A program made the position numbers and the translations under genes. The notes under the pieces were generated by a model. It was not told where the DNA came from. It did no database searches and saw nothing but the letters and a program-made list of their open reading frames with translations. Below, piece after piece: positions 1 through 62,554 of a stretch of 62,554 bases of DNA. Position 1 is the first letter of the stretch; the number at the start of each line of letters is the position of its first letter. Source of the DNA: Bacteroidota bacterium (GTDB lineage: Bacteria > Bacteroidota > Bacteroidia > 2-12-FULL-35-15); contig JAHEYB010000014.1 of NCBI GenBank assembly GCA_023251805.1, forward strand, positions 1 to 62,554, in the 5' to 3' direction.

Positions 1-927
1 CTCAGTATTAGGGCGAAGCGTAAGACAAGGGACTTTTCTAAAAGTACTTTCTTCTTGTATTCCTCCACTGTCCGTTAAAATAAAACGCGCTCCGCAAATA
101 GCTTTCTGAAAAGAAAAATAATCCATCGGCTCCGATAAAATCAATTGTTTGTTGTTTTTAAATTGTTCGGCCAGGCCCATAGCCTCAATATTTTTTAGTG
201 TTCTTGGGTGAATTGGAAATACTATTTTATATTTTTTTGTAACAACATTAATCAATTCTATTAGTTGCTTCAGTCCATCACTATGATCTACTGTAGCCGG
301 TCGGTGCATGGTCATTAATACATATTCACCGGATTTTATACCTAAACGGGCTTCCACATCAGAAGCTTGAATCTCCTTATCAAAAGCAACAATAGTATCA
401 ATCATGGTATTTCCGACAAAATGCATTTGCGCCTTATCCTTCCCTTCTGCAAGCAAATTAATCATGCCGCTATCCTCTGTTATGAAAAAAGAATTGGTTA
501 TTGCATCTGTCAATATCCTATTGTGTTCTTCGGGCATTGTACTATCAAAACTTCTTAACCCACTTTCGAGATGCGCAAGAGAAATGTTTAATTTATTTGC
601 AACTGTGGCAGCTGCTAAAGTAGAATTAACATCCCCCACCACTATCATCATATCGGGTTTATAAGAAGTATTTACAAGCTCTTCAAGTGAAATCATAATT
701 TGGGTAATTTGATCGCTTGCTGTTCCTTGAGAAATATTTAGAAAAAAATCCGGAAAAAGTTTAAACTGCTCAAAAAACACATCCGCCATTTTAATATCGT
801 AATGCTGACCCGTATGAACAATTTTAAATTCAAGAGCAGGAAAGTTAGCAGCAACTTTTTTGAATTGAGTGACCTTAATAAAATTGGGACGAGTTCCAAC
901 TACAATTAATATTTTCTTTTTTATCAT
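1..927 (-). CDS. wecB: UDP-N-acetylglucosamine 2-epimerase (non-hydrolysing), C-terminus beyond window
   Basis: Interconverts UDP-GlcNAc and UDP-ManNAc in the cytoplasm, supplying ManNAc-type precursors for surface glycans. The ATG at 925-927 opens a frame that runs 309 codons without a stop to the window edge, so the last part of the roughly 370-residue family length is missing. The family is clear from the start VGTRPNFIKV, followed by HTGQHYD, VVGDVNST, the HLESGLRS segment, MPEEHNR, a TMHRP motif, HPRT, DSGGIQEE and VPCLTLRPNTE at the edge, which together hold the UDP-binding and catalytic residues. It is the last visible gene of a leftward run behind the deacetylase-like gene, with a 16-base gap, so co-transcription is likely. 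Nothing suggests decay. Function is confident from the family; the sugar made from its product is not known. Confidence 0.95.
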   Translation of the reverse strand, partial: MIKKKILIVVGTRPNFIKVTQFKKVAANFPALEFKIVHTGQHYDIKMADVFFEQFKLFPDFFLNISQGTASDQITQIMISLEELVNTSYKPDMMIVVGDVNSTLAAATVANKLNISLAHLESGLRSFDSTMPEEHNRILTDAITNSFFITEDSGMINLLAEGKDKAQMHFVGNTMIDTIVAFDKEIQASDVEARLGIKSGEYVLMTMHRPATVDHSDGLKQLIELINVVTKKYKIVFPIHPRTLKNIEAMGLAEQFKNNKQLILSEPMDYFSFQKAICGARFILTDSGGIQEESTFRKVPCLTLRPNTE

Positions 928-943
928 TTATAAAAAAAATTAT

Positions 944-1969
944 CTAAAGCGATTCAAGCATTTTTTTATAATCCGTCTCAAACTCATATCTACTGGTAAA
1001 TTTAGCTAGAAATTTCCTAAATACTACTAGATTGTAATGACTAAGCATCTTTGGATGAGAAATGAAATGCATGTATTCATTTTTCTTAATATACTTCAAA
1101 TACAATGGCAATCGCACATCTGTGAGTAATTCCATTGACACCATTTCCTTTATTTCTTTTTCATTTATCACAGCTGTTTCAGCTGAAGCCACTGAACCAA
1201 CTCCATCACCCATACTTCTGTATTTTAATCTCCAAATCACTGCCAATAAGAGCTTATTTAAAAACTGATTCAAAGAGGATATGTTCAAAATAGAAATCGA
1301 ATATTCTTTGTATCTCCCATTTTTAGATTCCACCAAAGGGTCATTTTCAAACGTATAAATATTTTTATAAGGAGCATTTCTAAAATCATAAAATTGAATA
1401 TCAGAAGTATTAACTTTTGACCTCATAACACTAAAATCATTCACAATTTTATGCTCTTCAAAACTAGGCATAAAATCTGCAAATGGTTGAATACACCACC
1501 CTCCAGCTCTATAAGAATCAATTTTATACTGAGGAGCAATCGGAATTATTATTTCTTGAAGAACTTCAACAGATTTTTTAAATAGCTCCATCCTTTCAAG
1601 TTCGTTCAAATGGCTAAACCTGTAGCGACTATTATTGTATAAATCCCATTGGTTATTCTCCTTTAAATAATTTGCATCCAGCCAATGGGGATGAATATGT
1701 GGAAACACATAATGTCCTTTTTTAATCAATTCCTGAATTTGATTGGAAACAGCTATAAAATCTGCAGTAGAGCGACTATCATTATTCTCTTTTAAACGTA
1801 ACAAGTAAGTTGTATCAACAAAAAAAATGGCATTCTTAATTTTAAACTCATCAAATATTTTTATCAAAATAGATGTGGGTTCAATGCAACATTTTTGGAC
1901 AGAACCACTTCTTTTTCCAAGAAAAAGTTCATAGTCGAACGTAAACAATATGTTTTTTTTATTTTTCAA
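944..1969 (-). CDS. Polysaccharide deacetylase (NodB/WalW-like) family protein
   Basis: A probable metal-dependent carbohydrate deacetylase-fold protein. The first strand carries TFDYE, the position of the catalytic Asp pair in NodB-type enzymes. HIHPHW supplies the usual metal-binding histidines, and YRAGGW matches the conserved R-x-G-G motif. The long insertions and the WalW-like TFDYELF start place it in a divergent branch. No ATG exists near the start. A TTG at 1969, one base after the stop of the upstream gene, gives a natural N-terminus (341 aa). A TTG at 2011 would add 14 residues that overlap the upstream gene by 41 bases, and I consider it less likely. It sits between the FemAB-like gene and wecB. 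I infer deacetylation of an N-acetyl sugar in the glycan, but the substrate is unknown. Confidence 0.75.
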   Translation of the reverse strand: MKNKKNILFTFDYELFLGKRSGSVQKCCIEPTSILIKIFDEFKIKNAIFFVDTTYLLRLKENNDSRSTADFIAVSNQIQELIKKGHYVFPHIHPHWLDANYLKENNQWDLYNNSRYRFSHLNELERMELFKKSVEVLQEIIIPIAPQYKIDSYRAGGWCIQPFADFMPSFEEHKIVNDFSVMRSKVNTSDIQFYDFRNAPYKNIYTFENDPLVESKNGRYKEYSISILNISSLNQFLNKLLLAVIWRLKYRSMGDGVGSVASAETAVINEKEIKEMVSMELLTDVRLPLYLKYIKKNEYMHFISHPKMLSHYNLVVFRKFLAKFTSRYEFETDYKKMLESL

Positions 1970-1970
1970 A

Positions 1971-2978
1971 TCAACTTTTAAATGCTTTTGACTTTGCTCT
2001 CGATAGTGCAATCAATGAATAAATAGGCTGTATCATTTTAATAAAAAATAAAGGAAAAGGGCGATTCACATAAATATAATTACCTGGAAAGCTCACAATT
2101 TTTCCACCAAATTGAGTTTTAAAATTGTGAATTCCCTCTTTTTTCTCTTCTTCATACGATTCACTCACTGTTATTCCACCGAAATCATAGCATTTAAATC
2201 CATTTGCTTTGGCCCATTTCATGGTTTCCCAATACATAGCGTTAGAAGCTCTTTTATTCATCATTTCAGGGTCATAATCATTTCCCTGGTAAACTGTTGA
2301 AACACTGTCTTCATTATTAAACAACAGCAATGAACCTATCACTTTTTCTTCAAAATATGCAAAAAACAAATACACTTTTGATTTTGAATGCCAATACAGA
2401 AGCTGCTTTTTTAAGGAAAAGTAATCTTCGGGAATAAACTGTGTGCGACTGCAAGTTGTTTTATAAAGATGGTAAAACGTATCAAAACTTGCAGCATTCA
2501 GCTGCGTCAATTCTACTCGCACTCCTCTATCAACAGATTGTCGTACCGCTTTTTGCCCTCTCCTTTCAAATTGCTTAAAAAGTTCTTCTTCTGAAAGAGA
2601 AAGATCAACGATAATAGAATTTTTATAAACGTAATCCGATGTTTTAACAAATTTATTAGCCTCTAATAAATTGGTTAAAGAGGAATCATATTCCCAAACA
2701 TAAGGATTGAATTCAATAGAAACTGCCTTTGTATTTTTGGCGAGCTCTTTTATTTTTTCCAGCATCTGAGAAATAGACTCGGATTTATCATAATTAATTA
2801 CCGGTCCGAATGTAATTCGTAATGAGTAAAAAGGTAAAAATCTGTATTTTTTCTTTTTAATAATTGCATACTCATTTTTGTCGCTTTCATTCAAATTTTG
2901 CAGTACAATTTCCTCCGAATAATTTCCAAGTATATCCGTATTCCAATCCCTATTCTGAAACAAATGCAGCAATGCCAT
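1971..2978 (-). CDS. FemAB/GNAT-like aminoacyl- or acyl-transferase
   Basis: 335 aa with no signal peptide or membrane segment. The C-terminal half has the features of the FemAB-related GNAT domain: a YLFFAYFEEKVIGSLLLF strand pair, an SNAMYWETMKWAK helix, YDFGGI, and a terminal block containing HNFKTQFGG. Relatives either add amino acids to peptidoglycan precursors (FemX/FemAB) or act as uncharacterised transferases in exopolysaccharide clusters. The second role fits here, because the gene lies among glycan genes and leads a leftward run with the deacetylase-like gene and wecB. A plausible activity is attaching an amino acid or acyl group to an amino sugar, perhaps one freed by the neighbouring deacetylase; this is inference. 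The ATG at 2976-2978 is clear, and it is divergent from the methyltransferase at 3090. Confidence 0.75.
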   Translation of the reverse strand: MALLHLFQNRDWNTDILGNYSEEIVLQNLNESDKNEYAIIKKKKYRFLPFYSLRITFGPVINYDKSESISQMLEKIKELAKNTKAVSIEFNPYVWEYDSSLTNLLEANKFVKTSDYVYKNSIIVDLSLSEEELFKQFERRGQKAVRQSVDRGVRVELTQLNAASFDTFYHLYKTTCSRTQFIPEDYFSLKKQLLYWHSKSKVYLFFAYFEEKVIGSLLLFNNEDSVSTVYQGNDYDPEMMNKRASNAMYWETMKWAKANGFKCYDFGGITVSESYEEEKKEGIHNFKTQFGGKIVSFPGNYIYVNRPFPLFFIKMIQPIYSLIALSRAKSKAFKS

Positions 2979-3089
2979 TACAAATAAAATTAAATTCTGA
3001 TTAGGTCATAAAGTTAGCTAAAAACATATCACTCTGTCCACATTATTTTACGTATTTTTACATAAAATAAAACAGCTAAGAAGGAAATT

Positions 3090-3896
3090 ATGATAATCAT
3101 TAGTCCTATACTTGATTCGATTGTATTAATGCGTTTGAAGAATAAAAATTACAGATTAAAAGTCTATAATCTTGCGCTTCAAAAAAAGCTACGAGATACA
3201 AAAATGGGGCATATTATCTTGCGTAATTTAGGGGAATTAATGGCCAAAGACACTGTTTTACATCAGGAATTTGCAAATACAGAGAAAGATGGAAACTATC
3301 AAAAAATGTTTTGGGAAAGTGACCTGGGTTATTTATGGTATATCGGAAATATACAAGCTAGCAATGCTTATTTTGATTACGCAAAAGAAGAAATAAAAAA
3401 ACATTCACTTGAAACCGTTTTGGATGTTGGATGTGGATGGGGACGATTTTGTTCTGAGGTTTCAGAAATAGAAACTATAAAATTATCCTCCGGCATTGAT
3501 ATTTCTGCAGATATTATAAAACTTGCTAAAGAAAAATACGGACACAGCAAAGCAACTTATACGCATAAAGATGTAATGGATGAAATCAATTCATTTGACT
3601 TAATTACACTTTTTGGTTCAACAGACTATATTCCTCCTACAATTTTTAAAAATGTTTTAAAACATATTATTAAAATCGCTAATAAAGAAATCATTATTGT
3701 AAATTCATTGCGTGGAATACCTTTTGAAGACTCACTTAAAATGCAAGAAGCGCTTCAAATAAAACGATACGATGATGGCTATTTACATCCTTTAAATTTC
3801 ATATTAAAAGAAATACAAAAAGATGTTTCTATCCAATATGAAATCAAAAAATATGGACAAGATTCTGTAATTCTTACTATATCAAAATCAAATTAA
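3090..3896 (+). CDS. Class I SAM-dependent methyltransferase
   Basis: 268 aa. The Rossmann-type methyltransferase signature is plain around residue 111: VLDVGCGWGRF (motif I, SAM-binding glycine loop), then an acidic GIDIS at the end of strand 2, a KDVMDE segment (motif II region) and DLITLFGSTDYI (motif IV region). The N-terminal 100 residues are mostly helical, including a DLGYLWYIGN segment, and may bind the acceptor. Its TAA overlaps the ATG of the following aminotransferase by one base, so the two genes are translationally coupled. In this setting it probably methylates a sugar or a nucleotide-sugar intermediate. A chain-capping role like that of some Wzt-system methyltransferases is possible but unproven. 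A purine-rich AAGGA lies just before the ATG. Confidence 0.85.
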   Translation: MIIISPILDSIVLMRLKNKNYRLKVYNLALQKKLRDTKMGHIILRNLGELMAKDTVLHQEFANTEKDGNYQKMFWESDLGYLWYIGNIQASNAYFDYAKEEIKKHSLETVLDVGCGWGRFCSEVSEIETIKLSSGIDISADIIKLAKEKYGHSKATYTHKDVMDEINSFDLITLFGSTDYIPPTIFKNVLKHIIKIANKEIIIVNSLRGIPFEDSLKMQEALQIKRYDDGYLHPLNFILKEIQKDVSIQYEIKKYGQDSVILTISKSN

Positions 3897-4951
3897 TGAA
3901 TTATTTTTTTCCATCATTTTTATCTCAAAATGACCTGAAAAACATTTCAGGAGAGCTTGATTTTACTGTGAACAGTGGAGAAAACGCTATTCGATTATTG
4001 CTGCGGAGTTATAATTTACCCAAAGGCTCAAAAGTGCTAATACCAATATTCGTATGTGATTCATTAAAAAAATCGGTCATAAAAGAAGGACTCGAACCCT
4101 TTTATATTGACTTGAAAGCTGATGGTACTTTTTGGGCAGACTATTCCAACATCTCGCAACAAGCAGGACAAATAGCTGCTGTTATTTTAGTTCATCTGTA
4201 TGGGTATTTGCACCCCGACACTGAAATTATTATGAATGAGTGTAAACAACATCACCTTCCCCTTATTCACGATGCAGCACAAAGCTTTGGTATAGATGAA
4301 AACAAACTGACTTATAGTTCGGGCATAGTATATTCTTTCGGAGCGGGAAAGTCCACTACCGGAGCGGGGGGCGCTATTGTAAAAGGATTAGAAAAAGCAT
4401 TTTACGATAATAACATTAGTACAATCAGCGATTTTTCATTACAAACTATGCATTCAAAATTATTTTTCAAATCGAGAGTATATGGCTACCGATTTTCACT
4501 TAAAGATAAATTAAGCCAAGCCATATTTTCAAGGATGAATGAAAATGAAGTCATAAAAATAATGACACCTTTTCAAACAAAAGCTGCCTTAGCAACAATA
4601 AACCTTTTGTCTGGTAAGAAAGAAAACAGAATAAAGAATTTCGAGATATTAAAAGTATCTATTTTAGCGAACGATTATTTAAAAATGACAAGCAATCAAT
4701 CTGATGGCTCCTTTTTTAAAATCATTTTTGTTGTTAAAAAGAATGGTGAGAAATTCAAAAACTATTTATCATCCAACCAAGTACCATTTTTCTGTTTGTA
4801 CGATAGTATGAAAATTCATACAGAAAAATTTAAACACTTCCCTGTCTTTACAAATTTTGCTGCACAAATTATAGAATTATCAACTGAGGCAAGTATTCCA
4901 AGCAAAGAAGTAAATCGCATTGCAGAAATTTTAAAGAGCTATAAAGAATAA
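3896..4951 (+). CDS. DegT/DnrJ/EryC1/StrS-family PLP aminotransferase
   Basis: 351 aa. It has the features of sugar aminotransferases that convert 4- or 3-keto nucleotide sugars to amino sugars with PLP. NSGENAIRLLL is the N-terminal phosphate-binding segment, VLVHLYG and HDAAQSFG (Asp126 would bind the pyridine nitrogen) follow, and SFGAGKSTTGAGGAIV carries the PLP lysine at 152. It is diverged from the standard sugar aminotransferases in its opening (no SxPxIG-type start) and in the short FGAGK segment, so the acceptor cannot be predicted. It is coupled by a one-base overlap to the methyltransferase, and its stop lies one base from the stop of the convergent methyltransferase on the other strand. 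It probably makes an amino sugar for the adjacent glycan pathway. Confidence 0.83.
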   Translation: MNYFFPSFLSQNDLKNISGELDFTVNSGENAIRLLLRSYNLPKGSKVLIPIFVCDSLKKSVIKEGLEPFYIDLKADGTFWADYSNISQQAGQIAAVILVHLYGYLHPDTEIIMNECKQHHLPLIHDAAQSFGIDENKLTYSSGIVYSFGAGKSTTGAGGAIVKGLEKAFYDNNISTISDFSLQTMHSKLFFKSRVYGYRFSLKDKLSQAIFSRMNENEVIKIMTPFQTKAALATINLLSGKKENRIKNFEILKVSILANDYLKMTSNQSDGSFFKIIFVVKKNGEKFKNYLSSNQVPFFCLYDSMKIHTEKFKHFPVFTNFAAQIIELSTEASIPSKEVNRIAEILKSYKE

Positions 4952-4952
4952 A

Positions 4953-5711
4953 TTATCCCTTTTTCATAGCAATAAGAATACTGGAATTTTTATATATCTT
5001 ATCTACACCCGGAATAGATGGTTTATAAGGTGTTTTATCAAAATCAGCAACTTCTCTATTATCGATAATATGTTTATTTTCAATTAAAGTGAATTTTGAA
5101 GAAATTTTGTTATTCAAAAATGCCGGAGAGTAACTTATATAATTTAAATCCGGAAATGATAGGTCTTTAGCGCTTATTGCATGAGGATAACTAATAAACA
5201 TGACTCCCCCCTCTTCTAACAAATTATAAATCTTATCAAACAGCTTTTCCAAATCGTTCGTAGAAAAATATTGAATAACGCCAATGAAATATATCAATGA
5301 AAACTTTTTACCAAAATCTTTTGATAAAAAATCGCCTTCATAAAAATCAGCCTCCGGAACATTTTTTTTTGCCAAAGTTAGCATAGCACTGCTCAAATCA
5401 ATGCCAGTAAGATTATAGTCTTTACCAAAATCCATTAAAAATAAACCCGGACCGCAGCCAATATCTAATACATTACACCCTTTTTTTAAATACGTTTCTT
5501 TGGTATTTTTTAACTTTTCATGAAGATTTAAAACAACTTCATCCATCTCTTTCACATTGGAATACCCAGCTACTTCTCGATGTGTTTTATCGGGTGAAAT
5601 ATTGTAATTTTTCCAATAATTATTCGCATTCTTCAGATATTTTTCAAATCCAAAAAAGAGCGCAATATTATTTACAATAACATTATTTAATAAAACTTTC
5701 CGAATACCCAA
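4953..5711 (-). CDS. Class I SAM-dependent methyltransferase
   Basis: 252 aa. Motif I is VLDIGCGPGLFL near residue 82, followed by LTGIDLS, a YEGDF segment and LIYFIGVIQYF, the usual order of a class I methyltransferase (Methyltransf_11/25 type). There is no upstream ATG; the first in-frame start is a TTG at 5711, and the next Met is about 55 residues in, inside the fold's approach helix, so the TTG is the better start. It follows the glycosyltransferase by 12 bases in a leftward operon that starts at the PIG-L gene or further upstream. It is unrelated in detail to the plus-strand methyltransferase at 3090. Sugar or acyl-chain methylation in the surface glycan is the likely role. Confidence 0.83.
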   Translation of the reverse strand: MGIRKVLLNNVIVNNIALFFGFEKYLKNANNYWKNYNISPDKTHREVAGYSNVKEMDEVVLNLHEKLKNTKETYLKKGCNVLDIGCGPGLFLMDFGKDYNLTGIDLSSAMLTLAKKNVPEADFYEGDFLSKDFGKKFSLIYFIGVIQYFSTNDLEKLFDKIYNLLEEGGVMFISYPHAISAKDLSFPDLNYISYSPAFLNNKISSKFTLIENKHIIDNREVADFDKTPYKPSIPGVDKIYKNSSILIAMKKG

Positions 5712-5723
5712 ATTTTCTATTTA

Positions 5724-6995
5724 TTATTTTTTTACAATACTAATAATTTTTTCTGTTATATTTTCAATAGAAAATTTTTCAGAATCAAACTCTTTGTGAA
5801 AAAGAGGTTTTTGCACTTCATATTGACTTAATGTTTCCAGCACGTTACTTTCTAATACTTTTTTATCCGTAAATGCTTTCCCAATCTTGTTATTTTCTAT
5901 AAATTGTGTTGCTTCACCATCTTTTGAAAACACCCAAATAAATTTCCTTAAATAAATGTACTCAAAATATTTTGTTGCAAAGTCTCCAGGAGAGCGGTCG
6001 TACTTAAACCACAAAGCAATATCTGCTTCCATCAGTTTTTTATTGGCTTCAAAATGGCTCAGCTCCCCGTATACTTTTATAAATTCAGAAGAATTTTTAT
6101 TTTCATCCAAAAACTGCATGAGTTCTGAATTAACTGGGCCTATGAATTCAACTTTTACTTTAAGTTTATTTTCTGTTGAATTAAATTCGGTTACTGCTTT
6201 TAAAAATGGGATAAAAAGATCTGCCTTTTCGTAATTTAACGTTCCCACATGAATAATTTTCAAAACATCCTTTTCTGTGTTTTCAGCAAACTTGTTATAA
6301 CCTGCAAAATCATCTTTATCAAAGCCGTTTGGAATAACAATAATTTTATCAGAATTAATTTGTTTGTCCTTTTGAACCAATAATTGTTTTTGAAAATCAG
6401 AAACGCAAATAACATTCTTTGCTTCTTTTAAAAAAGAAATCTCCAACTGTTTTTCATATTCGTAACGCGCCCCCTTGCCCACTCTTGGGTCGTCATAGCC
6501 AACATTGAAATCGGCCCAAGGGTCTCTATACTCAAAATAAAATTTGATGTTGGGATATTTTTTTTGAAGTTGAAGTCCATAAATAAAATAATGGAATGGA
6601 CCACCGGAAATAATAACAGTTTCAATTTTATTTTTTTCTATGATTTGAGGGATTTCGTTTTCAAAATATTTTTTCCAAAAAAGTGACCTGTCGTAAAAAT
6701 TTCCTTTCGTATAAAACTGAATGTATTTTGTTACAATTCTAGTTTTAATTTTATCAAAAAAAGAAATCGGTGCATAATTTGGAAATCGAGGATTAAGTGG
6801 GTAAGTAACAATATTGGAATTAACAATATCCAGCAGATAAGTAGACTTTTTAGGATATGGATTTTTGCTATGAACTACATGAACTTTAATTTCTTTTTTA
6901 GCAAGATATTTAGAAAATTTAGCCCATCTTCTGCCTCCAACCCCTGGAAATGGTGGAAACACAAACGAAACAACCAGCAGCTGTGAATTTCCCAT
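5724..6995 (-). CDS. Glycosyltransferase, GT4/GT-B type
   Basis: 423 aa from the ATG at 6995; an overlapping GTG at 6998 would add one residue. The N-terminal FVFPPFPGVGGRRWAKFSKYL is the acceptor-domain loop of GT4 enzymes (Glyco_trans_4). The C-terminal half contains VIPNGFD, IIHVGTL, IEFIGPV-like strands and a late FATKYFEYIYLRK segment, where the usual nucleotide-sugar-binding E-x7-E is only partly kept. No membrane helices are seen, so it is likely a cytoplasmic or peripheral enzyme adding a sugar to a lipid-linked acceptor. The gene before it ends in TAG, which shares a base with the GTG at 6998. This suggests tight coupling to the LpxD-like acyltransferase. Confidence 0.85.
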   Translation of the reverse strand: MGNSQLLVVSFVFPPFPGVGGRRWAKFSKYLAKKEIKVHVVHSKNPYPKKSTYLLDIVNSNIVTYPLNPRFPNYAPISFFDKIKTRIVTKYIQFYTKGNFYDRSLFWKKYFENEIPQIIEKNKIETVIISGGPFHYFIYGLQLQKKYPNIKFYFEYRDPWADFNVGYDDPRVGKGARYEYEKQLEISFLKEAKNVICVSDFQKQLLVQKDKQINSDKIIVIPNGFDKDDFAGYNKFAENTEKDVLKIIHVGTLNYEKADLFIPFLKAVTEFNSTENKLKVKVEFIGPVNSELMQFLDENKNSSEFIKVYGELSHFEANKKLMEADIALWFKYDRSPGDFATKYFEYIYLRKFIWVFSKDGEATQFIENNKIGKAFTDKKVLESNVLETLSQYEVQKPLFHKEFDSEKFSIENITEKIISIVKK

Positions 6996-6997
6996 CA

Positions 6998-7933
6998 CTA
7001 CAAATCTTTTCCAAACATTTCAGTCAATCGTTTTTTGAGCTTCGACCAACGCTTATAGTCATTAATGTCTTCAGCCGGATTACCAACAAAAGTAACATTA
7101 TCAGGAACATTTTTTGTAACTACTGCGCCTTGCCCAATCGTTACATCGTTTCCTATATTCACCCCATTTTTTACGATAGAACTAACGCCCATAAAAACGT
7201 TGTTTCCAATCACTGATGAGCCCGAAGTAACAATCATACAAGTAAGAATGCAATTTCTACCGATTATACAATTGTGTCCTATATTTACCAAAGACCCAAT
7301 TTTTGTACCCGACATAATGATTGTATCATCAAGAGCTGACCGTCTAACAGTAGCGCAAGGGCCTATTTCCACATTGTCTTCAAGTATTACTCCTCCCAAT
7401 TGAGGAAACTTTACTAATTGATCTGTTTCTTTATCTAACTCCAAACCTAAGCCTTCGGTACCTAAAGAAACATGAGTTTTAATTACACAATTTTTTCCTA
7501 TTCTAGTTCTAGAGTGAATTACAACATTAGGATGAATAACCGTTCCATCACCAATTTCTACATCTTTTCCAATAAAGCAATTATCACTGATTCTGATTTT
7601 CGTATTTCTTTTATGTTCTTCAACATAATTAAAAAATGCATCGTCTTCCGAATCAAAATACTTATTCATGATTTTTGCATAAACCAATCTTGCTTTTTCA
7701 TCCGTTATAAAATAGGTTACTCCCAATCTGGCCGAAGTAGGAGCCATTTCATAATTAACAATAATATAACCTGCCTTAATTGAATTTAGGTTTTCTACAT
7801 TTTTTGTCCACAATAAAGAATTTTTATCATGTTTTTTTAAAGAACCGGGAAGAAGAATTGGCTCATCCGTACTTCCAATAACAGTAAAATTAAATTCAGC
7901 AGCTAAAACACTTGCGTTAATTCCTTTATTCAT
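6998..7933 (-). CDS. LpxD-like left-handed beta-helix N-acyltransferase
   Basis: 311 aa from the ATG at 7933. A more upstream ATG at 7966 would overlap the previous gene by 32 bases and adds a non-homologous leader. The N-terminal ~100 residues resemble the uridine-binding domain of LpxD. The rest is hexapeptide repeats (IGDGTVIHPNVVIHSRTRIG and onward) with a central GHNCIIG that holds the expected catalytic His, and a final GNPAED cap. LpxD proper N-acylates UDP-3-O-acyl-glucosamine in lipid A synthesis. This copy lies in a glycan operon rather than beside lpxA/lpxB/fabZ, so I infer a paralogue that acylates an amino sugar of the exported glycan. Its immediate operon partners are a second acyltransferase and a PIG-L deacetylase. 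Confidence 0.82.
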   Translation of the reverse strand: MNKGINASVLAAEFNFTVIGSTDEPILLPGSLKKHDKNSLLWTKNVENLNSIKAGYIIVNYEMAPTSARLGVTYFITDEKARLVYAKIMNKYFDSEDDAFFNYVEEHKRNTKIRISDNCFIGKDVEIGDGTVIHPNVVIHSRTRIGKNCVIKTHVSLGTEGLGLELDKETDQLVKFPQLGGVILEDNVEIGPCATVRRSALDDTIIMSGTKIGSLVNIGHNCIIGRNCILTCMIVTSGSSVIGNNVFMGVSSIVKNGVNIGNDVTIGQGAVVTKNVPDNVTFVGNPAEDINDYKRWSKLKKRLTEMFGKDL

Positions 7934-7934
7934 T

Positions 7935-8489
7935 TTATTTGATTTTTTTAACGGGAATGCCTGCATATACTCCTTGTTCGGAAATATCTTTATTTACAAA
8001 AGAAAGAGCGCCAACGGCAATATCATTTCCAATTTTTATTCCACCGGCTATTTTTGATCCAGCACCTATGTATGTATTTTCACCGATAATTGTTCCATGA
8101 ACGGTAACGCGTTTATGAGTAGATCCAAGTGTTATTACATTTGGTCCAAGGAAACAGTTTTTTTTCAATAAAGCATTTGAGGTCAAAATTGTTCCGTATT
8201 TAAGAGTAACACCGTCTTCAATCGTACAATGTTCACCGGTTCTTATTCTGCCTTGCAAAATCACTTTTTCACCAACTTTTGTTCCTTCCTCCACTTCACA
8301 ATAACTTCCCACTTTAGTTCCGTTTCCTAATTTTACTCCTTTGTGTAAAATTGTATAATTACCAATGCTAACATCATCGCCTATCTCTACTCCTTCATTG
8401 ATGATACAATAATGGCCTATTTTCATGTTTTTCCCAGGCTTAAAATCAGCCGCAAGAATATTGGTTGAATTTATTTTATCGTTTTCCAT
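7935..8489 (-). CDS. Hexapeptide-repeat acyltransferase (WbbJ/WlbB-like)
   Basis: 184 aa built almost wholly of left-handed beta-helix hexapeptides such as IGHYCIINEGVEIGDDVSIG, ending in a YAGIPVKKIK cap. This is typical of small cytoplasmic O- or N-acetyltransferases that use acetyl-CoA on nucleotide sugars or glycan residues (WlbB and WbbJ types). A catalytic-type His is present in the GSTHKR segment near the middle. It sits directly between the PIG-L deacetylase (7-base gap) and the LpxD-like gene (1 base from its chosen start), so the three are probably expressed and used together. Substrate unknown. The start ATG at 8487-8489 is well placed. Confidence 0.85.
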   Translation of the reverse strand: MENDKINSTNILAADFKPGKNMKIGHYCIINEGVEIGDDVSIGNYTILHKGVKLGNGTKVGSYCEVEEGTKVGEKVILQGRIRTGEHCTIEDGVTLKYGTILTSNALLKKNCFLGPNVITLGSTHKRVTVHGTIIGENTYIGAGSKIAGGIKIGNDIAVGALSFVNKDISEQGVYAGIPVKKIK

Positions 8490-8496
8490 AATTCAT

Positions 8497-9138
8497 TTAT
8501 TTAATAATCCATCTAACTATTTCGAACGTTTCAGCGTATTGAGCGTTGATTTGAACACCTCTGGTTCTTGCTAATGAACGAATAAATTCTTCGTTGCAAT
8601 AGGGACGATGAGCTTGTGATTTATACTCCTTTAATGCATCAATTTTTTTTGTAATGTGTTCATTCTCCAAGATTACGAACGAACTGGTATTAAAAGTAAT
8701 ATTGTTCCAAGGCATCTCATATGCTAAAATACTGGAAAATTTAAAGGCTCGTAAGCCTTCATTTGCAATTACGTAATGGTCTTGATGAATGTCATTTAAA
8801 GAAGGCATAAAAATAAGATCGGGTTTAATGCTTTCTCTAAGGTCAATCATTGTTTGCAAAATATCTTGTCTTCTATCCGTAAAAATTCTAACCTGAAAAT
8901 CATATAAAAAAAGGTCATCAGGCGCAATTCCTAAAACGGATGTCGCATGCTTTAGTTCTGAAACAAGAACATCAGAAGGAAATTTTTTAAGAACTGACTG
9001 TTCACAGGCAGAAAACGCTGCCATATAAACTCTGCAACCTTCTTGTACCAGTTTTGCTATTGTTCCACCGCAACCAAATTCGCCATCGTCAGTATGAGGA
9101 GCAAGCACAAGAACCTTCGTATTTTTGGGAATATTCAT
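8497..9138 (-). CDS. PIG-L/LmbE-family N-deacetylase
   Basis: 213 aa. Zn-dependent deacetylases of this family remove N-acetyl from GlcNAc-containing compounds (PIG-L, MshB, BshB). The defining AHPDDE-type motif is present as APHTDDGEFGCGGT (residues 13-26), with Thr in the usual Pro position and Asp-Asp-x-Glu retained. The second motif is IHQDH with the distal histidine, and a C-terminal SQAHRPYCNEEF segment fits the BshB-like branch. It leads a group of five closely spaced leftward genes that includes two acyltransferases. The combination suggests removal of acetyl from an amino sugar followed by re-acylation, which is inference. A candidate promoter lies just upstream at 9172-9204. Confidence 0.88.
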   Translation of the reverse strand: MNIPKNTKVLVLAPHTDDGEFGCGGTIAKLVQEGCRVYMAAFSACEQSVLKKFPSDVLVSELKHATSVLGIAPDDLFLYDFQVRIFTDRRQDILQTMIDLRESIKPDLIFMPSLNDIHQDHYVIANEGLRAFKFSSILAYEMPWNNITFNTSSFVILENEHITKKIDALKEYKSQAHRPYCNEEFIRSLARTRGVQINAQYAETFEIVRWIIK

Positions 9139-9171
9139 TGTATTATTTCTTTAACAGATTAAAATTTCAAT

Positions 9172-9204
9172 CAAAATTAAGATTATACTTAAATATAGCT
9201 TCAA
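9172..9204 (-). promoter_or_regulatory. Candidate Bacteroidota promoter before the PIG-L gene
   Basis: On the minus strand the -7 box TAATTTTG (9172-9179) matches TANNTTTG, and a TTG lies 22 bases upstream (9202-9204), slightly more than the usual 19-21. The leader to the ATG at 9138 would be about 27 bases. It overlaps a perfect inverted repeat (9188-9212). Confidence 0.42.
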
Positions 9205-9212
9205 TATTTAAG
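9188..9212. repeat. Perfect 9-bp inverted repeat in intergenic gap
   Basis: CTTAAATAT at 9188-9196 and ATATTTAAG at 9204-9212 with a 7-base spacer. It covers the spacer and -33 region of the candidate PIG-L promoter and has no T-tract, so an operator is more likely than a terminator. Its AT richness makes a chance match possible. Confidence 0.4.
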
Positions 9213-9251
9213 CTTTATTTTGCTTAAAGCCAAAAAAAGTGGTAAATCCCT

Positions 9252-10193
9252 TTATTTCAATGGTAAATAGCCTCTTTCTTTCAAAGAATCTATAAGCATT
9301 TTGTTGTATTTTTCAACTCCCGATTGGTTCAAATGGTGACCATCAAAAAAATCATTCTTTGAATCCAAGTTATGTTTAAATTCATAATCCCAATATTCAA
9401 CTGCATACTCCGTTGCAATAAAATTAACCACTTCGGCAAATTTTTTATGATTTTCTCTGTTCATCTCTTTCGGAGCTGGATGAGTAAGCATAATGACCTG
9501 AATATTGTTTTCTTTGAAATAGGAAATCAATTTTATTAAATAACGAACTTGCTTCGTGTTAATTTTAGCAGTAAAATCATACCATTTTTTATCCACGATT
9601 TTTACGCTGTCTCTTTTTTCGCTGTAACCATTATAAACATATGCACTGTCGACATACATTGGCGAAGCATTTTTTATTAGCATTCGAACCGTCAACATAT
9701 TAATTGCTCTTGGGTCTTCCAAAGCTAAGCCCATTTCTACAGCCGCTTTTGTAGAACCAATATTTTGAATTAAATCCGATGTTGACTCCACTCCATCGCC
9801 CGACAAAGCACCATCATAAATATCAAGTAATACTAATTTACAACTATTAGCATTGATATAATTTTTCGAAATAAAATAAGAACTCAAAGGTGTTTGTCCG
9901 CTTGTTCCTAAATTAAATAAGTCGATATTATTATTTTTAAATGCTCTTGGATCGTATCCTCTATATGCATGTGATGAACCTAAAACTAGTATATCGTATT
10001 TCTTTTTTGTATCAAAATCTATAAATTTTTGATAGCTATTTCCACCTTTCCAACTCACAGCATCACAAGCACGAAAAACCACCGGTTTTCCACCAATAGT
10101 TACTTTTACCAGTAAGAACATAATGGCAATGTACACAGCAGCTACAACTACCATAAACAGTAAACCTTTTATTATTATTTTTTTTATCTGCAT
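9252..10193 (-). CDS. SGNH-hydrolase-like partner of the MBOAT acyltransferase (DltD/AlgJ-like role)
   Basis: 313 aa with one N-terminal membrane segment (about residues 9-31), so the rest should lie on the periplasmic side. LVLGSSHAYRGYDP (69-82) supplies the GxS nucleophile block of SGNH esterases, and FFDGHHLNQSG near 282-292 gives the D-x-x-H pair. Proteins of this kind receive acyl groups from a membrane O-acyltransferase and place them on polysaccharide, as AlgJ/AlgX and DltD do. The start ATG overlaps the stop of the MBOAT gene by one base, which supports a joint function. Together they probably O-acetylate the exported glycan. This is firm for fold and pairing, inferred for substrate. 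Confidence 0.82.
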   Translation of the reverse strand: MQIKKIIIKGLLFMVVVAAVYIAIMFLLVKVTIGGKPVVFRACDAVSWKGGNSYQKFIDFDTKKKYDILVLGSSHAYRGYDPRAFKNNNIDLFNLGTSGQTPLSSYFISKNYINANSCKLVLLDIYDGALSGDGVESTSDLIQNIGSTKAAVEMGLALEDPRAINMLTVRMLIKNASPMYVDSAYVYNGYSEKRDSVKIVDKKWYDFTAKINTKQVRYLIKLISYFKENNIQVIMLTHPAPKEMNRENHKKFAEVVNFIATEYAVEYWDYEFKHNLDSKNDFFDGHHLNQSGVEKYNKMLIDSLKERGYLPLK

Positions 10194-11626
10194 TAAAATT
10201 GAAAATAAATAAAATCTGTTCTTCCGAAATAACCAAATATGATCATTACTGCTAAAATTGTTGCAAAAATAACAAGTCTGAAAAATTTGTTACTGATATA
10301 CGTCCTGTTTTTAATGAATGAATCCATGGAAGAATCCAATAATACAAATACAAACAATAAACCGGTAGTTATAAGCAATGTATATATTTTTACATTGTCT
10401 AACAAGTGAATATTTTTAAATGCATACGTATTTATATGAGTGATTTTATAAATAATAATTTTTGCTTCATGCATATTTTTTGCTCTAAAAAATATCCAAG
10501 CAAATGCAGCAAGGTGAAAAGTAAGAATAACTTGAAAACTATTTTTAACCATACTTTTCATCTGAAAGTATTTTTTTAAAATTGTAGATAGAAACATCGA
10601 TATTATCAAATAGCTACCATGCAAAGCGCCCCAAACTATAAATGTCCAATTAGCGCCATGCCAAAAACCACTTATTATAAATACAATAAAAAGATTGTAA
10701 TACCATTTCCATTTTTTAACTCGGTTTCCACCCAAAGGAATATAGAGATAATCCCTGAACCAACTGGACAATGAAATGTGCCATCTCTCCCAAAATTCTT
10801 TTATTGATTTTGAAATGTAGGGGATTCTGAAATTTTCCATCAAATCGTAACCCATTACTTTAGCGGCTCCAACTGCTATGTCGGAATACCCTGAAAAATC
10901 ACAATAAATCTGGAAAGAAAAAAAGTAGGTGGCAATTAATAATGAAAATCCATCATAAGTACCAGGACTATTATAAGCATAATTTACTATGACTGCTAAC
11001 CTATCAGCAATAACAATTTTTTTGAAAAATCCCCAAAGCATCATTTTTAATCCGCTTACAATTCTTTGATAGTCAACATCATTTTTTTTACGCAACTGCG
11101 GCAAAATGTTTTGAGGACGTTCAATTGGTCCCGCTACCAACTGGGGGAAAAACATCACATATAAAGCATAAATACCAAAATGTCGTTCGGCTTTAAAATT
11201 TCCTCTGTATACCTCTATTGTATAGCTCATTGCCTGAAAAGTATGAAACGACAATCCAATTGGTAAAATAATTGACAAATAAGGAATATGAGGACTAAAA
11301 CCAAAAAAATGTGTTAAGGCATCTACATTTTGAATGAAGAAATTATAATATTTGAATACTGCAAGTACACCAATATTCGCAACCAGACTAAGAAACAAGA
11401 AGTTTCTTCTTTGCTTGGCATTTTTTGCACCTTCAATTAAAATTCCTGCGAAATAATCAATTACAATTGTACCTCCGAGAATTAAAATATAATAGGGTAT
11501 GAAAGCCATATAAAACAAACAGCTTGCAGAAAGAAGTAATAACCATCTATACTTATATGGTAATATAAAATAGATGATTACAACTATAGGAAAGAAAAGA
11601 AAAAAATCAAATGAATTAAATAACAT
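10193..11626 (-). CDS. MBOAT-family O-acyltransferase (AlgI/DltB-like)
   Basis: 477-aa polytopic membrane protein with about ten hydrophobic segments. It shows the signature order of AlgI-type enzymes: FPQLVAGPIERPQ, a FSGYSDIAVGAAKVMGYDL segment, FWERWHISLSSWFRDYLYIP and GFWHGANWTFIVWGALHG, the last containing the catalytic His. These enzymes move acyl groups from a cytoplasmic donor across the inner membrane for attachment to polysaccharides. The downstream SGNH gene overlaps it by one base. The GT4 gene lies 32 bases upstream, so the three probably form one leftward operon. Length and motifs are normal for the family. Confidence 0.93.
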   Translation of the reverse strand: MLFNSFDFFLFFPIVVIIYFILPYKYRWLLLLSASCLFYMAFIPYYILILGGTIVIDYFAGILIEGAKNAKQRRNFLFLSLVANIGVLAVFKYYNFFIQNVDALTHFFGFSPHIPYLSIILPIGLSFHTFQAMSYTIEVYRGNFKAERHFGIYALYVMFFPQLVAGPIERPQNILPQLRKKNDVDYQRIVSGLKMMLWGFFKKIVIADRLAVIVNYAYNSPGTYDGFSLLIATYFFSFQIYCDFSGYSDIAVGAAKVMGYDLMENFRIPYISKSIKEFWERWHISLSSWFRDYLYIPLGGNRVKKWKWYYNLFIVFIISGFWHGANWTFIVWGALHGSYLIISMFLSTILKKYFQMKSMVKNSFQVILTFHLAAFAWIFFRAKNMHEAKIIIYKITHINTYAFKNIHLLDNVKIYTLLITTGLLFVFVLLDSSMDSFIKNRTYISNKFFRLVIFATILAVMIIFGYFGRTDFIYFQF

Positions 11627-11658
11627 AAACCGCCTTGGTTTTAAAACACATTACAGTA

Positions 11659-12864
11659 TCAATTTTTATACTGGTAAAGTTCTTCAGAAAACTGGTTGTA
11701 CAAAGTTGTTGCTTCAAAGTTTTTGCTCCAGAAATCGCGAACCGTCTTTCTAAAGTCTATTGAATTTTTGTTCCCATTTTTAAAATCAATAATAAGCTTC
11801 GCAACCTCTTCACAATTAAAGTCCCTTGAAATTAAAAAGCCTGTTTTTTCATTCACAACCTCACTTATTCCTCCTACATCTGTCCCAATAACAGGAATAC
11901 CAAAACTAATAGCTTCTTGAATAGAAACCGGCAATCCTTCTGTTTCGCTGGTTGTAATAAACATGGAAATTGAATTATTTTTATAATACGCTATTACCTC
12001 CTGATTTGTAACTTCGCCAATAAATTCTGTTTTTACATTATTTGGAAGCGCCTGAGCCCATTGAATAATATCCTTTAAGCATTCTCCTCCACCCAAGTGC
12101 ACCCACTTCATTTCAAAAGGTATTTTTTTAAGAATTTCAATTATCAGATGAATCCTTTTTAATGGAATAACTCTAGAGCAAGAAACCAAGGTAAACTGAT
12201 TGGGCTCAAACATATTAGCGCCATAATTGTGTGTTGCCCAATAGGATGTTTTAATTTTTTCAGGAAACACATTTAAATTAATCAAATAGGATTTTCCAAA
12301 ATTCGAATTAGGAAAAACTGCTGATGCATTTTTGTAGATGAAATATCTAAATGGTAAATAGTTTCCGGAATGCCTTTCATCGTAAATATCAAAACCTCCA
12401 CACCTGAACACAAACTGATTAATTAGTTTTTTCTCTTTTGCAACTGCAAGTGCCAATGCCCAATCGTTCATCCAAAATGAATAGTGCACTACATCACTTT
12501 TTATTTTAGCATACTCTTCTTTCAATTTTTCAACATCGTAAATTGCTCTCAGTAATTGAGAAATAAATTTTCGAATGTTTGCTAAAAAATAGATTTTATT
12601 TCTACATCCCAAAAATTCAATTGACAAGACCTTCCCAATAAAAAAAAAGTTGGACATAAAAAGCGTCATTGTTTTTATATCCTTCCTTCCATTTAGAGAA
12701 AATAAAACTTTTGAATTTTGAGGCACTTCACGCTTTGAGGAATCATAAAAAATGGTGGAAATATAAATGTTGGAAAATTTCTTTGACAAAATAGGCATTT
12801 CATTTTCTAAAAATGATTCTGCTTTGTAAGGAAAACTTGCTGTGTATAAAAACAGATCTAACAT
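11659..12864 (-). CDS. Glycosyltransferase family 4 protein
   Basis: 401 aa. The C-terminal GT1_Groups-type domain is clear. It has LVSCSRVIPLKRIHLIIE (donor-domain first strand), WVHLGGGE, FIGEVTNQEV, then ITTSETEGLPVSIQEAISFGIPVI containing the E-x7-E donor-binding motif, and TDVGGISEVV. The N-terminal half is divergent, as usual for acceptor recognition. No membrane helix is seen. It is the first gene of the leftward MBOAT/SGNH operon and is divergent from the epimerase at 13060 across a 195-base gap. It probably adds one sugar in assembly of the acylated glycan. Confidence 0.9.
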   Translation of the reverse strand: MLDLFLYTASFPYKAESFLENEMPILSKKFSNIYISTIFYDSSKREVPQNSKVLFSLNGRKDIKTMTLFMSNFFFIGKVLSIEFLGCRNKIYFLANIRKFISQLLRAIYDVEKLKEEYAKIKSDVVHYSFWMNDWALALAVAKEKKLINQFVFRCGGFDIYDERHSGNYLPFRYFIYKNASAVFPNSNFGKSYLINLNVFPEKIKTSYWATHNYGANMFEPNQFTLVSCSRVIPLKRIHLIIEILKKIPFEMKWVHLGGGECLKDIIQWAQALPNNVKTEFIGEVTNQEVIAYYKNNSISMFITTSETEGLPVSIQEAISFGIPVIGTDVGGISEVVNEKTGFLISRDFNCEEVAKLIIDFKNGNKNSIDFRKTVRDFWSKNFEATTLYNQFSEELYQYKN

Positions 12865-13012
12865 AGTGGTTTCAACGCATTAATAAAATTGTCTAAAACA
12901 TTGAATTACCTGCTCAAGAACAGTTTTATATAAACGAAATTACAACCCCTTATCAGCGTAATTCAAACCAAAAAACGGTAGGCTAATTTAGTAAATAATA
13001 TTGCTGATATTA

Positions 13013-13043
13013 TTGAATTAGTAAAATTAATATAATACATTTG
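13013..13043 (+). promoter_or_regulatory. Bacteroidota-type promoter for the epimerase gene
   Basis: TTG at 13013-13015 and TACATTTG at 13036-13043 (a full match to TANNTTTG) are separated by 20 bases. The expected transcript start near 13050 leaves a leader of only about 10 bases before the ATG at 13060. Confidence 0.6.
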
Positions 13044-13059
13044 TTAAAAAATTTAGTCT

Positions 13060-13977
13060 ATGAAAAATATTTTAATTACAGGAGGAGCTGGATTTATAGG
13101 ATCTCACTTAACTTCAAGAATGGTTAAAGAAGGATATAACGTAACCGTGCTTGATAATTTATTAAGAGGAAACAAGCTTGATAAAGAAATAGCATCAAGC
13201 GTTAATCTTGTTGTGGATGATGTTAGAAATGCAGAAACTATGCTAAAACTAAGCAAAGGATGTGCTGAAATTTACCATTTTGCGGCACTTTTGGGTGTTG
13301 ATGTAGTAGCAGACAATCCTGTTGAAACAATGGATACTGAGGTAGTGGGAATGAAAAATGTTACTGATTCTGCACTTAAAAATGGTGTTGAAAAAATTAT
13401 TTATGCTTCTACTTCCGGTGTTTATGGTCATTCAGCAATTGAACAATCAGCAACAGAAACAATACAATTAGATCCTCGCACAAGTTATGCAATCGCTAAA
13501 AGGTATAATGAAATATACTTAAAGGCTCAGTTTGAGGAAAAAGGACTTAATTCAATATCTGTTAGATTTTTTAATATTTATGGTAAAAACCAAGATAATC
13601 GTATGGTTATTCCTCGCTTTTTAGAGCAGGCTGCTGCAAATAGCCCTATAACTGTTTTCGGTAGCGGACATCAAACCAGAGATTTTACTTACATCGATGA
13701 TACGATACAATCTTGCTTTTTATTGGCGCAAAAAATAAAAGGTTGTGAAATATTCAATATTGCAAATGAAAATGAAATGACAATTGAGGCATTAGCAAAA
13801 GCCGTTATTTCTGTAACAAATTCAAAATCAAAAATCGACTATTTGGATGCACCTAAAAAAAGATACGACTTTGAAGTAGAAAGAAGATACGGTAATTCCG
13901 AGAAACTTTTCAATGCAATTGGTTATAAGCCTAATACCACTATTGAAACCGGACTTAAATTAATTTTAGCTGATTAA
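13060..13977 (+). CDS. NAD-dependent epimerase/dehydratase (extended SDR, UDP-glucose 4-epimerase-like)
   Basis: 305 aa. ITGGAGFIGSHL at residues 5-16 is the NAD-binding glycine motif. YHFAALLGV, the serine-containing YASTSGVYG, the YAIAK catalytic pair, RFFNIYG, and RDFTYIDDTI near residue 206 all fit UDP-sugar 4-epimerases and related dehydratases. The protein is somewhat shorter than GalE, in the range of the WbpP/WcaG-like group. It acts on a nucleotide sugar in the cytoplasm. It is the only plus-strand gene between the GT4 and S74 genes and has its own clear promoter, so it is probably controlled separately from the leftward operons. Exact sugar specificity cannot be read. Confidence 0.9.
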   Translation: MKNILITGGAGFIGSHLTSRMVKEGYNVTVLDNLLRGNKLDKEIASSVNLVVDDVRNAETMLKLSKGCAEIYHFAALLGVDVVADNPVETMDTEVVGMKNVTDSALKNGVEKIIYASTSGVYGHSAIEQSATETIQLDPRTSYAIAKRYNEIYLKAQFEEKGLNSISVRFFNIYGKNQDNRMVIPRFLEQAAANSPITVFGSGHQTRDFTYIDDTIQSCFLLAQKIKGCEIFNIANENEMTIEALAKAVISVTNSKSKIDYLDAPKKRYDFEVERRYGNSEKLFNAIGYKPNTTIETGLKLILAD

Positions 13978-14020
13978 AATCGGCTTAAATTAGTTTGTTC
14001 AATCAAGCCAATACAACATT

Positions 14021-15880
14021 TTATTTATCTATTGATGAAGTTAAGGTATTGGAATTACCCAAAATAGTTTTTTCAATTATTGTTAATCTTTTTTCCAAAG
14101 TTGCTTTTTCTGAAAGCAATAAAGTAACTTTTTTGGTTAACAATTCTACTTCATCAGCCTTTTCCTTTAACTCCATCGTTTTCTTTGCTAAAGCTTGAAT
14201 AGCAATCAAACTAACCCCATCAACATCAATCGTTGTTAATGTTGTATCACTCTCTCCAAAATTAAAAGCTGCATAAAAATCTTGCGCCATCGGACCAATG
14301 TGTCGGATTGCAGACGATTGAGTTTTATAATTCCAAGATGTAATATCCATTTGAACTAACTTATCCAGAATGTTATTTGCATCTTCGGTTTTAAAATGTT
14401 CTTTTTTATTTTTGTCTGAAACACTTGCCCAACTTCCACCACCTGCAGGCAAAGTTACTCCTGCAGTTAATGCTGTATTCGAATAAAAAATAACTCCTCC
14501 CGATGCTCTAACCATAAATTGATTATCTGCTGAAGCATTTGTAAGACTTGTTGATGATTCATCAGCGTACACAAAACTTCCTGTTTTTCCATTTGTGCTT
14601 GCGTAATAACCAAATGCAGTAGAATAGTTTCCGCTTGCTCGCGACTGATAACCAAAAGCCAAAGAGTATTTTCCTGAAGCAGTAGTGTGATAACCAATAG
14701 CTACCGCACCTGTATCCGAAGCTGCCGCTCCTCTTGACATGGCTACCGAATATGCACCACTCGCTGTACAAGTGCTACCAAAAGCAATTGAAGTAATTCC
14801 GGATGCTATTGAAGCCTGTCCTGCTACCATTGAATATTGTCCGCTCGCAATGGAATTATAACCAAATGCTGTAGAATATGCTCCGGATGCAGTAGTGTTA
14901 CCATTTGCAGCAAATGAATAGCTACCAATATTAAAATCATCCCATTGATTACTTGTTACATTTCCTACTCTAAAAGCTGCTTTTTGAGGATACCACAACA
15001 TTCTTGTACCTGCTCCACTTGGAGCAACAATTCCTGAACCAAATGTTCCTTCTGCTAAGAAACCATCATTACCTACTATATGAAATGATGCAGTTGGTGC
15101 GGCAATACCTACTCCTATTTTTCCTGCTGCAGTAATGCGCATTCTTTCCAAATTATTTGTTTTGAAAACAACATCTGTATTATCTGTAGTACCAATAAAA
15201 TTAGTTCCTGCAGAAGTCCCAGAATTCCCCACTAAATTCCAATATGTAAAAGAACTTCCTGTATTTAAAGCATACGTTGCCGTGTCTGAAATAGGAGAAT
15301 AACCCGCATTGTAAGAAAATGAAGCTGTATCTGAATCGTTATCAGGTGCTGGTAACCATAAGCTTCCATTCCATTTGAGCACATAACCATTTGCAACACC
15401 AATTGTATCAACATCAGATAATTGATTTAAACTCAAAGGCTGATTTAAACTTCCTGCCGAAGAAGAATACATGGCATAAGGAACCGACCAAAATTGAACG
15501 GTATCAATAATTGCATAAGAACTACCACCGGTTTCATCCATTGCTATCTTAATAAAATGTGATGCTGCTCCCCAATTAATTGAGCTGAAAGGAGAAATTG
15601 TTCCTGCTCCCGTTGTTGTCCCCTGTCCGATTACAAAATAAAATAAGCCCAACGTATTGGTTGTAACAGAATGAATTTCCTCCCACTCCAAAGTTCCTGC
15701 TACAGAAGGCGCATAAATACCCATCTTCACACTTATTGCTTGATTTGTAAGTACCGTTCCACTTGAACTGCGAGCCAATCCTTGATACGTTATTCCTTGC
15801 GGTACAGATTGCGCTATACCGCTATTGCAATACATTATGCTTGCAATAAACAGGAAAATGATTTTGTTTTTTAATTCCAT
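14021..15880 (-). CDS. Tail-fiber-type surface protein with C-terminal S74 chaperone domain
   Basis: 619 aa with a signal peptide (about 1-23, ending GIAQS). Residues ~25-140 are the N-terminal domain frequent in Bacteroidota fiber proteins: PQGITYQG, TNTLGLFYFVIGQG, then FWSVPYAMY. A linker holds LSQLSDVDT-like and YVLKWNG motifs. Residues ~300-450 are YadA-head-like repeats of the SxASGxYSxAFG kind, which form trimeric beta-helices. The C-terminus is an S74 intramolecular chaperone: SDKNKKEH starts the domain and carries the Ser of the self-cleaving pair, followed by WNYK, HIGPMAQDF, DGVSL and a terminal coiled coil. S74 domains trimerise and may then cut themselves off. There is no T9SS sorting tail. 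It is 31 bases downstream of its paralogue. Confidence 0.87.
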   Translation of the reverse strand: MELKNKIIFLFIASIMYCNSGIAQSVPQGITYQGLARSSSGTVLTNQAISVKMGIYAPSVAGTLEWEEIHSVTTNTLGLFYFVIGQGTTTGAGTISPFSSINWGAASHFIKIAMDETGGSSYAIIDTVQFWSVPYAMYSSSAGSLNQPLSLNQLSDVDTIGVANGYVLKWNGSLWLPAPDNDSDTASFSYNAGYSPISDTATYALNTGSSFTYWNLVGNSGTSAGTNFIGTTDNTDVVFKTNNLERMRITAAGKIGVGIAAPTASFHIVGNDGFLAEGTFGSGIVAPSGAGTRMLWYPQKAAFRVGNVTSNQWDDFNIGSYSFAANGNTTASGAYSTAFGYNSIASGQYSMVAGQASIASGITSIAFGSTCTASGAYSVAMSRGAAASDTGAVAIGYHTTASGKYSLAFGYQSRASGNYSTAFGYYASTNGKTGSFVYADESSTSLTNASADNQFMVRASGGVIFYSNTALTAGVTLPAGGGSWASVSDKNKKEHFKTEDANNILDKLVQMDITSWNYKTQSSAIRHIGPMAQDFYAAFNFGESDTTLTTIDVDGVSLIAIQALAKKTMELKEKADEVELLTKKVTLLLSEKATLEKRLTIIEKTILGNSNTLTSSIDK

Positions 15881-15911
15881 TTTTTAGGATGTTTTAATTA
15901 AAAAAGTAAAA

Positions 15912-17738
15912 CTACTTTTTATCTAATTTTGCTTCTATAATATCTAATCTTTTATTCATTTCTGCTGTGTCATCAGCTTCTGTTATCTTTCTTTTTAGTT
16001 CGTCAATTGTGTTTAACGCTGATACATTTTCTATTCTAAAATTTAATGCTTGAATTCCTTTTAGAATAACACCATCCATATCAATTCCTGAGATGGTAAT
16101 ATTATTTTCACCTAAACCAAATGCTTTATAAAAATCTTGTGCCATAGGTCCAATATGACGAATAGCATTTTTTTGCGATTTATAATTCCAGCTTTTTATT
16201 TTTAATGATGCTATTTTTTTTAGCGTTTCATCTGTATCAACATTTTTAAAATTTTCTTTTTTATTTTTATCCGACACACTAGTCCAGCTTCCACTTCCGG
16301 GTGCAACAGAAACACCCATAGTTCTTGCTGAATCGGTATAAAAAATTACACCTCCTGAAGCTCGTGCCATAAATTGATGAGCAATGGTTGCATTTGCAAA
16401 CGAAGAAGAAGAAGCATCGGAATAAACAAAACAACCATTTTTTGCATTGGAAGAACCTGCAAATCCTATTACGGTAGACCAATTTCCTGAAGCGAGACAA
16501 TTTGTGCCCAAAGCCGCTGCTTGTGCCCCTGTGGTTTTATTATTAACACCAATCGCAATGGATGCTGCATTTATATCTACATAATTCCCCTTTCCTATTG
16601 CCACACAGCGTGAAGCAATGCTGGTACAACTATCGCCCAGCGCTATACCATTCCCACCCGGATATGCACCCAAGGCAGTCGCTTTTGATTTTCGTCCCAT
16701 TGCAATTCCATAATCACCGGTAAAACAAGAACTACCTGAAGAAAAAGAACACACTCCTGCCTTTGTATTCATGCCAACAGCACAAGAATAGTATCCAACA
16801 TTTACACTATCCCATTCAGTAGAACCAACATAACCGCTTCTAAAAGAAGCCTTTCCGGGAAACCAAATCATTCTATCTCCTGCTCCCGATTTTGATAGCG
16901 AACCGGAAAACAAAACTCCTGTTGAAAGTATTCCATCTGTCACAGAACTACTCACACTGGCCGAATTTATCGGGTTTCTAAGAAATAAATTGCCATTTGA
17001 TTTTAAACGAACCCGTTCTGTATTATTTGAGCTTACTACAAAATCTTGAGAATCAATCGTACCGATGTAATTTAAACTTGTTCCCAACGCATTTCCAGTT
17101 GTTCGCCATGCAGTAGGCGCACTTGAGAATGCATAAGTTGCAGTATCACTTAAAACTGAATTTAAAGAATTGTAAGCAAAAAGAATAGTATCCGAATCAT
17201 TGTCTATAGCAGGAACCCAAAATGAACCATTGTACTTTAATACTTTATTTATTGAAATACCGGAAAGATTCACATCGTTAAACTCACTTAAACTTACACT
17301 TGACACCGCATTGGATTTTGCCGACTGAAAAGCATAAGGAATAGAAAACAATTGCGTTGCACCCATATCTGTAAAAGCACTTCCACCACTTGCATCTATC
17401 GAAATTTTTAAATAGATATTACTGCCCGACCAATTGATTTGAGAAAACGAACTTACCAATCCTAAACCGGTAGAAGTACCAGTACCCACAACAACATCTG
17501 CTAACCCATAAGAATCAGTAAATAAAACTTTTGTTTCCTGCCATTGCAATGTACCTGTAGCGCTACCTGAATAAAATGAAAAACGCAAATTAACCGATTG
17601 ATTCGGAACTATCAGTCCCAATACATCTCTTATAATTGTTTGGTACTTAAATCCTTGAGGTATTGCCTGAGCATTAACAGACTTATCGAATACAAGTACC
17701 GACAGAAAAACTAAACTATATTTAAAAATAAGTCTCAT
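15912..17738 (-). CDS. Tail-fiber-type surface protein with C-terminal S74 chaperone domain (paralogue)
   Basis: 608 aa from the ATG at 17738; a TTG three bases upstream would add one residue. It shares the whole architecture of the neighbour at 14021: a signal peptide, the PQGFKYQT...YGLADVVVGTG...LFSIPYAF N-terminal domain, a KYNGSFWVPA linker, about 150 residues of head-type repeats (here SSGSSCFTGDYGIAMGRKS and relatives, less regular), then SDKNKKENF, WNYKSQ, HIGPMAQDF and a coiled coil ending in IEAKLDKK. The two differ widely in the repeat part, consistent with duplication and divergence of the exposed shaft. Its ATG overlaps the TGA of the T9SS-sorted protein by one base (TGATG), so the two are translationally coupled. 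Confidence 0.87.
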   Translation of the reverse strand: MRLIFKYSLVFLSVLVFDKSVNAQAIPQGFKYQTIIRDVLGLIVPNQSVNLRFSFYSGSATGTLQWQETKVLFTDSYGLADVVVGTGTSTGLGLVSSFSQINWSGSNIYLKISIDASGGSAFTDMGATQLFSIPYAFQSAKSNAVSSVSLSEFNDVNLSGISINKVLKYNGSFWVPAIDNDSDTILFAYNSLNSVLSDTATYAFSSAPTAWRTTGNALGTSLNYIGTIDSQDFVVSSNNTERVRLKSNGNLFLRNPINSASVSSSVTDGILSTGVLFSGSLSKSGAGDRMIWFPGKASFRSGYVGSTEWDSVNVGYYSCAVGMNTKAGVCSFSSGSSCFTGDYGIAMGRKSKATALGAYPGGNGIALGDSCTSIASRCVAIGKGNYVDINAASIAIGVNNKTTGAQAAALGTNCLASGNWSTVIGFAGSSNAKNGCFVYSDASSSSFANATIAHQFMARASGGVIFYTDSARTMGVSVAPGSGSWTSVSDKNKKENFKNVDTDETLKKIASLKIKSWNYKSQKNAIRHIGPMAQDFYKAFGLGENNITISGIDMDGVILKGIQALNFRIENVSALNTIDELKRKITEADDTAEMNKRLDIIEAKLDKK

Positions 17739-18238
17739 CAAATTTTGTTGACTTTGAATATTTTATTGAACTTATTTTTTTGAGAACCGATTCGAATAAA
17801 ATAGATTCCTGAACTCAATTTTTCTAAATTTAAAATGAAGCTACTTTTTAAGCTTGAATAATTGCTTGTAAAATCAATCGCTTCTTTCTTTCCAAAAATA
17901 TCATACACATCAATAACAACTCCATCGGCTTCTGTCAAATTAAGCTCGAGCGTAAGCTGACTTAAAACAGGATTAGGAAATGCTTTTGCTTCAACAAAAG
18001 GATTTTCAACTACGATTGTGATTAAAGAAAGATCGGGTTGAACAAAGCCTTGTGAAATCATAGATGATCCTGATGTATAAGTATCCGACATTAACTCTCC
18101 AATATTGGATTGCAATTGCAAACTGCCATTATTTCCATAATTTCCTCCTGTGCTAAAAAAAGTTGCTCTTTGCACATACTGAGAATAAGAAAAAGTGCAG
18201 TGTAAAAATAAAAAACTTATGAATAGGTATCTTAACAT
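17738..18238 (-). CDS. Small secreted protein with T9SS type A sorting domain
   Basis: 166 aa: a signal peptide (about 1-20), a short domain with the pattern FSTGGNYGNNGSLQLQSNIGE and ISQGFVQP, then a complete type A sorting domain from about residue 85 (AFPNPVLSQLTLEL, then VYDIFGK, LSSGIYFIRIG, NKIFKVNK). The sorting domain sends proteins through the outer-membrane T9SS translocon, where it is removed and the cargo is often attached to A-LPS or released. Here the cargo is only about 60 residues. The gene leads the operon of two S74 fiber proteins and overlaps the first. A role as an anchor or adaptor for the fibers is my inference. Confidence 0.85.
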   Translation of the reverse strand: MLRYLFISFLFLHCTFSYSQYVQRATFFSTGGNYGNNGSLQLQSNIGELMSDTYTSGSSMISQGFVQPDLSLITIVVENPFVEAKAFPNPVLSQLTLELNLTEADGVVIDVYDIFGKKEAIDFTSNYSSLKSSFILNLEKLSSGIYFIRIGSQKNKFNKIFKVNKI

Positions 18239-18400
18239 AGGTTTGGCAGGCTATTGAGTTTTGTAAATATACGAAATAAAACTGATTTTGACTCACAGGA
18301 AAGGTAAACATCCATATTTTGTAGGTGAAAAATGTGGTAAGAAAATCTAGGAGGTAAAAGTATTTTGTCTGCCTACAAATCAGAAAAATAAAATTCAGTT

Positions 18401-19420
18401 CTAAACTTTTTTTCGCAAAATATTTTTATTGACCAGATATTTAATCCAATACAAGAATTGGTTCCATTTGATGTTTCCAGAATAATAAAAATAGCTGATT
18501 ACAATTTTAAAGCCTCTATCGGGTAGTAAATAGAAAAATCTTGTCCAACGTTTATCTACTTGTCTTTTAAGCGCCTCTTTAGGAAAATATCCGTTTGCTT
18601 CATTTACCTGCACTATTTTATCCATCCATTTTCGGTAAGCTTTCACGTCTACAGAATCGGTAGTTTTAGTATTGTACTGCGTAGAAATATGCATCTCCAA
18701 TTCCTCTTCTGTAGGAACTATACCAAAACTTTCAATAACCCAACGATACATTTTTTTTCTTCTTTCCATCAACGTATCATCATGACCGGTGGTAATACTA
18801 TTGGCCACTACCCTATACCTATAAAGCACCTCCTGTGTAGTAGCAAAATTTGTCACATCTTTAAGTCTATACCACAAATCATAATCTTCAATATGCAAAT
18901 GCACATCCCTAAAATACATTTTATGTTCTTTTAGAACTGACATTCTTAAAATGCAAGGAGCATGTGCAATGCTTGAACCAAATAAAAAAGTAGCTTTTAT
19001 ATCGTCATTGTTTTCAGGATATTTCCAAATATCTACTTCCCTTTCAAACCTCTCAAGTGCAGAACTATAAACTCCTACATCTGAATTTTTTTCCATAAAA
19101 GAAATCAACTTCTCAAACCTGCCTGGCACCGAAATATCATCGGCATCCATTCTTATCATATATTTTGTTTCAATTAAATCGATGCCAACATTTAATGCTC
19201 CTGAAAGACCCAAGTTCTTCTGATTCTTAACATATCTTATTCTTGCATCCGTATAACTTAGTATTATCTCCTCACTATTATCTTTTGAACAATCATTCAC
19301 AATCAAAAATTCATACTCTTCAAAAGATTGACTCAACACGCTATCCATCGCTTCTTTCAAATACTTCTCAGCATTATAAACCGGCATTAATACTGTAGCC
19401 AATGGTTTTTGTTTTTCCAT
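18401..19420 (-). CDS. Glycosyltransferase family 2 protein
   Basis: 339 aa. A GT-A fold enzyme with ATVLMPVYNAEKYL at the start, LIVNDCSKDNS (nucleotide-binding Asp), and IRMDADDIS near residue 105 as the DxD metal/nucleotide motif, followed by a HAPCILR acceptor segment and IEDYDLWYR. The C-terminal ~100 residues contain a WxxKI block and a basic, aromatic stretch that may dock to the membrane. It resembles the GT2 at 59185 along its whole length, including the TEEELEMH-like C-terminal segment, so the two probably come from one family. It lies 174 bases downstream of the ABC ATPase, so it may be the end of the export operon or separately transcribed. Confidence 0.9.
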   Translation of the reverse strand: MEKQKPLATVLMPVYNAEKYLKEAMDSVLSQSFEEYEFLIVNDCSKDNSEEIILSYTDARIRYVKNQKNLGLSGALNVGIDLIETKYMIRMDADDISVPGRFEKLISFMEKNSDVGVYSSALERFEREVDIWKYPENNDDIKATFLFGSSIAHAPCILRMSVLKEHKMYFRDVHLHIEDYDLWYRLKDVTNFATTQEVLYRYRVVANSITTGHDDTLMERRKKMYRWVIESFGIVPTEEELEMHISTQYNTKTTDSVDVKAYRKWMDKIVQVNEANGYFPKEALKRQVDKRWTRFFYLLPDRGFKIVISYFYYSGNIKWNQFLYWIKYLVNKNILRKKV

Positions 19421-19593
19421 TTTTTTTTATTTTTTTTGCTATTCTTTTAATTCAAAATTACTCAAAATAATTTTCAACCCAATAAAATACTTTTGTGGGA
19501 TTTAGTGATATACAAAAAAATAATGGTGGCGAATCAAATGCGAAATCATCACAGGGAAAGAAAAATGTAATTAAATGTTGTAGAAAAACATTT

Positions 19594-20862
19594 TTATAAC
19601 TGTTTCCATGCGGGAGTTAAATAAACCGAACCTCCCGACTTCAACAACCTTCTTTTCACTAAAGAAGAACCTTCTAATATATTAAATTCCGCACAAAACA
19701 ATAAGTGGTCATGGGCCTCCTGGCTATCTGTACTGGCTATCCAAAAACCTAATTTGTATGTTTCGGGATATAAATGCAGATTTTTAAAAAGAATAGAAAA
19801 TTCCATTTCTCCTTCCACTTTTTCAATAACAAAATCAGAATCAATGTTTTCAATATTCGAAAGAACCAATTCATCGTATCTATAGATATGAATTGCAATA
19901 CTAATGTTTCGCATAGGTTTAAAAGCTTTAACTTTTAATCTTAGCTCCATATCATCCCCAATAACAAAATTATTGCTTAACGTATTATTATTATAAATCT
20001 CCAATCCAACAAAGCGCATCAAGCCTGTTCCCTTTCTATCTTTTAGCTCACTTAAATTATATTTTGGGCCGGTAGTCTCAATAGAATTACTTAAATAACT
20101 TTTAATTGCGTTTTGAATATCTCCATCATAACTCACCATACCATCTTTTAGTAAAAGGCCTCTAGTACATAATTGCGTTAGCGATTGCATATTATGGCTC
20201 ACAAATAAAATTGTTCTGCCTTGTTTGCTCACTTCATTCATTTTGCCCATACATTTGTTTTGAAAAGCAACATCTCCTACAGCTAACACTTCATCTACCA
20301 CTAAGATTTCCGGTTCTAAATGTGCTGCAACTGAGAAAGCAAGACGCACATACATGCCCGATGAATACCTTTTAACCGGTGTATCGATAAATTTCTCCAC
20401 TCCCGAAAAATCAACAATTTCATCAAATTTATTTTTTATTTCCGAGCGCTTCATTCCGAGAATAGCACCATTCAAAAATATATTTTCTCTCCCGGTAAGC
20501 TCAGGGTGAAATCCTGTTCCTACCTCCAAAAGGCTTGCAATTCGTCCTTTTACTTTAAAACTTCCTTCTGTTGGTTTTGTAACTCTTGAAAGAATTTTCA
20601 ATAAAGTAGATTTCCCGGCTCCATTTTTTCCAATAATACCAAGCACTTCTCCTTCATGCACCTTAAATGAAATATCCGTTAGTGCTTGATGATGACTCAT
20701 TAGCTTTTTATTATCATCAACAAAATTTAATTTAGTATTTGGATTTTCTTTACCTCTAACTTTTGCCCACCAGGCATTGATATCACGCGATATTGTTCCA
20801 GTGCCAACTTCACCAAGACGGTAGGATTTACTAACATTTTCTACTTCAATTACTGTTTTCAT
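19594..20862 (-). CDS. Polysaccharide ABC transporter ATP-binding protein with Wzt-type C-terminal domain
   Basis: 422 aa. ATPase domain to about residue 255: Walker A GKNGAGKST (78-86), signature YSSGMYVRLAFS, Walker B LVVDEVLAVGD and switch SHN. The next ~150 residues form a beta-sandwich of the Wzt C-terminal kind, with FVIGDDMELRLKVKA, LYPETYKLGFWI and a closing SVYLTPAW. In O-antigen exporters this domain recognises the modified end of the finished glycan before export. The gene follows the permease by 17 bases and is part of the export operon. The extra domain implies a capped or otherwise marked polymer. The methyltransferases of the left cluster could supply such a mark, which is inference. 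Confidence 0.92.
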   Translation of the reverse strand: MKTVIEVENVSKSYRLGEVGTGTISRDINAWWAKVRGKENPNTKLNFVDDNKKLMSHHQALTDISFKVHEGEVLGIIGKNGAGKSTLLKILSRVTKPTEGSFKVKGRIASLLEVGTGFHPELTGRENIFLNGAILGMKRSEIKNKFDEIVDFSGVEKFIDTPVKRYSSGMYVRLAFSVAAHLEPEILVVDEVLAVGDVAFQNKCMGKMNEVSKQGRTILFVSHNMQSLTQLCTRGLLLKDGMVSYDGDIQNAIKSYLSNSIETTGPKYNLSELKDRKGTGLMRFVGLEIYNNNTLSNNFVIGDDMELRLKVKAFKPMRNISIAIHIYRYDELVLSNIENIDSDFVIEKVEGEMEFSILFKNLHLYPETYKLGFWIASTDSQEAHDHLLFCAEFNILEGSSLVKRRLLKSGGSVYLTPAWKQL

Positions 20863-20879
20863 TTACTATATGCTACATT

Positions 20880-21728
20880 TTACACCGTATCCATAAACGA
20901 TTTTTCAACCTTGTTGAATAGTATTATTCCAATTACTAATACTACAATCATAAACACAAAACTATAAGCTAAATAATACCAGCTGAACTGGCCCACACCG
21001 GTAAAGGAATAACGAAATGTTTCTATAATAGAAGCTAAAGGATTTGCTAATATTATGGTTTTTTGCTTGGGAGACAGTGTAGATAATGGATAAATTATTG
21101 GTGTGGCAAACATTAAAAGTTGAACACCAAAAGCAATCAAAAATCGCAAATCTCGGTACTTAGTTGTTAAAGAAGAAATAATAATTCCCATACCAAGTCC
21201 AATCCCAGCCATTATTAAAATTAAAATTGGAAGAAGAAACACAAAACGATTTGGGTGAATAGTAGGATTGGTATAACAATAATATGAAAGAAAAGATAAG
21301 AAAAACAGTAACTGAATAATGAAGGCAATAAGATTACTGATGATAATCGACAAAGGAACCGTTAATCGAGGAAAATATACTTTTCCAAAAATATGCGCAT
21401 TAGAAATAAACGTGTTTGATGTTTTATTAATACATTCGGAAAAATAATTCCACATGGTTATTCCTGAGAGATAAAACAAAACAGCAGGAACTCCATCTGT
21501 AGATATTTTTGCAATGTTCCCAAATATTATCGTAAAAGTAATGGTAGTAAGTAGTGGCTGAATAATATACCACAAAGGGCCTAAAATAGTTTGCTTGTAT
21601 ACAGAAACAAAATCACGTTTAACAAAAAGAAGAATCAAATCTCGGTATTCCCATAAATCTTTCAAATGTAAATCAAGCCAATGGCTCTTAGGCTTAACTA
21701 TCAGTGTCCATTCTTCATCTTTTTCCAT
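20880..21728 (-). CDS. Polysaccharide ABC transporter permease (Wzm/TagG-like, ABC-2 family)
   Basis: 282 aa with six predicted membrane segments. The cytoplasmic N-terminus with LWEYRDLILLFVKRDFVSVYKQTILGPLWYIIQPL is the standard start of ABC-2 glycan permeases, and the later PIIYPLS and NPLASIIETFRYS segments are also diagnostic. It forms the inner-membrane channel with the Wzt-like ATPase. The gene lies 30 bases after the tyrosine kinase gene and 17 before the ATPase, giving a Wzc-Wzm-Wzt order. Length is normal. No outer-membrane exporter (Wza-like) gene is found in the window. Confidence 0.93.
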   Translation of the reverse strand: MEKDEEWTLIVKPKSHWLDLHLKDLWEYRDLILLFVKRDFVSVYKQTILGPLWYIIQPLLTTITFTIIFGNIAKISTDGVPAVLFYLSGITMWNYFSECINKTSNTFISNAHIFGKVYFPRLTVPLSIIISNLIAFIIQLLFFLSFLSYYCYTNPTIHPNRFVFLLPILILIMAGIGLGMGIIISSLTTKYRDLRFLIAFGVQLLMFATPIIYPLSTLSPKQKTIILANPLASIIETFRYSFTGVGQFSWYYLAYSFVFMIVVLVIGIILFNKVEKSFMDTV

Positions 21729-21758
21729 AATTTATTTTTCAAGTAATAAAATTAGTTT

Positions 21759-24146
21759 CTATTTCTTTTTACTTGAACCATATCCATAGCTATTTCCGTA
21801 TCCGTATCCATAACTATTTCCATAACCATAACCATAGCCATAACCATAATTATAATAATATCTGGAACGATTTCTTTTTACTCCATTTAAAATTAATCCA
21901 AAATTTTTCAATTTATTTGATTCCACTATTTCCTCTGCAATTTTCAAAATGTGTTTCTTCGCAAATTTTGCATTTAGAACAAATAATGAAACATCCACAT
22001 TTTTCATAATCACCAACGCATCTGTGATCAATCCAACCGGAGCAGTGTCCACAATTACATAATCATAATTAGAACGACCATAATCAAAAATTTCTTTCAA
22101 ATGTTTGCTCAATATAATTTCAGAAGCATTTGGAGGAGTGGGGCCAGATAACAAAACTGATAAATTTTCAATTTCGGTTGGTACAATTGATTCTTCAACT
22201 GTAGTCTTACCAATAAGGACAGTACTAACACCATTTAAAGAAGTAAGGTCAAATGCTTTTTGAACTTTCGGTTTGTGAAGATCTAGCTCAACTAACAATA
22301 CTTTTTTTCCGGCCTTAGCAATTATGGTTGCTAAATTAACCGAACAGAAAGTTTTTCCTTCACCCGGATTGTAAGAAGTAATTAAAATGACTTTCGAATT
22401 CGATTCACTCGACATATATTCCAAACTTGTTCGGATAGTACGAAAGCACTCTGTTATTGCCGACTTTGGATCTTTATCAACAATAATATAGTTATCTAAG
22501 GCATCGGCCGATAAAATAACTTCGCCTAATACAGGAAGTTTAGTTAATCTTTTTAACTCATTAATATTTTCTATTGTTGAAAACAATACTGTTCTTAAAA
22601 ACACAACCACTAAACTTAACACTAGTCCGATAACAATAAAATAATAGGAAATTTTTCTTTTGTTCGGACTAATTACACCTATGGAATGTGCTGTTTCAAT
22701 AACACTTGTTTGAGGAAGAATACCGGCACGAGCAATTAATGTGCTGGCTCTTTTCTCCAAAAGATATTCATACATTTTTTCATTAACATCCGCTTTTCTT
22801 TGGATAGTTAATAAATCACGTTGTGTTTTTGGGATAGTTTTAATAATTCTTACATAGTCGTCTATCTGTTTTTCAACATCACTTATTCTTTGTGTTAAAC
22901 CTCTTTTAGAATTAGTGATATAAATCAACATGTTTTTTTTCTGAAGCTCCATCGTTTGGTCCAACTCAGCAATATTTCTGTTCTGCTCTGTTGAATTAAA
23001 CAATATTCCCGTTCTACTCATTTGTTTTGTATACAACTCCCCAATTGCAATTTTTAAGTAATCATCTCCGGGTTCAATATAAAAAGAGGGGGGTAACAAT
23101 TTATCATCTTTGGTTCCATCTAATGCAAGTATATATTTTTCCAGGGCATCTAAAGATTGAATCCATAATTGCAATTGTCGTTTTTTTGCATCAAGATCAA
23201 TCATTTGATTAAAGTATTCTCCCTCTTCTTTGGGCAAATCTAAAATCGCTTTGTTTGATTTGTAGTCCTCCAAATCATCTTCTATTGATTTAAGAACTGA
23301 AGTAACCTCAGCAAGTTGCTTATCAATATTATTTAAGGTATTTTCATTAACTACATATTGGTTTTGAGCAGTGTAATCAATATAAACTTTTGACAATGTA
23401 TCAAGAATAGTTACAGCCCTAGACGATATTTCATCTTCAAGAGTTAGCTCTAAAACGGTTGTATTTTCTAAATTTTCAACTGAAAGTATATTGGTATATT
23501 TATCAACCAGATTATCAATGTTGTGAATTTTTACGAGGTAGTCTATTTCCTTTAGGTTGATTATTGTTTTGTCGTTGACATTGTCATTTTTTATGACTGT
23601 AATTATACCAAAATCCGAATCTATATTTTCAACATCAAAAAACAAGGTTTTTACAAGCTCTTCCTTCCCTTTTTTGTAGGAAATTTGAAACTGTTTATTA
23701 TTTAGAATTTTGAATTTAATATCTTTCTCATACATCCCTGAGCCTAATTGCTTTATTACAAATTCAAAAGGCATTGATTGGTAAACTTCAGTTGTTTTTA
23801 GTCTGCCAACAATAAAATAAGAGACGTCCAGTTTCAGTTTTGCTAGCGCTTTTTTAACAAGGTCATTCGATGTTAAAACTCTTATCTGATTTGTATTATC
23901 TTGATATGGTTGATAATATCCTAAGCCCCTGTTAATTTGAGTCTGATAATCATATGTTTCATCCGATTTTAAAAGGATTTGAGATTTTGCGGCATAAATG
24001 TTAGGAATCTTATAAGTATAAAAATAAGAAAGCACTATGGAAAGTACAACAAACGAAACAATTACATACCAGTTCTTAGCAAATATTCTTAAAAATCCTA
24101 TAAGATCTTCCAATTCAATAATATTGATCTTTTTGTTATCTGACAT
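21759..24146 (-). CDS. Wzc-type polysaccharide co-polymerase/tyrosine autokinase
   Basis: 795 aa. A Wzz-type domain starts after a first membrane helix (about 27-48). A long coiled-coil periplasmic part (about 250-480) has the PKTQRDLLTIQRKADVNEKMY motif seen before the second helix (about 495-518). The cytoplasmic BY-kinase domain has Walker A SYNPGEGKT near 585-593, Walker A' LLVELDLHKP and Walker B YVIVDTAPVG. Residues 759-795 are an almost pure Tyr-Gly tail with 13 tyrosines, the autophosphorylation cluster in an unusual regular form. These proteins set chain length and couple synthesis to outer-membrane export. It is the first gene of the export operon, with a candidate -7 box at 24169-24176. 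Confidence 0.93.
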   Translation of the reverse strand: MSDNKKINIIELEDLIGFLRIFAKNWYVIVSFVVLSIVLSYFYTYKIPNIYAAKSQILLKSDETYDYQTQINRGLGYYQPYQDNTNQIRVLTSNDLVKKALAKLKLDVSYFIVGRLKTTEVYQSMPFEFVIKQLGSGMYEKDIKFKILNNKQFQISYKKGKEELVKTLFFDVENIDSDFGIITVIKNDNVNDKTIINLKEIDYLVKIHNIDNLVDKYTNILSVENLENTTVLELTLEDEISSRAVTILDTLSKVYIDYTAQNQYVVNENTLNNIDKQLAEVTSVLKSIEDDLEDYKSNKAILDLPKEEGEYFNQMIDLDAKKRQLQLWIQSLDALEKYILALDGTKDDKLLPPSFYIEPGDDYLKIAIGELYTKQMSRTGILFNSTEQNRNIAELDQTMELQKKNMLIYITNSKRGLTQRISDVEKQIDDYVRIIKTIPKTQRDLLTIQRKADVNEKMYEYLLEKRASTLIARAGILPQTSVIETAHSIGVISPNKRKISYYFIVIGLVLSLVVVFLRTVLFSTIENINELKRLTKLPVLGEVILSADALDNYIIVDKDPKSAITECFRTIRTSLEYMSSESNSKVILITSYNPGEGKTFCSVNLATIIAKAGKKVLLVELDLHKPKVQKAFDLTSLNGVSTVLIGKTTVEESIVPTEIENLSVLLSGPTPPNASEIILSKHLKEIFDYGRSNYDYVIVDTAPVGLITDALVIMKNVDVSLFVLNAKFAKKHILKIAEEIVESNKLKNFGLILNGVKRNRSRYYYNYGYGYGYGYGNSYGYGYGNSYGYGSSKKK
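21777..21860 (-). repeat. In-frame Tyr-Gly codon repeat in kinase C-terminus
   Basis: A run of TAY-GGN codons encodes Tyr-Gly doublets broken by Asn-Ser. The 6-base unit is imperfectly repeated more than ten times, so replication slippage could change the number of phosphorylatable tyrosines without a frameshift. Confidence 0.8.
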
Positions 24147-24475
24147 AATTTTTCCTTTAATAGGTGCACAAATATAGAAATTAATATCGTAAACTTATTT
24201 TTCGCACATCAACTAAATCAATTTTAAATTTTTTAAATAGAAACTCATGATCCCAACTATTCCATAAAAAAATATAGAACCTTTTTATATTAAAATCCGT
24301 ACACTTAAAAAGTAAGATTTATAAAAATAACCAGAGGCAAACATATTGATTTTAGAGGTAAATGGAAACAAATTGCACATTTTAAAAGAATTTCTTACAT
24401 GAATAAAAAAAAGTGAACTTATTTTATACTCATTCAATTAAAAAAATTAACTTTACAACTTTAAATCATTTCGCC
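24147..24475. other. Divergent intergenic region (329 bases)
   Basis: Very AT-rich spacer between the leftward export operon and the rightward T9SS gene. It holds the minus-strand -7 box at 24169-24176. On the plus strand TAACTTTA at about 24447-24454 matches seven of eight -7 positions and is the best candidate for the T9SS/exosortase transcript. No gene, stable hairpin or repeat was seen. Confidence 0.5.
24169..24176 (-). promoter_or_regulatory. Candidate -7 box for the glycan export operon
   Basis: TATATTTG on the minus strand, a full TANNTTTG match, would start transcription about 16 bases before the kinase ATG at 24146. No TTG is seen at the -33 distance, so only half of the promoter is supported. 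Confidence 0.42.
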
Positions 24476-26902
24476 ATGAAAACACCTACAAAAAATCTAC
24501 TAGCACTTTTTATTCTTACAATAGGGCTTTCGTATAATGCGTATTGTATCAGTTACGTTTCTGCCGGTGCTGGACCTGCAGATTGGGGTGTTGCTGCCTC
24601 TTGGACTCCAGTTGGAATTCCCGGAACAGCCGATGACGTCACAATTTCTGCAGGACATACTATCCAAATTACAGCTTTGCAAAATTGCAATAATTTGACA
24701 GTTGATGGAACCCTTCAGTGGTTGGCGAATGTCAGCGTGATCATGAAAGGTAATTATATCCTTACAGGTAGCGAAAGCGGCTTAGGGACTTTGCAATTTA
24801 ATTCACCGGGAACAACGATAACTACCACAGGAACAACCTCCGCTTCTGTTTATTATTCAGTAAATAATAACAGAACCGTTTCAGCCACTTCCACCGTTAA
24901 TAAGACTAGCACTACTACAAAAATTGGAGCAGGAGTGACATTAATAAATCTTGGAACATATAGAATGGGAGCTTCCGCTACAAGTGCTGGCTCTGTTTTT
25001 ACAAATGGTGCAAATGCTATTTTAATTCTTAAATTTTCAGGATTTATGACTGGCAGAGTTTTTAATGCCAGCGCTGCCGGAAATTTGGTAAGAACACTTT
25101 ACAATACCGGAACTATTCCTGTTGCAGCGTTAGGTTATTATGATTTAAATTTAGCCGGCACTGCAACAGGAACTAAAACGTTATTGGCAAATACTACAGT
25201 TATAAATAATCTGACCATCAATGCTACCAATACTCTTAACTCTAACAATTTCGACTTTACAGTTGGGGGAAATTGGACCAACTCAGGGATATTTACGGCC
25301 AGTGCAGGAAAAACAGTAACTTTTAATGGTACTGCCGCACAATCAGTTTCAAATACTACCGGAACTACTACTTTTAAAGGACTTACAATTAATAATACTG
25401 CTGGAGTTACACTTACTACAGGAACGTATAATTTAGATGAAGTATTAACAGTAAGTAACGGAACCTTTAATACCGGAGGAAGACCATTTACAATGACTTC
25501 AACCGCTGCAGCTACCGCTCGTATTGCCCCTATAGCTGGAACAGGAGCAATTGCAGGAAATTTTACTATACAACGATTTATTACCGCTCGTGATACCACT
25601 TTTGCCGATTTCTCTTCTCCTGTTCAAAGCTCCACATTTGCTGATTGGGCTGCTGAATTACCTGCTATCAGTTATAATTCCTCTCCTCCTGCACAAGAAG
25701 CTTCTGCAGCTACGTATGATGAAAATGCTGATGTTTATGTTCCCATCACCTCATCTGGAACATCTTTAAATGCAGGACAAGGATATGAAATATTTTTGGC
25801 GGGGGACTTTGCTTATGCACCCTTGCCTAATACCACGATGACTACCATTGGAGTTCCAAATCAAGGCGATTTTGATCTTTCCAGCACAGTTTCAAACAAT
25901 GTGCAAGGCTGGAATTTGGTTGGTAACCCTTTTGCATCCAGTGTTTCCTGGTCTAGCATTTACACCGCTTCTGGTGCAGGTGCAAGCGGAATGTACGATT
26001 ATGTGGAAATGTATGATTATACTATTGAAGATTGGAATGGATACACCTCCGCTGACGCCATCGAAATGGGTTCTACCCAAGGTTTTTGGATATATGGATC
26101 TCCTGAAGGAGGAGGAGGGCCAATCACTCTTATAATTCCGGAATCCGCTAAAACCACATCTTCTAATAGCTCTATTAAATCTGCTATTAAACAATCTTAT
26201 TTTACTTTAAAAATGAGTAGCACTTTTTCTCCCAATGCTCACGTTTTCAAAGTTGCTGCTTCTGCTACTTCCTCTGACGGACTTGAGCTTAATGATATTC
26301 CCTTTAGAGCAAGTTTAAATAAAGCTACTCCTGAAATGTATTGTATGATTGACGGAAGAAAAATAAACATCAATAATTTCAATTCATCTAATAACAATTA
26401 CTCCATAACATTAAAAACAAAAGTGGCTTTATCAGGGAAGTATAAAATAGAACCATCTGGTTTTGATTTTATACCTGATTATACTTGCGTAACATTACAG
26501 GATAATTTAACAGGAACAATAGTTGACTTAAAAGATGGAAATGGATATTGCTTTACTATGAACGCAAATGACAATCCTGATAGATTCATTTTACATTTTA
26601 GCAAAGATGGCAACTGCAAAACAGTTACAGCTGCTTCAGTGGCTCCAAGCACTGATTTTGCTAATCAAGTTGAAATATTGCCTACCCAAAATGGAAATGT
26701 ATTAAACTTTAATTTGAGCGAAACTACAAGTACATCTGTTTCTGTTGTGAATGTTCTTGGCCAAACTATTGTGGAGGCAATTTCTCTTGAAGCAAATAAT
26801 CAGTCGATAAACATTAACCTTCCAGAAGGATATAGTGGATTATATATCATTAAGGTAGAATCTGCTAAAGGAAGCATAACAAAAAAGTTTATAAAAAAAT
26901 AA
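24476..26902 (+). CDS. Large T9SS-sorted surface protein with beta-helix-like repeats
   Basis: 808 aa from the ATG at 24476, which begins a good signal peptide (MKTPTKNLLALFILTIGLSYNAYC). A start at 24413 would add 21 residues ahead of it and is unlikely. The N-terminal part starts with the GxW..ASW....P...DDVTI pattern common in this class, then Thr/Asn/Gly-rich repeats likely to form a beta-helix up to ~350. From about residue 360 (NFTIQRFITARDTTFADF) to 715 is a domain shared closely with the protein at 27712. A type A sorting domain ends the protein (VVNVLGQTIVEA, GLYIIKVES, KKFIKK). It is exported through T9SS; ligand unknown. The exosortase substrate gene follows 26 bases later. Confidence 0.88.
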   Translation: MKTPTKNLLALFILTIGLSYNAYCISYVSAGAGPADWGVAASWTPVGIPGTADDVTISAGHTIQITALQNCNNLTVDGTLQWLANVSVIMKGNYILTGSESGLGTLQFNSPGTTITTTGTTSASVYYSVNNNRTVSATSTVNKTSTTTKIGAGVTLINLGTYRMGASATSAGSVFTNGANAILILKFSGFMTGRVFNASAAGNLVRTLYNTGTIPVAALGYYDLNLAGTATGTKTLLANTTVINNLTINATNTLNSNNFDFTVGGNWTNSGIFTASAGKTVTFNGTAAQSVSNTTGTTTFKGLTINNTAGVTLTTGTYNLDEVLTVSNGTFNTGGRPFTMTSTAAATARIAPIAGTGAIAGNFTIQRFITARDTTFADFSSPVQSSTFADWAAELPAISYNSSPPAQEASAATYDENADVYVPITSSGTSLNAGQGYEIFLAGDFAYAPLPNTTMTTIGVPNQGDFDLSSTVSNNVQGWNLVGNPFASSVSWSSIYTASGAGASGMYDYVEMYDYTIEDWNGYTSADAIEMGSTQGFWIYGSPEGGGGPITLIIPESAKTTSSNSSIKSAIKQSYFTLKMSSTFSPNAHVFKVAASATSSDGLELNDIPFRASLNKATPEMYCMIDGRKININNFNSSNNNYSITLKTKVALSGKYKIEPSGFDFIPDYTCVTLQDNLTGTIVDLKDGNGYCFTMNANDNPDRFILHFSKDGNCKTVTAASVAPSTDFANQVEILPTQNGNVLNFNLSETTSTSVSVVNVLGQTIVEAISLEANNQSININLPEGYSGLYIIKVESAKGSITKKFIKK

Positions 26903-26928
26903 ATTGTTCCATTAACTAACAAAAAAGT

Positions 26929-27171
26929 ATGTCAAAAAATTTTTATAAAGTCGCACTCGTTGTTGTTCTAGTTTTATCACAAGCATTTGTCTCCAATACT
27001 TTTGCAGTTGGTATGGGAATGGGTATGGGAATGGGTATTCCTACTCCTTGTGGAGGACCATTTCCTCCTTGTCCGGTTCCTTTAGACAGTGGTGTAATGT
27101 TGCTTCTATTAGCTGGAGCACTCTACGGAGGCATCAAAATATATAATTCATTAAAAAAGAATCCTGCTTAA
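26929..27171 (+). CDS. Tiny secreted protein with exosortase-type C-terminal signal
   Basis: 80 aa. Residues 1-26 are a signal peptide with a likely NTFA/VG cut. Residues 27-50 are VGMGMGMGMGI followed by PTPCGGPFPPCPV, with two cysteines. PLDSG (51-55) is followed by a hydrophobic helix (about 56-68) and a basic end (KIYNSLKKNPA). This three-part end is the plan of PEP-CTERM and related exosortase signals. The PLDSG box resembles the P-I/L-D-G-G end called PID-CTERM in Bacteroidota (from memory). The exosortase gene is the next gene, 27 bases on. After both cuts only about 25 residues would remain, so the product is effectively a peptide. The surface role is unknown. Confidence 0.8.
   Translation: MSKNFYKVALVVVLVLSQAFVSNTFAVGMGMGMGMGIPTPCGGPFPPCPVPLDSGVMLLLLAGALYGGIKIYNSLKKNPA
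27010..27036 (+). repeat. Met-Gly codon repeat
   Basis: A perfect 12-base unit (GGTATGGGAATG) is repeated two and a quarter times in frame, encoding alternating Gly and Met just after the signal peptide cut. Confidence 0.8.
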
Positions 27172-27186
27172 CAGGATTCTTTTTTA
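27153..27186 (+). terminator. Intrinsic terminator overlapping the stop codon of the small exosortase substrate
   Basis: AAGAATCCTG (27157-27166) pairs perfectly with CAGGATTCTT (27172-27181) around a 5-base loop, and flanking A and T runs lengthen the stem and supply the U-tract. The TAA stop (27169-27171) lies in the loop. The exosortase ATG is 13 bases after the end, so read-through would be needed for co-expression. Confidence 0.85.
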
Positions 27187-27198
27187 TTACCTTTTTTC

Positions 27199-27711
27199 AT
27201 GAGTATTTCCTTTCTAAAAAATCCTGTTACTCGTTTTCTTGTTTTAGTTTTCTCCTTGTTTATCTTATGGTATCTGGTTTATAACCTTTGGCTTCACCCC
27301 GATGAACGACTGGATTTATTTGTTGTAGACATTACCATATCTATGAGCAAAACTGTGCTAGAATTTATGGGATATTCAGTTTATACCGGGGTTGATCGAC
27401 TGATTGGTATTGATGGAGCTTCAGGATTATGGATGGGAGATAACTGTAATGGAATAATTTTATTTAGTCTGTTTGCTTGGTTCATTGTTGCTTACAAAGG
27501 TAAAATTAAATACAAACTCATCTACATACCTCTTGGTGTAATTAGTATTCAATTATTAAATGTGCTTAGAGTTGTTGTTTTGGCAATTTTAGATACACAT
27601 TCACGTACTTGGACAGAATTTAATCATACCTATACCTTTACCATTATTGTGTATGGATACATCTTTTTTTTATGGATGGTTTGGGTAAATAAGTATTCAG
27701 AAAAAGAATAA
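27199..27711 (+). CDS. Exosortase/archaeosortase family transpeptidase (short Bacteroidota type)
   Basis: 170-aa membrane protein with about four to five helices. It has the three residues that define exosortases: Cys83 in GDNCNGIILFSLF, Arg124 in LLNVLRVVVLAIL and His143 in FNHTYTFTIIVYG. Exosortases cut proteins with a motif-helix-basic C-terminus at the inner membrane and pass them on for attachment or export. The proteobacterial EpsH type is larger; this compact size matches the single-domain exosortases of Bacteroidota. The only matching target in the window is the 80-aa protein immediately upstream, which suggests a dedicated one-enzyme, one-substrate pair. A terminator lies between the two genes. 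Its TAA abuts the stop of the convergent T9SS gene with no spacer. Which named Xrt subfamily it belongs to cannot be settled by eye. Confidence 0.88.
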   Translation: MSISFLKNPVTRFLVLVFSLFILWYLVYNLWLHPDERLDLFVVDITISMSKTVLEFMGYSVYTGVDRLIGIDGASGLWMGDNCNGIILFSLFAWFIVAYKGKIKYKLIYIPLGVISIQLLNVLRVVVLAILDTHSRTWTEFNHTYTFTIIVYGYIFFLWMVWVNKYSEKE

Positions 27712-30700
27712 CTACTTTTTAAAGAATTTCTTAACGATTGTTTCTTTTTCAGATTCAATCTTTATGAAATACAATCCTCTATAATCTTCCGGCAAATTAA
27801 GTGTTTCAGTTTGTTTGTCAACAACAAAATGCTGCTTCTCAACAATATTTTGTCCTAATAAATTATGAACAGAAACACTTACAGAAGTTAATTGATTATA
27901 ACTAAAAGTAATCACATTGCCTTCGGGAGTGGACAACACCTCAACAGCATTTTCTTCATCCACTATTGATTCCTGCACTTGTGCTTCTCTACAATTTCCA
28001 TTTTTATTGAAATGCAACACAAATCGTTGTTCATCTTGCATTATTTTCATTTCAAATTCATAAACATTGTTTTCAGATAAATTAATGAATCTATTTCTTA
28101 ATTTATCTTCTAATTGAATGCAAGAATAATCTTTCATAAAATCAAATCCGGAAGCAGAAATTTTATAATTGCCCGAAGTATTTACTTTAACTGAAAGTGG
28201 CGTTGAATAATTTTCATCGATAGCATTAAATGTGTTTAAATTAACTTTTACTCCATCAATGGTTGTGAATAAAGCAGGTGTAGCTTTGTTGGGACTAGCT
28301 CTAAAAGGTAAGTCCATGGCGTCAAAATTATCAGAAGCCATTTCTTTAGCAGCAACTTTAAATGCATGCGAAAAATTAGTTAAATCGCTCGAAATTTTTA
28401 ATGTGAAACAAGATGGAATTTTTGTTTCTGCCTTTATAGAACTGTTTGAAGTAGTAGTTTTAGCTGATTCGGGTACTTGTAAAGTTAATGAAGTAGCACC
28501 AGGTAACCCATAAACCCAAAATCCTTGAGCCGAGCCAATCTCAATTCCATCTGCAGAGGTGTATCCATTCCAATCACCAATTGTATAGTCATACATTTCA
28601 ACAAAATCATACAAACCACTAGCAGCACCGCCTGATGCTGCATAGATGCTAGCCCAAGAAACATTTGAAGCAAAAGGATTTCCAACCAAATTCCAACCTT
28701 GAACATTGTTAGAGATCAAAGCACTCAAATTTTGATTTCCTTGATTTGGAATTCCGATGACATTCATGGTCGTATTCGGAAGAGAGCCATAAGAATAATC
28801 ACCCGCTAAAAACACCTCATACCCTTTTCCCGCATTTAAAGTTGAACCCGAAGATGTTACAGGAGAATACACATCAGCCGTTTCATCATACGTATATGCG
28901 GAAGCGTAGGCAGTGGGTGGAGAATGAATATAACTAATTGCCGGTAATTCATTGTCCCAATCATTTATGGTAGCTGCTTGAACAGTAGATGATAAATCAG
29001 CGTAAGAAGTATCACGAGCAGTAATAAATCGTTGGATAATAAAATTGCCACTCAAAGAAGCGGAAGGCGCAACCTGCCCAATTCTAGCTGTTTTGGAAGC
29101 ATCCGACACCATTGTAAAAGACAATCCGTTTGTATTGAAATTTCCATTTAATGGGTTTATGACAGAATTTAATACATAGGCTCCTGTTAAAAGCTTCACT
29201 CCTCCCGAACTATTGTTCACGTCCAACTGATTAAACGTTGTAGTTCCCGTTCCAGATAATGTTTGAGCAGCACTACCATTAAAAACAATCGCTCCGTTTT
29301 GAGCATTAAAGACTCCATTATTAATCCAATTTCTTTTTATAGAGATAGAAAAATTAGATGCTGAAACATCCAAATTACTGCTTATTGTTAAATCGTTATT
29401 TACAATAATATTTCCGCTTAATATTTTAGTATTACTTCCAGCTGAAATTAAATTGTTGTAGGTAAAAGCGGGAATGAACTGAGAAATTGTGCCATTAAAA
29501 TTAATAGTGCTATTGGTTACTGTATAAATATTAGCCCCTGGTGTGAAACTAGAAGCAATACCCACTATTCCGGCTGCTGGCAATGTTCTGGAACCAGTTG
29601 ACGAGGACGTTAAATTAAAATAATTAAAAGCAGGAATTGTCTGAGCAACTGTACCATTAAAGTTTAATGTACTTCCAGAAATTGTATAGGTATTTGTAAA
29701 AGGAGTAAACACACCTGACACACCAATACTTCCTGAAGAAGCCAAGACCCTTGTTCCTGTGGAAGAAGAAGTTAAATGATTATAATTAAAGGCCGGAATA
29801 GTTTGTGCAACTGTTCCATTAAAATTAATTGTGTTTCCTGTTACAACATAAGTTGTTGTAAGCGATGATGGAGAAAATACGTTTGCTACGCCAACAATTG
29901 CCGCAGGAAAAGTCACCGTTCTAGTTCCATTTGTACTAACAGTTAAGGAACCATAATTTAAAGTGTTCACATTTTGATTTCCTGCTCCTATATAATCAAT
30001 ATTCAAACCCGATAACGTTTTACCTGCAATAGTATATTGTGAAACAAAATCAGGTGTTGCTGCAATTCTTGTAACACGAGCTGTTCCAGTTCCAGTCATT
30101 GTACCGGCACCACTCACCAAAACGCTTGCTGACGGTTCCAATATTGCGCTTGCCCCTATCGTTAAAGTTGTAACAACACTAAAATTAGTGCTGGCTGAAA
30201 CTGAAGCACTCGAGTTGGATATCATTAAATTTCTAAATGCTGTAGTTGTTGTTCCTGCTATCGATTGAGGAATTGTTCCATTCATGGTTACCGTTCCGGT
30301 ACCTGCAACAAATGAGCTGTTATTGGTAAAATTTCCACCTACATTTAAATTTAAATTGTTTGCATCCAGGGTTGTTGATGCAGAAATAAGCACATTTCTG
30401 TTGGCAATCGTAGCAGAAGTCATTGTTTTGGTGCTGCCACCTGAAACGGTAAGATTTGAGTAGCTTCCATCGTTTGGTAAAATCACGTTTTGATTTCCTG
30501 CGCGACTATATATAACTGTATTTCCAACAGCTGAAGCATTAAAAATATTTACTGAAAAATTTGCATTTGTAATTGCTAAATCTACACTACCCGTTGCTCC
30601 TTGAGCCCAACTACCAGTTCCTTTTAAACTTGAAGTTAATTTTAAGTTTGCATTGTTTGTATAAGAACCATTACAAGTGATATCATCAAAAATCAATGCG

Positions 30701-31839
30701 GTGGAGCCCCCTATTGTTTTTGAGCCTCCGGATAATGTCCACACTCCCAGATTGGCATTGAAGGTTCCATTAACAAAAATATTTCCGTTAATTCTATAAC
30801 TTTCCGCTACAACCGAATTAAAAAAACCTCCTGCATTCACTGTGAAATTATTAAAGACTTTTGTTCCTCTTACGTTGTTTATATCTAGTGTACCAGAAAT
30901 AGTAGTGTTCCCCGAAACATTGATTTTGATTCTGCTCAAATCACAAATACCGCTAACCACATTAAAGTCTCCTGCAATATTAAAAGTGGGTGTTGCTCCA
31001 GTAGCTAAAAAATCGCCACCAAACGTATTTAAGGTTCCATTAACAGTATATGTTTCAGCAGAAGAATTATCAAATTTTCCTGTTGCGTTTAAATTAACAT
31101 TGCCAAATGTATTTGCTCCTCCGGAGCTATTATCCCTGAGTGTTCCGCTGATAGAGGTTAATCCTGTTATAGTAATATTAATATTTCCCATTGTGGCTAT
31201 GGCTCCAGCAGGTATTATAAAAGAGCCTGTAACATTTAATATTCCGGAGCTCGACCCGGTTAAGTTTCCTCCATTCATAGTTAGATTTCCCAATACAGTA
31301 TAGGTTTCGGCCACAGTGCTAGTAAAACTTGCACCGGAATTTATAACAAGATTGGAAAACGTTTTGCTTCCTCCTGTATTATTAAAAGAAAGGGTTCCTG
31401 AAAGTGTAGTTGTACCGCTCACAGTTATGGCAACTCCCCCAATAGTACTGGATGCACCAGCCGGCTGCGTAAGCGCACCCGTAACATTAATAATTCCTAC
31501 CGAAGAACCTGATAAAATGGCTCCATTATTTAAAATTAATCCACCAACTCCAATGTTGATGGTAAAAGCTGAAGTCCAATTGGCTGTTCCATTTACAGTG
31601 AGGGAAAGGCAATTTGCTGGATTGCCATTCATTGTAACAGTTTTTCCTGAACAAATAACGACATCATCAGAAGCACCAGGTATTGTAGCTGCTGCCGCTC
31701 CCGAACATGACACTGTTGACCAGGTGGATGCAGTGTTCCAATTACCTGTGACCCTAGTATAAAAAGTGGAAGATTGGCCCTGAAAAGGCAGGAGAATTAA
31801 TACGATAAATAAAGTAAGGTAGCTGCTTCTTTTATTCAT
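27712..31839 (-). CDS. Giant T9SS-sorted surface protein with tandem beta-helix repeats
   Basis: 1375 aa from the ATG at 31839, which opens a typical signal peptide (MNKRSSYLTLFIVLILLPF). A start 25 codons earlier is unlikely. The mature N-terminus has the GNWNTASTWS...PGASDDVVI pattern. About 300 residues of ~75-aa repeats (each near an AETYTVxG motif) follow, then other Ser/Thr/Asn-rich repeats, including a regular 54-aa unit. From NFIIQRFITARD on, it is a close paralogue of the protein at 24476, ending in a type A sorting domain (VHNLLGQNIVEK, GLYFIKIES, KKFFKK). It is likely an extended adhesin or matrix protein delivered by T9SS. Its stop touches the stop of the exosortase gene, and it is read towards it. 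Confidence 0.88.
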   Translation of the reverse strand: MNKRSSYLTLFIVLILLPFQGQSSTFYTRVTGNWNTASTWSTVSCSGAAAATIPGASDDVVICSGKTVTMNGNPANCLSLTVNGTANWTSAFTINIGVGGLILNNGAILSGSSVGIINVTGALTQPAGASSTIGGVAITVSGTTTLSGTLSFNNTGGSKTFSNLVINSGASFTSTVAETYTVLGNLTMNGGNLTGSSSGILNVTGSFIIPAGAIATMGNINITITGLTSISGTLRDNSSGGANTFGNVNLNATGKFDNSSAETYTVNGTLNTFGGDFLATGATPTFNIAGDFNVVSGICDLSRIKINVSGNTTISGTLDINNVRGTKVFNNFTVNAGGFFNSVVAESYRINGNIFVNGTFNANLGVWTLSGGSKTIGGSTALIFDDITCNGSYTNNANLKLTSSLKGTGSWAQGATGSVDLAITNANFSVNIFNASAVGNTVIYSRAGNQNVILPNDGSYSNLTVSGGSTKTMTSATIANRNVLISASTTLDANNLNLNVGGNFTNNSSFVAGTGTVTMNGTIPQSIAGTTTTAFRNLMISNSSASVSASTNFSVVTTLTIGASAILEPSASVLVSGAGTMTGTGTARVTRIAATPDFVSQYTIAGKTLSGLNIDYIGAGNQNVNTLNYGSLTVSTNGTRTVTFPAAIVGVANVFSPSSLTTTYVVTGNTINFNGTVAQTIPAFNYNHLTSSSTGTRVLASSGSIGVSGVFTPFTNTYTISGSTLNFNGTVAQTIPAFNYFNLTSSSTGSRTLPAAGIVGIASSFTPGANIYTVTNSTINFNGTISQFIPAFTYNNLISAGSNTKILSGNIIVNNDLTISSNLDVSASNFSISIKRNWINNGVFNAQNGAIVFNGSAAQTLSGTGTTTFNQLDVNNSSGGVKLLTGAYVLNSVINPLNGNFNTNGLSFTMVSDASKTARIGQVAPSASLSGNFIIQRFITARDTSYADLSSTVQAATINDWDNELPAISYIHSPPTAYASAYTYDETADVYSPVTSSGSTLNAGKGYEVFLAGDYSYGSLPNTTMNVIGIPNQGNQNLSALISNNVQGWNLVGNPFASNVSWASIYAASGGAASGLYDFVEMYDYTIGDWNGYTSADGIEIGSAQGFWVYGLPGATSLTLQVPESAKTTTSNSSIKAETKIPSCFTLKISSDLTNFSHAFKVAAKEMASDNFDAMDLPFRASPNKATPALFTTIDGVKVNLNTFNAIDENYSTPLSVKVNTSGNYKISASGFDFMKDYSCIQLEDKLRNRFINLSENNVYEFEMKIMQDEQRFVLHFNKNGNCREAQVQESIVDEENAVEVLSTPEGNVITFSYNQLTSVSVSVHNLLGQNIVEKQHFVVDKQTETLNLPEDYRGLYFIKIESEKETIVKKFFKK
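29449..29961 (-). repeat. 54-residue (162-base) tandem repeats in the giant T9SS protein
   Basis: Two full units (29674-29835 and 29512-29673) and a partial third (29449-29511) each start [NS]T[IL]NFNGT[VI] and contain IPAFxYxxL and, in the full units, a VFTP-like block. A degenerate fourth lies before them at about 29836-29961. The exact 162-base spacing indicates recent duplication. Confidence 0.8.
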
Positions 31840-32004
31840 AATAATTTTCAAAACAATGTAAAATCTTACATGTGTTAAGAATATGCTAAATTTAGATAAA
31901 AGGTTGCATTGCAAAAAATAAATTAGACTAAATCGACCTTTTTGGCGATTAAATTGAGAGAAAAAAAGGAAATTATAACTTACAGGCTAAAACAAATTTA
32001 GTTG

Positions 32005-32012
32005 TAATTTTG
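32005..32012 (+). promoter_or_regulatory. Candidate -7 box before the four-helix membrane protein
   Basis: TAATTTTG matches TANNTTTG and lies only 5 bases before the GTG at 32018, so the transcript would begin at or near the start codon. No TTG is present at -33. Confidence 0.4.
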
Positions 32013-32017
32013 CAAAC

Positions 32018-32518
32018 GTGGAAAATCAAAAAATTAGCTTAAAAAAAATTAGCTTAATTATCGTTACAGCAATAACGGCTGTATTATTGGGCTTTCTGCG
32101 AGACTCCGTTTTTAAATCCATAAATGCTTTGCTCAGAGCTTGGGATTTAGATCAAGACTTCTTCCTTCCAAAATATCTCTCATTTTTGGAAAACTATGAG
32201 TACAATACATTAGTAAATATCAAATGGCTGCTAACTCTGCTTTTTAGCTTTTTATTCCTTTTTTTGTCAATTTTCGCTCTAAAACTCCTATTTAATAGCA
32301 AAAAACATATAAAAATTACCATTTTTACTTATTTTGGAATTATAGGTTTATCAACTATTTTTATCTTAATTGGCCTTGTTTGGCCTGGCCAATCCGAAAA
32401 AATGTATGAATTTGCTCGATTTCTTATGGGAATGGCCCAATCTCCTATTATCCTTATGATACTGATTCCGGCTTTCAAACTTTCTGAAAAAGAAAAAACA
32501 AAATCTTCAAACGAATAA
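32018..32518 (+). CDS. Four-helix membrane protein resembling exosortase-F-associated proteins
   Basis: 166 aa, GTG start. Four hydrophobic segments are seen, at about 11-27, 68-92, 98-122 and 134-154. Between the first two is a hydrophilic loop with an Arg-Asp pair right after helix 1 and a DFFLPKY segment. The last part reads RFLMGMAQSPIILMILIPAF before a basic tail. From memory this plan (charged pair after helix 1, RFL...P..L..LIPAF at the end, ~150 residues) matches the membrane protein found beside exosortase XrtF in Flavobacteria (TIGR04127). It is 4.3 kb from the exosortase here, separated by the giant T9SS gene. The link is tentative; otherwise it is a conserved protein of unknown function. 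Confidence 0.6.
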   Translation: MENQKISLKKISLIIVTAITAVLLGFLRDSVFKSINALLRAWDLDQDFFLPKYLSFLENYEYNTLVNIKWLLTLLFSFLFLFLSIFALKLLFNSKKHIKITIFTYFGIIGLSTIFILIGLVWPGQSEKMYEFARFLMGMAQSPIILMILIPAFKLSEKEKTKSSNE

Positions 32519-32530
32519 CAAACTAAATTT

Positions 32531-32538
32531 TACTTTTG
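32531..32538 (+). promoter_or_regulatory. Candidate -7 box for glyA
   Basis: TACTTTTG is a full TANNTTTG match 30 bases before the glyA ATG. The -33 position falls in the end of the upstream gene and lacks a clear TTG. Confidence 0.42.
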
Positions 32539-32567
32539 CAAACACCTAAAACCTATCACCAATTCAT

Positions 32568-33839
32568 ATGAAAAAAGATACCGCTATTTTTAGCCTTATT
32601 GCTGAAGAAAAAAAACGTCAAACTATTGGACTGGAACTTATCGCTTCCGAAAATTATGTTAGTGATGACGTGATGAAAGCAATGGGCTCTGTTCTTACTA
32701 ATAAGTATGCTGAAGGACTTCCTGGTAAACGTTATTACGGAGGATGCGAAGTCGTTGATAAAGTGGAACAACTAGCGATTGATAGGGCTAAAAAATTATT
32801 TAATGCCGAATGGGCAAACGTGCAACCACACTCAGGTGCCCAAGCAAATGCAGCTGTAATGCTGGCTATACTAAAACCAGGCGATAAAATTTTAGGATTC
32901 GACCTTTCTCATGGTGGACATTTAACACATGGCTCGCCTGTTAATTTTTCAGGCAAACTATATGTTCCCAGCTTTTACGGAGTAGAAGAAAAAACGGGGC
33001 GCGTTGACTTTAACAAAATTGAAGCAATAGCGATAAATGAAAAACCAAAATTAATTATTTGTGGAGCATCGTCTTATTCACGTGATTGGGATTACAAAAA
33101 ATTAAGAGCTGTGGCAGATAAAGTGGGTGCTTTATTGATGGCTGACATTTCACATCCATCGGGTTTGATAGCTCGTGGCTTAATGAACGATCCTTTGCCT
33201 TATTGCCATATTGTTACAACAACAACTCATAAAACTTTACGAGGACCAAGAGGTGGAATGATATTGATGGGGAAAGATTTTCAAAATCCTTGGGGAGATA
33301 AAACACCTAAAGGCGAAATAAAAATGATGTCACAATTGCTAGATGCTGCTGTCTTCCCAGGAACACAAGGCGGGCCACTAGAACACGTGATTGCTGCAAA
33401 AGCGGTTGCTTTTGGTGAAGCGCTGGATGACAGTTATATGAAATATTGTATTCAAGTGATGAAAAATGCGAAATTAATGGCTCAATGTTTTGTTGATAAA
33501 GGATATAAAGTAATTTCAGGCGGGACCGACAATCATTGTATGTTGATTGACCTTCGTTCAAAAGACCTGACTGGCAAACTAGCAGAAACAACCCTTGTGA
33601 AGGCCGACATAACAGTAAACAAAAACATGGTTCCATTTGATGATAAGTCACCTTTTGTTACATCGGGAATACGTATTGGAACTTCTGCAATAACCACACG
33701 CGGAATTAAAGAAAAACACATTCCTAAGATTGTGAATTTAATAGATAAAGTTTTGATGAATCACGGCAATGAAAAAGTCATTTCTGATGTAAAAAAAGAA
33801 GTAAATAAGTTAATGAAAGACTTTCCCCTTTTTTCATAA
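32568..33839 (+). CDS. glyA: Serine hydroxymethyltransferase
   Basis: 423 aa. Converts serine and tetrahydrofolate to glycine and methylene-tetrahydrofolate in the cytoplasm, the main source of one-carbon units. The family is certain: [46 protein letters not shown] (Asp193 and His196 at the PLP ring) and [14 protein letters not shown] with the PLP lysine at 222. [11 protein letters not shown] and [13 protein letters not shown] follow. Length is normal. It has a candidate promoter just upstream and a long-loop hairpin downstream, so it is probably a single-gene unit. No glycine riboswitch was seen. Confidence 0.98.
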
Positions 33840-33856
33840 AAATTACTCGAGTTTTT

Positions 33857-33920
33857 AAAATGCCTGTAACCTTGAGGCGAGGATATTTATGCTTAAAAAC
33901 GCTAAAAACAGGCATTTTTT
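33857..33920 (+). terminator. Possible long-loop terminator or structured 3' end after glyA
   Basis: AAAATGCCTGT (33857-33867) is the exact complement of ACAGGCATTTT (33908-33918), followed by more Ts. The loop is 40 bases, longer than in most intrinsic terminators. Confidence 0.5.
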
Positions 33921-33934
33921 GCCAATTTCTTACC

Positions 33935-33964
33935 TTGCACATCTAAAATAATAGTTTATTTTTG
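33935..33964 (+). promoter_or_regulatory. Bacteroidota-type promoter for the E2 gene
   Basis: TTG (33935-33937), a 19-base spacer and TATTTTTG (33957-33964) match the TTG-N19-TANNTTTG consensus. The ATG at 34007 would be about 35 bases after the transcript start. Confidence 0.62.
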
Positions 33965-34006
33965 TAGCTCTTTAAACTAGGTTAATATTTACACGATTAC
34001 AAGATT

Positions 34007-35293
34007 ATGGCACAAGTAGAGTTGATAATGCCCAAAATGGGCGAAAGTGTTGCCGAAGCAACTATCATCAAATGGTTAAAAAAAGAAGGCGATATCATTG
34101 CAGCCGATGAAACAGTATTGGAAATAGCAACCGATAAAGTAGATTCTGAAATACCAGCTACAACGGGCGGCACCTTAATAAAAAGATTATTTAATGAAGG
34201 AGATGTTGTTCAGGTTGGAAAAGCAATTGCCATTATTTCTACCGATGCTACAGCCACAATTGAAACACCTGAAATAAAAACTCCTGTTGTTGCGCAAACC
34301 ATTACTGTCCAGAAAGAGTTGGCCGTTTCAGCAGTTCAAGAAGTTGTCCTAGAAAAAAACTCATCAGGAAAATTTTTCTCTCCATTGGTTCGCAACATTG
34401 CCAAACAAGAAGGCATTGCTATGGCTGAATTAGAAGGCATTTCGGGGACAGGCGCTAATGGCCGTGTAACAAAAAATGATATTTTAGCTTATATCCCAAA
34501 CAAAGGAAAACAAACAAAAGTTGTTCAGGAACAGGTTTCAAATAATGGTGTTTCACATGTAAAACCAGCTGTTTCAGTAAATGCCGGAGACGAAATAATT
34601 GAAATGGATCGTATGCGTAAACTTATTGCTGATCATATGGTAATGAGTGTTCATACATCACCGCACGTTACTTCTTTTGTGGAGGCTGATGTTACCAATA
34701 TTGTAAAATGGAGAGAAAAAGTAAAAAATAATTTCGAAAAAAGAGAAGGAGAAAAACTAACCTTCACTCCTATCTTCATTGAGGCACTGGTAAAAGCAAT
34801 AAAGGATTTTCCAATGATAAATGTGTCTTTAGATGGCACTAAAATTATTAAACGTAAAAATATAAATATTGGAATGGCTGCTGCATTGCCTTCAGGAAAC
34901 TTAATTGTCCCGGTTATAAAAAATGCAGACATGCTAAATTTGGTAGGAATTACCAAACAAGTAAATGATTTAGCGGGTCGCGCGCGCACAGGGAAACTAA
35001 ATCCCGATGATATACAAGGCGGAACGTATACAATTTCAAATGTTGGCTCTTTTGGGAATTTAATGGGTACACCAATTATCAATCAACCACAAGTGGCAAT
35101 TATGGCCGTTGGAGCAATCAAAAAGAAACCGGCTGTTATTGAAACAGTAGAAGGTGACTTAATTGGCATTCGTCATTTTATGTTTTTATCCCACTCCTAT
35201 GATCACCGTGTTGTTGATGGTTCTTTAGGTGGTCAATTTGTTCGAAGAGTTGCTGATTACCTTGAACAATGGGATATTAATAGAGAATTTTAA
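34007..35293 (+). CDS. 2-oxo-acid dehydrogenase complex E2 (dihydrolipoamide acyltransferase)
   Basis: 428 aa. The lipoyl domain spans residues 1-75, with the lipoylated Lys44 in EIATDKVDSE. A peripheral-subunit-binding domain lies at about 120-163 (FFSPLVRNIAKQEGI, GRVTKNDI), after an Ala/Val/Thr-rich linker. The catalytic domain has GTYTISNVGSFG and SHSYDHRVVDGSLGG, the HxxxDG active site, near the end. It is the core of a pyruvate, branched-chain or 2-oxoglutarate dehydrogenase. The MGESVAEATI opening and single lipoyl domain favour the branched-chain or 2-oxoglutarate type. E1 and E3 genes are not adjacent, which is common in Bacteroidota. Confidence 0.93.
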   Translation: MAQVELIMPKMGESVAEATIIKWLKKEGDIIAADETVLEIATDKVDSEIPATTGGTLIKRLFNEGDVVQVGKAIAIISTDATATIETPEIKTPVVAQTITVQKELAVSAVQEVVLEKNSSGKFFSPLVRNIAKQEGIAMAELEGISGTGANGRVTKNDILAYIPNKGKQTKVVQEQVSNNGVSHVKPAVSVNAGDEIIEMDRMRKLIADHMVMSVHTSPHVTSFVEADVTNIVKWREKVKNNFEKREGEKLTFTPIFIEALVKAIKDFPMINVSLDGTKIIKRKNINIGMAAALPSGNLIVPVIKNADMLNLVGITKQVNDLAGRARTGKLNPDDIQGGTYTISNVGSFGNLMGTPIINQPQVAIMAVGAIKKKPAVIETVEGDLIGIRHFMFLSHSYDHRVVDGSLGGQFVRRVADYLEQWDINREF

Positions 35294-35322
35294 ACTAACA
35301 AATTTGCTATAATTTAAAATTT

Positions 35323-37398
35323 ATGAAAAAAATCATTCTTCTTTTTTGTTTTTCTATTTTATTTACTTCCCACTTTTTAACAGCGGGAGTAATTGATGGA
35401 AATTATAAAAACATTTATAATCGCGCTGAAGATTATTTTGCAAATGAAAATTATACCGCTGCTTTACCTTTGTATTTGAAATTAGATTCATTGGACAAAG
35501 GCAATCACAATATGAATTTTAAAATCGGCTTCTGCTATTTGAAAGCCGCCACCTACAAAACCAAATCAATTCCCTATTTCGAGTTTGCCATAAAAAACAT
35601 TGCCAAACTTTATGAAATGGGAGAAATAAAAGAAAAGCAAGCTCCTTTATCAACTTATTACTACTTAGCGAAGGCCTATCACCTTAATTACGAATTTGAT
35701 AAAGCCATAGAAATGTATCAAAAGTATATTAGCACATTAGGAGATGATTCAAAGTTTGCCGCAGAAGTAGCAGAAATAAATCACGACATTGAAACATGTA
35801 ACTATGGAAAAGAATTGGTTAAAACCCCTAAAAAAGTAATAGTCGAAAATCTTGGAGAAGGAGTAAATTCCAAATACCCGGATTACTCACCTGTTGTTTC
35901 CTTGGATGAGCAAACAATTGTTTTTACAACTCGCAGATCAGGAGGAACAACAGAAAAGATACTTCCAAACGGAGAACATTTTGAAGATATTTTTGTTTCC
36001 ACTTATTCCGAAACTGAGAGTAAATGGAGCCAAGCAAAACTTATCGGCAAAAATATTAATTCGAGCGGGCATGAGGCCACCATTAATTTATCGGCTGACG
36101 GCTTAAAACTACTTGTTTATAAAGATGATGGAGGAAATGGAAACATCTATGTTAGTGAATTAAAAGGCAGTGAATGGGGTGCATGCGAATACATCTCTGC
36201 TCCTATCAATTCATCAGCATGGGAATCACATGCTTGTTTTAGTTCAGATAATCGAGTGCTTTATTTTATTAGTGACCGAGCAGGTGGAAGTGGCGGGCGA
36301 GATATTTACAAATGCTTGAAATTACCAAATGGTGAATGGGGGCCTGCACAAAATTTAGGAGATGTTATTAATACCAAATATGATGAGGATGGAATTTTTA
36401 TTCACCCTGATGGAAAACAAATTTTCTTTTCATCAAAAGGGCATAACTCAATGGGAGGATTTGATATTTTTACTTCTGTGATAAATGATGAAAACGGCTA
36501 TTGGTCGGAACCCATTAATTATGGATACCCCGTAAACACTACGGATGATGATGTATTTCTAGTTACTACAGCGGATGGAAGGCGTGCATTTTTTTCTTCG
36601 GATAAAGAAGGTGGATTTGGAGAAAAAGATATTTACATGATTAAATTTCCAGAATACGAACCACGTGACATTACGATTTTTTTGGGTAAAATTATTAATA
36701 ATTCCAAAGAGGACATAAGCAACAATTCAATATTTATCATTAACACTGCTACCAACGACACAATACAAGAGTTAACAGCAAACAGTTCAACCGGTAAATT
36801 TGGTGCAAATCTTCCAATAGGTAACTCATATAAAACAGTATTTAAAGTAAATGGTAAAATTATACATGATGAAATTGTTGATGCGCCAAAAAAACAGGGG
36901 TATAAAGTAATAAAAAGAGAAATACCATATTACGGTGATTCAACCTTAATTGCAAGCGATAGTGCTGCTTTGTACGCTTTGGCGAATGCAAACAAAAACA
37001 CGCCATGTAACATAGAGAAATTGAACTACCAACAATTTTTCAAATACAATAAAAAAGACATAGATAAAGAAGCTGAAGACTTCAAACTATTTATTGATGG
37101 ACTTAGCAGCTGCTTAGCTACTAACCCAGGTATTATTATTTCTATTGAATCAAGTGCTTCCACTGTCCCTACTCGCACATTCAGAAGCAATGAAAACCTG
37201 GCAAACTTGAGAGCTAAAGCAGCCAAAGAGAAGGTGTTAAAGGCTTTGATTAAGAAAAATATTAAAGAATCTCAAATTATTTTTGCAGATCAGAAAGCCT
37301 TGGTTCAAGGTCCCGAATATCAAAAAGATGCTATTGAAAATATGGCTACTTATGAGCAATATCAGTATATAAAAATAAAAGCGACTCTCAAAAAATAA
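35323..37398 (+). CDS. PorE-like TPR/PD40 beta-propeller protein with altered OmpA-like C-terminus (copy 1)
   Basis: 691 aa with a signal peptide (about 1-21). TPR-type helices (25-150) lead into a propeller of five PD40 blades (about 165-445), each with a YSPVVS, ESHACF, DxRxLYFISD or GGFDIF-like strand, as in GGSGGRDIYKC and GFGEKDIYMIKFP. A beta-sandwich resembling a carboxypeptidase regulatory domain follows (~450-540), then a C-terminal domain. The layout is that of PorE, a periplasmic T9SS component. The last domain aligns with OmpA-like domains through LANLRAKAAKE, but the peptidoglycan-binding GHTDxxG segment is replaced by SSASTVPTR. It is therefore uncertain that it binds peptidoglycan. 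First of four tandem paralogues. Confidence 0.83.
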   Translation: MKKIILLFCFSILFTSHFLTAGVIDGNYKNIYNRAEDYFANENYTAALPLYLKLDSLDKGNHNMNFKIGFCYLKAATYKTKSIPYFEFAIKNIAKLYEMGEIKEKQAPLSTYYYLAKAYHLNYEFDKAIEMYQKYISTLGDDSKFAAEVAEINHDIETCNYGKELVKTPKKVIVENLGEGVNSKYPDYSPVVSLDEQTIVFTTRRSGGTTEKILPNGEHFEDIFVSTYSETESKWSQAKLIGKNINSSGHEATINLSADGLKLLVYKDDGGNGNIYVSELKGSEWGACEYISAPINSSAWESHACFSSDNRVLYFISDRAGGSGGRDIYKCLKLPNGEWGPAQNLGDVINTKYDEDGIFIHPDGKQIFFSSKGHNSMGGFDIFTSVINDENGYWSEPINYGYPVNTTDDDVFLVTTADGRRAFFSSDKEGGFGEKDIYMIKFPEYEPRDITIFLGKIINNSKEDISNNSIFIINTATNDTIQELTANSSTGKFGANLPIGNSYKTVFKVNGKIIHDEIVDAPKKQGYKVIKREIPYYGDSTLIASDSAALYALANANKNTPCNIEKLNYQQFFKYNKKDIDKEAEDFKLFIDGLSSCLATNPGIIISIESSASTVPTRTFRSNENLANLRAKAAKEKVLKALIKKNIKESQIIFADQKALVQGPEYQKDAIENMATYEQYQYIKIKATLKK

Positions 37399-37417
37399 GT
37401 GTGTAGATACTCCATTC

Positions 37418-37445
37418 AAAGCAGAAAGAAATTTCTGCTTTTTTT
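37418..37445 (+). terminator. Intrinsic terminator after PorE-like copy 1
   Basis: AAAGCAGAAA (37418-37427) pairs with TTTCTGCTTT (37432-37441) around a GAAA loop, followed by a T-run. Confidence 0.85.
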
Positions 37446-37488
37446 GTCATTTTTTCGAAAAAAAATTTCTTTAAATCCCTATAAATAC

Positions 37489-37496
37489 TATATTTG
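37489..37496 (+). promoter_or_regulatory. Candidate -7 box for PorE-like copy 2
   Basis: TATATTTG, a full TANNTTTG match, 31 bases before the ATG at 37528. At -33 only TTT is present. Confidence 0.48.
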
Positions 37497-37527
37497 CGTT
37501 CGGCTCAGCAACTTGTTATGTCCGCTT

Positions 37528-39819
37528 ATGAAGAAAAACATACTATTTTTATTTTTTATTTTTATTTCTACTGCAATTTTCTCGCAAGGAGGCAAAGAAG
37601 ATTATCGTGAGAATTTTACTCAAGGCAATTATTTGATTCTGGAGCAAAATTATTCTTTAGCCTTAAAATACTTTAAAGATGCTTACAAGATAGATTCTTC
37701 CAGTGCAAACATCAATTACAAAATTGGGTTCTGCTATTTGGAGTCGTCAACTGAAAAAGGTAAAGCATTGTCTTATTTGGAAAAAGCTGTCCAAAATGTA
37801 TCACACAACTACAATCCAGAAGATCCAAGAGAAAAAAAAGCTCCAGAGCTAGCCTATTATTCCTTGGGAATAGCTTATCGTCTGGCATATCGTTTTCCGG
37901 AGTCCAACAACTACTTTAATAAATTTAAAGACATTGTAGGAAGCAGAAATAAAGAGCTGACAACCGATTTAGAAAAGCAGGTTGAAACAAATTTTAATGC
38001 GATTGAATACATCAAAGACACTGTTGTTGTAGCAATCAATAACCTTGGAGATAGTGTTAACAGTATCTATCCTGATTATAGCCCTGTTGTTTCTGCAGAT
38101 GAATCCACCTTGATATTTACTTCACGCAGACTAGGCAGTACTGGAGGAGAAAAAACAGAAAACGATCAATTTTTAGAAGACATTTATATCTGTGTTAAAA
38201 AAGCCGATGGCACTTGGTCACAAGCTAAACAAATTGGCTCTAGTATTAATACCAATGGAAACGAAGCAAATATTAGTCTTTCTGCTGACGGACAGCAACT
38301 GTTTGTTTATAGAGATGTGAACGGAGGAGATATTTACTATAGTAATTTGGAAGGAAACACTTGGAGCGAATTAACTCCTTTGAGCTCTAACATAAACTCT
38401 CCTAACTGGGAAACTCATGCATCACTTACAGTTGATGGCAATACATTGTACTTTGTTAGCAATAAAAAAGAAGGTAGTTACGGTGGGAGAGATATATGGC
38501 GTTGCGTTAAGTTGCCTAACGGACTCTGGAGTCAGCCCCTAAATGCTGGTCCAGAAATAAATACACCTTACGATGAAGATGCTCCTTTTATCCATCCTGA
38601 TGGTGTTACCCTTTTCTTTAGTTCAAAAGGCCATAAAAATATGGGCGGTTTCGATATTTTCAAATCTACAAAAGATGAAAATGGAAAATGGAGCACACCC
38701 GAAAATTTAAGAGCACCCATTAACACACCGGATGATGATATTTTTTATGTTCAGTCGGCTGATGGAAAACGTGGTTACTTTTCTTCTGTGAGAAAAGACG
38801 GATATGGAGAGAAAGATATTTACATGATTAATTTCGAAAACGCAATTGTAGAACCTTTAACCTTACTTAAGGGATTTGTAACCTTTGATGGCTCTACAAA
38901 AGGTCTTGGAATGGTTGAAATATTGGCTACAGATATGGAAAGTGGCTTAATTGTTCAGAATGTAAAACCAAACGAAACTACGGGCAAGTATTTGCTAATT
39001 TTAACTCCGGGTAACGAAGGCAGAACTTATAACATAAGTTATGAGGCAGAAGGCTACCAACCTATTAGTGTTCAAATTACTATTCCTCCTAATTCCTCAT
39101 ATCAAGAAATTGAAAAAGAACTTTTGATGCAAGCAATTAATCTTGAAAGTAAAACTCTTGGAACAATAACTGTTTCTGGTGCTGTAAAAAATATAGAGGG
39201 CAGTCCAATTGCAGGAGCTCAAATTATTGTAAAAGATAACTTAACAGGAAAATTAATCGACACTTACTACACAACATCTGATTCAGGAGCCTATTATTTT
39301 ATTTTAAATCGTGGGCAAAATTATAATATTTCTTATGAAGCAAAAGGATATTTGTTCCAATCAGAAAATGTGAATGTCCCCAAACAACCTGAATATTCAG
39401 TACTTTCAAAGGATATCATTTTGGAGAAAGTAGCAGTGGGCGCCAAAATTGTACTAAACAACATCTTCTTTGACTCCAACAAGGCTTCTTTGAGAAAAGA
39501 ATCAAATTTAGAATTAGACAAATTATTGCAACTTATGAAAGACTATCCAGAATTAACTGTTGAAGTAGCCGGACATACAGATAGTAAAGGAAATGACGCT
39601 GCTAATTTAAAGCTGTCACAAATGCGTTCACAGGCTGTTGTATCCGCTTTAATTAAAAAAGGAATTAAAGCTAAATACTTAGTTGCAAAAGGATATGGAG
39701 AAACTGCTCCAATAGCTCCCAATATACTACCAAACGGCAAACCTGACTTAAAAGGAATGCAATTAAACAGAAGAGTAGAAATGAAAATTATTGAGTCTAA
39801 ACAATTGACTACCAAATAG
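37528..39819 (+). CDS. PorE-like protein with canonical OmpA peptidoglycan-binding domain (copy 2)
   Basis: 763 aa from the ATG at 37528, which opens a signal peptide (MKKNILFLFFIFISTAIFSQ). An upstream in-frame start at 37399 would lie inside the preceding terminator. The order is TPR (about 20-150), five-bladed PD40 propeller (about 175-445), two carboxypeptidase-regulatory-like beta-sandwiches (about 450-640, the second with SGAVKNIEGSPIAGAQI) and a full OmpA C-terminal domain. In the last, NNIFFDSNKASLR, VEVAGHTDSKG, LKLSQMRSQAVVSAL, GYGE and NRRVEM carry the peptidoglycan-binding Asp and Arg. This is the best PorE match among the four and should link an outer-membrane T9SS complex to peptidoglycan from the periplasm. 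Homology to PorE is by architecture only. Confidence 0.86.
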   Translation: MKKNILFLFFIFISTAIFSQGGKEDYRENFTQGNYLILEQNYSLALKYFKDAYKIDSSSANINYKIGFCYLESSTEKGKALSYLEKAVQNVSHNYNPEDPREKKAPELAYYSLGIAYRLAYRFPESNNYFNKFKDIVGSRNKELTTDLEKQVETNFNAIEYIKDTVVVAINNLGDSVNSIYPDYSPVVSADESTLIFTSRRLGSTGGEKTENDQFLEDIYICVKKADGTWSQAKQIGSSINTNGNEANISLSADGQQLFVYRDVNGGDIYYSNLEGNTWSELTPLSSNINSPNWETHASLTVDGNTLYFVSNKKEGSYGGRDIWRCVKLPNGLWSQPLNAGPEINTPYDEDAPFIHPDGVTLFFSSKGHKNMGGFDIFKSTKDENGKWSTPENLRAPINTPDDDIFYVQSADGKRGYFSSVRKDGYGEKDIYMINFENAIVEPLTLLKGFVTFDGSTKGLGMVEILATDMESGLIVQNVKPNETTGKYLLILTPGNEGRTYNISYEAEGYQPISVQITIPPNSSYQEIEKELLMQAINLESKTLGTITVSGAVKNIEGSPIAGAQIIVKDNLTGKLIDTYYTTSDSGAYYFILNRGQNYNISYEAKGYLFQSENVNVPKQPEYSVLSKDIILEKVAVGAKIVLNNIFFDSNKASLRKESNLELDKLLQLMKDYPELTVEVAGHTDSKGNDAANLKLSQMRSQAVVSALIKKGIKAKYLVAKGYGETAPIAPNILPNGKPDLKGMQLNRRVEMKIIESKQLTTK

Positions 39820-39873
39820 TTAAAATTGTTAATTTCTTTTTACTACCTTTACGTTTTCTACTTTTAATTTTAA

Positions 39874-39881
39874 TATTTTTG
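39874..39881 (+). promoter_or_regulatory. Candidate -7 box for PorE-like copy 3
   Basis: TATTTTTG matches TANNTTTG. The predicted transcript start near 39888 would place the hairpin at 39895-39925 in the leader. No clear -33 TTG. Confidence 0.42.
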
Positions 39882-39894
39882 CTTGAATTTGACT

Positions 39895-39930
39895 ATTCTC
39901 CTAACCAAAATGGATTAGGGAGGATTTTTA
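39895..39930 (+). terminator. Hairpin with T-tract between PorE-like copies 2 and 3
   Basis: ATTCTCCTAACCA pairs with TGGATTAGGGAGGAT around an AAA loop with two single-base bulges, followed by TTTTTATTTT. It may terminate copy 2, or act as an attenuator in the leader of copy 3. Confidence 0.6.
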
Positions 39931-39945
39931 TTTTAAACATTTTAT

Positions 39946-42399
39946 ATGCAAAAGATTTTAGTTTTCTTTTTATCTGTTTTTATAATTAATGTATCTGCAA
40001 AGGCACAGGGGAAAGCAGAATATCGCCAAAAATTTACGGAAGGCAATTACCTTATCCTAGAAGGTAATTATCCACTTGCTTTGCAAAATTTCAAAGAGGC
40101 ATATGCTATCGATTCTACAAATGCTAATATTAATTTTAAAGTAGGATTGTGTTATACAAAATCAGAAACTGAAAAAAGCAAAGCACTTTATTATCTTGAA
40201 AAAGCCGTTTCAAATACTTCAAAAAACTATAACGATCTTGAACCAACTGAAAAATCAGCTCCTGTAAACGCTTTCTATTATTATGGACAAGCATTGCATT
40301 TTAGTTATAAGTTTGATGAAGCCATCGCTAATTACGAAAAATTCAAATCTTTTTTAAGAAGTAAAAATGTTGACTTAATTAAAGATGTTGACCGACAAAT
40401 TGAAATAAGCAATAATGCAAAAGCATTAGTTAGTGCACCTATGAACATTATCCTCAAAAATCTAGGTGATAGCATCAATAGCACTTCTCCTGAATATAGC
40501 CCCGTTCTTTCTGCTGATGAAAAAACTTTAATGTTTACTTCCCGCAGATCAACAGGAACAGGAATGGATAAAACAGATGATGGTCAGTTTTATGAAGATA
40601 TTTATGTTTCTTATAAAAAAAGCGATAGTACTTGGACATCACCTGTTTCAGTTAGTGAAAATATTAATTCTATCACACATGAAGCTTGTGTTGGTCTAAC
40701 AGCTGACGCGCAAACGCTGCTCATTTACAAAGATTTTAATGGTGGTGATATTTATTTCAGTAGGTTGGACGGAAATTCGTGGACGTCTCCTGAAGCAATG
40801 GGTTCCGATATTAATAGCCCTAGGTGGGAAACAAGCGCTTGTTTAACTCCGGATGGAAATACATTATATTATGTAAGCGACAGAGATGGCGGAATGGGTG
40901 GAAGAGACATTTGGAAATGCATTAAATTACCTAACGGAAAATGGAGCTTATCGGTAAACGTTGGTCCTCCCATTAACACAATTTATGACGAAGAATCTCC
41001 ATTTATTCATCCTAGTGGAAACGTACTCTTTTTTAGCTCAAGAGGACATAAAACAATTGGAGGTTTTGATATTTTCTTTTCTTCGAAAAATGAAGAAACT
41101 GGAGCCTGGGATGAACCAATAAACATTGGCTATCCAATTAATACAACCGATGATGATGTTTTTTATGTTACTTCTCCCGATGGCAGAAGAGGATATTATT
41201 CTTCTTCTTCTCGTCCGGAAGGTTATGGAGAAAAAGACATTTATATGGTTTCTTTGCCCGAAAGAAAAGAAGTTCCACTGGTGTTAATTAAGGGCTTTAT
41301 TATTCCTGCCAAAGGCCAAGAACTGCCTCCTTTCCTCGAAATTGCAGTTACAAACAACGAAACAGGAGTTGTAACTGGAGTGTATAAACCGTTAATGAGA
41401 GATGGTAGTTTTACCATTATTATTCCTCCAGGAAGTAATTATACTCTTTCGTACACAAATGATGGACAGGAGTTTTTCTCCGAAACTATTGATGTTCCTA
41501 TGAGTGCAGCTTATCAAGAAATAAATAGAGAAGTACGATTGAATAGTGTCAACCTTGGTGGACCTGAAACAAAAGACACAACAGTTACTTCAAGCGATTC
41601 GGTTATCAATCCAGTTGCTGATGTCGCGTTCATTTCAGTTGACGGACAAGTTTTTAACGAAAAAGATTCTCCTTTTGCAAACCTCAAAGTGAATTTATTG
41701 AATGCAAAAGGAGAGGTTGTAAAAACCACCACTACAGATGAATTGGGATGGTTTATTTTTACAAACCTTCCTCAAAACGAAGACTACTTGGTTGCACTGG
41801 ATGAAGATGATACACATGTAATTGGAAAAAAATCTTTTGCCGAATTTAAAGATGGAAATGGAAAGCTTTTAAAGACAAGGCTTGTAAATGGGAAATACGT
41901 ACTTGCAAATACAAAAACTTCTGTAAAGTTTAAAACTAAACCAAAAGCAGCTAAAGTAAAACCGGAGAATGCAATTGTTGACACAAATGAAAAACCTATT
42001 AAACACGAACAATTAGCAAGTGTAGACAAGCTGAATTTTCAGATGTATTTCAAATATAACGTAACACAAATTGATATAACAGATGGCCCTTTCCAACAAT
42101 ACATTGATAATTTAGTTGCTCTTGCTACTAAAAACGGAAACATAAATATCAACTTAACATCTTGTGCTTCACAAGTACCTACAAGAGCTTACAAAACAAA
42201 TAAGGAGCTTTCTATTGCCCGCTCCGATAAAGCAAAAGAACAACTTTTAAATGCTTTAAAAGACAAAGGAATTGATGCTTCTAAGGTCAATTTTGTTAAA
42301 ACAAAGTCCTATGTATCAGGCCCTCAGTACAATATTGATTATTTAATCAATAAGGCCATGTATGAAAAGTACCAGTTTATTAAAATAGCTGCTTATTAA
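39946..42399 (+). CDS. PorE-like TPR/PD40 protein with altered OmpA-like C-terminus (copy 3)
   Basis: 817 aa with a signal peptide (about 1-20). TPR (20-150) and five PD40 blades (about 175-445) are close to copy 2: the stretch after the signal peptide (GKAEYRQKFTEGNYLILEGN) and blades such as GGMGGRDIWKC are near identical in pattern. Two beta-sandwich domains follow, the second containing GQVFNEKDSPFANLKV and TTTDELGWFIF. The C-terminal domain resembles that of copy 1. It has FQMYFKYNVTQID, SCASQVPTRAY where OmpA has GHTDxxG, a partly kept LSIARSDKAKEQL, and ends YEKYQFIKI. The pairing suggests copies 1 and 3 share a changed ligand. It is probably periplasmic, in or near the T9SS envelope complex. 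Confidence 0.83.
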   Translation: MQKILVFFLSVFIINVSAKAQGKAEYRQKFTEGNYLILEGNYPLALQNFKEAYAIDSTNANINFKVGLCYTKSETEKSKALYYLEKAVSNTSKNYNDLEPTEKSAPVNAFYYYGQALHFSYKFDEAIANYEKFKSFLRSKNVDLIKDVDRQIEISNNAKALVSAPMNIILKNLGDSINSTSPEYSPVLSADEKTLMFTSRRSTGTGMDKTDDGQFYEDIYVSYKKSDSTWTSPVSVSENINSITHEACVGLTADAQTLLIYKDFNGGDIYFSRLDGNSWTSPEAMGSDINSPRWETSACLTPDGNTLYYVSDRDGGMGGRDIWKCIKLPNGKWSLSVNVGPPINTIYDEESPFIHPSGNVLFFSSRGHKTIGGFDIFFSSKNEETGAWDEPINIGYPINTTDDDVFYVTSPDGRRGYYSSSSRPEGYGEKDIYMVSLPERKEVPLVLIKGFIIPAKGQELPPFLEIAVTNNETGVVTGVYKPLMRDGSFTIIIPPGSNYTLSYTNDGQEFFSETIDVPMSAAYQEINREVRLNSVNLGGPETKDTTVTSSDSVINPVADVAFISVDGQVFNEKDSPFANLKVNLLNAKGEVVKTTTTDELGWFIFTNLPQNEDYLVALDEDDTHVIGKKSFAEFKDGNGKLLKTRLVNGKYVLANTKTSVKFKTKPKAAKVKPENAIVDTNEKPIKHEQLASVDKLNFQMYFKYNVTQIDITDGPFQQYIDNLVALATKNGNININLTSCASQVPTRAYKTNKELSIARSDKAKEQLLNALKDKGIDASKVNFVKTKSYVSGPQYNIDYLINKAMYEKYQFIKIAAY

Positions 42400-42412
42400 G
42401 CGCTTTTACATC

Positions 42413-42446
42413 AAAAACCTCCGAAAATTTATTTCGGAGGTTTTTT
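42413..42446 (+). terminator. Intrinsic terminator after PorE-like copy 3
   Basis: AACCTCCGAAA (42416-42426) pairs perfectly with TTTCGGAGGTT (42432-42442) around a 5-base loop, with A and T runs on either side. Strong. Confidence 0.9.
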
Positions 42447-42532
42447 CATTAAATACCCCACAATTCTTTTATAAAAAAAACATTTTTTGTACTTTGGTAC
42501 CAAACTTGGATTAAAGTCCAATAAAGAGATAC

Positions 42533-44110
42533 GTGGTGAATAATTTTTTTTCGATTATATTTAAAAGGACGCTGTTTTTTGTATTTGCATTTATGCTAAT
42601 CAATGGGTTAAATGCGCAACCCAAAACTTCAAAGATTATCGACCCCGCTGATGCAAAAGAACATTTTAATCATAATAATTTTCTTTTTGCAATTCCTGCC
42701 TACAAACAACTATTAAAGCAAGAACCCAACAACCCTGATTACAATTACAAATTAGGTATTTGTTATTTGTATACCAATATTAATAAGGCTTCTTCTATTC
42801 CCTACTTAGAAGCAGCGAGCAAAGCTCCTAAACCTGAAAAGCAAGTGCTTTACCATCTTGGTCTCGCTTACCAATATGCCAGCCGATTTGATGATGCTAT
42901 CAAAGCATATAATACTTACAAAACAGCTTTGAAAGGTGAGGAATTAGAGCAAGTCATACACCAAATTGAAACATGTGAAAACGGGAAAGAATATGTAAAG
43001 CATCCCGTAAATGTTACCTTTCAAAACCTTGGAAAAGAAATTAATTCCGAATTTCCTGATTATTACCCCTTTGTTCCAGCTAACGAATCGTTTGTGGTTT
43101 TTACTACAAGAAGAAAAGACAATATTGGAGGACAAGTGGAAGTAGATGGGTATTATTCATCTGATATATACATGTCCGTTCCGGTGAACGATATCTGGAC
43201 AAAACCCCTAAATATGGGTGCAACCGTTAATACACGATATGATGAACAAGCGGTAGGTTTAACTCCTGATGGACAAACCATGCTTATGTATATCGATCAT
43301 ATCGATAGTTTAGGAAATATTTATTCTTCAATGAACAAAGCCGGAAAGTTTCAGCGAATGAGAAAATTAAATAGCAATGTAAATTCGGATTTTGAAACCG
43401 CTGGTTCTATTACTCCAGATGGCAATATTATTTTTTTTGCCAGTAAACGTGAAGGTGGTTTAGGAGAAACGGATATTTATATGTCTAGAAAATTACCAAA
43501 TGGACTATGGGCTAAAGCGCAAAATCTTGGAAATACAATCAATACAAAATACAAAGAAGACTTTCCTCAAATTGCCCCTGATGGCAAAACACTCTACTTT
43601 TCTTCACAAGGACATGCAGGAATGGGCGATTATGATTTATTTCAATCTACTTGGAATGAAGAAGAAAACACTTGGACAAACCCAAAAAATTTAGGCTATC
43701 CTATAAACTCTGTTGGTGATGATCGTTGCATCTCTTTTACAGAGAATAATAGAGTGGCTTATATTTCTGCAGTGAGAGATGGTGGGTATGGCGACTTGGA
43801 TTTATACAGAGTAAAGTTTGAAGATATGGAAGACCGCACTACAGTTTTACAAGGATATGTATCAACAGTTGATAGTGCAAAAAATGTAACCACATTTGTT
43901 ACTGTAAAAGATTTAAAAAATAAAGATGCATTTGAATTAACATATAATCCAAATCCGAATACAGGCAAATTTATTATGGCTTTAACACCTAGCAAATATG
44001 AAATTACTGTTGAAGCTGATGGCTACAAACCTTTTAAAGATGTGTTTTTTATTTTCGATATTGGGGTTGGACAGAATGAAAGTAAAAAGTTTTTTACTCT
44101 GCAGAAATAA
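42533..44110 (+). CDS. PorE-like TPR/PD40 protein lacking an OmpA domain (copy 4)
   Basis: 525 aa. The frame opens with two GTG codons (42533 and 42536), and either gives a good signal peptide ending LNAQ; no ATG is suitable. TPR helices (about 35-145) and a five-bladed propeller (about 165-430) are present, with ITPDGNIIFFASKREGG, IAPDGKTLYFSSQGHAG and GGYGDLDLYRV blades. One beta-sandwich domain (about 430-520) closes the protein. It stops where the other copies continue into an OmpA or OmpA-like domain. It is the most diverged copy and would not be fixed to the cell wall by itself. The exonuclease gene starts 27 bases later, so the two could share a transcript. Confidence 0.82.
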   Translation: MVNNFFSIIFKRTLFFVFAFMLINGLNAQPKTSKIIDPADAKEHFNHNNFLFAIPAYKQLLKQEPNNPDYNYKLGICYLYTNINKASSIPYLEAASKAPKPEKQVLYHLGLAYQYASRFDDAIKAYNTYKTALKGEELEQVIHQIETCENGKEYVKHPVNVTFQNLGKEINSEFPDYYPFVPANESFVVFTTRRKDNIGGQVEVDGYYSSDIYMSVPVNDIWTKPLNMGATVNTRYDEQAVGLTPDGQTMLMYIDHIDSLGNIYSSMNKAGKFQRMRKLNSNVNSDFETAGSITPDGNIIFFASKREGGLGETDIYMSRKLPNGLWAKAQNLGNTINTKYKEDFPQIAPDGKTLYFSSQGHAGMGDYDLFQSTWNEEENTWTNPKNLGYPINSVGDDRCISFTENNRVAYISAVRDGGYGDLDLYRVKFEDMEDRTTVLQGYVSTVDSAKNVTTFVTVKDLKNKDAFELTYNPNPNTGKFIMALTPSKYEITVEADGYKPFKDVFFIFDIGVGQNESKKFFTLQK

Positions 44111-44137
44111 CACATTTCGATTTTTAATCTACTCAAA

Positions 44138-44950
44138 ATGATTCAACTTAATTTAACTCGTCCTATTGCCTTTTTTGACCTAGAAACAACCGGAGTAAAT
44201 GTTGCTTCCGACCGCATCGTAGAAATTTCAATTTTAAAAATTTCCCCAGACGGCTCTAAAGAAATAAAGACAAAACGCATAAATCCAACCATTCCTATTC
44301 CTGTCACATCTTCCGAGATTCATGGCATTTACGATAAAGATGTAGCTGACGAACCCACATTTAAAGGTATTGCAAAAAGTTTAGCCGAATTTTTAAAAGA
44401 TGCCGACTTAGCAGGATACAACTCAAACAAATTTGATATTCCAATTTTGGTAGAAGAATTTTTAAGAGCCGAGATTGATTTTGATATCAAAGGAAAGCGC
44501 TTTGTAGATGTACAAAATATTTTCCATCAAATGGAACAACGAACTTTAAAAGCTGCTTACAAATTTTATTGTGGAAAAGAAATCATCAATGCTCATAGCG
44601 CTCAAGCGGATATAGAAGCAACCTATGAAGTTTTTTTAGCTCAACTGGAAAAATACAATGGCGTTGAATTTGAAGATAGAAAAGGAGTAAAATCTGTTCC
44701 GGTCAAAAACGACATCAAGGCTTTGCACGACTTTACAAATATTAATAAAAATGCAGATTTAGTTGGGCGAATTATATTCAACGACAAAGGTGTTGAAGTA
44801 TTTAATTTCGGAAAGCATATTGGAAAATCAGTTGAGCAGGTTTTTAAGGATGAACCTTCCTATTATTCCTGGATGTTAAATGGAGATTTTCCGCTGTACA
44901 CAAAAAAAGTATTGACAGAAATAAAATTAAGAATGGCATTTAACAGATAA
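44138..44950 (+). CDS. DnaQ-family DEDDh 3'-5' exonuclease with ExoX-like C-terminal domain
   Basis: 270 aa. The exonuclease domain (about 1-170) has FFDLETTGV (first Asp and Glu), YNSNKFDIPIL (Asp in motif II) and AHSAQADIEAT (His and Asp of motif III), the full DEDDh set of DNA polymerase III epsilon and exonuclease X. The C-terminal ~60 residues, with FNFGKHIGKSVEQV and SYYSWMLNGDFP, form the small domain found at the end of ExoX-like proteins. It probably trims or proofreads DNA in repair. It is cytoplasmic and unrelated to its surface-protein neighbours. The FAH-family gene follows after 4 bases, so a small housekeeping operon is likely. Confidence 0.92.
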   Translation: MIQLNLTRPIAFFDLETTGVNVASDRIVEISILKISPDGSKEIKTKRINPTIPIPVTSSEIHGIYDKDVADEPTFKGIAKSLAEFLKDADLAGYNSNKFDIPILVEEFLRAEIDFDIKGKRFVDVQNIFHQMEQRTLKAAYKFYCGKEIINAHSAQADIEATYEVFLAQLEKYNGVEFEDRKGVKSVPVKNDIKALHDFTNINKNADLVGRIIFNDKGVEVFNFGKHIGKSVEQVFKDEPSYYSWMLNGDFPLYTKKVLTEIKLRMAFNR

Positions 44951-44954
44951 GAGC

Positions 44955-45566
44955 ATGAAAATTATTTGTATTGGTCGCAATTATGCAGAGCACGCAAAGG
45001 AAATGAACGCAGCAGTTCCTTCAGAACCTATTTTCTTTCTAAAACCGGATACAGCGCTGATAAAGGACAATCAACCATTTTACTACCCTGATTTCTCGAA
45101 AGAAATTCACCACGAAGTAGAATTGGTTTTAAAAATAAGCAAACCTGGAAAAAATATTGAATTACAATTTGCAAATAAATATTACGATGAAATTGGCATA
45201 GGAATTGATTTTACCGCACGCGATATTCAAGCAAAATGTAAAGAGAAAGGTTTGCCTTGGGAAAAAGCAAAAGCATTTGATGGCTCCGCTCCTATTGGGA
45301 AATTTATTGATAAAAATAAGATGTCAAACATCAGTAATATTCATTTTCATTTAAATGTGAATGGAAATAAAATACAAAGTGGGAATACAAAAGATTTACT
45401 TTTTACATTCGACTCAATCATTGCATACATCTCTAAATTTTTTACATTGAAAACGGGAGATTTAATTTTTACAGGAACCCCGGAAGGTGTTGGTCCGATT
45501 GCAATTGGAGATAAACTGGAAGCATTCATAGAAAATGAAAAATTGTTAACGTTTGAAATAAAATAA
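44955..45566 (+). CDS. Fumarylacetoacetate hydrolase family protein (FAHD1/YcgM-like)
   Basis: 203 aa. The short single-domain form typical of FAHD1-type acylpyruvase or oxaloacetate-acting enzymes. It has CIGRNYAEHAKEM, FFLKPDTALI, IHHEVELVL (acidic metal ligands), GIGIDFTARDIQ, PWEKAKAFDGSAPIG and FTGTPEGVGPI. The family uses a divalent metal to cleave C-C bonds or tautomerise 2-oxo acids in the cytoplasm. It lies between the exonuclease (4 bases) and the DUF4197 lipoprotein (5 bases). The true substrate cannot be read from sequence. Confidence 0.92.
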   Translation: MKIICIGRNYAEHAKEMNAAVPSEPIFFLKPDTALIKDNQPFYYPDFSKEIHHEVELVLKISKPGKNIELQFANKYYDEIGIGIDFTARDIQAKCKEKGLPWEKAKAFDGSAPIGKFIDKNKMSNISNIHFHLNVNGNKIQSGNTKDLLFTFDSIIAYISKFFTLKTGDLIFTGTPEGVGPIAIGDKLEAFIENEKLLTFEIK

Positions 45567-45571
45567 ACACC

Positions 45572-46312
45572 ATGAAAAAAGTCCTTTTCCCTATTTTATT
45601 AATAGTGTCTATTGTAGCTTGTACCACTCAGCAATTACAAGAATCTGCAAACGCTGCAAAAGATGCCATCAATTCGGGAACTAAACCTGCTTCTAATCCA
45701 TTAACCAATGATGAAGTAATTAGCGGATTAAGAGACGCATTAACAGTAGGAACAAATAATTCAAGTGCATTTGCTTCCAAGATAGATGGATTTTACAAAA
45801 ATCCTACTTTGTTTATCCCTTTTCCACCCGAAGCTCAAAAAGTAAAAGATTGGGCAACTAAATTGGGAATGAACGACCAGCTTGATAAATTTGTGATGAC
45901 ATTAAATCGTTCGGCTGAAGAAGCAGCAAAAGACGCAGCTCCTGTTTTTGTTAATGCAATTAAAGGAATGAGTATTGGTGACGGATTTGCCATTTTGAAA
46001 GGAAGCGATAATGCTGCTACTCAATATTTACGAGATAAAACCACTGCCGAATTACGTCAGAAATTTACTCCTGTTGTTCAAAATGCTATCAATAAAGTAG
46101 AACTCACCAAATACTGGAGTCCTATTATTAACAACTACAACAAAGTTCCATTTGTAGAAAAACAAAACCCTGATTTAACAGCTTATGTTACCGACAGAGC
46201 AATGGAAGGCTTATTCAAATTAATTGCCGATGAAGAATTAAAAATTAGAAAAGACCCTGTTGCTAGAGTTACTGATATCTTAAAACGAGTTTTTGGGAGC
46301 ATAACTCAGTAA
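45572..46312 (+). CDS. DUF4197 family lipoprotein
   Basis: 246 aa. A lipoprotein signal peptide ends with the lipobox IVAC (Cys17), so the mature protein should be lipid-anchored. The rest is the mostly helical DUF4197 domain, recognised by ISGLRDALTVGTNN, GFYKNPTLFIPFPPEA, LNRSAEEAAKDAAPVF, NAIKGMSIGDGFAIL and ATQYLRDKTTAEL. The domain is widespread in proteobacteria and Bacteroidota and has no established function. The gene is 5 bases after the FAH-family gene, so it is probably the last gene of that small operon. Confidence 0.88.
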   Translation: MKKVLFPILLIVSIVACTTQQLQESANAAKDAINSGTKPASNPLTNDEVISGLRDALTVGTNNSSAFASKIDGFYKNPTLFIPFPPEAQKVKDWATKLGMNDQLDKFVMTLNRSAEEAAKDAAPVFVNAIKGMSIGDGFAILKGSDNAATQYLRDKTTAELRQKFTPVVQNAINKVELTKYWSPIINNYNKVPFVEKQNPDLTAYVTDRAMEGLFKLIADEELKIRKDPVARVTDILKRVFGSITQ

Positions 46313-46386
46313 AAATCAGATAGGTTAGTCATTTATTTTTTATTGTTCTTTTACAAGTTTTTGCTTTTTTGCTTTCAAATATTGCG

Positions 46387-46394
46387 TATTTTTG
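46387..46394 (+). promoter_or_regulatory. Candidate -7 box for the large T9SS protein
   Basis: TATTTTTG matches TANNTTTG, 34 bases before the ATG at 46429. TTGs lie 15 and 23 bases upstream, neither at the usual distance. Confidence 0.42.
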
Positions 46395-46428
46395 CGGCTA
46401 CATTTATTTTAAGAAAAAAACGCAAAAA

Positions 46429-49400
46429 ATGTTAGCATTAAAATCAAAAAAGCTCATACTCTCTATTAGCTTTTTTGGACTATTTATAACAGGTACTTTT
46501 TCTCAGGTTGCAGGGGACTTTCGCTCTATTGCAACTGGTAATTTCAATTTAAATACAACCTGGGAAACATATAATGGTTCGGCTTGGGTTGCTGCTGTGG
46601 CTGCTCCTACAGCTGCTAGTGGAACAATCACCATTCAATCTCCTTTTACAGTAAGTGTTTCTGCAATTTTAGCCAACTCTGCTACAATTGTAATTAATGC
46701 GGGAGGAACACTGCGTACCCTAATTGGAATAGCTTTCACAAATAACGTTGCTGGAATAGTAACAAATAATGGTACTATTATTAATAGTGCGTCAGGTGCC
46801 ACAGCTTCTATTATCAATAATGGAACTATTAATAACAACTTAACGGTTACCAATAATGGTATTTTCACCAACAATCTAACATTTAACAATAACGCGGCAG
46901 GCATAACAACACAAGTTGGTGCCGGTGCTTTTACAAACGCTGCCGCTGGTACTATTACTAATTTAGGAACCATCACCATTAATGCCACCAGAACTATTAC
47001 AAACAATGGAATTATAATTAACTCCGCAACCATTACTCCAACAGGAACTTTAACTCATGGTGCAGGAAGTTTTTACAGACATAGTTTTTCTAGTGCTGTT
47101 GCTCCAAACGGTACAATCCCGGCTTCTACTTGGAATGCAACTTCTACCTGTGAGATATTATCTTGCGGAAATTCTGGAAGTGCTCCTACTGGTTTAGGTC
47201 AGGCATTCGGACATTTTATCTGGAACAACACTACCCAGCCTATTGATGTTAACTTCTTAGGAGCTATGAGTATGCCTACCACAGGGAATTTTACATTATC
47301 TAGCACAAATGGATTTAATATATCTTTAGTTTCCACTGCAGCTGGTGGAGCTACTTCGATTGGTGGAAATTTCTCCATCACGAACGGAAATATTACTATT
47401 ATTAAGGTTAACAATATCAATAAAACAAATCAACTTTCCATTACTGGAACTTATTCGCAATCCGGTGGGACAATGACCATTGCTAATTGCACCGGCTCTT
47501 TAGCGGGAAATACAGCTAATGGAACACTAACTATAGGTTCTACTTCCACTATTTCTGGCGGGACATTAAATGTAAATACCAGCTCCTGGGTTGGTGCGGG
47601 AGGAAATGGAACTTTGTCTTCAGGATTAATAACACTTTCGGGAACAGGAGTTTTAAATGGTTGTTCGAGTTCAGCACTACTAAGTTCTGGTGTTGCAGGA
47701 ACAATTACAGCTACGGCCGGAGTAACTGTAAATGCAGGAGGAACGCTAAATTTAAATTCAAGTACAACAACAGGTACTGGCGGATTGAGTATTTTAAATT
47801 CAGGAGGAGCATTTTTAATTGCAGGTGGAACCGTAAACTTAGCATCAGGAGCTGCAGTTGCATCAACGGGTTGCACAGGCACTTTAAATGTTAACACGGG
47901 AGGATTTACCATCTCCAGTGGAACACTGAATTTATGTTCTAGCGCAACAACCACAGGTGGAGGAAATGGATTATTAAATGTTTCTTCAGGCAATTTTGTG
48001 CATTCAGGAGGGACTGTTTCTAAAACAGGTATAAATTCAGGCACGATTACCATAAATGGTAGTACAGCTCAAACTATTCGTAGTGGAGGCTTTTCTGTTG
48101 GAAATTCCATTACTTTTAATCTTTCTCAAAATACTGCCGCAGCAGGAGCAACTACTATTAATACAGGATTTATCATAGCAAGTGGGACTACGTTTAATAT
48201 TAATGATAACAACTTTAATACAACCGATTTTACTCCCGGCATGGCCATCACAAACAATGGTGCTGTAAATGTAAATGCCAGCGCGGAATTAGATATGGGA
48301 ACTTTTGTAATGAGTGGAACTGGATCTTTTTCAACAAATACTGGTGCCCTTCTTATAACAAAACATGCTACCGGAATATCTATAACAGGTGGTTTAGGAT
48401 GCATTCAAGTGACTGGAACAAAAACCTTTGCAGCAGATGGAGATTATACCTACAATGGTACTACATCGCAAGACACTGGAGATGGTTTACCTGCAACCTT
48501 AAATGGGGGAATACTTACCATTAATAATTCAACTACTATCACCACCGGGGGTGTAACATTAACCAGAGCAACAACTATTTTAGAAGGTGTTAGCACAACA
48601 GGGAGCTTGGTTTTAACTCAAGGAAGATTTATTACCACTTTAACTAATTTAATTACAATTGGTGATGACGCTACTTGTGCTGCTAGTGGTATAACTCGTT
48701 TTGTAGATGGCCCAATTAAGAAAATTGGTGATGATGTATTTATTTATCCTACGGGGGATTTATATACTGCTACAGGAGGTATAGCTACTGTGAAATGGGC
48801 ACGAATAGAAATTACTGCTCCTGCTACCACTGCTGATGAATTTACTGCTGAATACCATAAACTAAACGACCCTTGTGATGTCAATCAGGCTGTGAGTAAT
48901 ACAAACGGAGCCGGAATTAATCATGTGAGTTATAAAGAATATTGGGATTTAACTCGCGTTGCTGGAGCAAGCTCACCGGATGTAAAATTGTATTGGGAAA
49001 ATGGTTCTATTGCAACTTCTTTAGGAAGTGGAATAAGCTCAATTGCTGCTGCAGATTTACATGTTGCGGAATGTATTGCTTCAACCTGGACCGACAAAGG
49101 CGCTGGTGCTACCACCGGAACTGCTGCTGGTCCTGGTACTATACGTTCGGTTACTGCAACTACATGGACAACCGGAACTATTATGCCATTTACATTTGCT
49201 GCACCAAATAGTTTCAACCCACTACCTGTTGAACTACTTTCATTCGATGGAATAGCGTCTGATAATGGCAATCAACTAAATTGGTCAACGGCAACAGAAA
49301 CAAACAATAATTATTTTGATTTGGAAAGAAGTAGCACAGGAATTGACTTTGTTTCTATAGTAAAAATCAACGGGAGTAATAATTCTACTTCTATAAAAAA

Positions 49401-49749
49401 CTATGAGTATCTCGACACAAAACCAATTTCTGGTTTAAATTACTATCGATTAAAACAAGTAGACTTTGATGGAAATTACTCCTACTCCAATATTATTTCA
49501 ATTGAAAATAATTTTTCTCAAACAGCATCACTTCAGTTATTTCCCAACCCTTGCCAGGATTTAATAACTATTGTTTCAACTGAAGAATATACCTCTTTGA
49601 TAATATACAACATTTTGGGAGCAATTGTTTATTCCAGCAATTCTAACCAAGGACTTATTCAGTTTCATCCTTTGTCTGATGGAATTTATGTTGTTAAGGC
49701 AACAACTCTATCAGGAAAAGAAATTAGTTCAAGATTTATAAAAAATTAA
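46429..49749 (+). CDS. Large T9SS-sorted surface protein with Asn/Gly/Thr-rich repeats
   Basis: 1106 aa from the ATG at 46429, which starts the signal peptide (KKLILSISFFGLFITGTFSQ); a frame extension to 46369 is unlikely. The mature start (FRSIATGNFNLNTTWE) is the domain type seen at the head of many T9SS surface proteins. Residues ~80-700 are low-complexity repeats of the GTITNNGTI and SGGTLNVNTS kinds, expected to form a long beta-helix. A region with PVELLSFDG and NNYFDLERSSTG is the common linker domain before sorting tails. A type A sorting domain ends the protein (LFPNPCQDLITI, IYNILGAIVY, SSRFIKN). It is not a close relative of the 24476/27712 pair. A strong terminator follows. Confidence 0.88.
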   Translation: MLALKSKKLILSISFFGLFITGTFSQVAGDFRSIATGNFNLNTTWETYNGSAWVAAVAAPTAASGTITIQSPFTVSVSAILANSATIVINAGGTLRTLIGIAFTNNVAGIVTNNGTIINSASGATASIINNGTINNNLTVTNNGIFTNNLTFNNNAAGITTQVGAGAFTNAAAGTITNLGTITINATRTITNNGIIINSATITPTGTLTHGAGSFYRHSFSSAVAPNGTIPASTWNATSTCEILSCGNSGSAPTGLGQAFGHFIWNNTTQPIDVNFLGAMSMPTTGNFTLSSTNGFNISLVSTAAGGATSIGGNFSITNGNITIIKVNNINKTNQLSITGTYSQSGGTMTIANCTGSLAGNTANGTLTIGSTSTISGGTLNVNTSSWVGAGGNGTLSSGLITLSGTGVLNGCSSSALLSSGVAGTITATAGVTVNAGGTLNLNSSTTTGTGGLSILNSGGAFLIAGGTVNLASGAAVASTGCTGTLNVNTGGFTISSGTLNLCSSATTTGGGNGLLNVSSGNFVHSGGTVSKTGINSGTITINGSTAQTIRSGGFSVGNSITFNLSQNTAAAGATTINTGFIIASGTTFNINDNNFNTTDFTPGMAITNNGAVNVNASAELDMGTFVMSGTGSFSTNTGALLITKHATGISITGGLGCIQVTGTKTFAADGDYTYNGTTSQDTGDGLPATLNGGILTINNSTTITTGGVTLTRATTILEGVSTTGSLVLTQGRFITTLTNLITIGDDATCAASGITRFVDGPIKKIGDDVFIYPTGDLYTATGGIATVKWARIEITAPATTADEFTAEYHKLNDPCDVNQAVSNTNGAGINHVSYKEYWDLTRVAGASSPDVKLYWENGSIATSLGSGISSIAAADLHVAECIASTWTDKGAGATTGTAAGPGTIRSVTATTWTTGTIMPFTFAAPNSFNPLPVELLSFDGIASDNGNQLNWSTATETNNNYFDLERSSTGIDFVSIVKINGSNNSTSIKNYEYLDTKPISGLNYYRLKQVDFDGNYSYSNIISIENNFSQTASLQLFPNPCQDLITIVSTEEYTSLIIYNILGAIVYSSNSNQGLIQFHPLSDGIYVVKATTLSGKEISSRFIKN

Positions 49750-49768
49750 TTCAAATTATTAATAAATG

Positions 49769-49804
49769 AAAACGTCCGAAGAAAATTTCTCCGGACGTTT
49801 TTAT
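49769..49804. terminator. Bidirectional intrinsic terminator
   Basis: AAAACGTCCG...CGGACGTTTT stem (left arm from 49769, right arm to about 49802), one internal mismatch and a small loop. A-run on the left and T-run on the right allow it to serve both the T9SS gene and the convergent stress-protein genes. Confidence 0.87.
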
Positions 49805-49818
49805 TTCCACTCAACAAC

Positions 49819-50700
49819 CTAGTATGGATGCACCCAAGGAGTGTTAGCTTCTTTGGGTTGTATGGTTAATACTGGTATTTTAGAATGATTAATTATCTGC
49901 TGTGCGTACGTTCCCATGAATCTACCTGTAATTGCTTCGTCCTGATCCGTCATAATTACAATTAAATCAGCATTCACACTTTTTGCATAATCATACGATG
50001 TTTTAGATTGGTTTTTACCTTCCACCGTTTTACGGGAAAATGGTAAATTACACTTTTTAATATACTCTTCTATTTGATCTAATTTTATTTCAAACTTTTT
50101 TCGTGCTATTTCTTCATTTGAATCCGCTAATCCAAGAATATGAATTTTAGAAGCAAAATGTTTCGCCAAAACAATAGCATGATTTACTTTTTGACGTGAA
50201 TGTGCCGAGTCATCAATTGGCAATAATATATTGGTGAATCCTAATTTTTTAGCATGGGCTTGAACGGATATTATAGGGCATTCGGACTGTGTAACCATTT
50301 TAAATGTATTGCTTCCAATAAAAAACTCCACGACCCCGGAAGTGCCATGAGTGCCCATTATAACCAAGTCGGCCTTGTGTTCTTTTGAAACGGCAAGTAT
50401 TTCATTAAAAATAGTTCCAGTAGAAGTAACATGTGTAGATTTTACGCCATACTTTTTTTGAATATCAGCTACAACCTCAGAAAGTTTTTTCTCAATTGTA
50501 TTTGTCAATTCCGATGGTGTTGAAATGCGCAACTCGGGAGCAATAATGCTGAATTGTTCCCAGTGTTTTTCTATTACATGCAACAATATTAACTCAGCTT
50601 TGAATAATTGAGCTGTAAAACCTGCATGTTCAATAGCCAAAATAGATGTTTCAGAAAAATCGATGGGGATTAAAATTTTTTGAATGTTGAATGCTTTCAT
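49819..50700 (-). CDS. Tandem-domain universal stress protein
   Basis: 293 aa with two Usp domains (about 1-145 and 150-285). The first holds KILIPIDFSETS and VIMGTHGTSGVVEFFIGSNT, the second NILLPIDDSAHS and LIVIMTDQDEAITGRFMGTYAQQIINHSKIPVL. The G-x2-G-x9-G(S/T) nucleotide-binding motif is best kept in the first domain (GTHGTSGVVEFFIGSNT). Such proteins are cytoplasmic and bind ATP or other nucleotides under stress. It is 11 bases downstream of a paralogue with the same plan, and both end PxxPY. Confidence 0.92.
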   Translation of the reverse strand: MKAFNIQKILIPIDFSETSILAIEHAGFTAQLFKAELILLHVIEKHWEQFSIIAPELRISTPSELTNTIEKKLSEVVADIQKKYGVKSTHVTSTGTIFNEILAVSKEHKADLVIMGTHGTSGVVEFFIGSNTFKMVTQSECPIISVQAHAKKLGFTNILLPIDDSAHSRQKVNHAIVLAKHFASKIHILGLADSNEEIARKKFEIKLDQIEEYIKKCNLPFSRKTVEGKNQSKTSYDYAKSVNADLIVIMTDQDEAITGRFMGTYAQQIINHSKIPVLTIQPKEANTPWVHPY

Positions 50701-50711
50701 AATTTATTTTT

Positions 50712-51599
50712 TTAATAGGGGTTTGGAAATGATGTAGTATCTTTTTTTGGTAAAGGACGAATACTTAAAACGGGAATTTTGGAATGGTTGATAATTTCTT
50801 GAGCAGAAGAGCCAATAAAATATTTTGTAAAGTCCACTTCCTGCTGAGTCATAATCATAATTAAATCACCTTCTACTTTATGCGCATATTCTAAAATATT
50901 TTCAGCTAAGGTCTCCTCTCCTTTAATTCCTTTAATAATTTCGGCAGTGCATTCAATATCTTCCTTTTCTAAAAATGTTTTAACTTGTCCCAGTTGTCGA
51001 GTCAAACGATTCACTACAAACTCATCGGTAGTAAAAAGAACAGAAACAACACGAATAGTAGCACCTCCAAATAATTTGGAAAGTTCAATAGCCTTGGTCA
51101 CTTTTTCACGTGTTTCTTTCGACAAATCAAGAGGAAGAACAATATTTTTACAGCCTTTTCGATGATGTTTACCCTTTATAGTAATAACAGGAACAGCTGA
51201 TTCACGAACAACACGAAGAGCATTAGAACCAATAAAAAGTTTGCGCTTGCCATCATCGCCATTTGTTCCCATTACTATCATTGTTGCATTAATTAATTCG
51301 GCAACTTCTGCAATTTTTTCATAAATACTACCTTTTGCAACCAAGGTATTAACAGTAACCTTAGCTTTTTTCTCTACACTGGAAGCAAGTTTATCCAACT
51401 CTTTCTGAACATTCTTTTTAATGTCTTCGTTCTGCTCTTTTGAGAAAAATTTTGATATTGCTCCTACTTCCTCTATCACATGTAATAAAGTAATTTCGGC
51501 ATTGTATTCTCGGGCTAAATTGAAAGATTGTTCTAAGGCTATTAGGGATTGTTCTGAAAAATCGAGAGGAACTAATATTTTATTAGTAGATTGAATCAT
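50712..51599 (-). CDS. Tandem-domain universal stress protein (paralogue)
   Basis: 295 aa, two Usp domains like its downstream neighbour: KILVPLDFSEQS and VMGTNGDDGKRKLFIGSNALRV in the first, NIVLPLDLSKET and LIMIMTQQEVDFTKYFIGSSAQEIINHSKIPVL in the second. The glycine pattern in the first domain fits nucleotide binding. It leads the two-gene leftward operon, with a candidate -7 box at 51658-51665, and is divergent from the nucleoside phosphorylase. Confidence 0.92.
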   Translation of the reverse strand: MIQSTNKILVPLDFSEQSLIALEQSFNLAREYNAEITLLHVIEEVGAISKFFSKEQNEDIKKNVQKELDKLASSVEKKAKVTVNTLVAKGSIYEKIAEVAELINATMIVMGTNGDDGKRKLFIGSNALRVVRESAVPVITIKGKHHRKGCKNIVLPLDLSKETREKVTKAIELSKLFGGATIRVVSVLFTTDEFVVNRLTRQLGQVKTFLEKEDIECTAEIIKGIKGEETLAENILEYAHKVEGDLIMIMTQQEVDFTKYFIGSSAQEIINHSKIPVLSIRPLPKKDTTSFPNPY

Positions 51600-51657
51600 A
51601 ATTTTTAAATACTTTTGAAGTATGTCTCACAAATTAAACGATTATAAACCTATTTAA

Positions 51658-51665
51658 CAAATATA
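51658..51665 (-). promoter_or_regulatory. Candidate -7 box for the stress-protein operon
   Basis: TATATTTG on the minus strand, full TANNTTTG match; a TTG lies 16 bases upstream, shorter than usual. The leader would be about 52 bases and contains an ATACTT-TTG-AAGTAT inverted repeat (51609-51623). Confidence 0.42.
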
Positions 51666-51690
51666 CATTCACCTTTTTAAGCAAATTAAT

Positions 51691-52566
51691 ATGAATAATA
51701 TCATAGCAGAAACGGAACTTATACTTAATCCCAACGGAAGTGTTTACCACTTAAAGCTTTTACCTGAAAACATCGCTGAAAACATTATTATTGTTGGCGA
51801 CCAAGGAAGAGTAGAAACCGTTTCCCGCTTTTTTGATACTATCGATTTTAAAATTCAAAACAGAGAATTTGTTACTCATACAGGTACGTTTAAAGGCAAA
51901 CGAGTAATGGTTTTGTCGTCAGGAATTGGAACCGACAATATTGATATTCTCATAAACGAGTTGGACGCAGCAGTAAATATTGATTTAAAAACAAGAACCA
52001 TTAAAAAGGAGCATACCAGCTTGAATATAGTTAGAATAGGTACTTCCGGAGCCCTGCAAAAAGATATTCCAGTGGATAGCTTTGTTGTTTCTTCACATGG
52101 ACTAGGGTTTGACGGACTTTTAAACTACTACCGAGATTTAGCAAAAGTAAACGACAATGAAATTTCGGAAGCGTTTATGAAACAAACCAATTGGGATAAA
52201 AACCTTCCTTATCCCTATGCAGTAAAAGGTTCTGAAAAGCTTATTAACCAGATTGGGTTTGACCTCACAAAAGGCATAACTGCCACCGCACCAGGATTTT
52301 ATGGTCCACAAGGCCGAAAGTTGCGCCTGAGCCCTTGGGTAGAAGATTTTAACCAACAATTAACCGATTTCAAACACAATGGAAATCGCATTACAAACTT
52401 TGAAATGGAGACTTCAGCGCTGTATGGTTTGGGAGCACTTCTTGGTCACAAAACCTGCACTGTTTGTGCTATTATAGCCAATCGCGTTGCTAAACAATAC
52501 AGCAAAAATTACCATACGGCTGTAGAACAATTAATACAATTAGTACTTGAGAGATTAACAAAGTAA
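51691..52566 (+). CDS. Nucleoside phosphorylase (uridine phosphorylase-like)
   Basis: 291 aa, PNP/UDP phosphorylase superfamily. IIVGDQGRVETVSRFF is the N-terminal phosphate-binding segment (G-D-x-x-R), VLSSGIGTDNIDI and IRIGTSGAL line the active site, and NFEMETSALYGLG carries the Met-Glu that binds the ribose. These enzymes split nucleosides with phosphate in salvage; the order of motifs favours uridine phosphorylase over MTA/SAH nucleosidase. It is longer than the typical ~250 residues and has an extra segment around 175-235. Divergent from the stress-protein operon; TACTTTTG at 51610-51617 is a possible -7 box. Confidence 0.88.
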   Translation: MNNIIAETELILNPNGSVYHLKLLPENIAENIIIVGDQGRVETVSRFFDTIDFKIQNREFVTHTGTFKGKRVMVLSSGIGTDNIDILINELDAAVNIDLKTRTIKKEHTSLNIVRIGTSGALQKDIPVDSFVVSSHGLGFDGLLNYYRDLAKVNDNEISEAFMKQTNWDKNLPYPYAVKGSEKLINQIGFDLTKGITATAPGFYGPQGRKLRLSPWVEDFNQQLTDFKHNGNRITNFEMETSALYGLGALLGHKTCTVCAIIANRVAKQYSKNYHTAVEQLIQLVLERLTK

Positions 52567-52613
52567 GGTTGAAATCTTCTTAGATAAGTCAAATAATACC
52601 TTGAAAAGCACTC

Positions 52614-52621
52614 TACTTTTG
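52614..52621 (+). promoter_or_regulatory. Candidate -7 box for the SirB1-like gene
   Basis: TACTTTTG, a full TANNTTTG match, 20 bases before the ATG at 52642. No TTG at the expected -33 position. Confidence 0.4.
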
Positions 52622-52641
52622 TGGAAACACATTCACAGAGT

Positions 52642-53514
52642 ATGAACAAACAAGAAGTTTTTGCACTTATTAGCTTGCTAGATGATCCGGATGAAATGGT
52701 ATTCAAGGAAGTTAGTATGAAGTTTTTATCTCTTGGAGAGGAAGTAATCCCCGTATTGGAAGATGCTTGGGAACATTCCTTTGATACGTTGATTCAAAAC
52801 AGAATCGAAAACATTATTCACCAAATTCAATTCGACCTTATTAAAGATGCTCTTAAAGAATGGTCGCACCCCGACCAACAAAATTTACTCGAAGGAGCTT
52901 TACTTATTGCCCGATATCAATATCCTGATATTGATGCGGCAAAAATAAAAAAACAAATTGACCAAATAAAGCAAGATGTTTGGCTAGAGTTGAATGAAAA
53001 CTTAACTGCTCTTGAAAAAGTTAAAATCATTAACCACATTTTATTTGACGTTCATAATTTTAGTGGAAATACAACTAACTACCATGCTCCTCAAAATTCT
53101 TACATCAACAATGTATTAGAAAGTAAGAAAGGTAATCCGCTTTTGCTTTCTATTATTTACACCATTATCGCTCAAAATTTAGATATTCCAATTTATGGTG
53201 TAAATCTTCCTGAGCATTTTATTTTATGCTATGTAGATATCGAACATATGGGAGTTCCATCAACTGAAGGAAATGAAGGAAGTAATGTTTTTTTCTACAT
53301 CAATCCGTTTAGTAAAGGGGCTGTATTCGGACAAAAAGAGATTGATGCATTTTTGAAGCAATTGAAATTAGAGCCTCTTGCTATTTTTTATGAACCTTGC
53401 TCCAATTTAGAAATCATCAAACGTTTACTCCGTAACTTGATTTCATCTTATGAAAAATTAGGATACCCTGACAAAAGTGAGGAATTAAAAGGGCTATTAG
53501 CTTCTTTGGGCTAA
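52642..53514 (+). CDS. SirB1-like transglutaminase-fold protein
   Basis: 290 aa from the ATG at 52642; a GTG at 52621 would add seven residues but overlaps the -7 box. The N-terminal ~100 residues are helical. The core has NYHAPQNSYINNVLESKKGNPLLLSIIY and VNLPEHFILCY, which matches the SirB1/transglutaminase-like superfamily (usual pattern RRGNPISLS and GLPGHFLV). The cysteine expected in active transglutaminases is not seen at the GNPLLLS position, as in other SirB1 proteins. Function in Bacteroidota is not established. Its stop is one base from the stop of the convergent sugar-phosphate transferase. Confidence 0.82.
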   Translation: MNKQEVFALISLLDDPDEMVFKEVSMKFLSLGEEVIPVLEDAWEHSFDTLIQNRIENIIHQIQFDLIKDALKEWSHPDQQNLLEGALLIARYQYPDIDAAKIKKQIDQIKQDVWLELNENLTALEKVKIINHILFDVHNFSGNTTNYHAPQNSYINNVLESKKGNPLLLSIIYTIIAQNLDIPIYGVNLPEHFILCYVDIEHMGVPSTEGNEGSNVFFYINPFSKGAVFGQKEIDAFLKQLKLEPLAIFYEPCSNLEIIKRLLRNLISSYEKLGYPDKSEELKGLLASLG

Positions 53515-53515
53515 A

Positions 53516-54106
53516 CTATCTTAAAATCTTTCCTATTGTTCTGAAAATAATTTTTAAGTCGGTAAACAATGTTTGCTCCTTAATGTATTGCAGGTTAAGC
53601 TTTAATTTTGCTGGCATAATTTCATTCACATAAGCTCGCTCCGGATTTTCTGCTTTACCAAGTAATTCATTTTCCTTACTATATTCAATACTCGCATAAT
53701 CTGTCATTCCCGGCTTTACGGACAAAACATGTTTTTGCTCTGAGTTGTATAAATCCACATATTTTCTTACTTCAGGTCTCGGTCCAACTAAACTCATGTC
53801 GCCCAAAAAAACATTCAATAGCTGAGGAAATTCATCAATTTTATATTTTCGCAAAGGAAATCCTATTTTGGTAACACGATTATCCTTCTCTCCAACCGTA
53901 AGTAAGCTTGTTTTGTCGGAACCCGGCTTCATGGTACGAAATTTTAGAAGGCTAAAATCCACTCCATCCTTCCCTACTCTAATTTGCTTATAAAAAATTC
54001 CTCCTTTGGAAGTCACCATAACCAGAACAGATACAATAAATAATGGAATAAAAAGGATAGTTATGCCCAATAGAGAGAAAAATATATCGAACAGACGTTT
54101 TAACAT
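53516..54106 (-). CDS. Initiating sugar-phosphate transferase (PglC/WcaJ C-terminal type)
   Basis: 196 aa from the ATG at 54106, placed one base after the stop of the aminotransferase; a TTG at 54115 would overlap it. A single N-terminal hydrophobic hairpin (KRLFDIFFSLLGITILFIPL) is followed by FYKQIRVGKDG, LLKFRTM, YKIDEFPQLLNV with the catalytic Asp-Glu pair, and LVGPRPEVRKYV. This is the small monotopic form, as in PglC. It moves a sugar-1-phosphate from a UDP-sugar to undecaprenyl phosphate and so starts the repeat unit. It is the last gene of the right-hand operon, behind an aminotransferase like the PglE that makes PglC's substrate in Campylobacter. Confidence 0.93.
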   Translation of the reverse strand: MLKRLFDIFFSLLGITILFIPLFIVSVLVMVTSKGGIFYKQIRVGKDGVDFSLLKFRTMKPGSDKTSLLTVGEKDNRVTKIGFPLRKYKIDEFPQLLNVFLGDMSLVGPRPEVRKYVDLYNSEQKHVLSVKPGMTDYASIEYSKENELLGKAENPERAYVNEIMPAKLKLNLQYIKEQTLFTDLKIIFRTIGKILR

Positions 54107-54107
54107 T

Positions 54108-55316
54108 TTATCCAATTATTTTTTTTACTGAGCTAACAACGGCATCTATTACACGTTTCACCTTTTCATCATCTAAATCAACATAAACAGGCAATGAAAT
54201 TTCTCGGGAATAATTATCATAGGTCACCGGATAGTTTTTAATATCATACCCTTGTTTTTTGTAAAAGCTCATCATTGGAACAGGAATAAAATGAACATTC
54301 ACAGAAACATCGTAATTAAAAATTTCTTTGATAATTGCATCTCTTTGCTCTTCTGTTACGCCTTTTATTCTTAAAGCATATAAATGGTAACAAGAGATTT
54401 TATCTTTTGTTTTATATTCCGGTAATTGAGCCCAATCATATTTAGAAAAAGCTGCATCGTACTGTTTGAAAATATGCTCTCTACCTTTTGATGTTTCAGA
54501 ATCATATCTTTCAAGCTCCACCAATCCAATGGCTGCCATAATATCCGGCATATTACATTTATACCCGGCTTCTACAATATCATAGCGCCAATTTCCTTTT
54601 TGTGTTTTTGCAAGAGCATCTTTATCTTGTCCGTGCAATGTTTTTACACATAAATATTTATAAACGGCTTCATTATCAAAAGGGGTAGGCAAGTTTAAAG
54701 CAACTCCTCCGCCTTCAGCAGTTGTTAAATTTTTTACTGCATGAAATGAGAATACAGAAATATCAGTTAAAGAGCCTGACTTTTTTCCATGGTAAGTAGC
54801 TCCGAAAGAATGTGCCGAATCCGAAAGCACCAATATTCTTCCTAACATTTTTTGTTCTTCTGAATTAGCAGAAAAACTATCCTTGTGTTTTATGACCAAA
54901 GCGTTTATTTCATCGTAATCGCATACATGTCCACCAAAATCAACTGGCATAATTACTTTTGTTTTTGATGTAATTGCTTTTTCGATGTTTGCCACCGAAA
55001 TATTAAAATCATGAGCATTCACATCCACAAACACAGGTTTTGCGCCACAATGCATCACCACATTTGCTGTTGCAGTGTAAGTATAAGCAGGTAGTATTAC
55101 TTCATCTCCTTCTTTTACTCCATACCATCTTAAAATAATTTCTAAACCGGCAGTTGCACTGTTTAAACACAAAGTAGCTTTATTTCCACAATATTTAGTG
55201 AGCTCCTTTTCAAATAGTTTTGTTTTTGGCCCGGTTGTAATCCAGCCCGACAATAGTACTTTGGTTACTTCATCAACAATTTTTTGATCGATGTGCGGTG
55301 GTGAAAATGGAATCAT
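54108..55316 (-). CDS. DegT/DnrJ/EryC1/StrS sugar aminotransferase
   Basis: 402 aa. A typical PLP-dependent nucleotide-sugar aminotransferase: LSGWITTGPKT opening, LNSATAGLEI phosphate-binding loop, AYTYTATANVV, SDSAHSFGA (Asp166) and FHAVKNLTTAEGGG with the PLP lysine at 195. The start and FSFHAVKN segment are nearer to PglE/ArnB than the left-cluster aminotransferase at 3896. A PglE-like enzyme makes UDP-4-amino sugars that NeuD/PglD-like enzymes acetylate; both an acetyltransferase (57578) and a PglC-type transferase (53516) are in this operon. A full UDP-bacillosamine-like route is plausible, but the needed 4,6-dehydratase is not in the window. Confidence 0.92.
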   Translation of the reverse strand: MIPFSPPHIDQKIVDEVTKVLLSGWITTGPKTKLFEKELTKYCGNKATLCLNSATAGLEIILRWYGVKEGDEVILPAYTYTATANVVMHCGAKPVFVDVNAHDFNISVANIEKAITSKTKVIMPVDFGGHVCDYDEINALVIKHKDSFSANSEEQKMLGRILVLSDSAHSFGATYHGKKSGSLTDISVFSFHAVKNLTTAEGGGVALNLPTPFDNEAVYKYLCVKTLHGQDKDALAKTQKGNWRYDIVEAGYKCNMPDIMAAIGLVELERYDSETSKGREHIFKQYDAAFSKYDWAQLPEYKTKDKISCYHLYALRIKGVTEEQRDAIIKEIFNYDVSVNVHFIPVPMMSFYKKQGYDIKNYPVTYDNYSREISLPVYVDLDDEKVKRVIDAVVSSVKKIIG

Positions 55317-55336
55317 ATTTTTTGTTTTTATATATT

Positions 55337-56563
55337 CTACGTTTCTAAATCGGGTACAAAGTTAGTACAAAAGCAAAGTAATGAATTAAAAAAAGCGTAA
55401 AACATTACACCAGCCTGAGACTCCAGCATTGATTCTGGAATAAAATTCAAAATAATTATTACTAAAAATAATCCATAAATAGCGTTTGCTTGTTTAAATC
55501 GCTTTATCAATGGATAAAATAAGCTTACTAAAAAAACAATAAAGCCAATCAAACCAATACTTACAAATACTTGATAAAATTCGTTGTGTGCATTTAATTT
55601 ATGGCCATAAGCACCTGTCATTCCTCGTTTTTGATATTCAGACATTAAAGCATCCTTTGAATCACCTGTTCCTGCTCCAAAAATAAAATTTTCGGATATC
55701 ACTTGATTCCCGGCTTTCCATATTAATAACCGAACCGCTGTACTTTCTGTATCTGTTTGATTATCTGAAGAACTCGAAATAGCATGAATTGCATTGTTAA
55801 GTCTATCCCCTATTTCAGGGACAAAACGAATTAAGCAAAAACTAGAAATAGAAATAAGTAGAACCCCAACTATTCCAATTACGTATTTTTTGCGTTTTAT
55901 AATTAAATAAAGCGGAACAACTAAATATATCAACACCAATGTTAACAGTCCTAATTTAGATGATAATAAAACAATAATGAATGAGAAAAAGAGAATAATA
56001 GTGGTGGCATACGCATTGAAGTACTTTGATTTATTGTCGGAATAGCTATAAAGAGCAAGTAACAGCCAAACAATACATACATTAAAATACATTGACAAAT
56101 AGCTGGGATGAACAAAAATAGAAAATGCCTGATAGAAGAAATTGTTTTCGTGAATTGTTGCATAAATATAAATTGCCCTGCTAAGTAAAATAAAAGAAGC
56201 AACGATACCTCCCGCAATAAAAAAAACAAATACTTTATTCACTTGACTTATGTTTAATGGTCGGCTTACCAATAGCAAAGGAAGAATCAGCAAGGACAAT
56301 TTAACCTGCAAATCAAATAATCCGAAATCAATATTTGTTGTATAAAGCATTCCTATTAAATGCAACAAATAAAATCCAATAAAAATAAGGGCGAATTTAT
56401 TTTGAAAAATTATTTGGAATTTATTCTTGAAGTCTCCTTCAATTAACCAATTCAGGAGCGACAATGCAATAAATAAAGCAGCAAATCTCCCTGTTGGCAA
56501 AAAGAATGCAATGAGCAGAGCGAGATAATAATGTGCTTGTATATGAATTTGTTTTCTGCTCAT
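55337..56563 (-). CDS. O-antigen ligase/polymerase family membrane protein (WaaL/Wzy-like)
   Basis: 408 aa with about ten to twelve membrane helices. The large periplasmic loop near residues 260-325 contains GAGTGDSKDAL and the following LNAHNEFYQVFVSIGLIG, the conserved H-N-x-x-L/F-Q pattern of the Wzy_C domain. These proteins either polymerise lipid-linked repeat units or ligate glycan to an acceptor, and sequence alone does not separate the two. As the only such gene in this cluster, a polymerase role is the simpler reading. It lies 20 bases before the aminotransferase and 4 bases after the GT2 gene. Confidence 0.87.
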   Translation of the reverse strand: MSRKQIHIQAHYYLALLIAFFLPTGRFAALFIALSLLNWLIEGDFKNKFQIIFQNKFALIFIGFYLLHLIGMLYTTNIDFGLFDLQVKLSLLILPLLLVSRPLNISQVNKVFVFFIAGGIVASFILLSRAIYIYATIHENNFFYQAFSIFVHPSYLSMYFNVCIVWLLLALYSYSDNKSKYFNAYATTIILFFSFIIVLLSSKLGLLTLVLIYLVVPLYLIIKRKKYVIGIVGVLLISISSFCLIRFVPEIGDRLNNAIHAISSSSDNQTDTESTAVRLLIWKAGNQVISENFIFGAGTGDSKDALMSEYQKRGMTGAYGHKLNAHNEFYQVFVSIGLIGFIVFLVSLFYPLIKRFKQANAIYGLFLVIIILNFIPESMLESQAGVMFYAFFNSLLCFCTNFVPDLET

Positions 56564-56567
56564 TTGA

Positions 56568-57578
56568 TTATCTCGTTATAGCCTCCTCAGTTTTTATTTT
56601 TTTACCAAGAATAAAAAAATCGATAATTCCTTTTAAATAACCCCAACCATAAGAAATGTGAAGAATCAAGAAACAATATACCATCTTAGCAGGCTGAGTT
56701 AGTTCACTGGATTTAATAAAAGCGAAAATGCTGGCCATGCAAAAATAAATAGATAGAAACATCACGTAGAGCAAAAGAAAAATCGGATGTAAAAACGAAA
56801 ACAAAAAACCAAAAAACAAGAACAAAATAAATAGTAAAGGAACTATTTGTCGCACTGTAGTGATGGCATTATGCTTTTTATTTACATATACTTTCCAATA
56901 TCCGTATTGTTCATACTGTTTAAATAACTTTTCATATGAAGCTCTAACAAAGTATTTACAGCGAATTTTTTTATAGAGATAAATGGTAAATCCATTCTTT
57001 AAAAGTCGGTAATTAAATTCATCATCTTGGTTCCGAATCAACTCTTCATCAAACAATCCAATTTTTTTAAATACCTCGCGCTTATACGCTCCGAAAGCAA
57101 CCGTATCCACAAAACCATCCTTGCTACCCGTTCTAAAATAGGCATTTCCTACTCCAAATTGCGAGGACATAGCCTTTCCTATCACTTCAGATGTTTTGTT
57201 TTCATAAAAATTTTCGATGATGCCACCGGTACAACCAATATTTTCAGCAAAAGCAAATGCTTCAATGCAAGCCGAAACATAATCGGGATACAATTCGGAA
57301 TGTGCCCCTAAAATAATTACCACATCACTTTCTGAAGCTTTAATACCAAGGTTAAGAGCAAAAGGTGTGGTTTGTTTTTCATTCAAAATATAATGAATGT
57401 TAGGATGTTTTATGGTGTAATCTTTAATAATAGCAATTGTTTGGTCTGTACTTTTCCCATCGCAAATAAAAACAGAAATTTTGTCGGAAGGATAGTCTTG
57501 CATTAAAACAGAATCGATACATTTTCCAATGTATTTTTCTTCATTTCTGCAAGGGATAACAATTGAAACTGATTTCAC
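56568..57578 (-). CDS. Glycosyltransferase family 2 protein with C-terminal membrane helices (ExoA-like)
   Basis: 336 aa. GTG start that shares one base with the TAG of the acetyltransferase gene. The GT-A domain has VSIVIPCRNEEKYI, VFICDGKSTDQT, ILGAHSELYPDY in place of a classical DxD block, GCTGGI and a RNQDDEFNYRL segment with the acceptor-binding acidic residues. The C-terminal part has two to three hydrophobic helices. This layout is that of ExoA-type enzymes of succinoglycan synthesis. It would extend the lipid-linked oligosaccharide at the inner membrane. Confidence 0.9.
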   Translation of the reverse strand: MKSVSIVIPCRNEEKYIGKCIDSVLMQDYPSDKISVFICDGKSTDQTIAIIKDYTIKHPNIHYILNEKQTTPFALNLGIKASESDVVIILGAHSELYPDYVSACIEAFAFAENIGCTGGIIENFYENKTSEVIGKAMSSQFGVGNAYFRTGSKDGFVDTVAFGAYKREVFKKIGLFDEELIRNQDDEFNYRLLKNGFTIYLYKKIRCKYFVRASYEKLFKQYEQYGYWKVYVNKKHNAITTVRQIVPLLFILFLFFGFLFSFLHPIFLLLYVMFLSIYFCMASIFAFIKSSELTQPAKMVYCFLILHISYGWGYLKGIIDFFILGKKIKTEEAITR

Positions 57579-58114
57579 TATCCTAAATTTGAAAAAGAAT
57601 TAATATTTTCTCCAATCGCGCTTAAATATCCATCCTTTATCGTTGAATTGCTCCCTACCATTGTTCCTATCGATAAATGAATATTCTTTCCAACAACACA
57701 ATTATGATCAACTACTGTACGCGCATTCACAATAACATTTTCGCCAATCTGAACTTCTGCATTAATAACTGCATTTGCCAAGACAACTGTGCCAGCTCCG
57801 ATTTTAACATTAGAACCGATAACAGCACTTGGATGAATAACAATAGCTGGTTGTAAAAAAGTCTTTGCGTACGCATACACTTGTTCTCTAATTCTATTGT
57901 TTCCAATTGCCACAATAAAAAAATCTACTTGTGATTTTAATAATTGGAGATCTTTTTGATTAGCGATAACCTGATAGCCATTAATAACTTTTGCCCCTAC
58001 TTCCAAAGAACTGTCTACAAACCCATTAAGCACATATTCGCTTTGAGCTAAAATAGCATCACACACAACTTTTCCATGTCCACCGGCACCAATTATGACG
58101 ATTCTATTTGACAT
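57578..58114 (-). CDS. NeuD/PglD-like sugar O/N-acetyltransferase, short C-terminus
   Basis: 178 aa. The N-terminal Rossmann-like part (IVIIGAGGHGKVV) binds the sugar nucleotide, and LβH repeats from about residue 95 (HPSAVIGSNVKIGAGTV) follow. NARTVVDHNCVVG has the Asp136-His137 pair that acts as base in PglD. Family members usually run to ~205-215 residues and end with a GNPAK-like cap; this one stops in IGENINSFSNLG, without that cap. The next gene begins on the last base of the stop, so the missing coil has not simply moved out of frame. It may still work as a trimer. Its start overlaps the GT4 gene by 11 bases. Confidence 0.85.
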   Translation of the reverse strand: MSNRIVIIGAGGHGKVVCDAILAQSEYVLNGFVDSSLEVGAKVINGYQVIANQKDLQLLKSQVDFFIVAIGNNRIREQVYAYAKTFLQPAIVIHPSAVIGSNVKIGAGTVVLANAVINAEVQIGENVIVNARTVVDHNCVVGKNIHLSIGTMVGSNSTIKDGYLSAIGENINSFSNLG

Positions 58115-59183
58115 TTACAGAAAGTTTTTTATACACATTTTCCATTCGCTTCATATTTATTTGCCAAGTACCTTTTTCGGCAATAATTTTATCACTTTCA
58201 ATTATTGACTTGTTGATAAGAACATCCAAATTTTGATATGCACTTAATATTTGTTTCGCTAAATCATCTACATCACCAATTTCAACAAAATTACCATTAA
58301 TACCTTCATTAATCCATTCGATATTTGCCGGAATACGGGTTACAATAGGGTAAGCACCGCAAGCCATGGCTTCAATTAACGATAAACTATTCCCATCTGA
58401 CAAAGAAACGGACACAAAAATATGAGATTGACTCAAGGTTTCAACCACTTTATTTTGCGGTACTTTTCCCATAAAAATTGTAATGTCATCAATTTTCAAC
58501 TGTTTTGTTAGAGCAATTAATTCTGTTTTGAGTGAACCGTCTCCCAGAAGTTTCACTTTTAAGCTTGGAATTTTCTCTTTAACAAGCGCAATGGCATTCA
58601 AAAAATGTGGTATATTATAAACAGGTTCAAAATTTCGAGAACTTACAATCACAAATTCATTTTTAGGAAGCGACCTGTTTTTTCTATTAAAAACTTCCGT
58701 ATTTATTCCTAGCACAATGTCAATTATCTTTTTTTCTGAAACACCCATATCCAACAAAGCTTGTTTCATATGTGGGGCCATGGAAGTAATTACATCAACC
58801 TTTTTAAAAGCATATTTCAAAAGTGAACGGTACACTCGAGATTCATTCGGACTAATTAAAATATCAGTTCCTAAAGGAGTAATAATATAGGGATGAAATC
58901 GGGTTAATGCACCTATTATGCCATAACTGGTAGCATATAAAGCATGCAACACATCCGGTTTAATTTTATTAACAAGACTTTTTACTTCTTTGTATTTAAA
59001 AATTACTCTCCAATTTCCTCCTTTTACTTTTATATTTCCTGAATTAACAAAATGCACTTTTATATCATCAATTTTAACATCTTTGAATGAAATCAAATGA
59101 ATCTCGTGTCCAAGCTCATAGAAATGCCTGCACCATCTAACGGTGTGAATACTTTCGCCATCTGCTAACAAACAAATTTTCAT
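58104..59183 (-). CDS. Glycosyltransferase family 4 protein
   Basis: 359 aa. GT-B type: MKICLLADGESIHTVRWCRHF and TPLGTDILISP in the acceptor half, then VIVSSRNFEPVYNI, VKLLGDGSLK, FMGKVPQNKV and VSVSLSDGNSLSLIEAMACGAYPIV, which holds the E-x7-E donor motif region (here S-x-G-N-S-L-S-L-I-E). There is no membrane helix. It would add one sugar to the repeat unit. It starts one base after the stop of the GT2 gene and overlaps the acetyltransferase by 11 bases, so expression is strongly coupled. Confidence 0.91.
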   Translation of the reverse strand: MKICLLADGESIHTVRWCRHFYELGHEIHLISFKDVKIDDIKVHFVNSGNIKVKGGNWRVIFKYKEVKSLVNKIKPDVLHALYATSYGIIGALTRFHPYIITPLGTDILISPNESRVYRSLLKYAFKKVDVITSMAPHMKQALLDMGVSEKKIIDIVLGINTEVFNRKNRSLPKNEFVIVSSRNFEPVYNIPHFLNAIALVKEKIPSLKVKLLGDGSLKTELIALTKQLKIDDITIFMGKVPQNKVVETLSQSHIFVSVSLSDGNSLSLIEAMACGAYPIVTRIPANIEWINEGINGNFVEIGDVDDLAKQILSAYQNLDVLINKSIIESDKIIAEKGTWQINMKRMENVYKKLSVNVK

Positions 59184-59184
59184 T

Positions 59185-60219
59185 CTATTTTTTTATAAGT
59201 TTTCGCTTATACGAATTATATAAATTTTTAAAAAGCTCTAATTTTTGTTTAAATGGAAGCTTTACCTCCGAATAAATTTCCGAATTATAAAAATACTTAA
59301 ATCCTTTTGTTCCCCCATAAAAATTAAAACACATACGAAGCCATCTTTCCAGCACTATCTTTCCAAGATAAGCATCATCTAATTGTTTTGTTTTGGTGTT
59401 TACATTAATTATTTTTTTTAACCACAATTCAGTTTGACTCATTTGAGATTCACTCTCCGCTTTTCCGCCATCACTAACTAAATGATGCACTTTTAATTCT
59501 TCTTGAGATGGGACTATATTCAGCAATTTTAAATGATGTGAACGAATCAAACTTAGGGTCTCCAATTTTTTTGTTGAGAAACTTTGGTTTTGAGTAATCT
59601 GATTTTCATGCATTCTGTAATTCAATAAAACATCCGGTAGATTAGCTAAATTGGAGCATTCTGATAACCTAGACCAAAATTGATAATCTTCGGCATGAAT
59701 ATAATCTTGATTATAAGATAGTTTTTCTTTCCTAATAACACTACTTCTAATTATTGCTGTTGGATGTGAAATTGGACAATTAAACATCATGTAGCTTTTC
59801 ATTTCATGCTTATTGAGAGGCAAATCAACGACTGCTTTCCTACCATCTATCATCATATTATAATAACTACCACAAGCACCTATATCCGTATTTTTGTCCA
59901 TGTAATTAACTTGCACAGTCAATCTGTTTTTAAGACTAACATCGTCACAATCCATACGTACAATATATTCTCCTAATGCAGCCTCTAAGCCTTTATTTAG
60001 CGTATTCACCAAGCCTATATTTTTTTCATTTTTCAACAATCGAATTCGTATGTCAGAATAAGTAGCAATAATTTTCTCGGAACTGTCGGAAGAGCCATCA
60101 TTGATAATTAAAAATTCGAAATCTGTAAAATCTTGCGTCAATATGCTTTCAATAGCATCTTTCAGATACTTTTCACCATTATAAACGGGCATCAAAACTG
60201 TTACCTTAGGACTTCTCAT
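59185..60219 (-). CDS. Glycosyltransferase family 2 protein
   Basis: 344 aa from the ATG at 60219, which shares ATGA with the stop of the fucosyltransferase; a TTG at 60231 is less likely. The GT-A motifs are VTVLMPVYNGEKYL, LIINDGSSDSS and VRMDCDDVS (DxD type), then ISHPTAIIR and HAEDYQFWSRL. It resembles the GT2 at 18401 over its length, including a SQEELKVHH-type segment and the WLKKI block near the C-terminus. The two clusters therefore each carry one member of this subfamily. Acceptor and donor unknown. Confidence 0.91.
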   Translation of the reverse strand: MRSPKVTVLMPVYNGEKYLKDAIESILTQDFTDFEFLIINDGSSDSSEKIIATYSDIRIRLLKNEKNIGLVNTLNKGLEAALGEYIVRMDCDDVSLKNRLTVQVNYMDKNTDIGACGSYYNMMIDGRKAVVDLPLNKHEMKSYMMFNCPISHPTAIIRSSVIRKEKLSYNQDYIHAEDYQFWSRLSECSNLANLPDVLLNYRMHENQITQNQSFSTKKLETLSLIRSHHLKLLNIVPSQEELKVHHLVSDGGKAESESQMSQTELWLKKIINVNTKTKQLDDAYLGKIVLERWLRMCFNFYGGTKGFKYFYNSEIYSEVKLPFKQKLELFKNLYNSYKRKLIKK

Positions 60220-61103
60220 ATCTGAATCCAAGATTTTGGAATTAAATCACTTGTATTCTTACTATCATTTTTAAACCACTTTTTAGGGGCAATTACTATT
60301 TTGTTGACATTCCTATTCAGCCATGCCCCCCACCAGCTAAATGAACTGTTTGCTATAATATTGTGTTTACACAAACTCATTAAATACAAATCTTGAAAAC
60401 TATTTTTTCCGGAATTGTGAGTAACAAAATGAATCTTATTATCTGTTTTAATATTTGCTTTAAACCATTCCGGCTCATCCGAAAAAACATAAAAATCAAG
60501 CTCTTTTTGATTTTCAACCATTTTTTTCATTGCCGACATGTAATACTGCTCATCACAACTAACATACAAGCTTTGATTTTCAGGAACAGAAATATAATCT
60601 CCTCTTCTAACATGAATACTTACTGCATTTTGAGCCTTTATTTCTTCTGCTATTTTTTTTGTTTCGGAAGATAATTCTGAAACAAATGAAAAATCATGCA
60701 ACAGTTCTGTTCTGCAATCTTCAAAATACTTTTCGCTTTGCCAATACCCGTCTAAATAACAATTTTCAGGTGCGTTAAGTGCTTTTTTATAAAAATTAAA
60801 ATGTAGCTCTCTTACATAATTTTTTTTCAATTTCAATCCTATGCTTAAACAAAATAAATGGATAAATTTGACAAACTTGCTAATTTGATAAGGTATTAAT
60901 TCCAATTCGGAAGCCGTACTCGATTTAATATTGAAATGAATTAAGCCAAAGTCTCTCGTTACCTTTTTATCCTGAACAGATTCAATATTTAGCTCTCTAA
61001 CATCAAATTTTATCTCAACTTTATGTTTTATAGACAAATGCCTAGCAAAAGCATATTGAAATAGTTGATTCCCTAAACCACCTGTTAATTTCACAATAAT
61101 CAT
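60216..61103 (-). CDS. Alpha-1,2-fucosyltransferase, GT11
   Basis: 295 aa. Inverting fucosyltransferase that uses GDP-fucose. LTGGLGNQLFQYAFARHLS at the start, HVRRGDY at 164-170 (donor-binding motif I), FSDEPEWFK and NSSFSWWGAWLN are the GT11 motifs in the proper order. It indicates that the repeat unit of this cluster carries an alpha-1,2-linked fucose. GDP-fucose synthesis genes (gmd, fcl) are not in the window. It overlaps both neighbours by 4 bases (ATGA type), typical of a coupled operon. Confidence 0.94.
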   Translation of the reverse strand: MIIVKLTGGLGNQLFQYAFARHLSIKHKVEIKFDVRELNIESVQDKKVTRDFGLIHFNIKSSTASELELIPYQISKFVKFIHLFCLSIGLKLKKNYVRELHFNFYKKALNAPENCYLDGYWQSEKYFEDCRTELLHDFSFVSELSSETKKIAEEIKAQNAVSIHVRRGDYISVPENQSLYVSCDEQYYMSAMKKMVENQKELDFYVFSDEPEWFKANIKTDNKIHFVTHNSGKNSFQDLYLMSLCKHNIIANSSFSWWGAWLNRNVNKIVIAPKKWFKNDSKNTSDLIPKSWIQI

Positions 61104-62047
61104 TTAAAATATGTTTTTAGAGTGAATATATGGTCATTAAACGATTTCTTACTTAACCAAAATACAACTTTTTTAAGAAAAATGGCGCTTTTCATAGATG
61201 AAAAAACACTCTTAAAAAAAGTTTCTGAATCCGAAGAAACGGTAATCATTCTTTTTAATGCATTCAAATCTCTAACATTATATTTATGAAACAGGAGTTG
61301 AAATAAAAGTGAATACTTTTTTAACTTTCCTTTCTTAGCTCCCAACTTTTCAAAAAGATATACATGCTCTTTCACCTGAACATCTTTATCCGAATATACC
61401 GATTGTGTAACTTGTCCTGCGCCACCATGAACGGTACAAATCAAAGGCTCCTTTGTAAAAATAACATTAGGATTGTTAAAAATCAAACGCATGTACCAAT
61501 CCACATCTACCAACCATTTCATCGATTCATCAAATAAAATCAAAGCATCTTTTCGGATGATAGTTGCACTCGGAGCACCAATATAATTGGAGAAAAATAA
61601 TCTGTCGGGTTGCTGAGTAATTTTATAGAATTGTTTATTGGAACAACTGTGAATTTTTTTTGTTTTAAGTTGCAGCAAATCGATGACCGTTCCCGAAAAA
61701 GCAAAAGACGAAGCAGGATTATCGTCCAAAAACTTTACAAACTTGCGGAGGCTGTTTTCTGAAGTAAAAAAATCATCGTGATGCAAAATTTTAATATAGT
61801 CACCTGTAGCTTGCTGAAGAGAAAAATTCCAGTTTGCCGGGGAACCCAATGATTTTGCATTTCGAATGTATTTTAATCGACCATCAAACTCAAATTCTGT
61901 CAATAATTTTTCCACAGAATCATCCGTTGAATCATCCGTAACAATCAACTCATAATCCTGGAAATCCTGAGTCAAGACAGAGTTCAAAGTCTTTCTCAAA
62001 AATTCTACTTGTTTATAAGCAGGTATACAAATGGAAACCTTAGGCAT
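61100..62047 (-). CDS. Glycosyltransferase family 2 protein
   Basis: 315 aa. The GT-A motifs are VSICIPAYKQVEFL, LIVTDDSTDDS and YIKILHHDDFF (metal-binding Asp pair), then APSATIIRKDAL and a WLVDVDWYMRL segment. The C-terminus is basic and aromatic with no true membrane helix. It overlaps the upstream glycosyltransferase by 8 bases and the fucosyltransferase by 4. It would add a sugar before or after the fucose step. Confidence 0.91.
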   Translation of the reverse strand: MPKVSICIPAYKQVEFLRKTLNSVLTQDFQDYELIVTDDSTDDSVEKLLTEFEFDGRLKYIRNAKSLGSPANWNFSLQQATGDYIKILHHDDFFTSENSLRKFVKFLDDNPASSFAFSGTVIDLLQLKTKKIHSCSNKQFYKITQQPDRLFFSNYIGAPSATIIRKDALILFDESMKWLVDVDWYMRLIFNNPNVIFTKEPLICTVHGGAGQVTQSVYSDKDVQVKEHVYLFEKLGAKKGKLKKYSLLFQLLFHKYNVRDLNALKRMITVSSDSETFFKSVFSSMKSAIFLKKVVFWLSKKSFNDHIFTLKTYFK

Positions 62048-62554
62048 ATAAAATAATATTTTTTAGCTTGTAACTAATTGCTAAGCTCTTCATATAAACA
62101 TAACACATCCATGTAGGTAAAGAAATAAATATCATCGCGTATCTCCTGTATCGTTCTATGCCTGTTATTTCATATATTATTGATGCTTTAATAAGTGCTG
62201 ATTCTTTACTCAACTTTAGCTCCTCTACTAATTTTTCATCTAACATTTTTTTGTGATAAGCTATTTTAGGCTGCAAAATTTTTTGATACTTTCTCTCTGG
62301 CAAAAATTTATCAATTTTCAGGCATACTTTTAAGCCATGTAAAAACATCTTAAAATTATCATTACTATAACTTTTATGAACACGAACCAATGCATTGGTG
62401 TTAGTACTTTCATCAAATAAAAAATTTGCATTTCCAATTGCAAAACGCAACCATAAGTCCCAATCTTCATTGTAATATAATTCCTCATCCATTCCACCGA
62501 ATTTCTGAATCAATGATTTCTTAAATAAAGGGGAATGAATGACCATCAAATTAC
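62040..62554 (-). CDS. Glycosyltransferase family 2 protein, C-terminal fragment at window edge
   Basis: The frame is open to the last base of the window, so the N-terminal GT-A motifs lie outside. The visible 171 codons start NLMVIHSPLFKKSLIQKFGG, then YYNEDWDLWLRFA, the ExD/DxW acceptor region typical of GT2 enzymes, followed by a helical basic C-terminus. The Met codons near the edge are internal, not starts. It is the most upstream visible gene of the right-hand operon and overlaps the next gene by 8 bases. Confidence 0.85.
   Translation of the reverse strand, partial: NLMVIHSPLFKKSLIQKFGGMDEELYYNEDWDLWLRFAIGNANFLFDESTNTNALVRVHKSYSNDNFKMFLHGLKVCLKIDKFLPERKYQKILQPKIAYHKKMLDEKLVEELKLSKESALIKASIIYEITGIERYRRYAMIFISLPTWMCYVYMKSLAISYKLKNIILYA

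Follow-up and report, generated by a model that had tools for sequence, protein, structure and literature searches.

The stretch of DNA analysed here, called the window in the following, comprises 62,554 nt (JAHEYB010000014.1 of assembly GCA_023251805.1) and originates from a lake bacterium of the Bacteroidota, the genome of which is represented by 2.98 Mb at 80% completeness. On its forward strand, the window contains three consecutive genes, namely a T9SS type A cargo gene (24413-26902), a gene encoding a mini-protein of 80 aa with a PID-CTERM sorting signal (26929-27171) and the gene of an exosortase X of 170 aa (XrtX; 27199-27711). They are followed by a second T9SS cargo gene on the reverse strand (27712-31914; 1400 aa; TIGR04183, 39.5 bits), which is convergent with xrtX and has no mini-gene after it, and by a forward-strand gene for a 166-aa homologue of the XrtX-associated membrane protein (32018-32518). 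Relatives of the second cargo with up to 3021 aa are found at the same position in several genomes of the genus. On the other side, a divergent Wzc-like tyrosine autokinase (21759-24146, reverse strand; TIGR01007, 184.3 bits, cut-off 108) and the two genes of a Wzm/Wzt-type polysaccharide ABC exporter (19594-21728, reverse strand; ABC2_membrane, ABC_tran, Wzt_C) are encoded. The first-pass annotation, which had recognised the reading frames of mini-protein and enzyme at these positions, placed the pair directly after a polysaccharide export operon; such genes do lie nearby (18401-24146), but on the opposite strand, diverging from the pair and separated from it by the T9SS cargo gene. Two further reverse-strand genes were observed in this region: one, near the polysaccharide genes, encodes a product of 609 aa (15912-17741) that ends in an endosialidase-chaperone domain (Peptidase_S74) and weakly matches a YadA-like head, the other a product of 166 aa bearing a T9SS tail of type A (17738-18238), a relative of which occurs in 8 of 40 XrtX loci.

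The 80-aa mini-protein is composed of a signal-peptide-like start ending in TFA, a Met-Gly run, the segment PTPCGGPFPPCPVPLDSG, a hydrophobic helix and a basic end. The predicted signal peptide of 26 aa (27006 being the last nucleotide of its stretch 26929-27006) was read from the window and genus sequences; by regular expression, a cleavage-like pattern was found in 24 genus mini-proteins, misplaced in two of them (L127 and L128), with the hydrophobic stretch and the TFA visible. No Pfam match was obtained for the mini-protein in a scan of the window proteins, but at its C-terminus the PID-CTERM signal, i.e., VPLDSG and the helix (27076-27144, residues 50-72 of 80), passes the cut-off of NF046080 (29.1 vs. 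26 bits). Between both signals a predicted mature peptide of approximately 25 residues containing CGGPFPPC would remain (27007-27081), both ends of which are putative; a remainder of this size with two cysteines agrees with what had been predicted earlier. In the genus this peptide reads (G/M)n-P-CGGPFPPC-P, or nearly so, before PLD, and outside the genus the commonest motif preceding the PID signal is CWPPPC. Of 84 distinct mini-proteins encoded at XrtX loci, 80 contain at least two cysteines within the 30 residues before the motif, a span that may take in the end of the signal peptide; here and below, distinct means differing in the last 55-60 residues only. Over 24 genus loci the stretch from cysteine to cysteine shows a pN/pS of 0.10 vs. 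0.30 for helix and PLD and 0.45 for the tail, values obtained with saturated synonymous sites. It is the most constrained measured part of the mini-gene and is under strong purifying selection, a constraint which recognition by XrtX could alternatively cause. The cysteine pair is not universal, since mini-protein copies away from xrtX in the genomes G089, G199, G239 and G355 do without it. The numbers of cysteines in peptide and cargo are correlated (Spearman 0.55, n=87); a disulfide joining the two was nonetheless rejected, owing to confounding by lineage and to the occurrence of pairs without any cysteine. Likewise, the near-invariant KKNP end was dismissed as a purely sorting feature, because the codons specifying it make up the 5' arm of the stem-loop described below.

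The neighbouring enzyme reaches 179 bits against the cut-off of 170 of NF046081 in the NCBIfam search, while its Pfam score of 24.2 bits is just below the gathering score of 25.7 and its score against the XrtF model (72.4 bits) falls below the cut-off of 90. Together with the sorting signal, this supports the identity of the pair that had been proposed before database searches. The residues C83 (codon 27445-27447), R124 (27568-27570) and H143 (27625-27627), which we take to be the catalytic set of exosortases, had been placed correctly by the first-pass annotation and are invariant in all 40 aligned sequences, the window sequence included. From its family, XrtX would be predicted to cleave the PID-CTERM protein or to act as transpeptidase on it.

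As had been claimed, the pair is one-to-one in its own genome: at the 80% completeness of the assembly, it holds one PID protein and one exosortase over the cut-off. Additional proteins with the same C-terminus are not apparent there, the next match to a tail model built for the genus scoring 15.7 bits vs. 77.7 for the mini-protein. This model, which was built from the very proteins that it finds, yields one strong match per positive genome (67.7-78.7 bits), and the next-best match within the whole genus, of 21 bits, lies in a genome without the system. Among 36 genus genomes, 24 encode one PID protein each (E<=0.01; 20 over the cut-off) and 25 have one XrtX-like match (20 over the cut-off); the same 24 PID genomes have one XrtX, which exceeds the cut-off in 20 and scores 162-169 bits in four. 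Mini-gene and xrtX are adjacent in all 24, with a gap of 19-30 bp. The 25th genome, G028, was rejected as a case of the enzyme without its partner, as its enzyme (L135, 979-1536, reverse strand) is an XrtF (218.1 bits, cut-off 90) in place of XrtX; no PID match was found in that genome.

The distribution of the system was furthermore followed in 396 genomes drawn evenly from the class, with a completeness of 90% or more in every case but the own genome. PID-CTERM proteins were detected at E<=1e-3 in 179 of them (169 over the cut-off) and XrtX-like matches at E<=1e-10 in 228 (107 over the cut-off). Both occur together in 173 genomes, PID alone in 6, the enzyme alone in 55 and neither in 162, so that an XrtX-like match accompanies 173/179 PID genomes vs. 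55/217 others; given so permissive a threshold, members of other exosortase subfamilies must be among the 55 genomes with the enzyme alone. PID without an XrtX-like match at this threshold was seen in G180, G261, G277, G357, G373 and G413 (in part loci L262, L276 and L278). A single PID copy is carried by 146 of the 179 genomes and two to five copies by 33. Among the matches listed, nearly all PID frames are short, with one very long exception, a 973-aa MSEP-CTERM protein of G199 that ends in the PID-CTERM tail (28.9 bits, cut-off 26; frame of 995 aa; L151, 5114-8035, reverse strand). A peptide-sized substrate is therefore usual for the XrtX/PID-CTERM system, and the view of the pair as a special use of the sorting system finds no support; NCBIfam models for it already exist. 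That the enzyme would not occur elsewhere without its partner holds largely: PID-CTERM (E<=1e-3) is present in 100 of the 107 class genomes with XrtX over the cut-off, and five of the remaining seven have a mini-protein, by weaker matches in G023 and G027 and by inspection in G069, G110 and G135; beside the enzymes of G183 and G316, no mini-protein was seen. Among the best 80 of 313 XrtX loci, which were named and of which 23 are genus contigs counted already, the mini-gene directly precedes xrtX in 47 of the 57 loci outside the genus and, on inspection, in a 48th (L207). Inspection revealed no mini-gene in L189, L190 (short upstream), L219, L224 and L239; XrtX loci without a recognisable adjoining mini-gene are L189, L219 (Hymenobacter busanensis), L224, L239, L268 and L269.

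The gene upstream of the pair, which the first-pass annotation had missed, ends 26 bp before the mini-gene. Its product, listed with 829 aa from a GTG, has a likelier start at an ATG 21 codons in and carries a T9SS type A C-terminal domain at residues 757-829 (26681-26899; TIGR04183, 48.3 bits, cut-off 23), by which its secretion through the T9SS and its surface attachment are predicted. Cargo of type A is attached by PorU. Of 23 genus loci that could be tested, 21 have a homologue of this cargo, by BLAST cluster, directly upstream and in the same direction, 23-52 bp away, and in the 42 named loci outside the genus with enough sequence, the next upstream gene is a T9SS cargo in 18 and a divergent Wzc in 13. 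The cargo also shares a region, termed GNPYP and described below, with other T9SS proteins, and the association of such a cargo with the mini-gene can be followed where the mini-gene is separated from xrtX. Where 500 bp or more of upstream sequence is available (8 mini-genes with less were set aside), a GNPYP cargo lies within 300 bp upstream of 46 of 66 distinct unlinked mini-genes, a T9SS tail only in 1 and neither in 19; for the 76 distinct XrtX-linked mini-genes the numbers are 41, 3 and 32, the last including 14 with a divergent Wzc. Multi-copy genomes contribute several rows each to these 66 as well as to the 64 upstream tails, of which 47 match TIGR04183 vs. no more than 3 among the 74 control genes, an upper bound that follows from the absence of this model from the 25 top control families, the smallest of which has 3 members. 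The control consists of 74 of 90 references from a pool of 231 genes of the XrtX neighbourhoods and the window, genes preceding xrtX and the mini-gene being left out and genome-wide and unlinked-locus genes lying outside it. Forty unlinked loci were picked by eye, not randomly, among the PID matches listed (down to E 1.1e-7), and two of these forty (L281 and L292) have XrtX approximately 0.5 kb upstream. In G239 all five copies and in G355 four of five examined copies of the mini-gene stand behind a cargo gene of their own with no XrtX in the stretch. By adjacency, the cargo link is not universal, because 18/76 linked and 19/66 unlinked mini-genes have neither a GNPYP cargo nor a T9SS tail nor a divergent Wzc upstream. 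Mini-gene and xrtX are thus not the closed two-gene unit they had been taken for, the mini-gene being mostly tied to a T9SS cargo gene even away from the exosortase.

The cargos share approximately 435-480 residues before the T9SS tail, in which the N-P of GWNLVGNPYP is invariant, while their other domains differ (ice-binding, FG-GAP, DUF4394, PATR or PKD in the seven scanned, and a weak G8 in the window). In the window, the GNPYP region of the upstream cargo (approximately 435 aa; 25352-26656) is covered by no NCBIfam or Pfam family; AlphaFold2 yields a confident model (mean pLDDT 91.1, pTM 0.88), for which structure comparison found no clear relative among solved structures. The second cargo likewise contains the region (280.3 bits). 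Within the genus, the presence of the region coincides fully with that of PID and XrtX, as all 24 PID/XrtX genomes have it and the 12 others do not; this profile is uncorrected for ancestry, and six of the 12 negative genomes are only 75-87% complete. In two of the 24 (G001 and G023), no cargo gene precedes the mini-gene and the region lies on other contigs. The GNPYP model leans towards PID-linked cargos, because it was built from them. Absence of the T9SS as cause of the missing region was ruled out for five of six sampled negative genomes (of the 12), which do contain T9SS cargos, 20 of 21 candidate tails being confirmed; in the sixth, G025, no T9SS tail was found in the 140 kb sampled. Eight searched genomes with multiple PID proteins all have at least two GNPYP matches, sometimes more than PID copies, and GNPYP proteins without a mini-gene exist, such as the second cargo of the window or those of G089 with 10 GNPYP matches vs. 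5 PID; one peptide may therefore serve several cargos.

Two further elements accompany the pair. The membrane protein encoded in the window is a homologue only of the XrtX-associated family, as its 66.9 bits miss the cut-off of 75 of NF046082; it is separated from xrtX by the second cargo gene and also shows a weak match to the model of the XrtF-associated protein, with 20.4 bits vs. a cut-off of 35. Members of NF046082, of which 7 of 22 pass the cut-off in the genus, are found in 22 of the 24 PID/XrtX genomes vs. 0 of the 12 others (Fisher p 7e-8, uncorrected for ancestry). In the genus the gene is often remote from xrtX, i.e., on another contig or 54 kb away; in the 57 named loci outside the genus, as judged by our own model, it is directly downstream of xrtX in 52. 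The second element is a terminator-like stem-loop of 15 pairs over the stop codon of the mini-gene (27152-27186), the stem of which is present in 24/24 genus loci. Its folding energy amounts to -12.7 to -22.9 kcal/mol in 23 genus loci and -5.5 in one, compared to -2.4 to -5.8 for shuffled sequences, and its arms covary in the window as well as in L115 and L117; among 14 class loci it is absent from most and clear in few. A terminator by the criterion of a T-run after the stem is recognised in only 4/24 genus and 0/14 class loci, because the T-run pairs with an A-run, so that the stem itself was relied on. The four terminator-like sites counted in the scan that gave the 15-pair stem-loop are not above shuffles (2.3, sd 1.4). 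By its form, the stem-loop resembles an intrinsic terminator, which would reduce the expression of xrtX compared to that of the mini-gene.

Taken as a whole, we consider it rather probable that the locus is a member of the XrtX/PID-CTERM system in which the substrate is a micropeptide and the functional partner a T9SS surface protein. The mini-protein would be exported by Sec and lose its signal peptide, with its helix seated in the inner membrane and the segment rich in Pro and Gly, with its two cysteines, lying in the periplasm. XrtX, probably assisted by the associated membrane protein, would then cut at or near the PLD motif, and the peptide of approximately 25 residues would be released or moved to an acceptor. 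The peptide may reach the outer surface and serve the co-expressed T9SS cargo there, most likely by docking with or anchoring the GNPYP region, while the enzyme would be held at a lower level than its substrate by the intervening stem-loop. A stronger form of this reading, in which XrtX fixes the micropeptide to an envelope carrier as an obligate docking or anchoring partner of the GNPYP T9SS proteins, is put forward tentatively, as we rate it below even; tag and adhesin would be split over two genes, perhaps because one protein C-terminus can hold only one signal.

Other roles of the micropeptide are conceivable. It might belong to the exopolysaccharide, XrtX linking it to a glycan or lipid of the Wzc and ABC exporter machinery with the T9SS cargo merely as a frequent neighbour, which we regard as unlikely. 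Exosortases are known beside exopolysaccharide genes in the accessible part of PMC1569441, 23 of 40 XrtX loci have a Wzc-like gene no further than approximately 11 kb away, which in 22 of them is upstream and divergent, and those 14 of the 76 linked mini-genes that have a divergent Wzc instead of a cargo next upstream fit a polysaccharide role; among the 66 unlinked mini-genes, however, a divergent Wzc takes this place in none and a GNPYP cargo in 46, and all five copies of G239 and four of five examined in G355 follow separate cargos with no XrtX in the stretch. The self-standing surface peptide favoured by the first-pass annotation, i.e., a metal-binding tag or pilin-like subunit that is served by a dedicated exosortase and lacks other partners, would suit the prevalence of cysteines in XrtX-locus mini-proteins and the purifying selection between them, yet it appears quite improbable given that one kind of cargo accompanies the mini-gene beside and away from xrtX, that the GNPYP cargo region has the identical genus profile and that many unlinked mini-peptides are devoid of cysteine.

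The mini-protein could also regulate XrtX, or form a small membrane subunit of it, instead of being its substrate, as its gene adjoins xrtX in every positive genus genome; against this, which we judge the most improbable of these roles, speak the mini-genes located apart from xrtX, of which a genome can have as many as five, and the tail shared with the MSEP-CTERM protein of G199, as expected of a sorting tag.

Enzyme, signal and associated membrane protein are already named in NCBIfam (NF046081, NF046080, NF046082), and the window enzyme and signal exceed the curated cut-offs; as far as the accessible records go, the matches of these models exclude the T9SS cargo, the cysteine motif and the stem-loop of the locus. 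Dedicated sorting systems with one enzyme and one adjacent target are described in the accessible text of PMC3237569. The XrtX target resembles them by its adjacency in single-target genomes, lies apart in many multi-target ones, and differs by its peptide size and by standing, when apart, mostly behind a T9SS cargo gene. XrtF and its associated protein are needed for surface colonisation in Flavobacterium johnsoniae according to the accessible part of PMC10936215, where the screen also yielded T9SS genes; that system is likewise a Bacteroidota exosortase with an adjacent associated protein, and the window enzyme belongs to another subfamily. T9SS type A cargo, to which the upstream gene corresponds by its tail, is treated in PMC7468200, where exosortase and T9SS are compared as analogous systems and paired genes are not described in the part accessible. 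MYXO-CTERM proteins, as portrayed in the accessible text of PMC11980579, have a similar tripartite tail, in which a cysteine close to the cleavage site is conserved, but myxosortase is a protease of another family with typically dozens of substrates per genome. Our literature search, with subscription papers mostly outside its scope, retrieved no publication on PID-CTERM, XrtX-associated or exosortase X and, in the portions of the literature accessible to it, none on exosortase genes paired with T9SS cargo; nor did it bring up experimental work on the catalogued system to which the locus belongs. What is new is the three-way link of an exosortase, a micropeptide and a GNPYP-type T9SS cargo.

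XrtF is the only genetically studied Bacteroidota exosortase that was found, and the respective reports, in their accessible parts, give its targets as still unknown (PMC10936215; PMC12188702). With XrtX, a candidate exosortase substrate is at hand that is evident, very small and linked to a specific T9SS cargo as its partner, and the role of an exosortase product can therefore be tested directly. Moreover, two sorting systems that are usually treated as parallel may meet on one surface protein.
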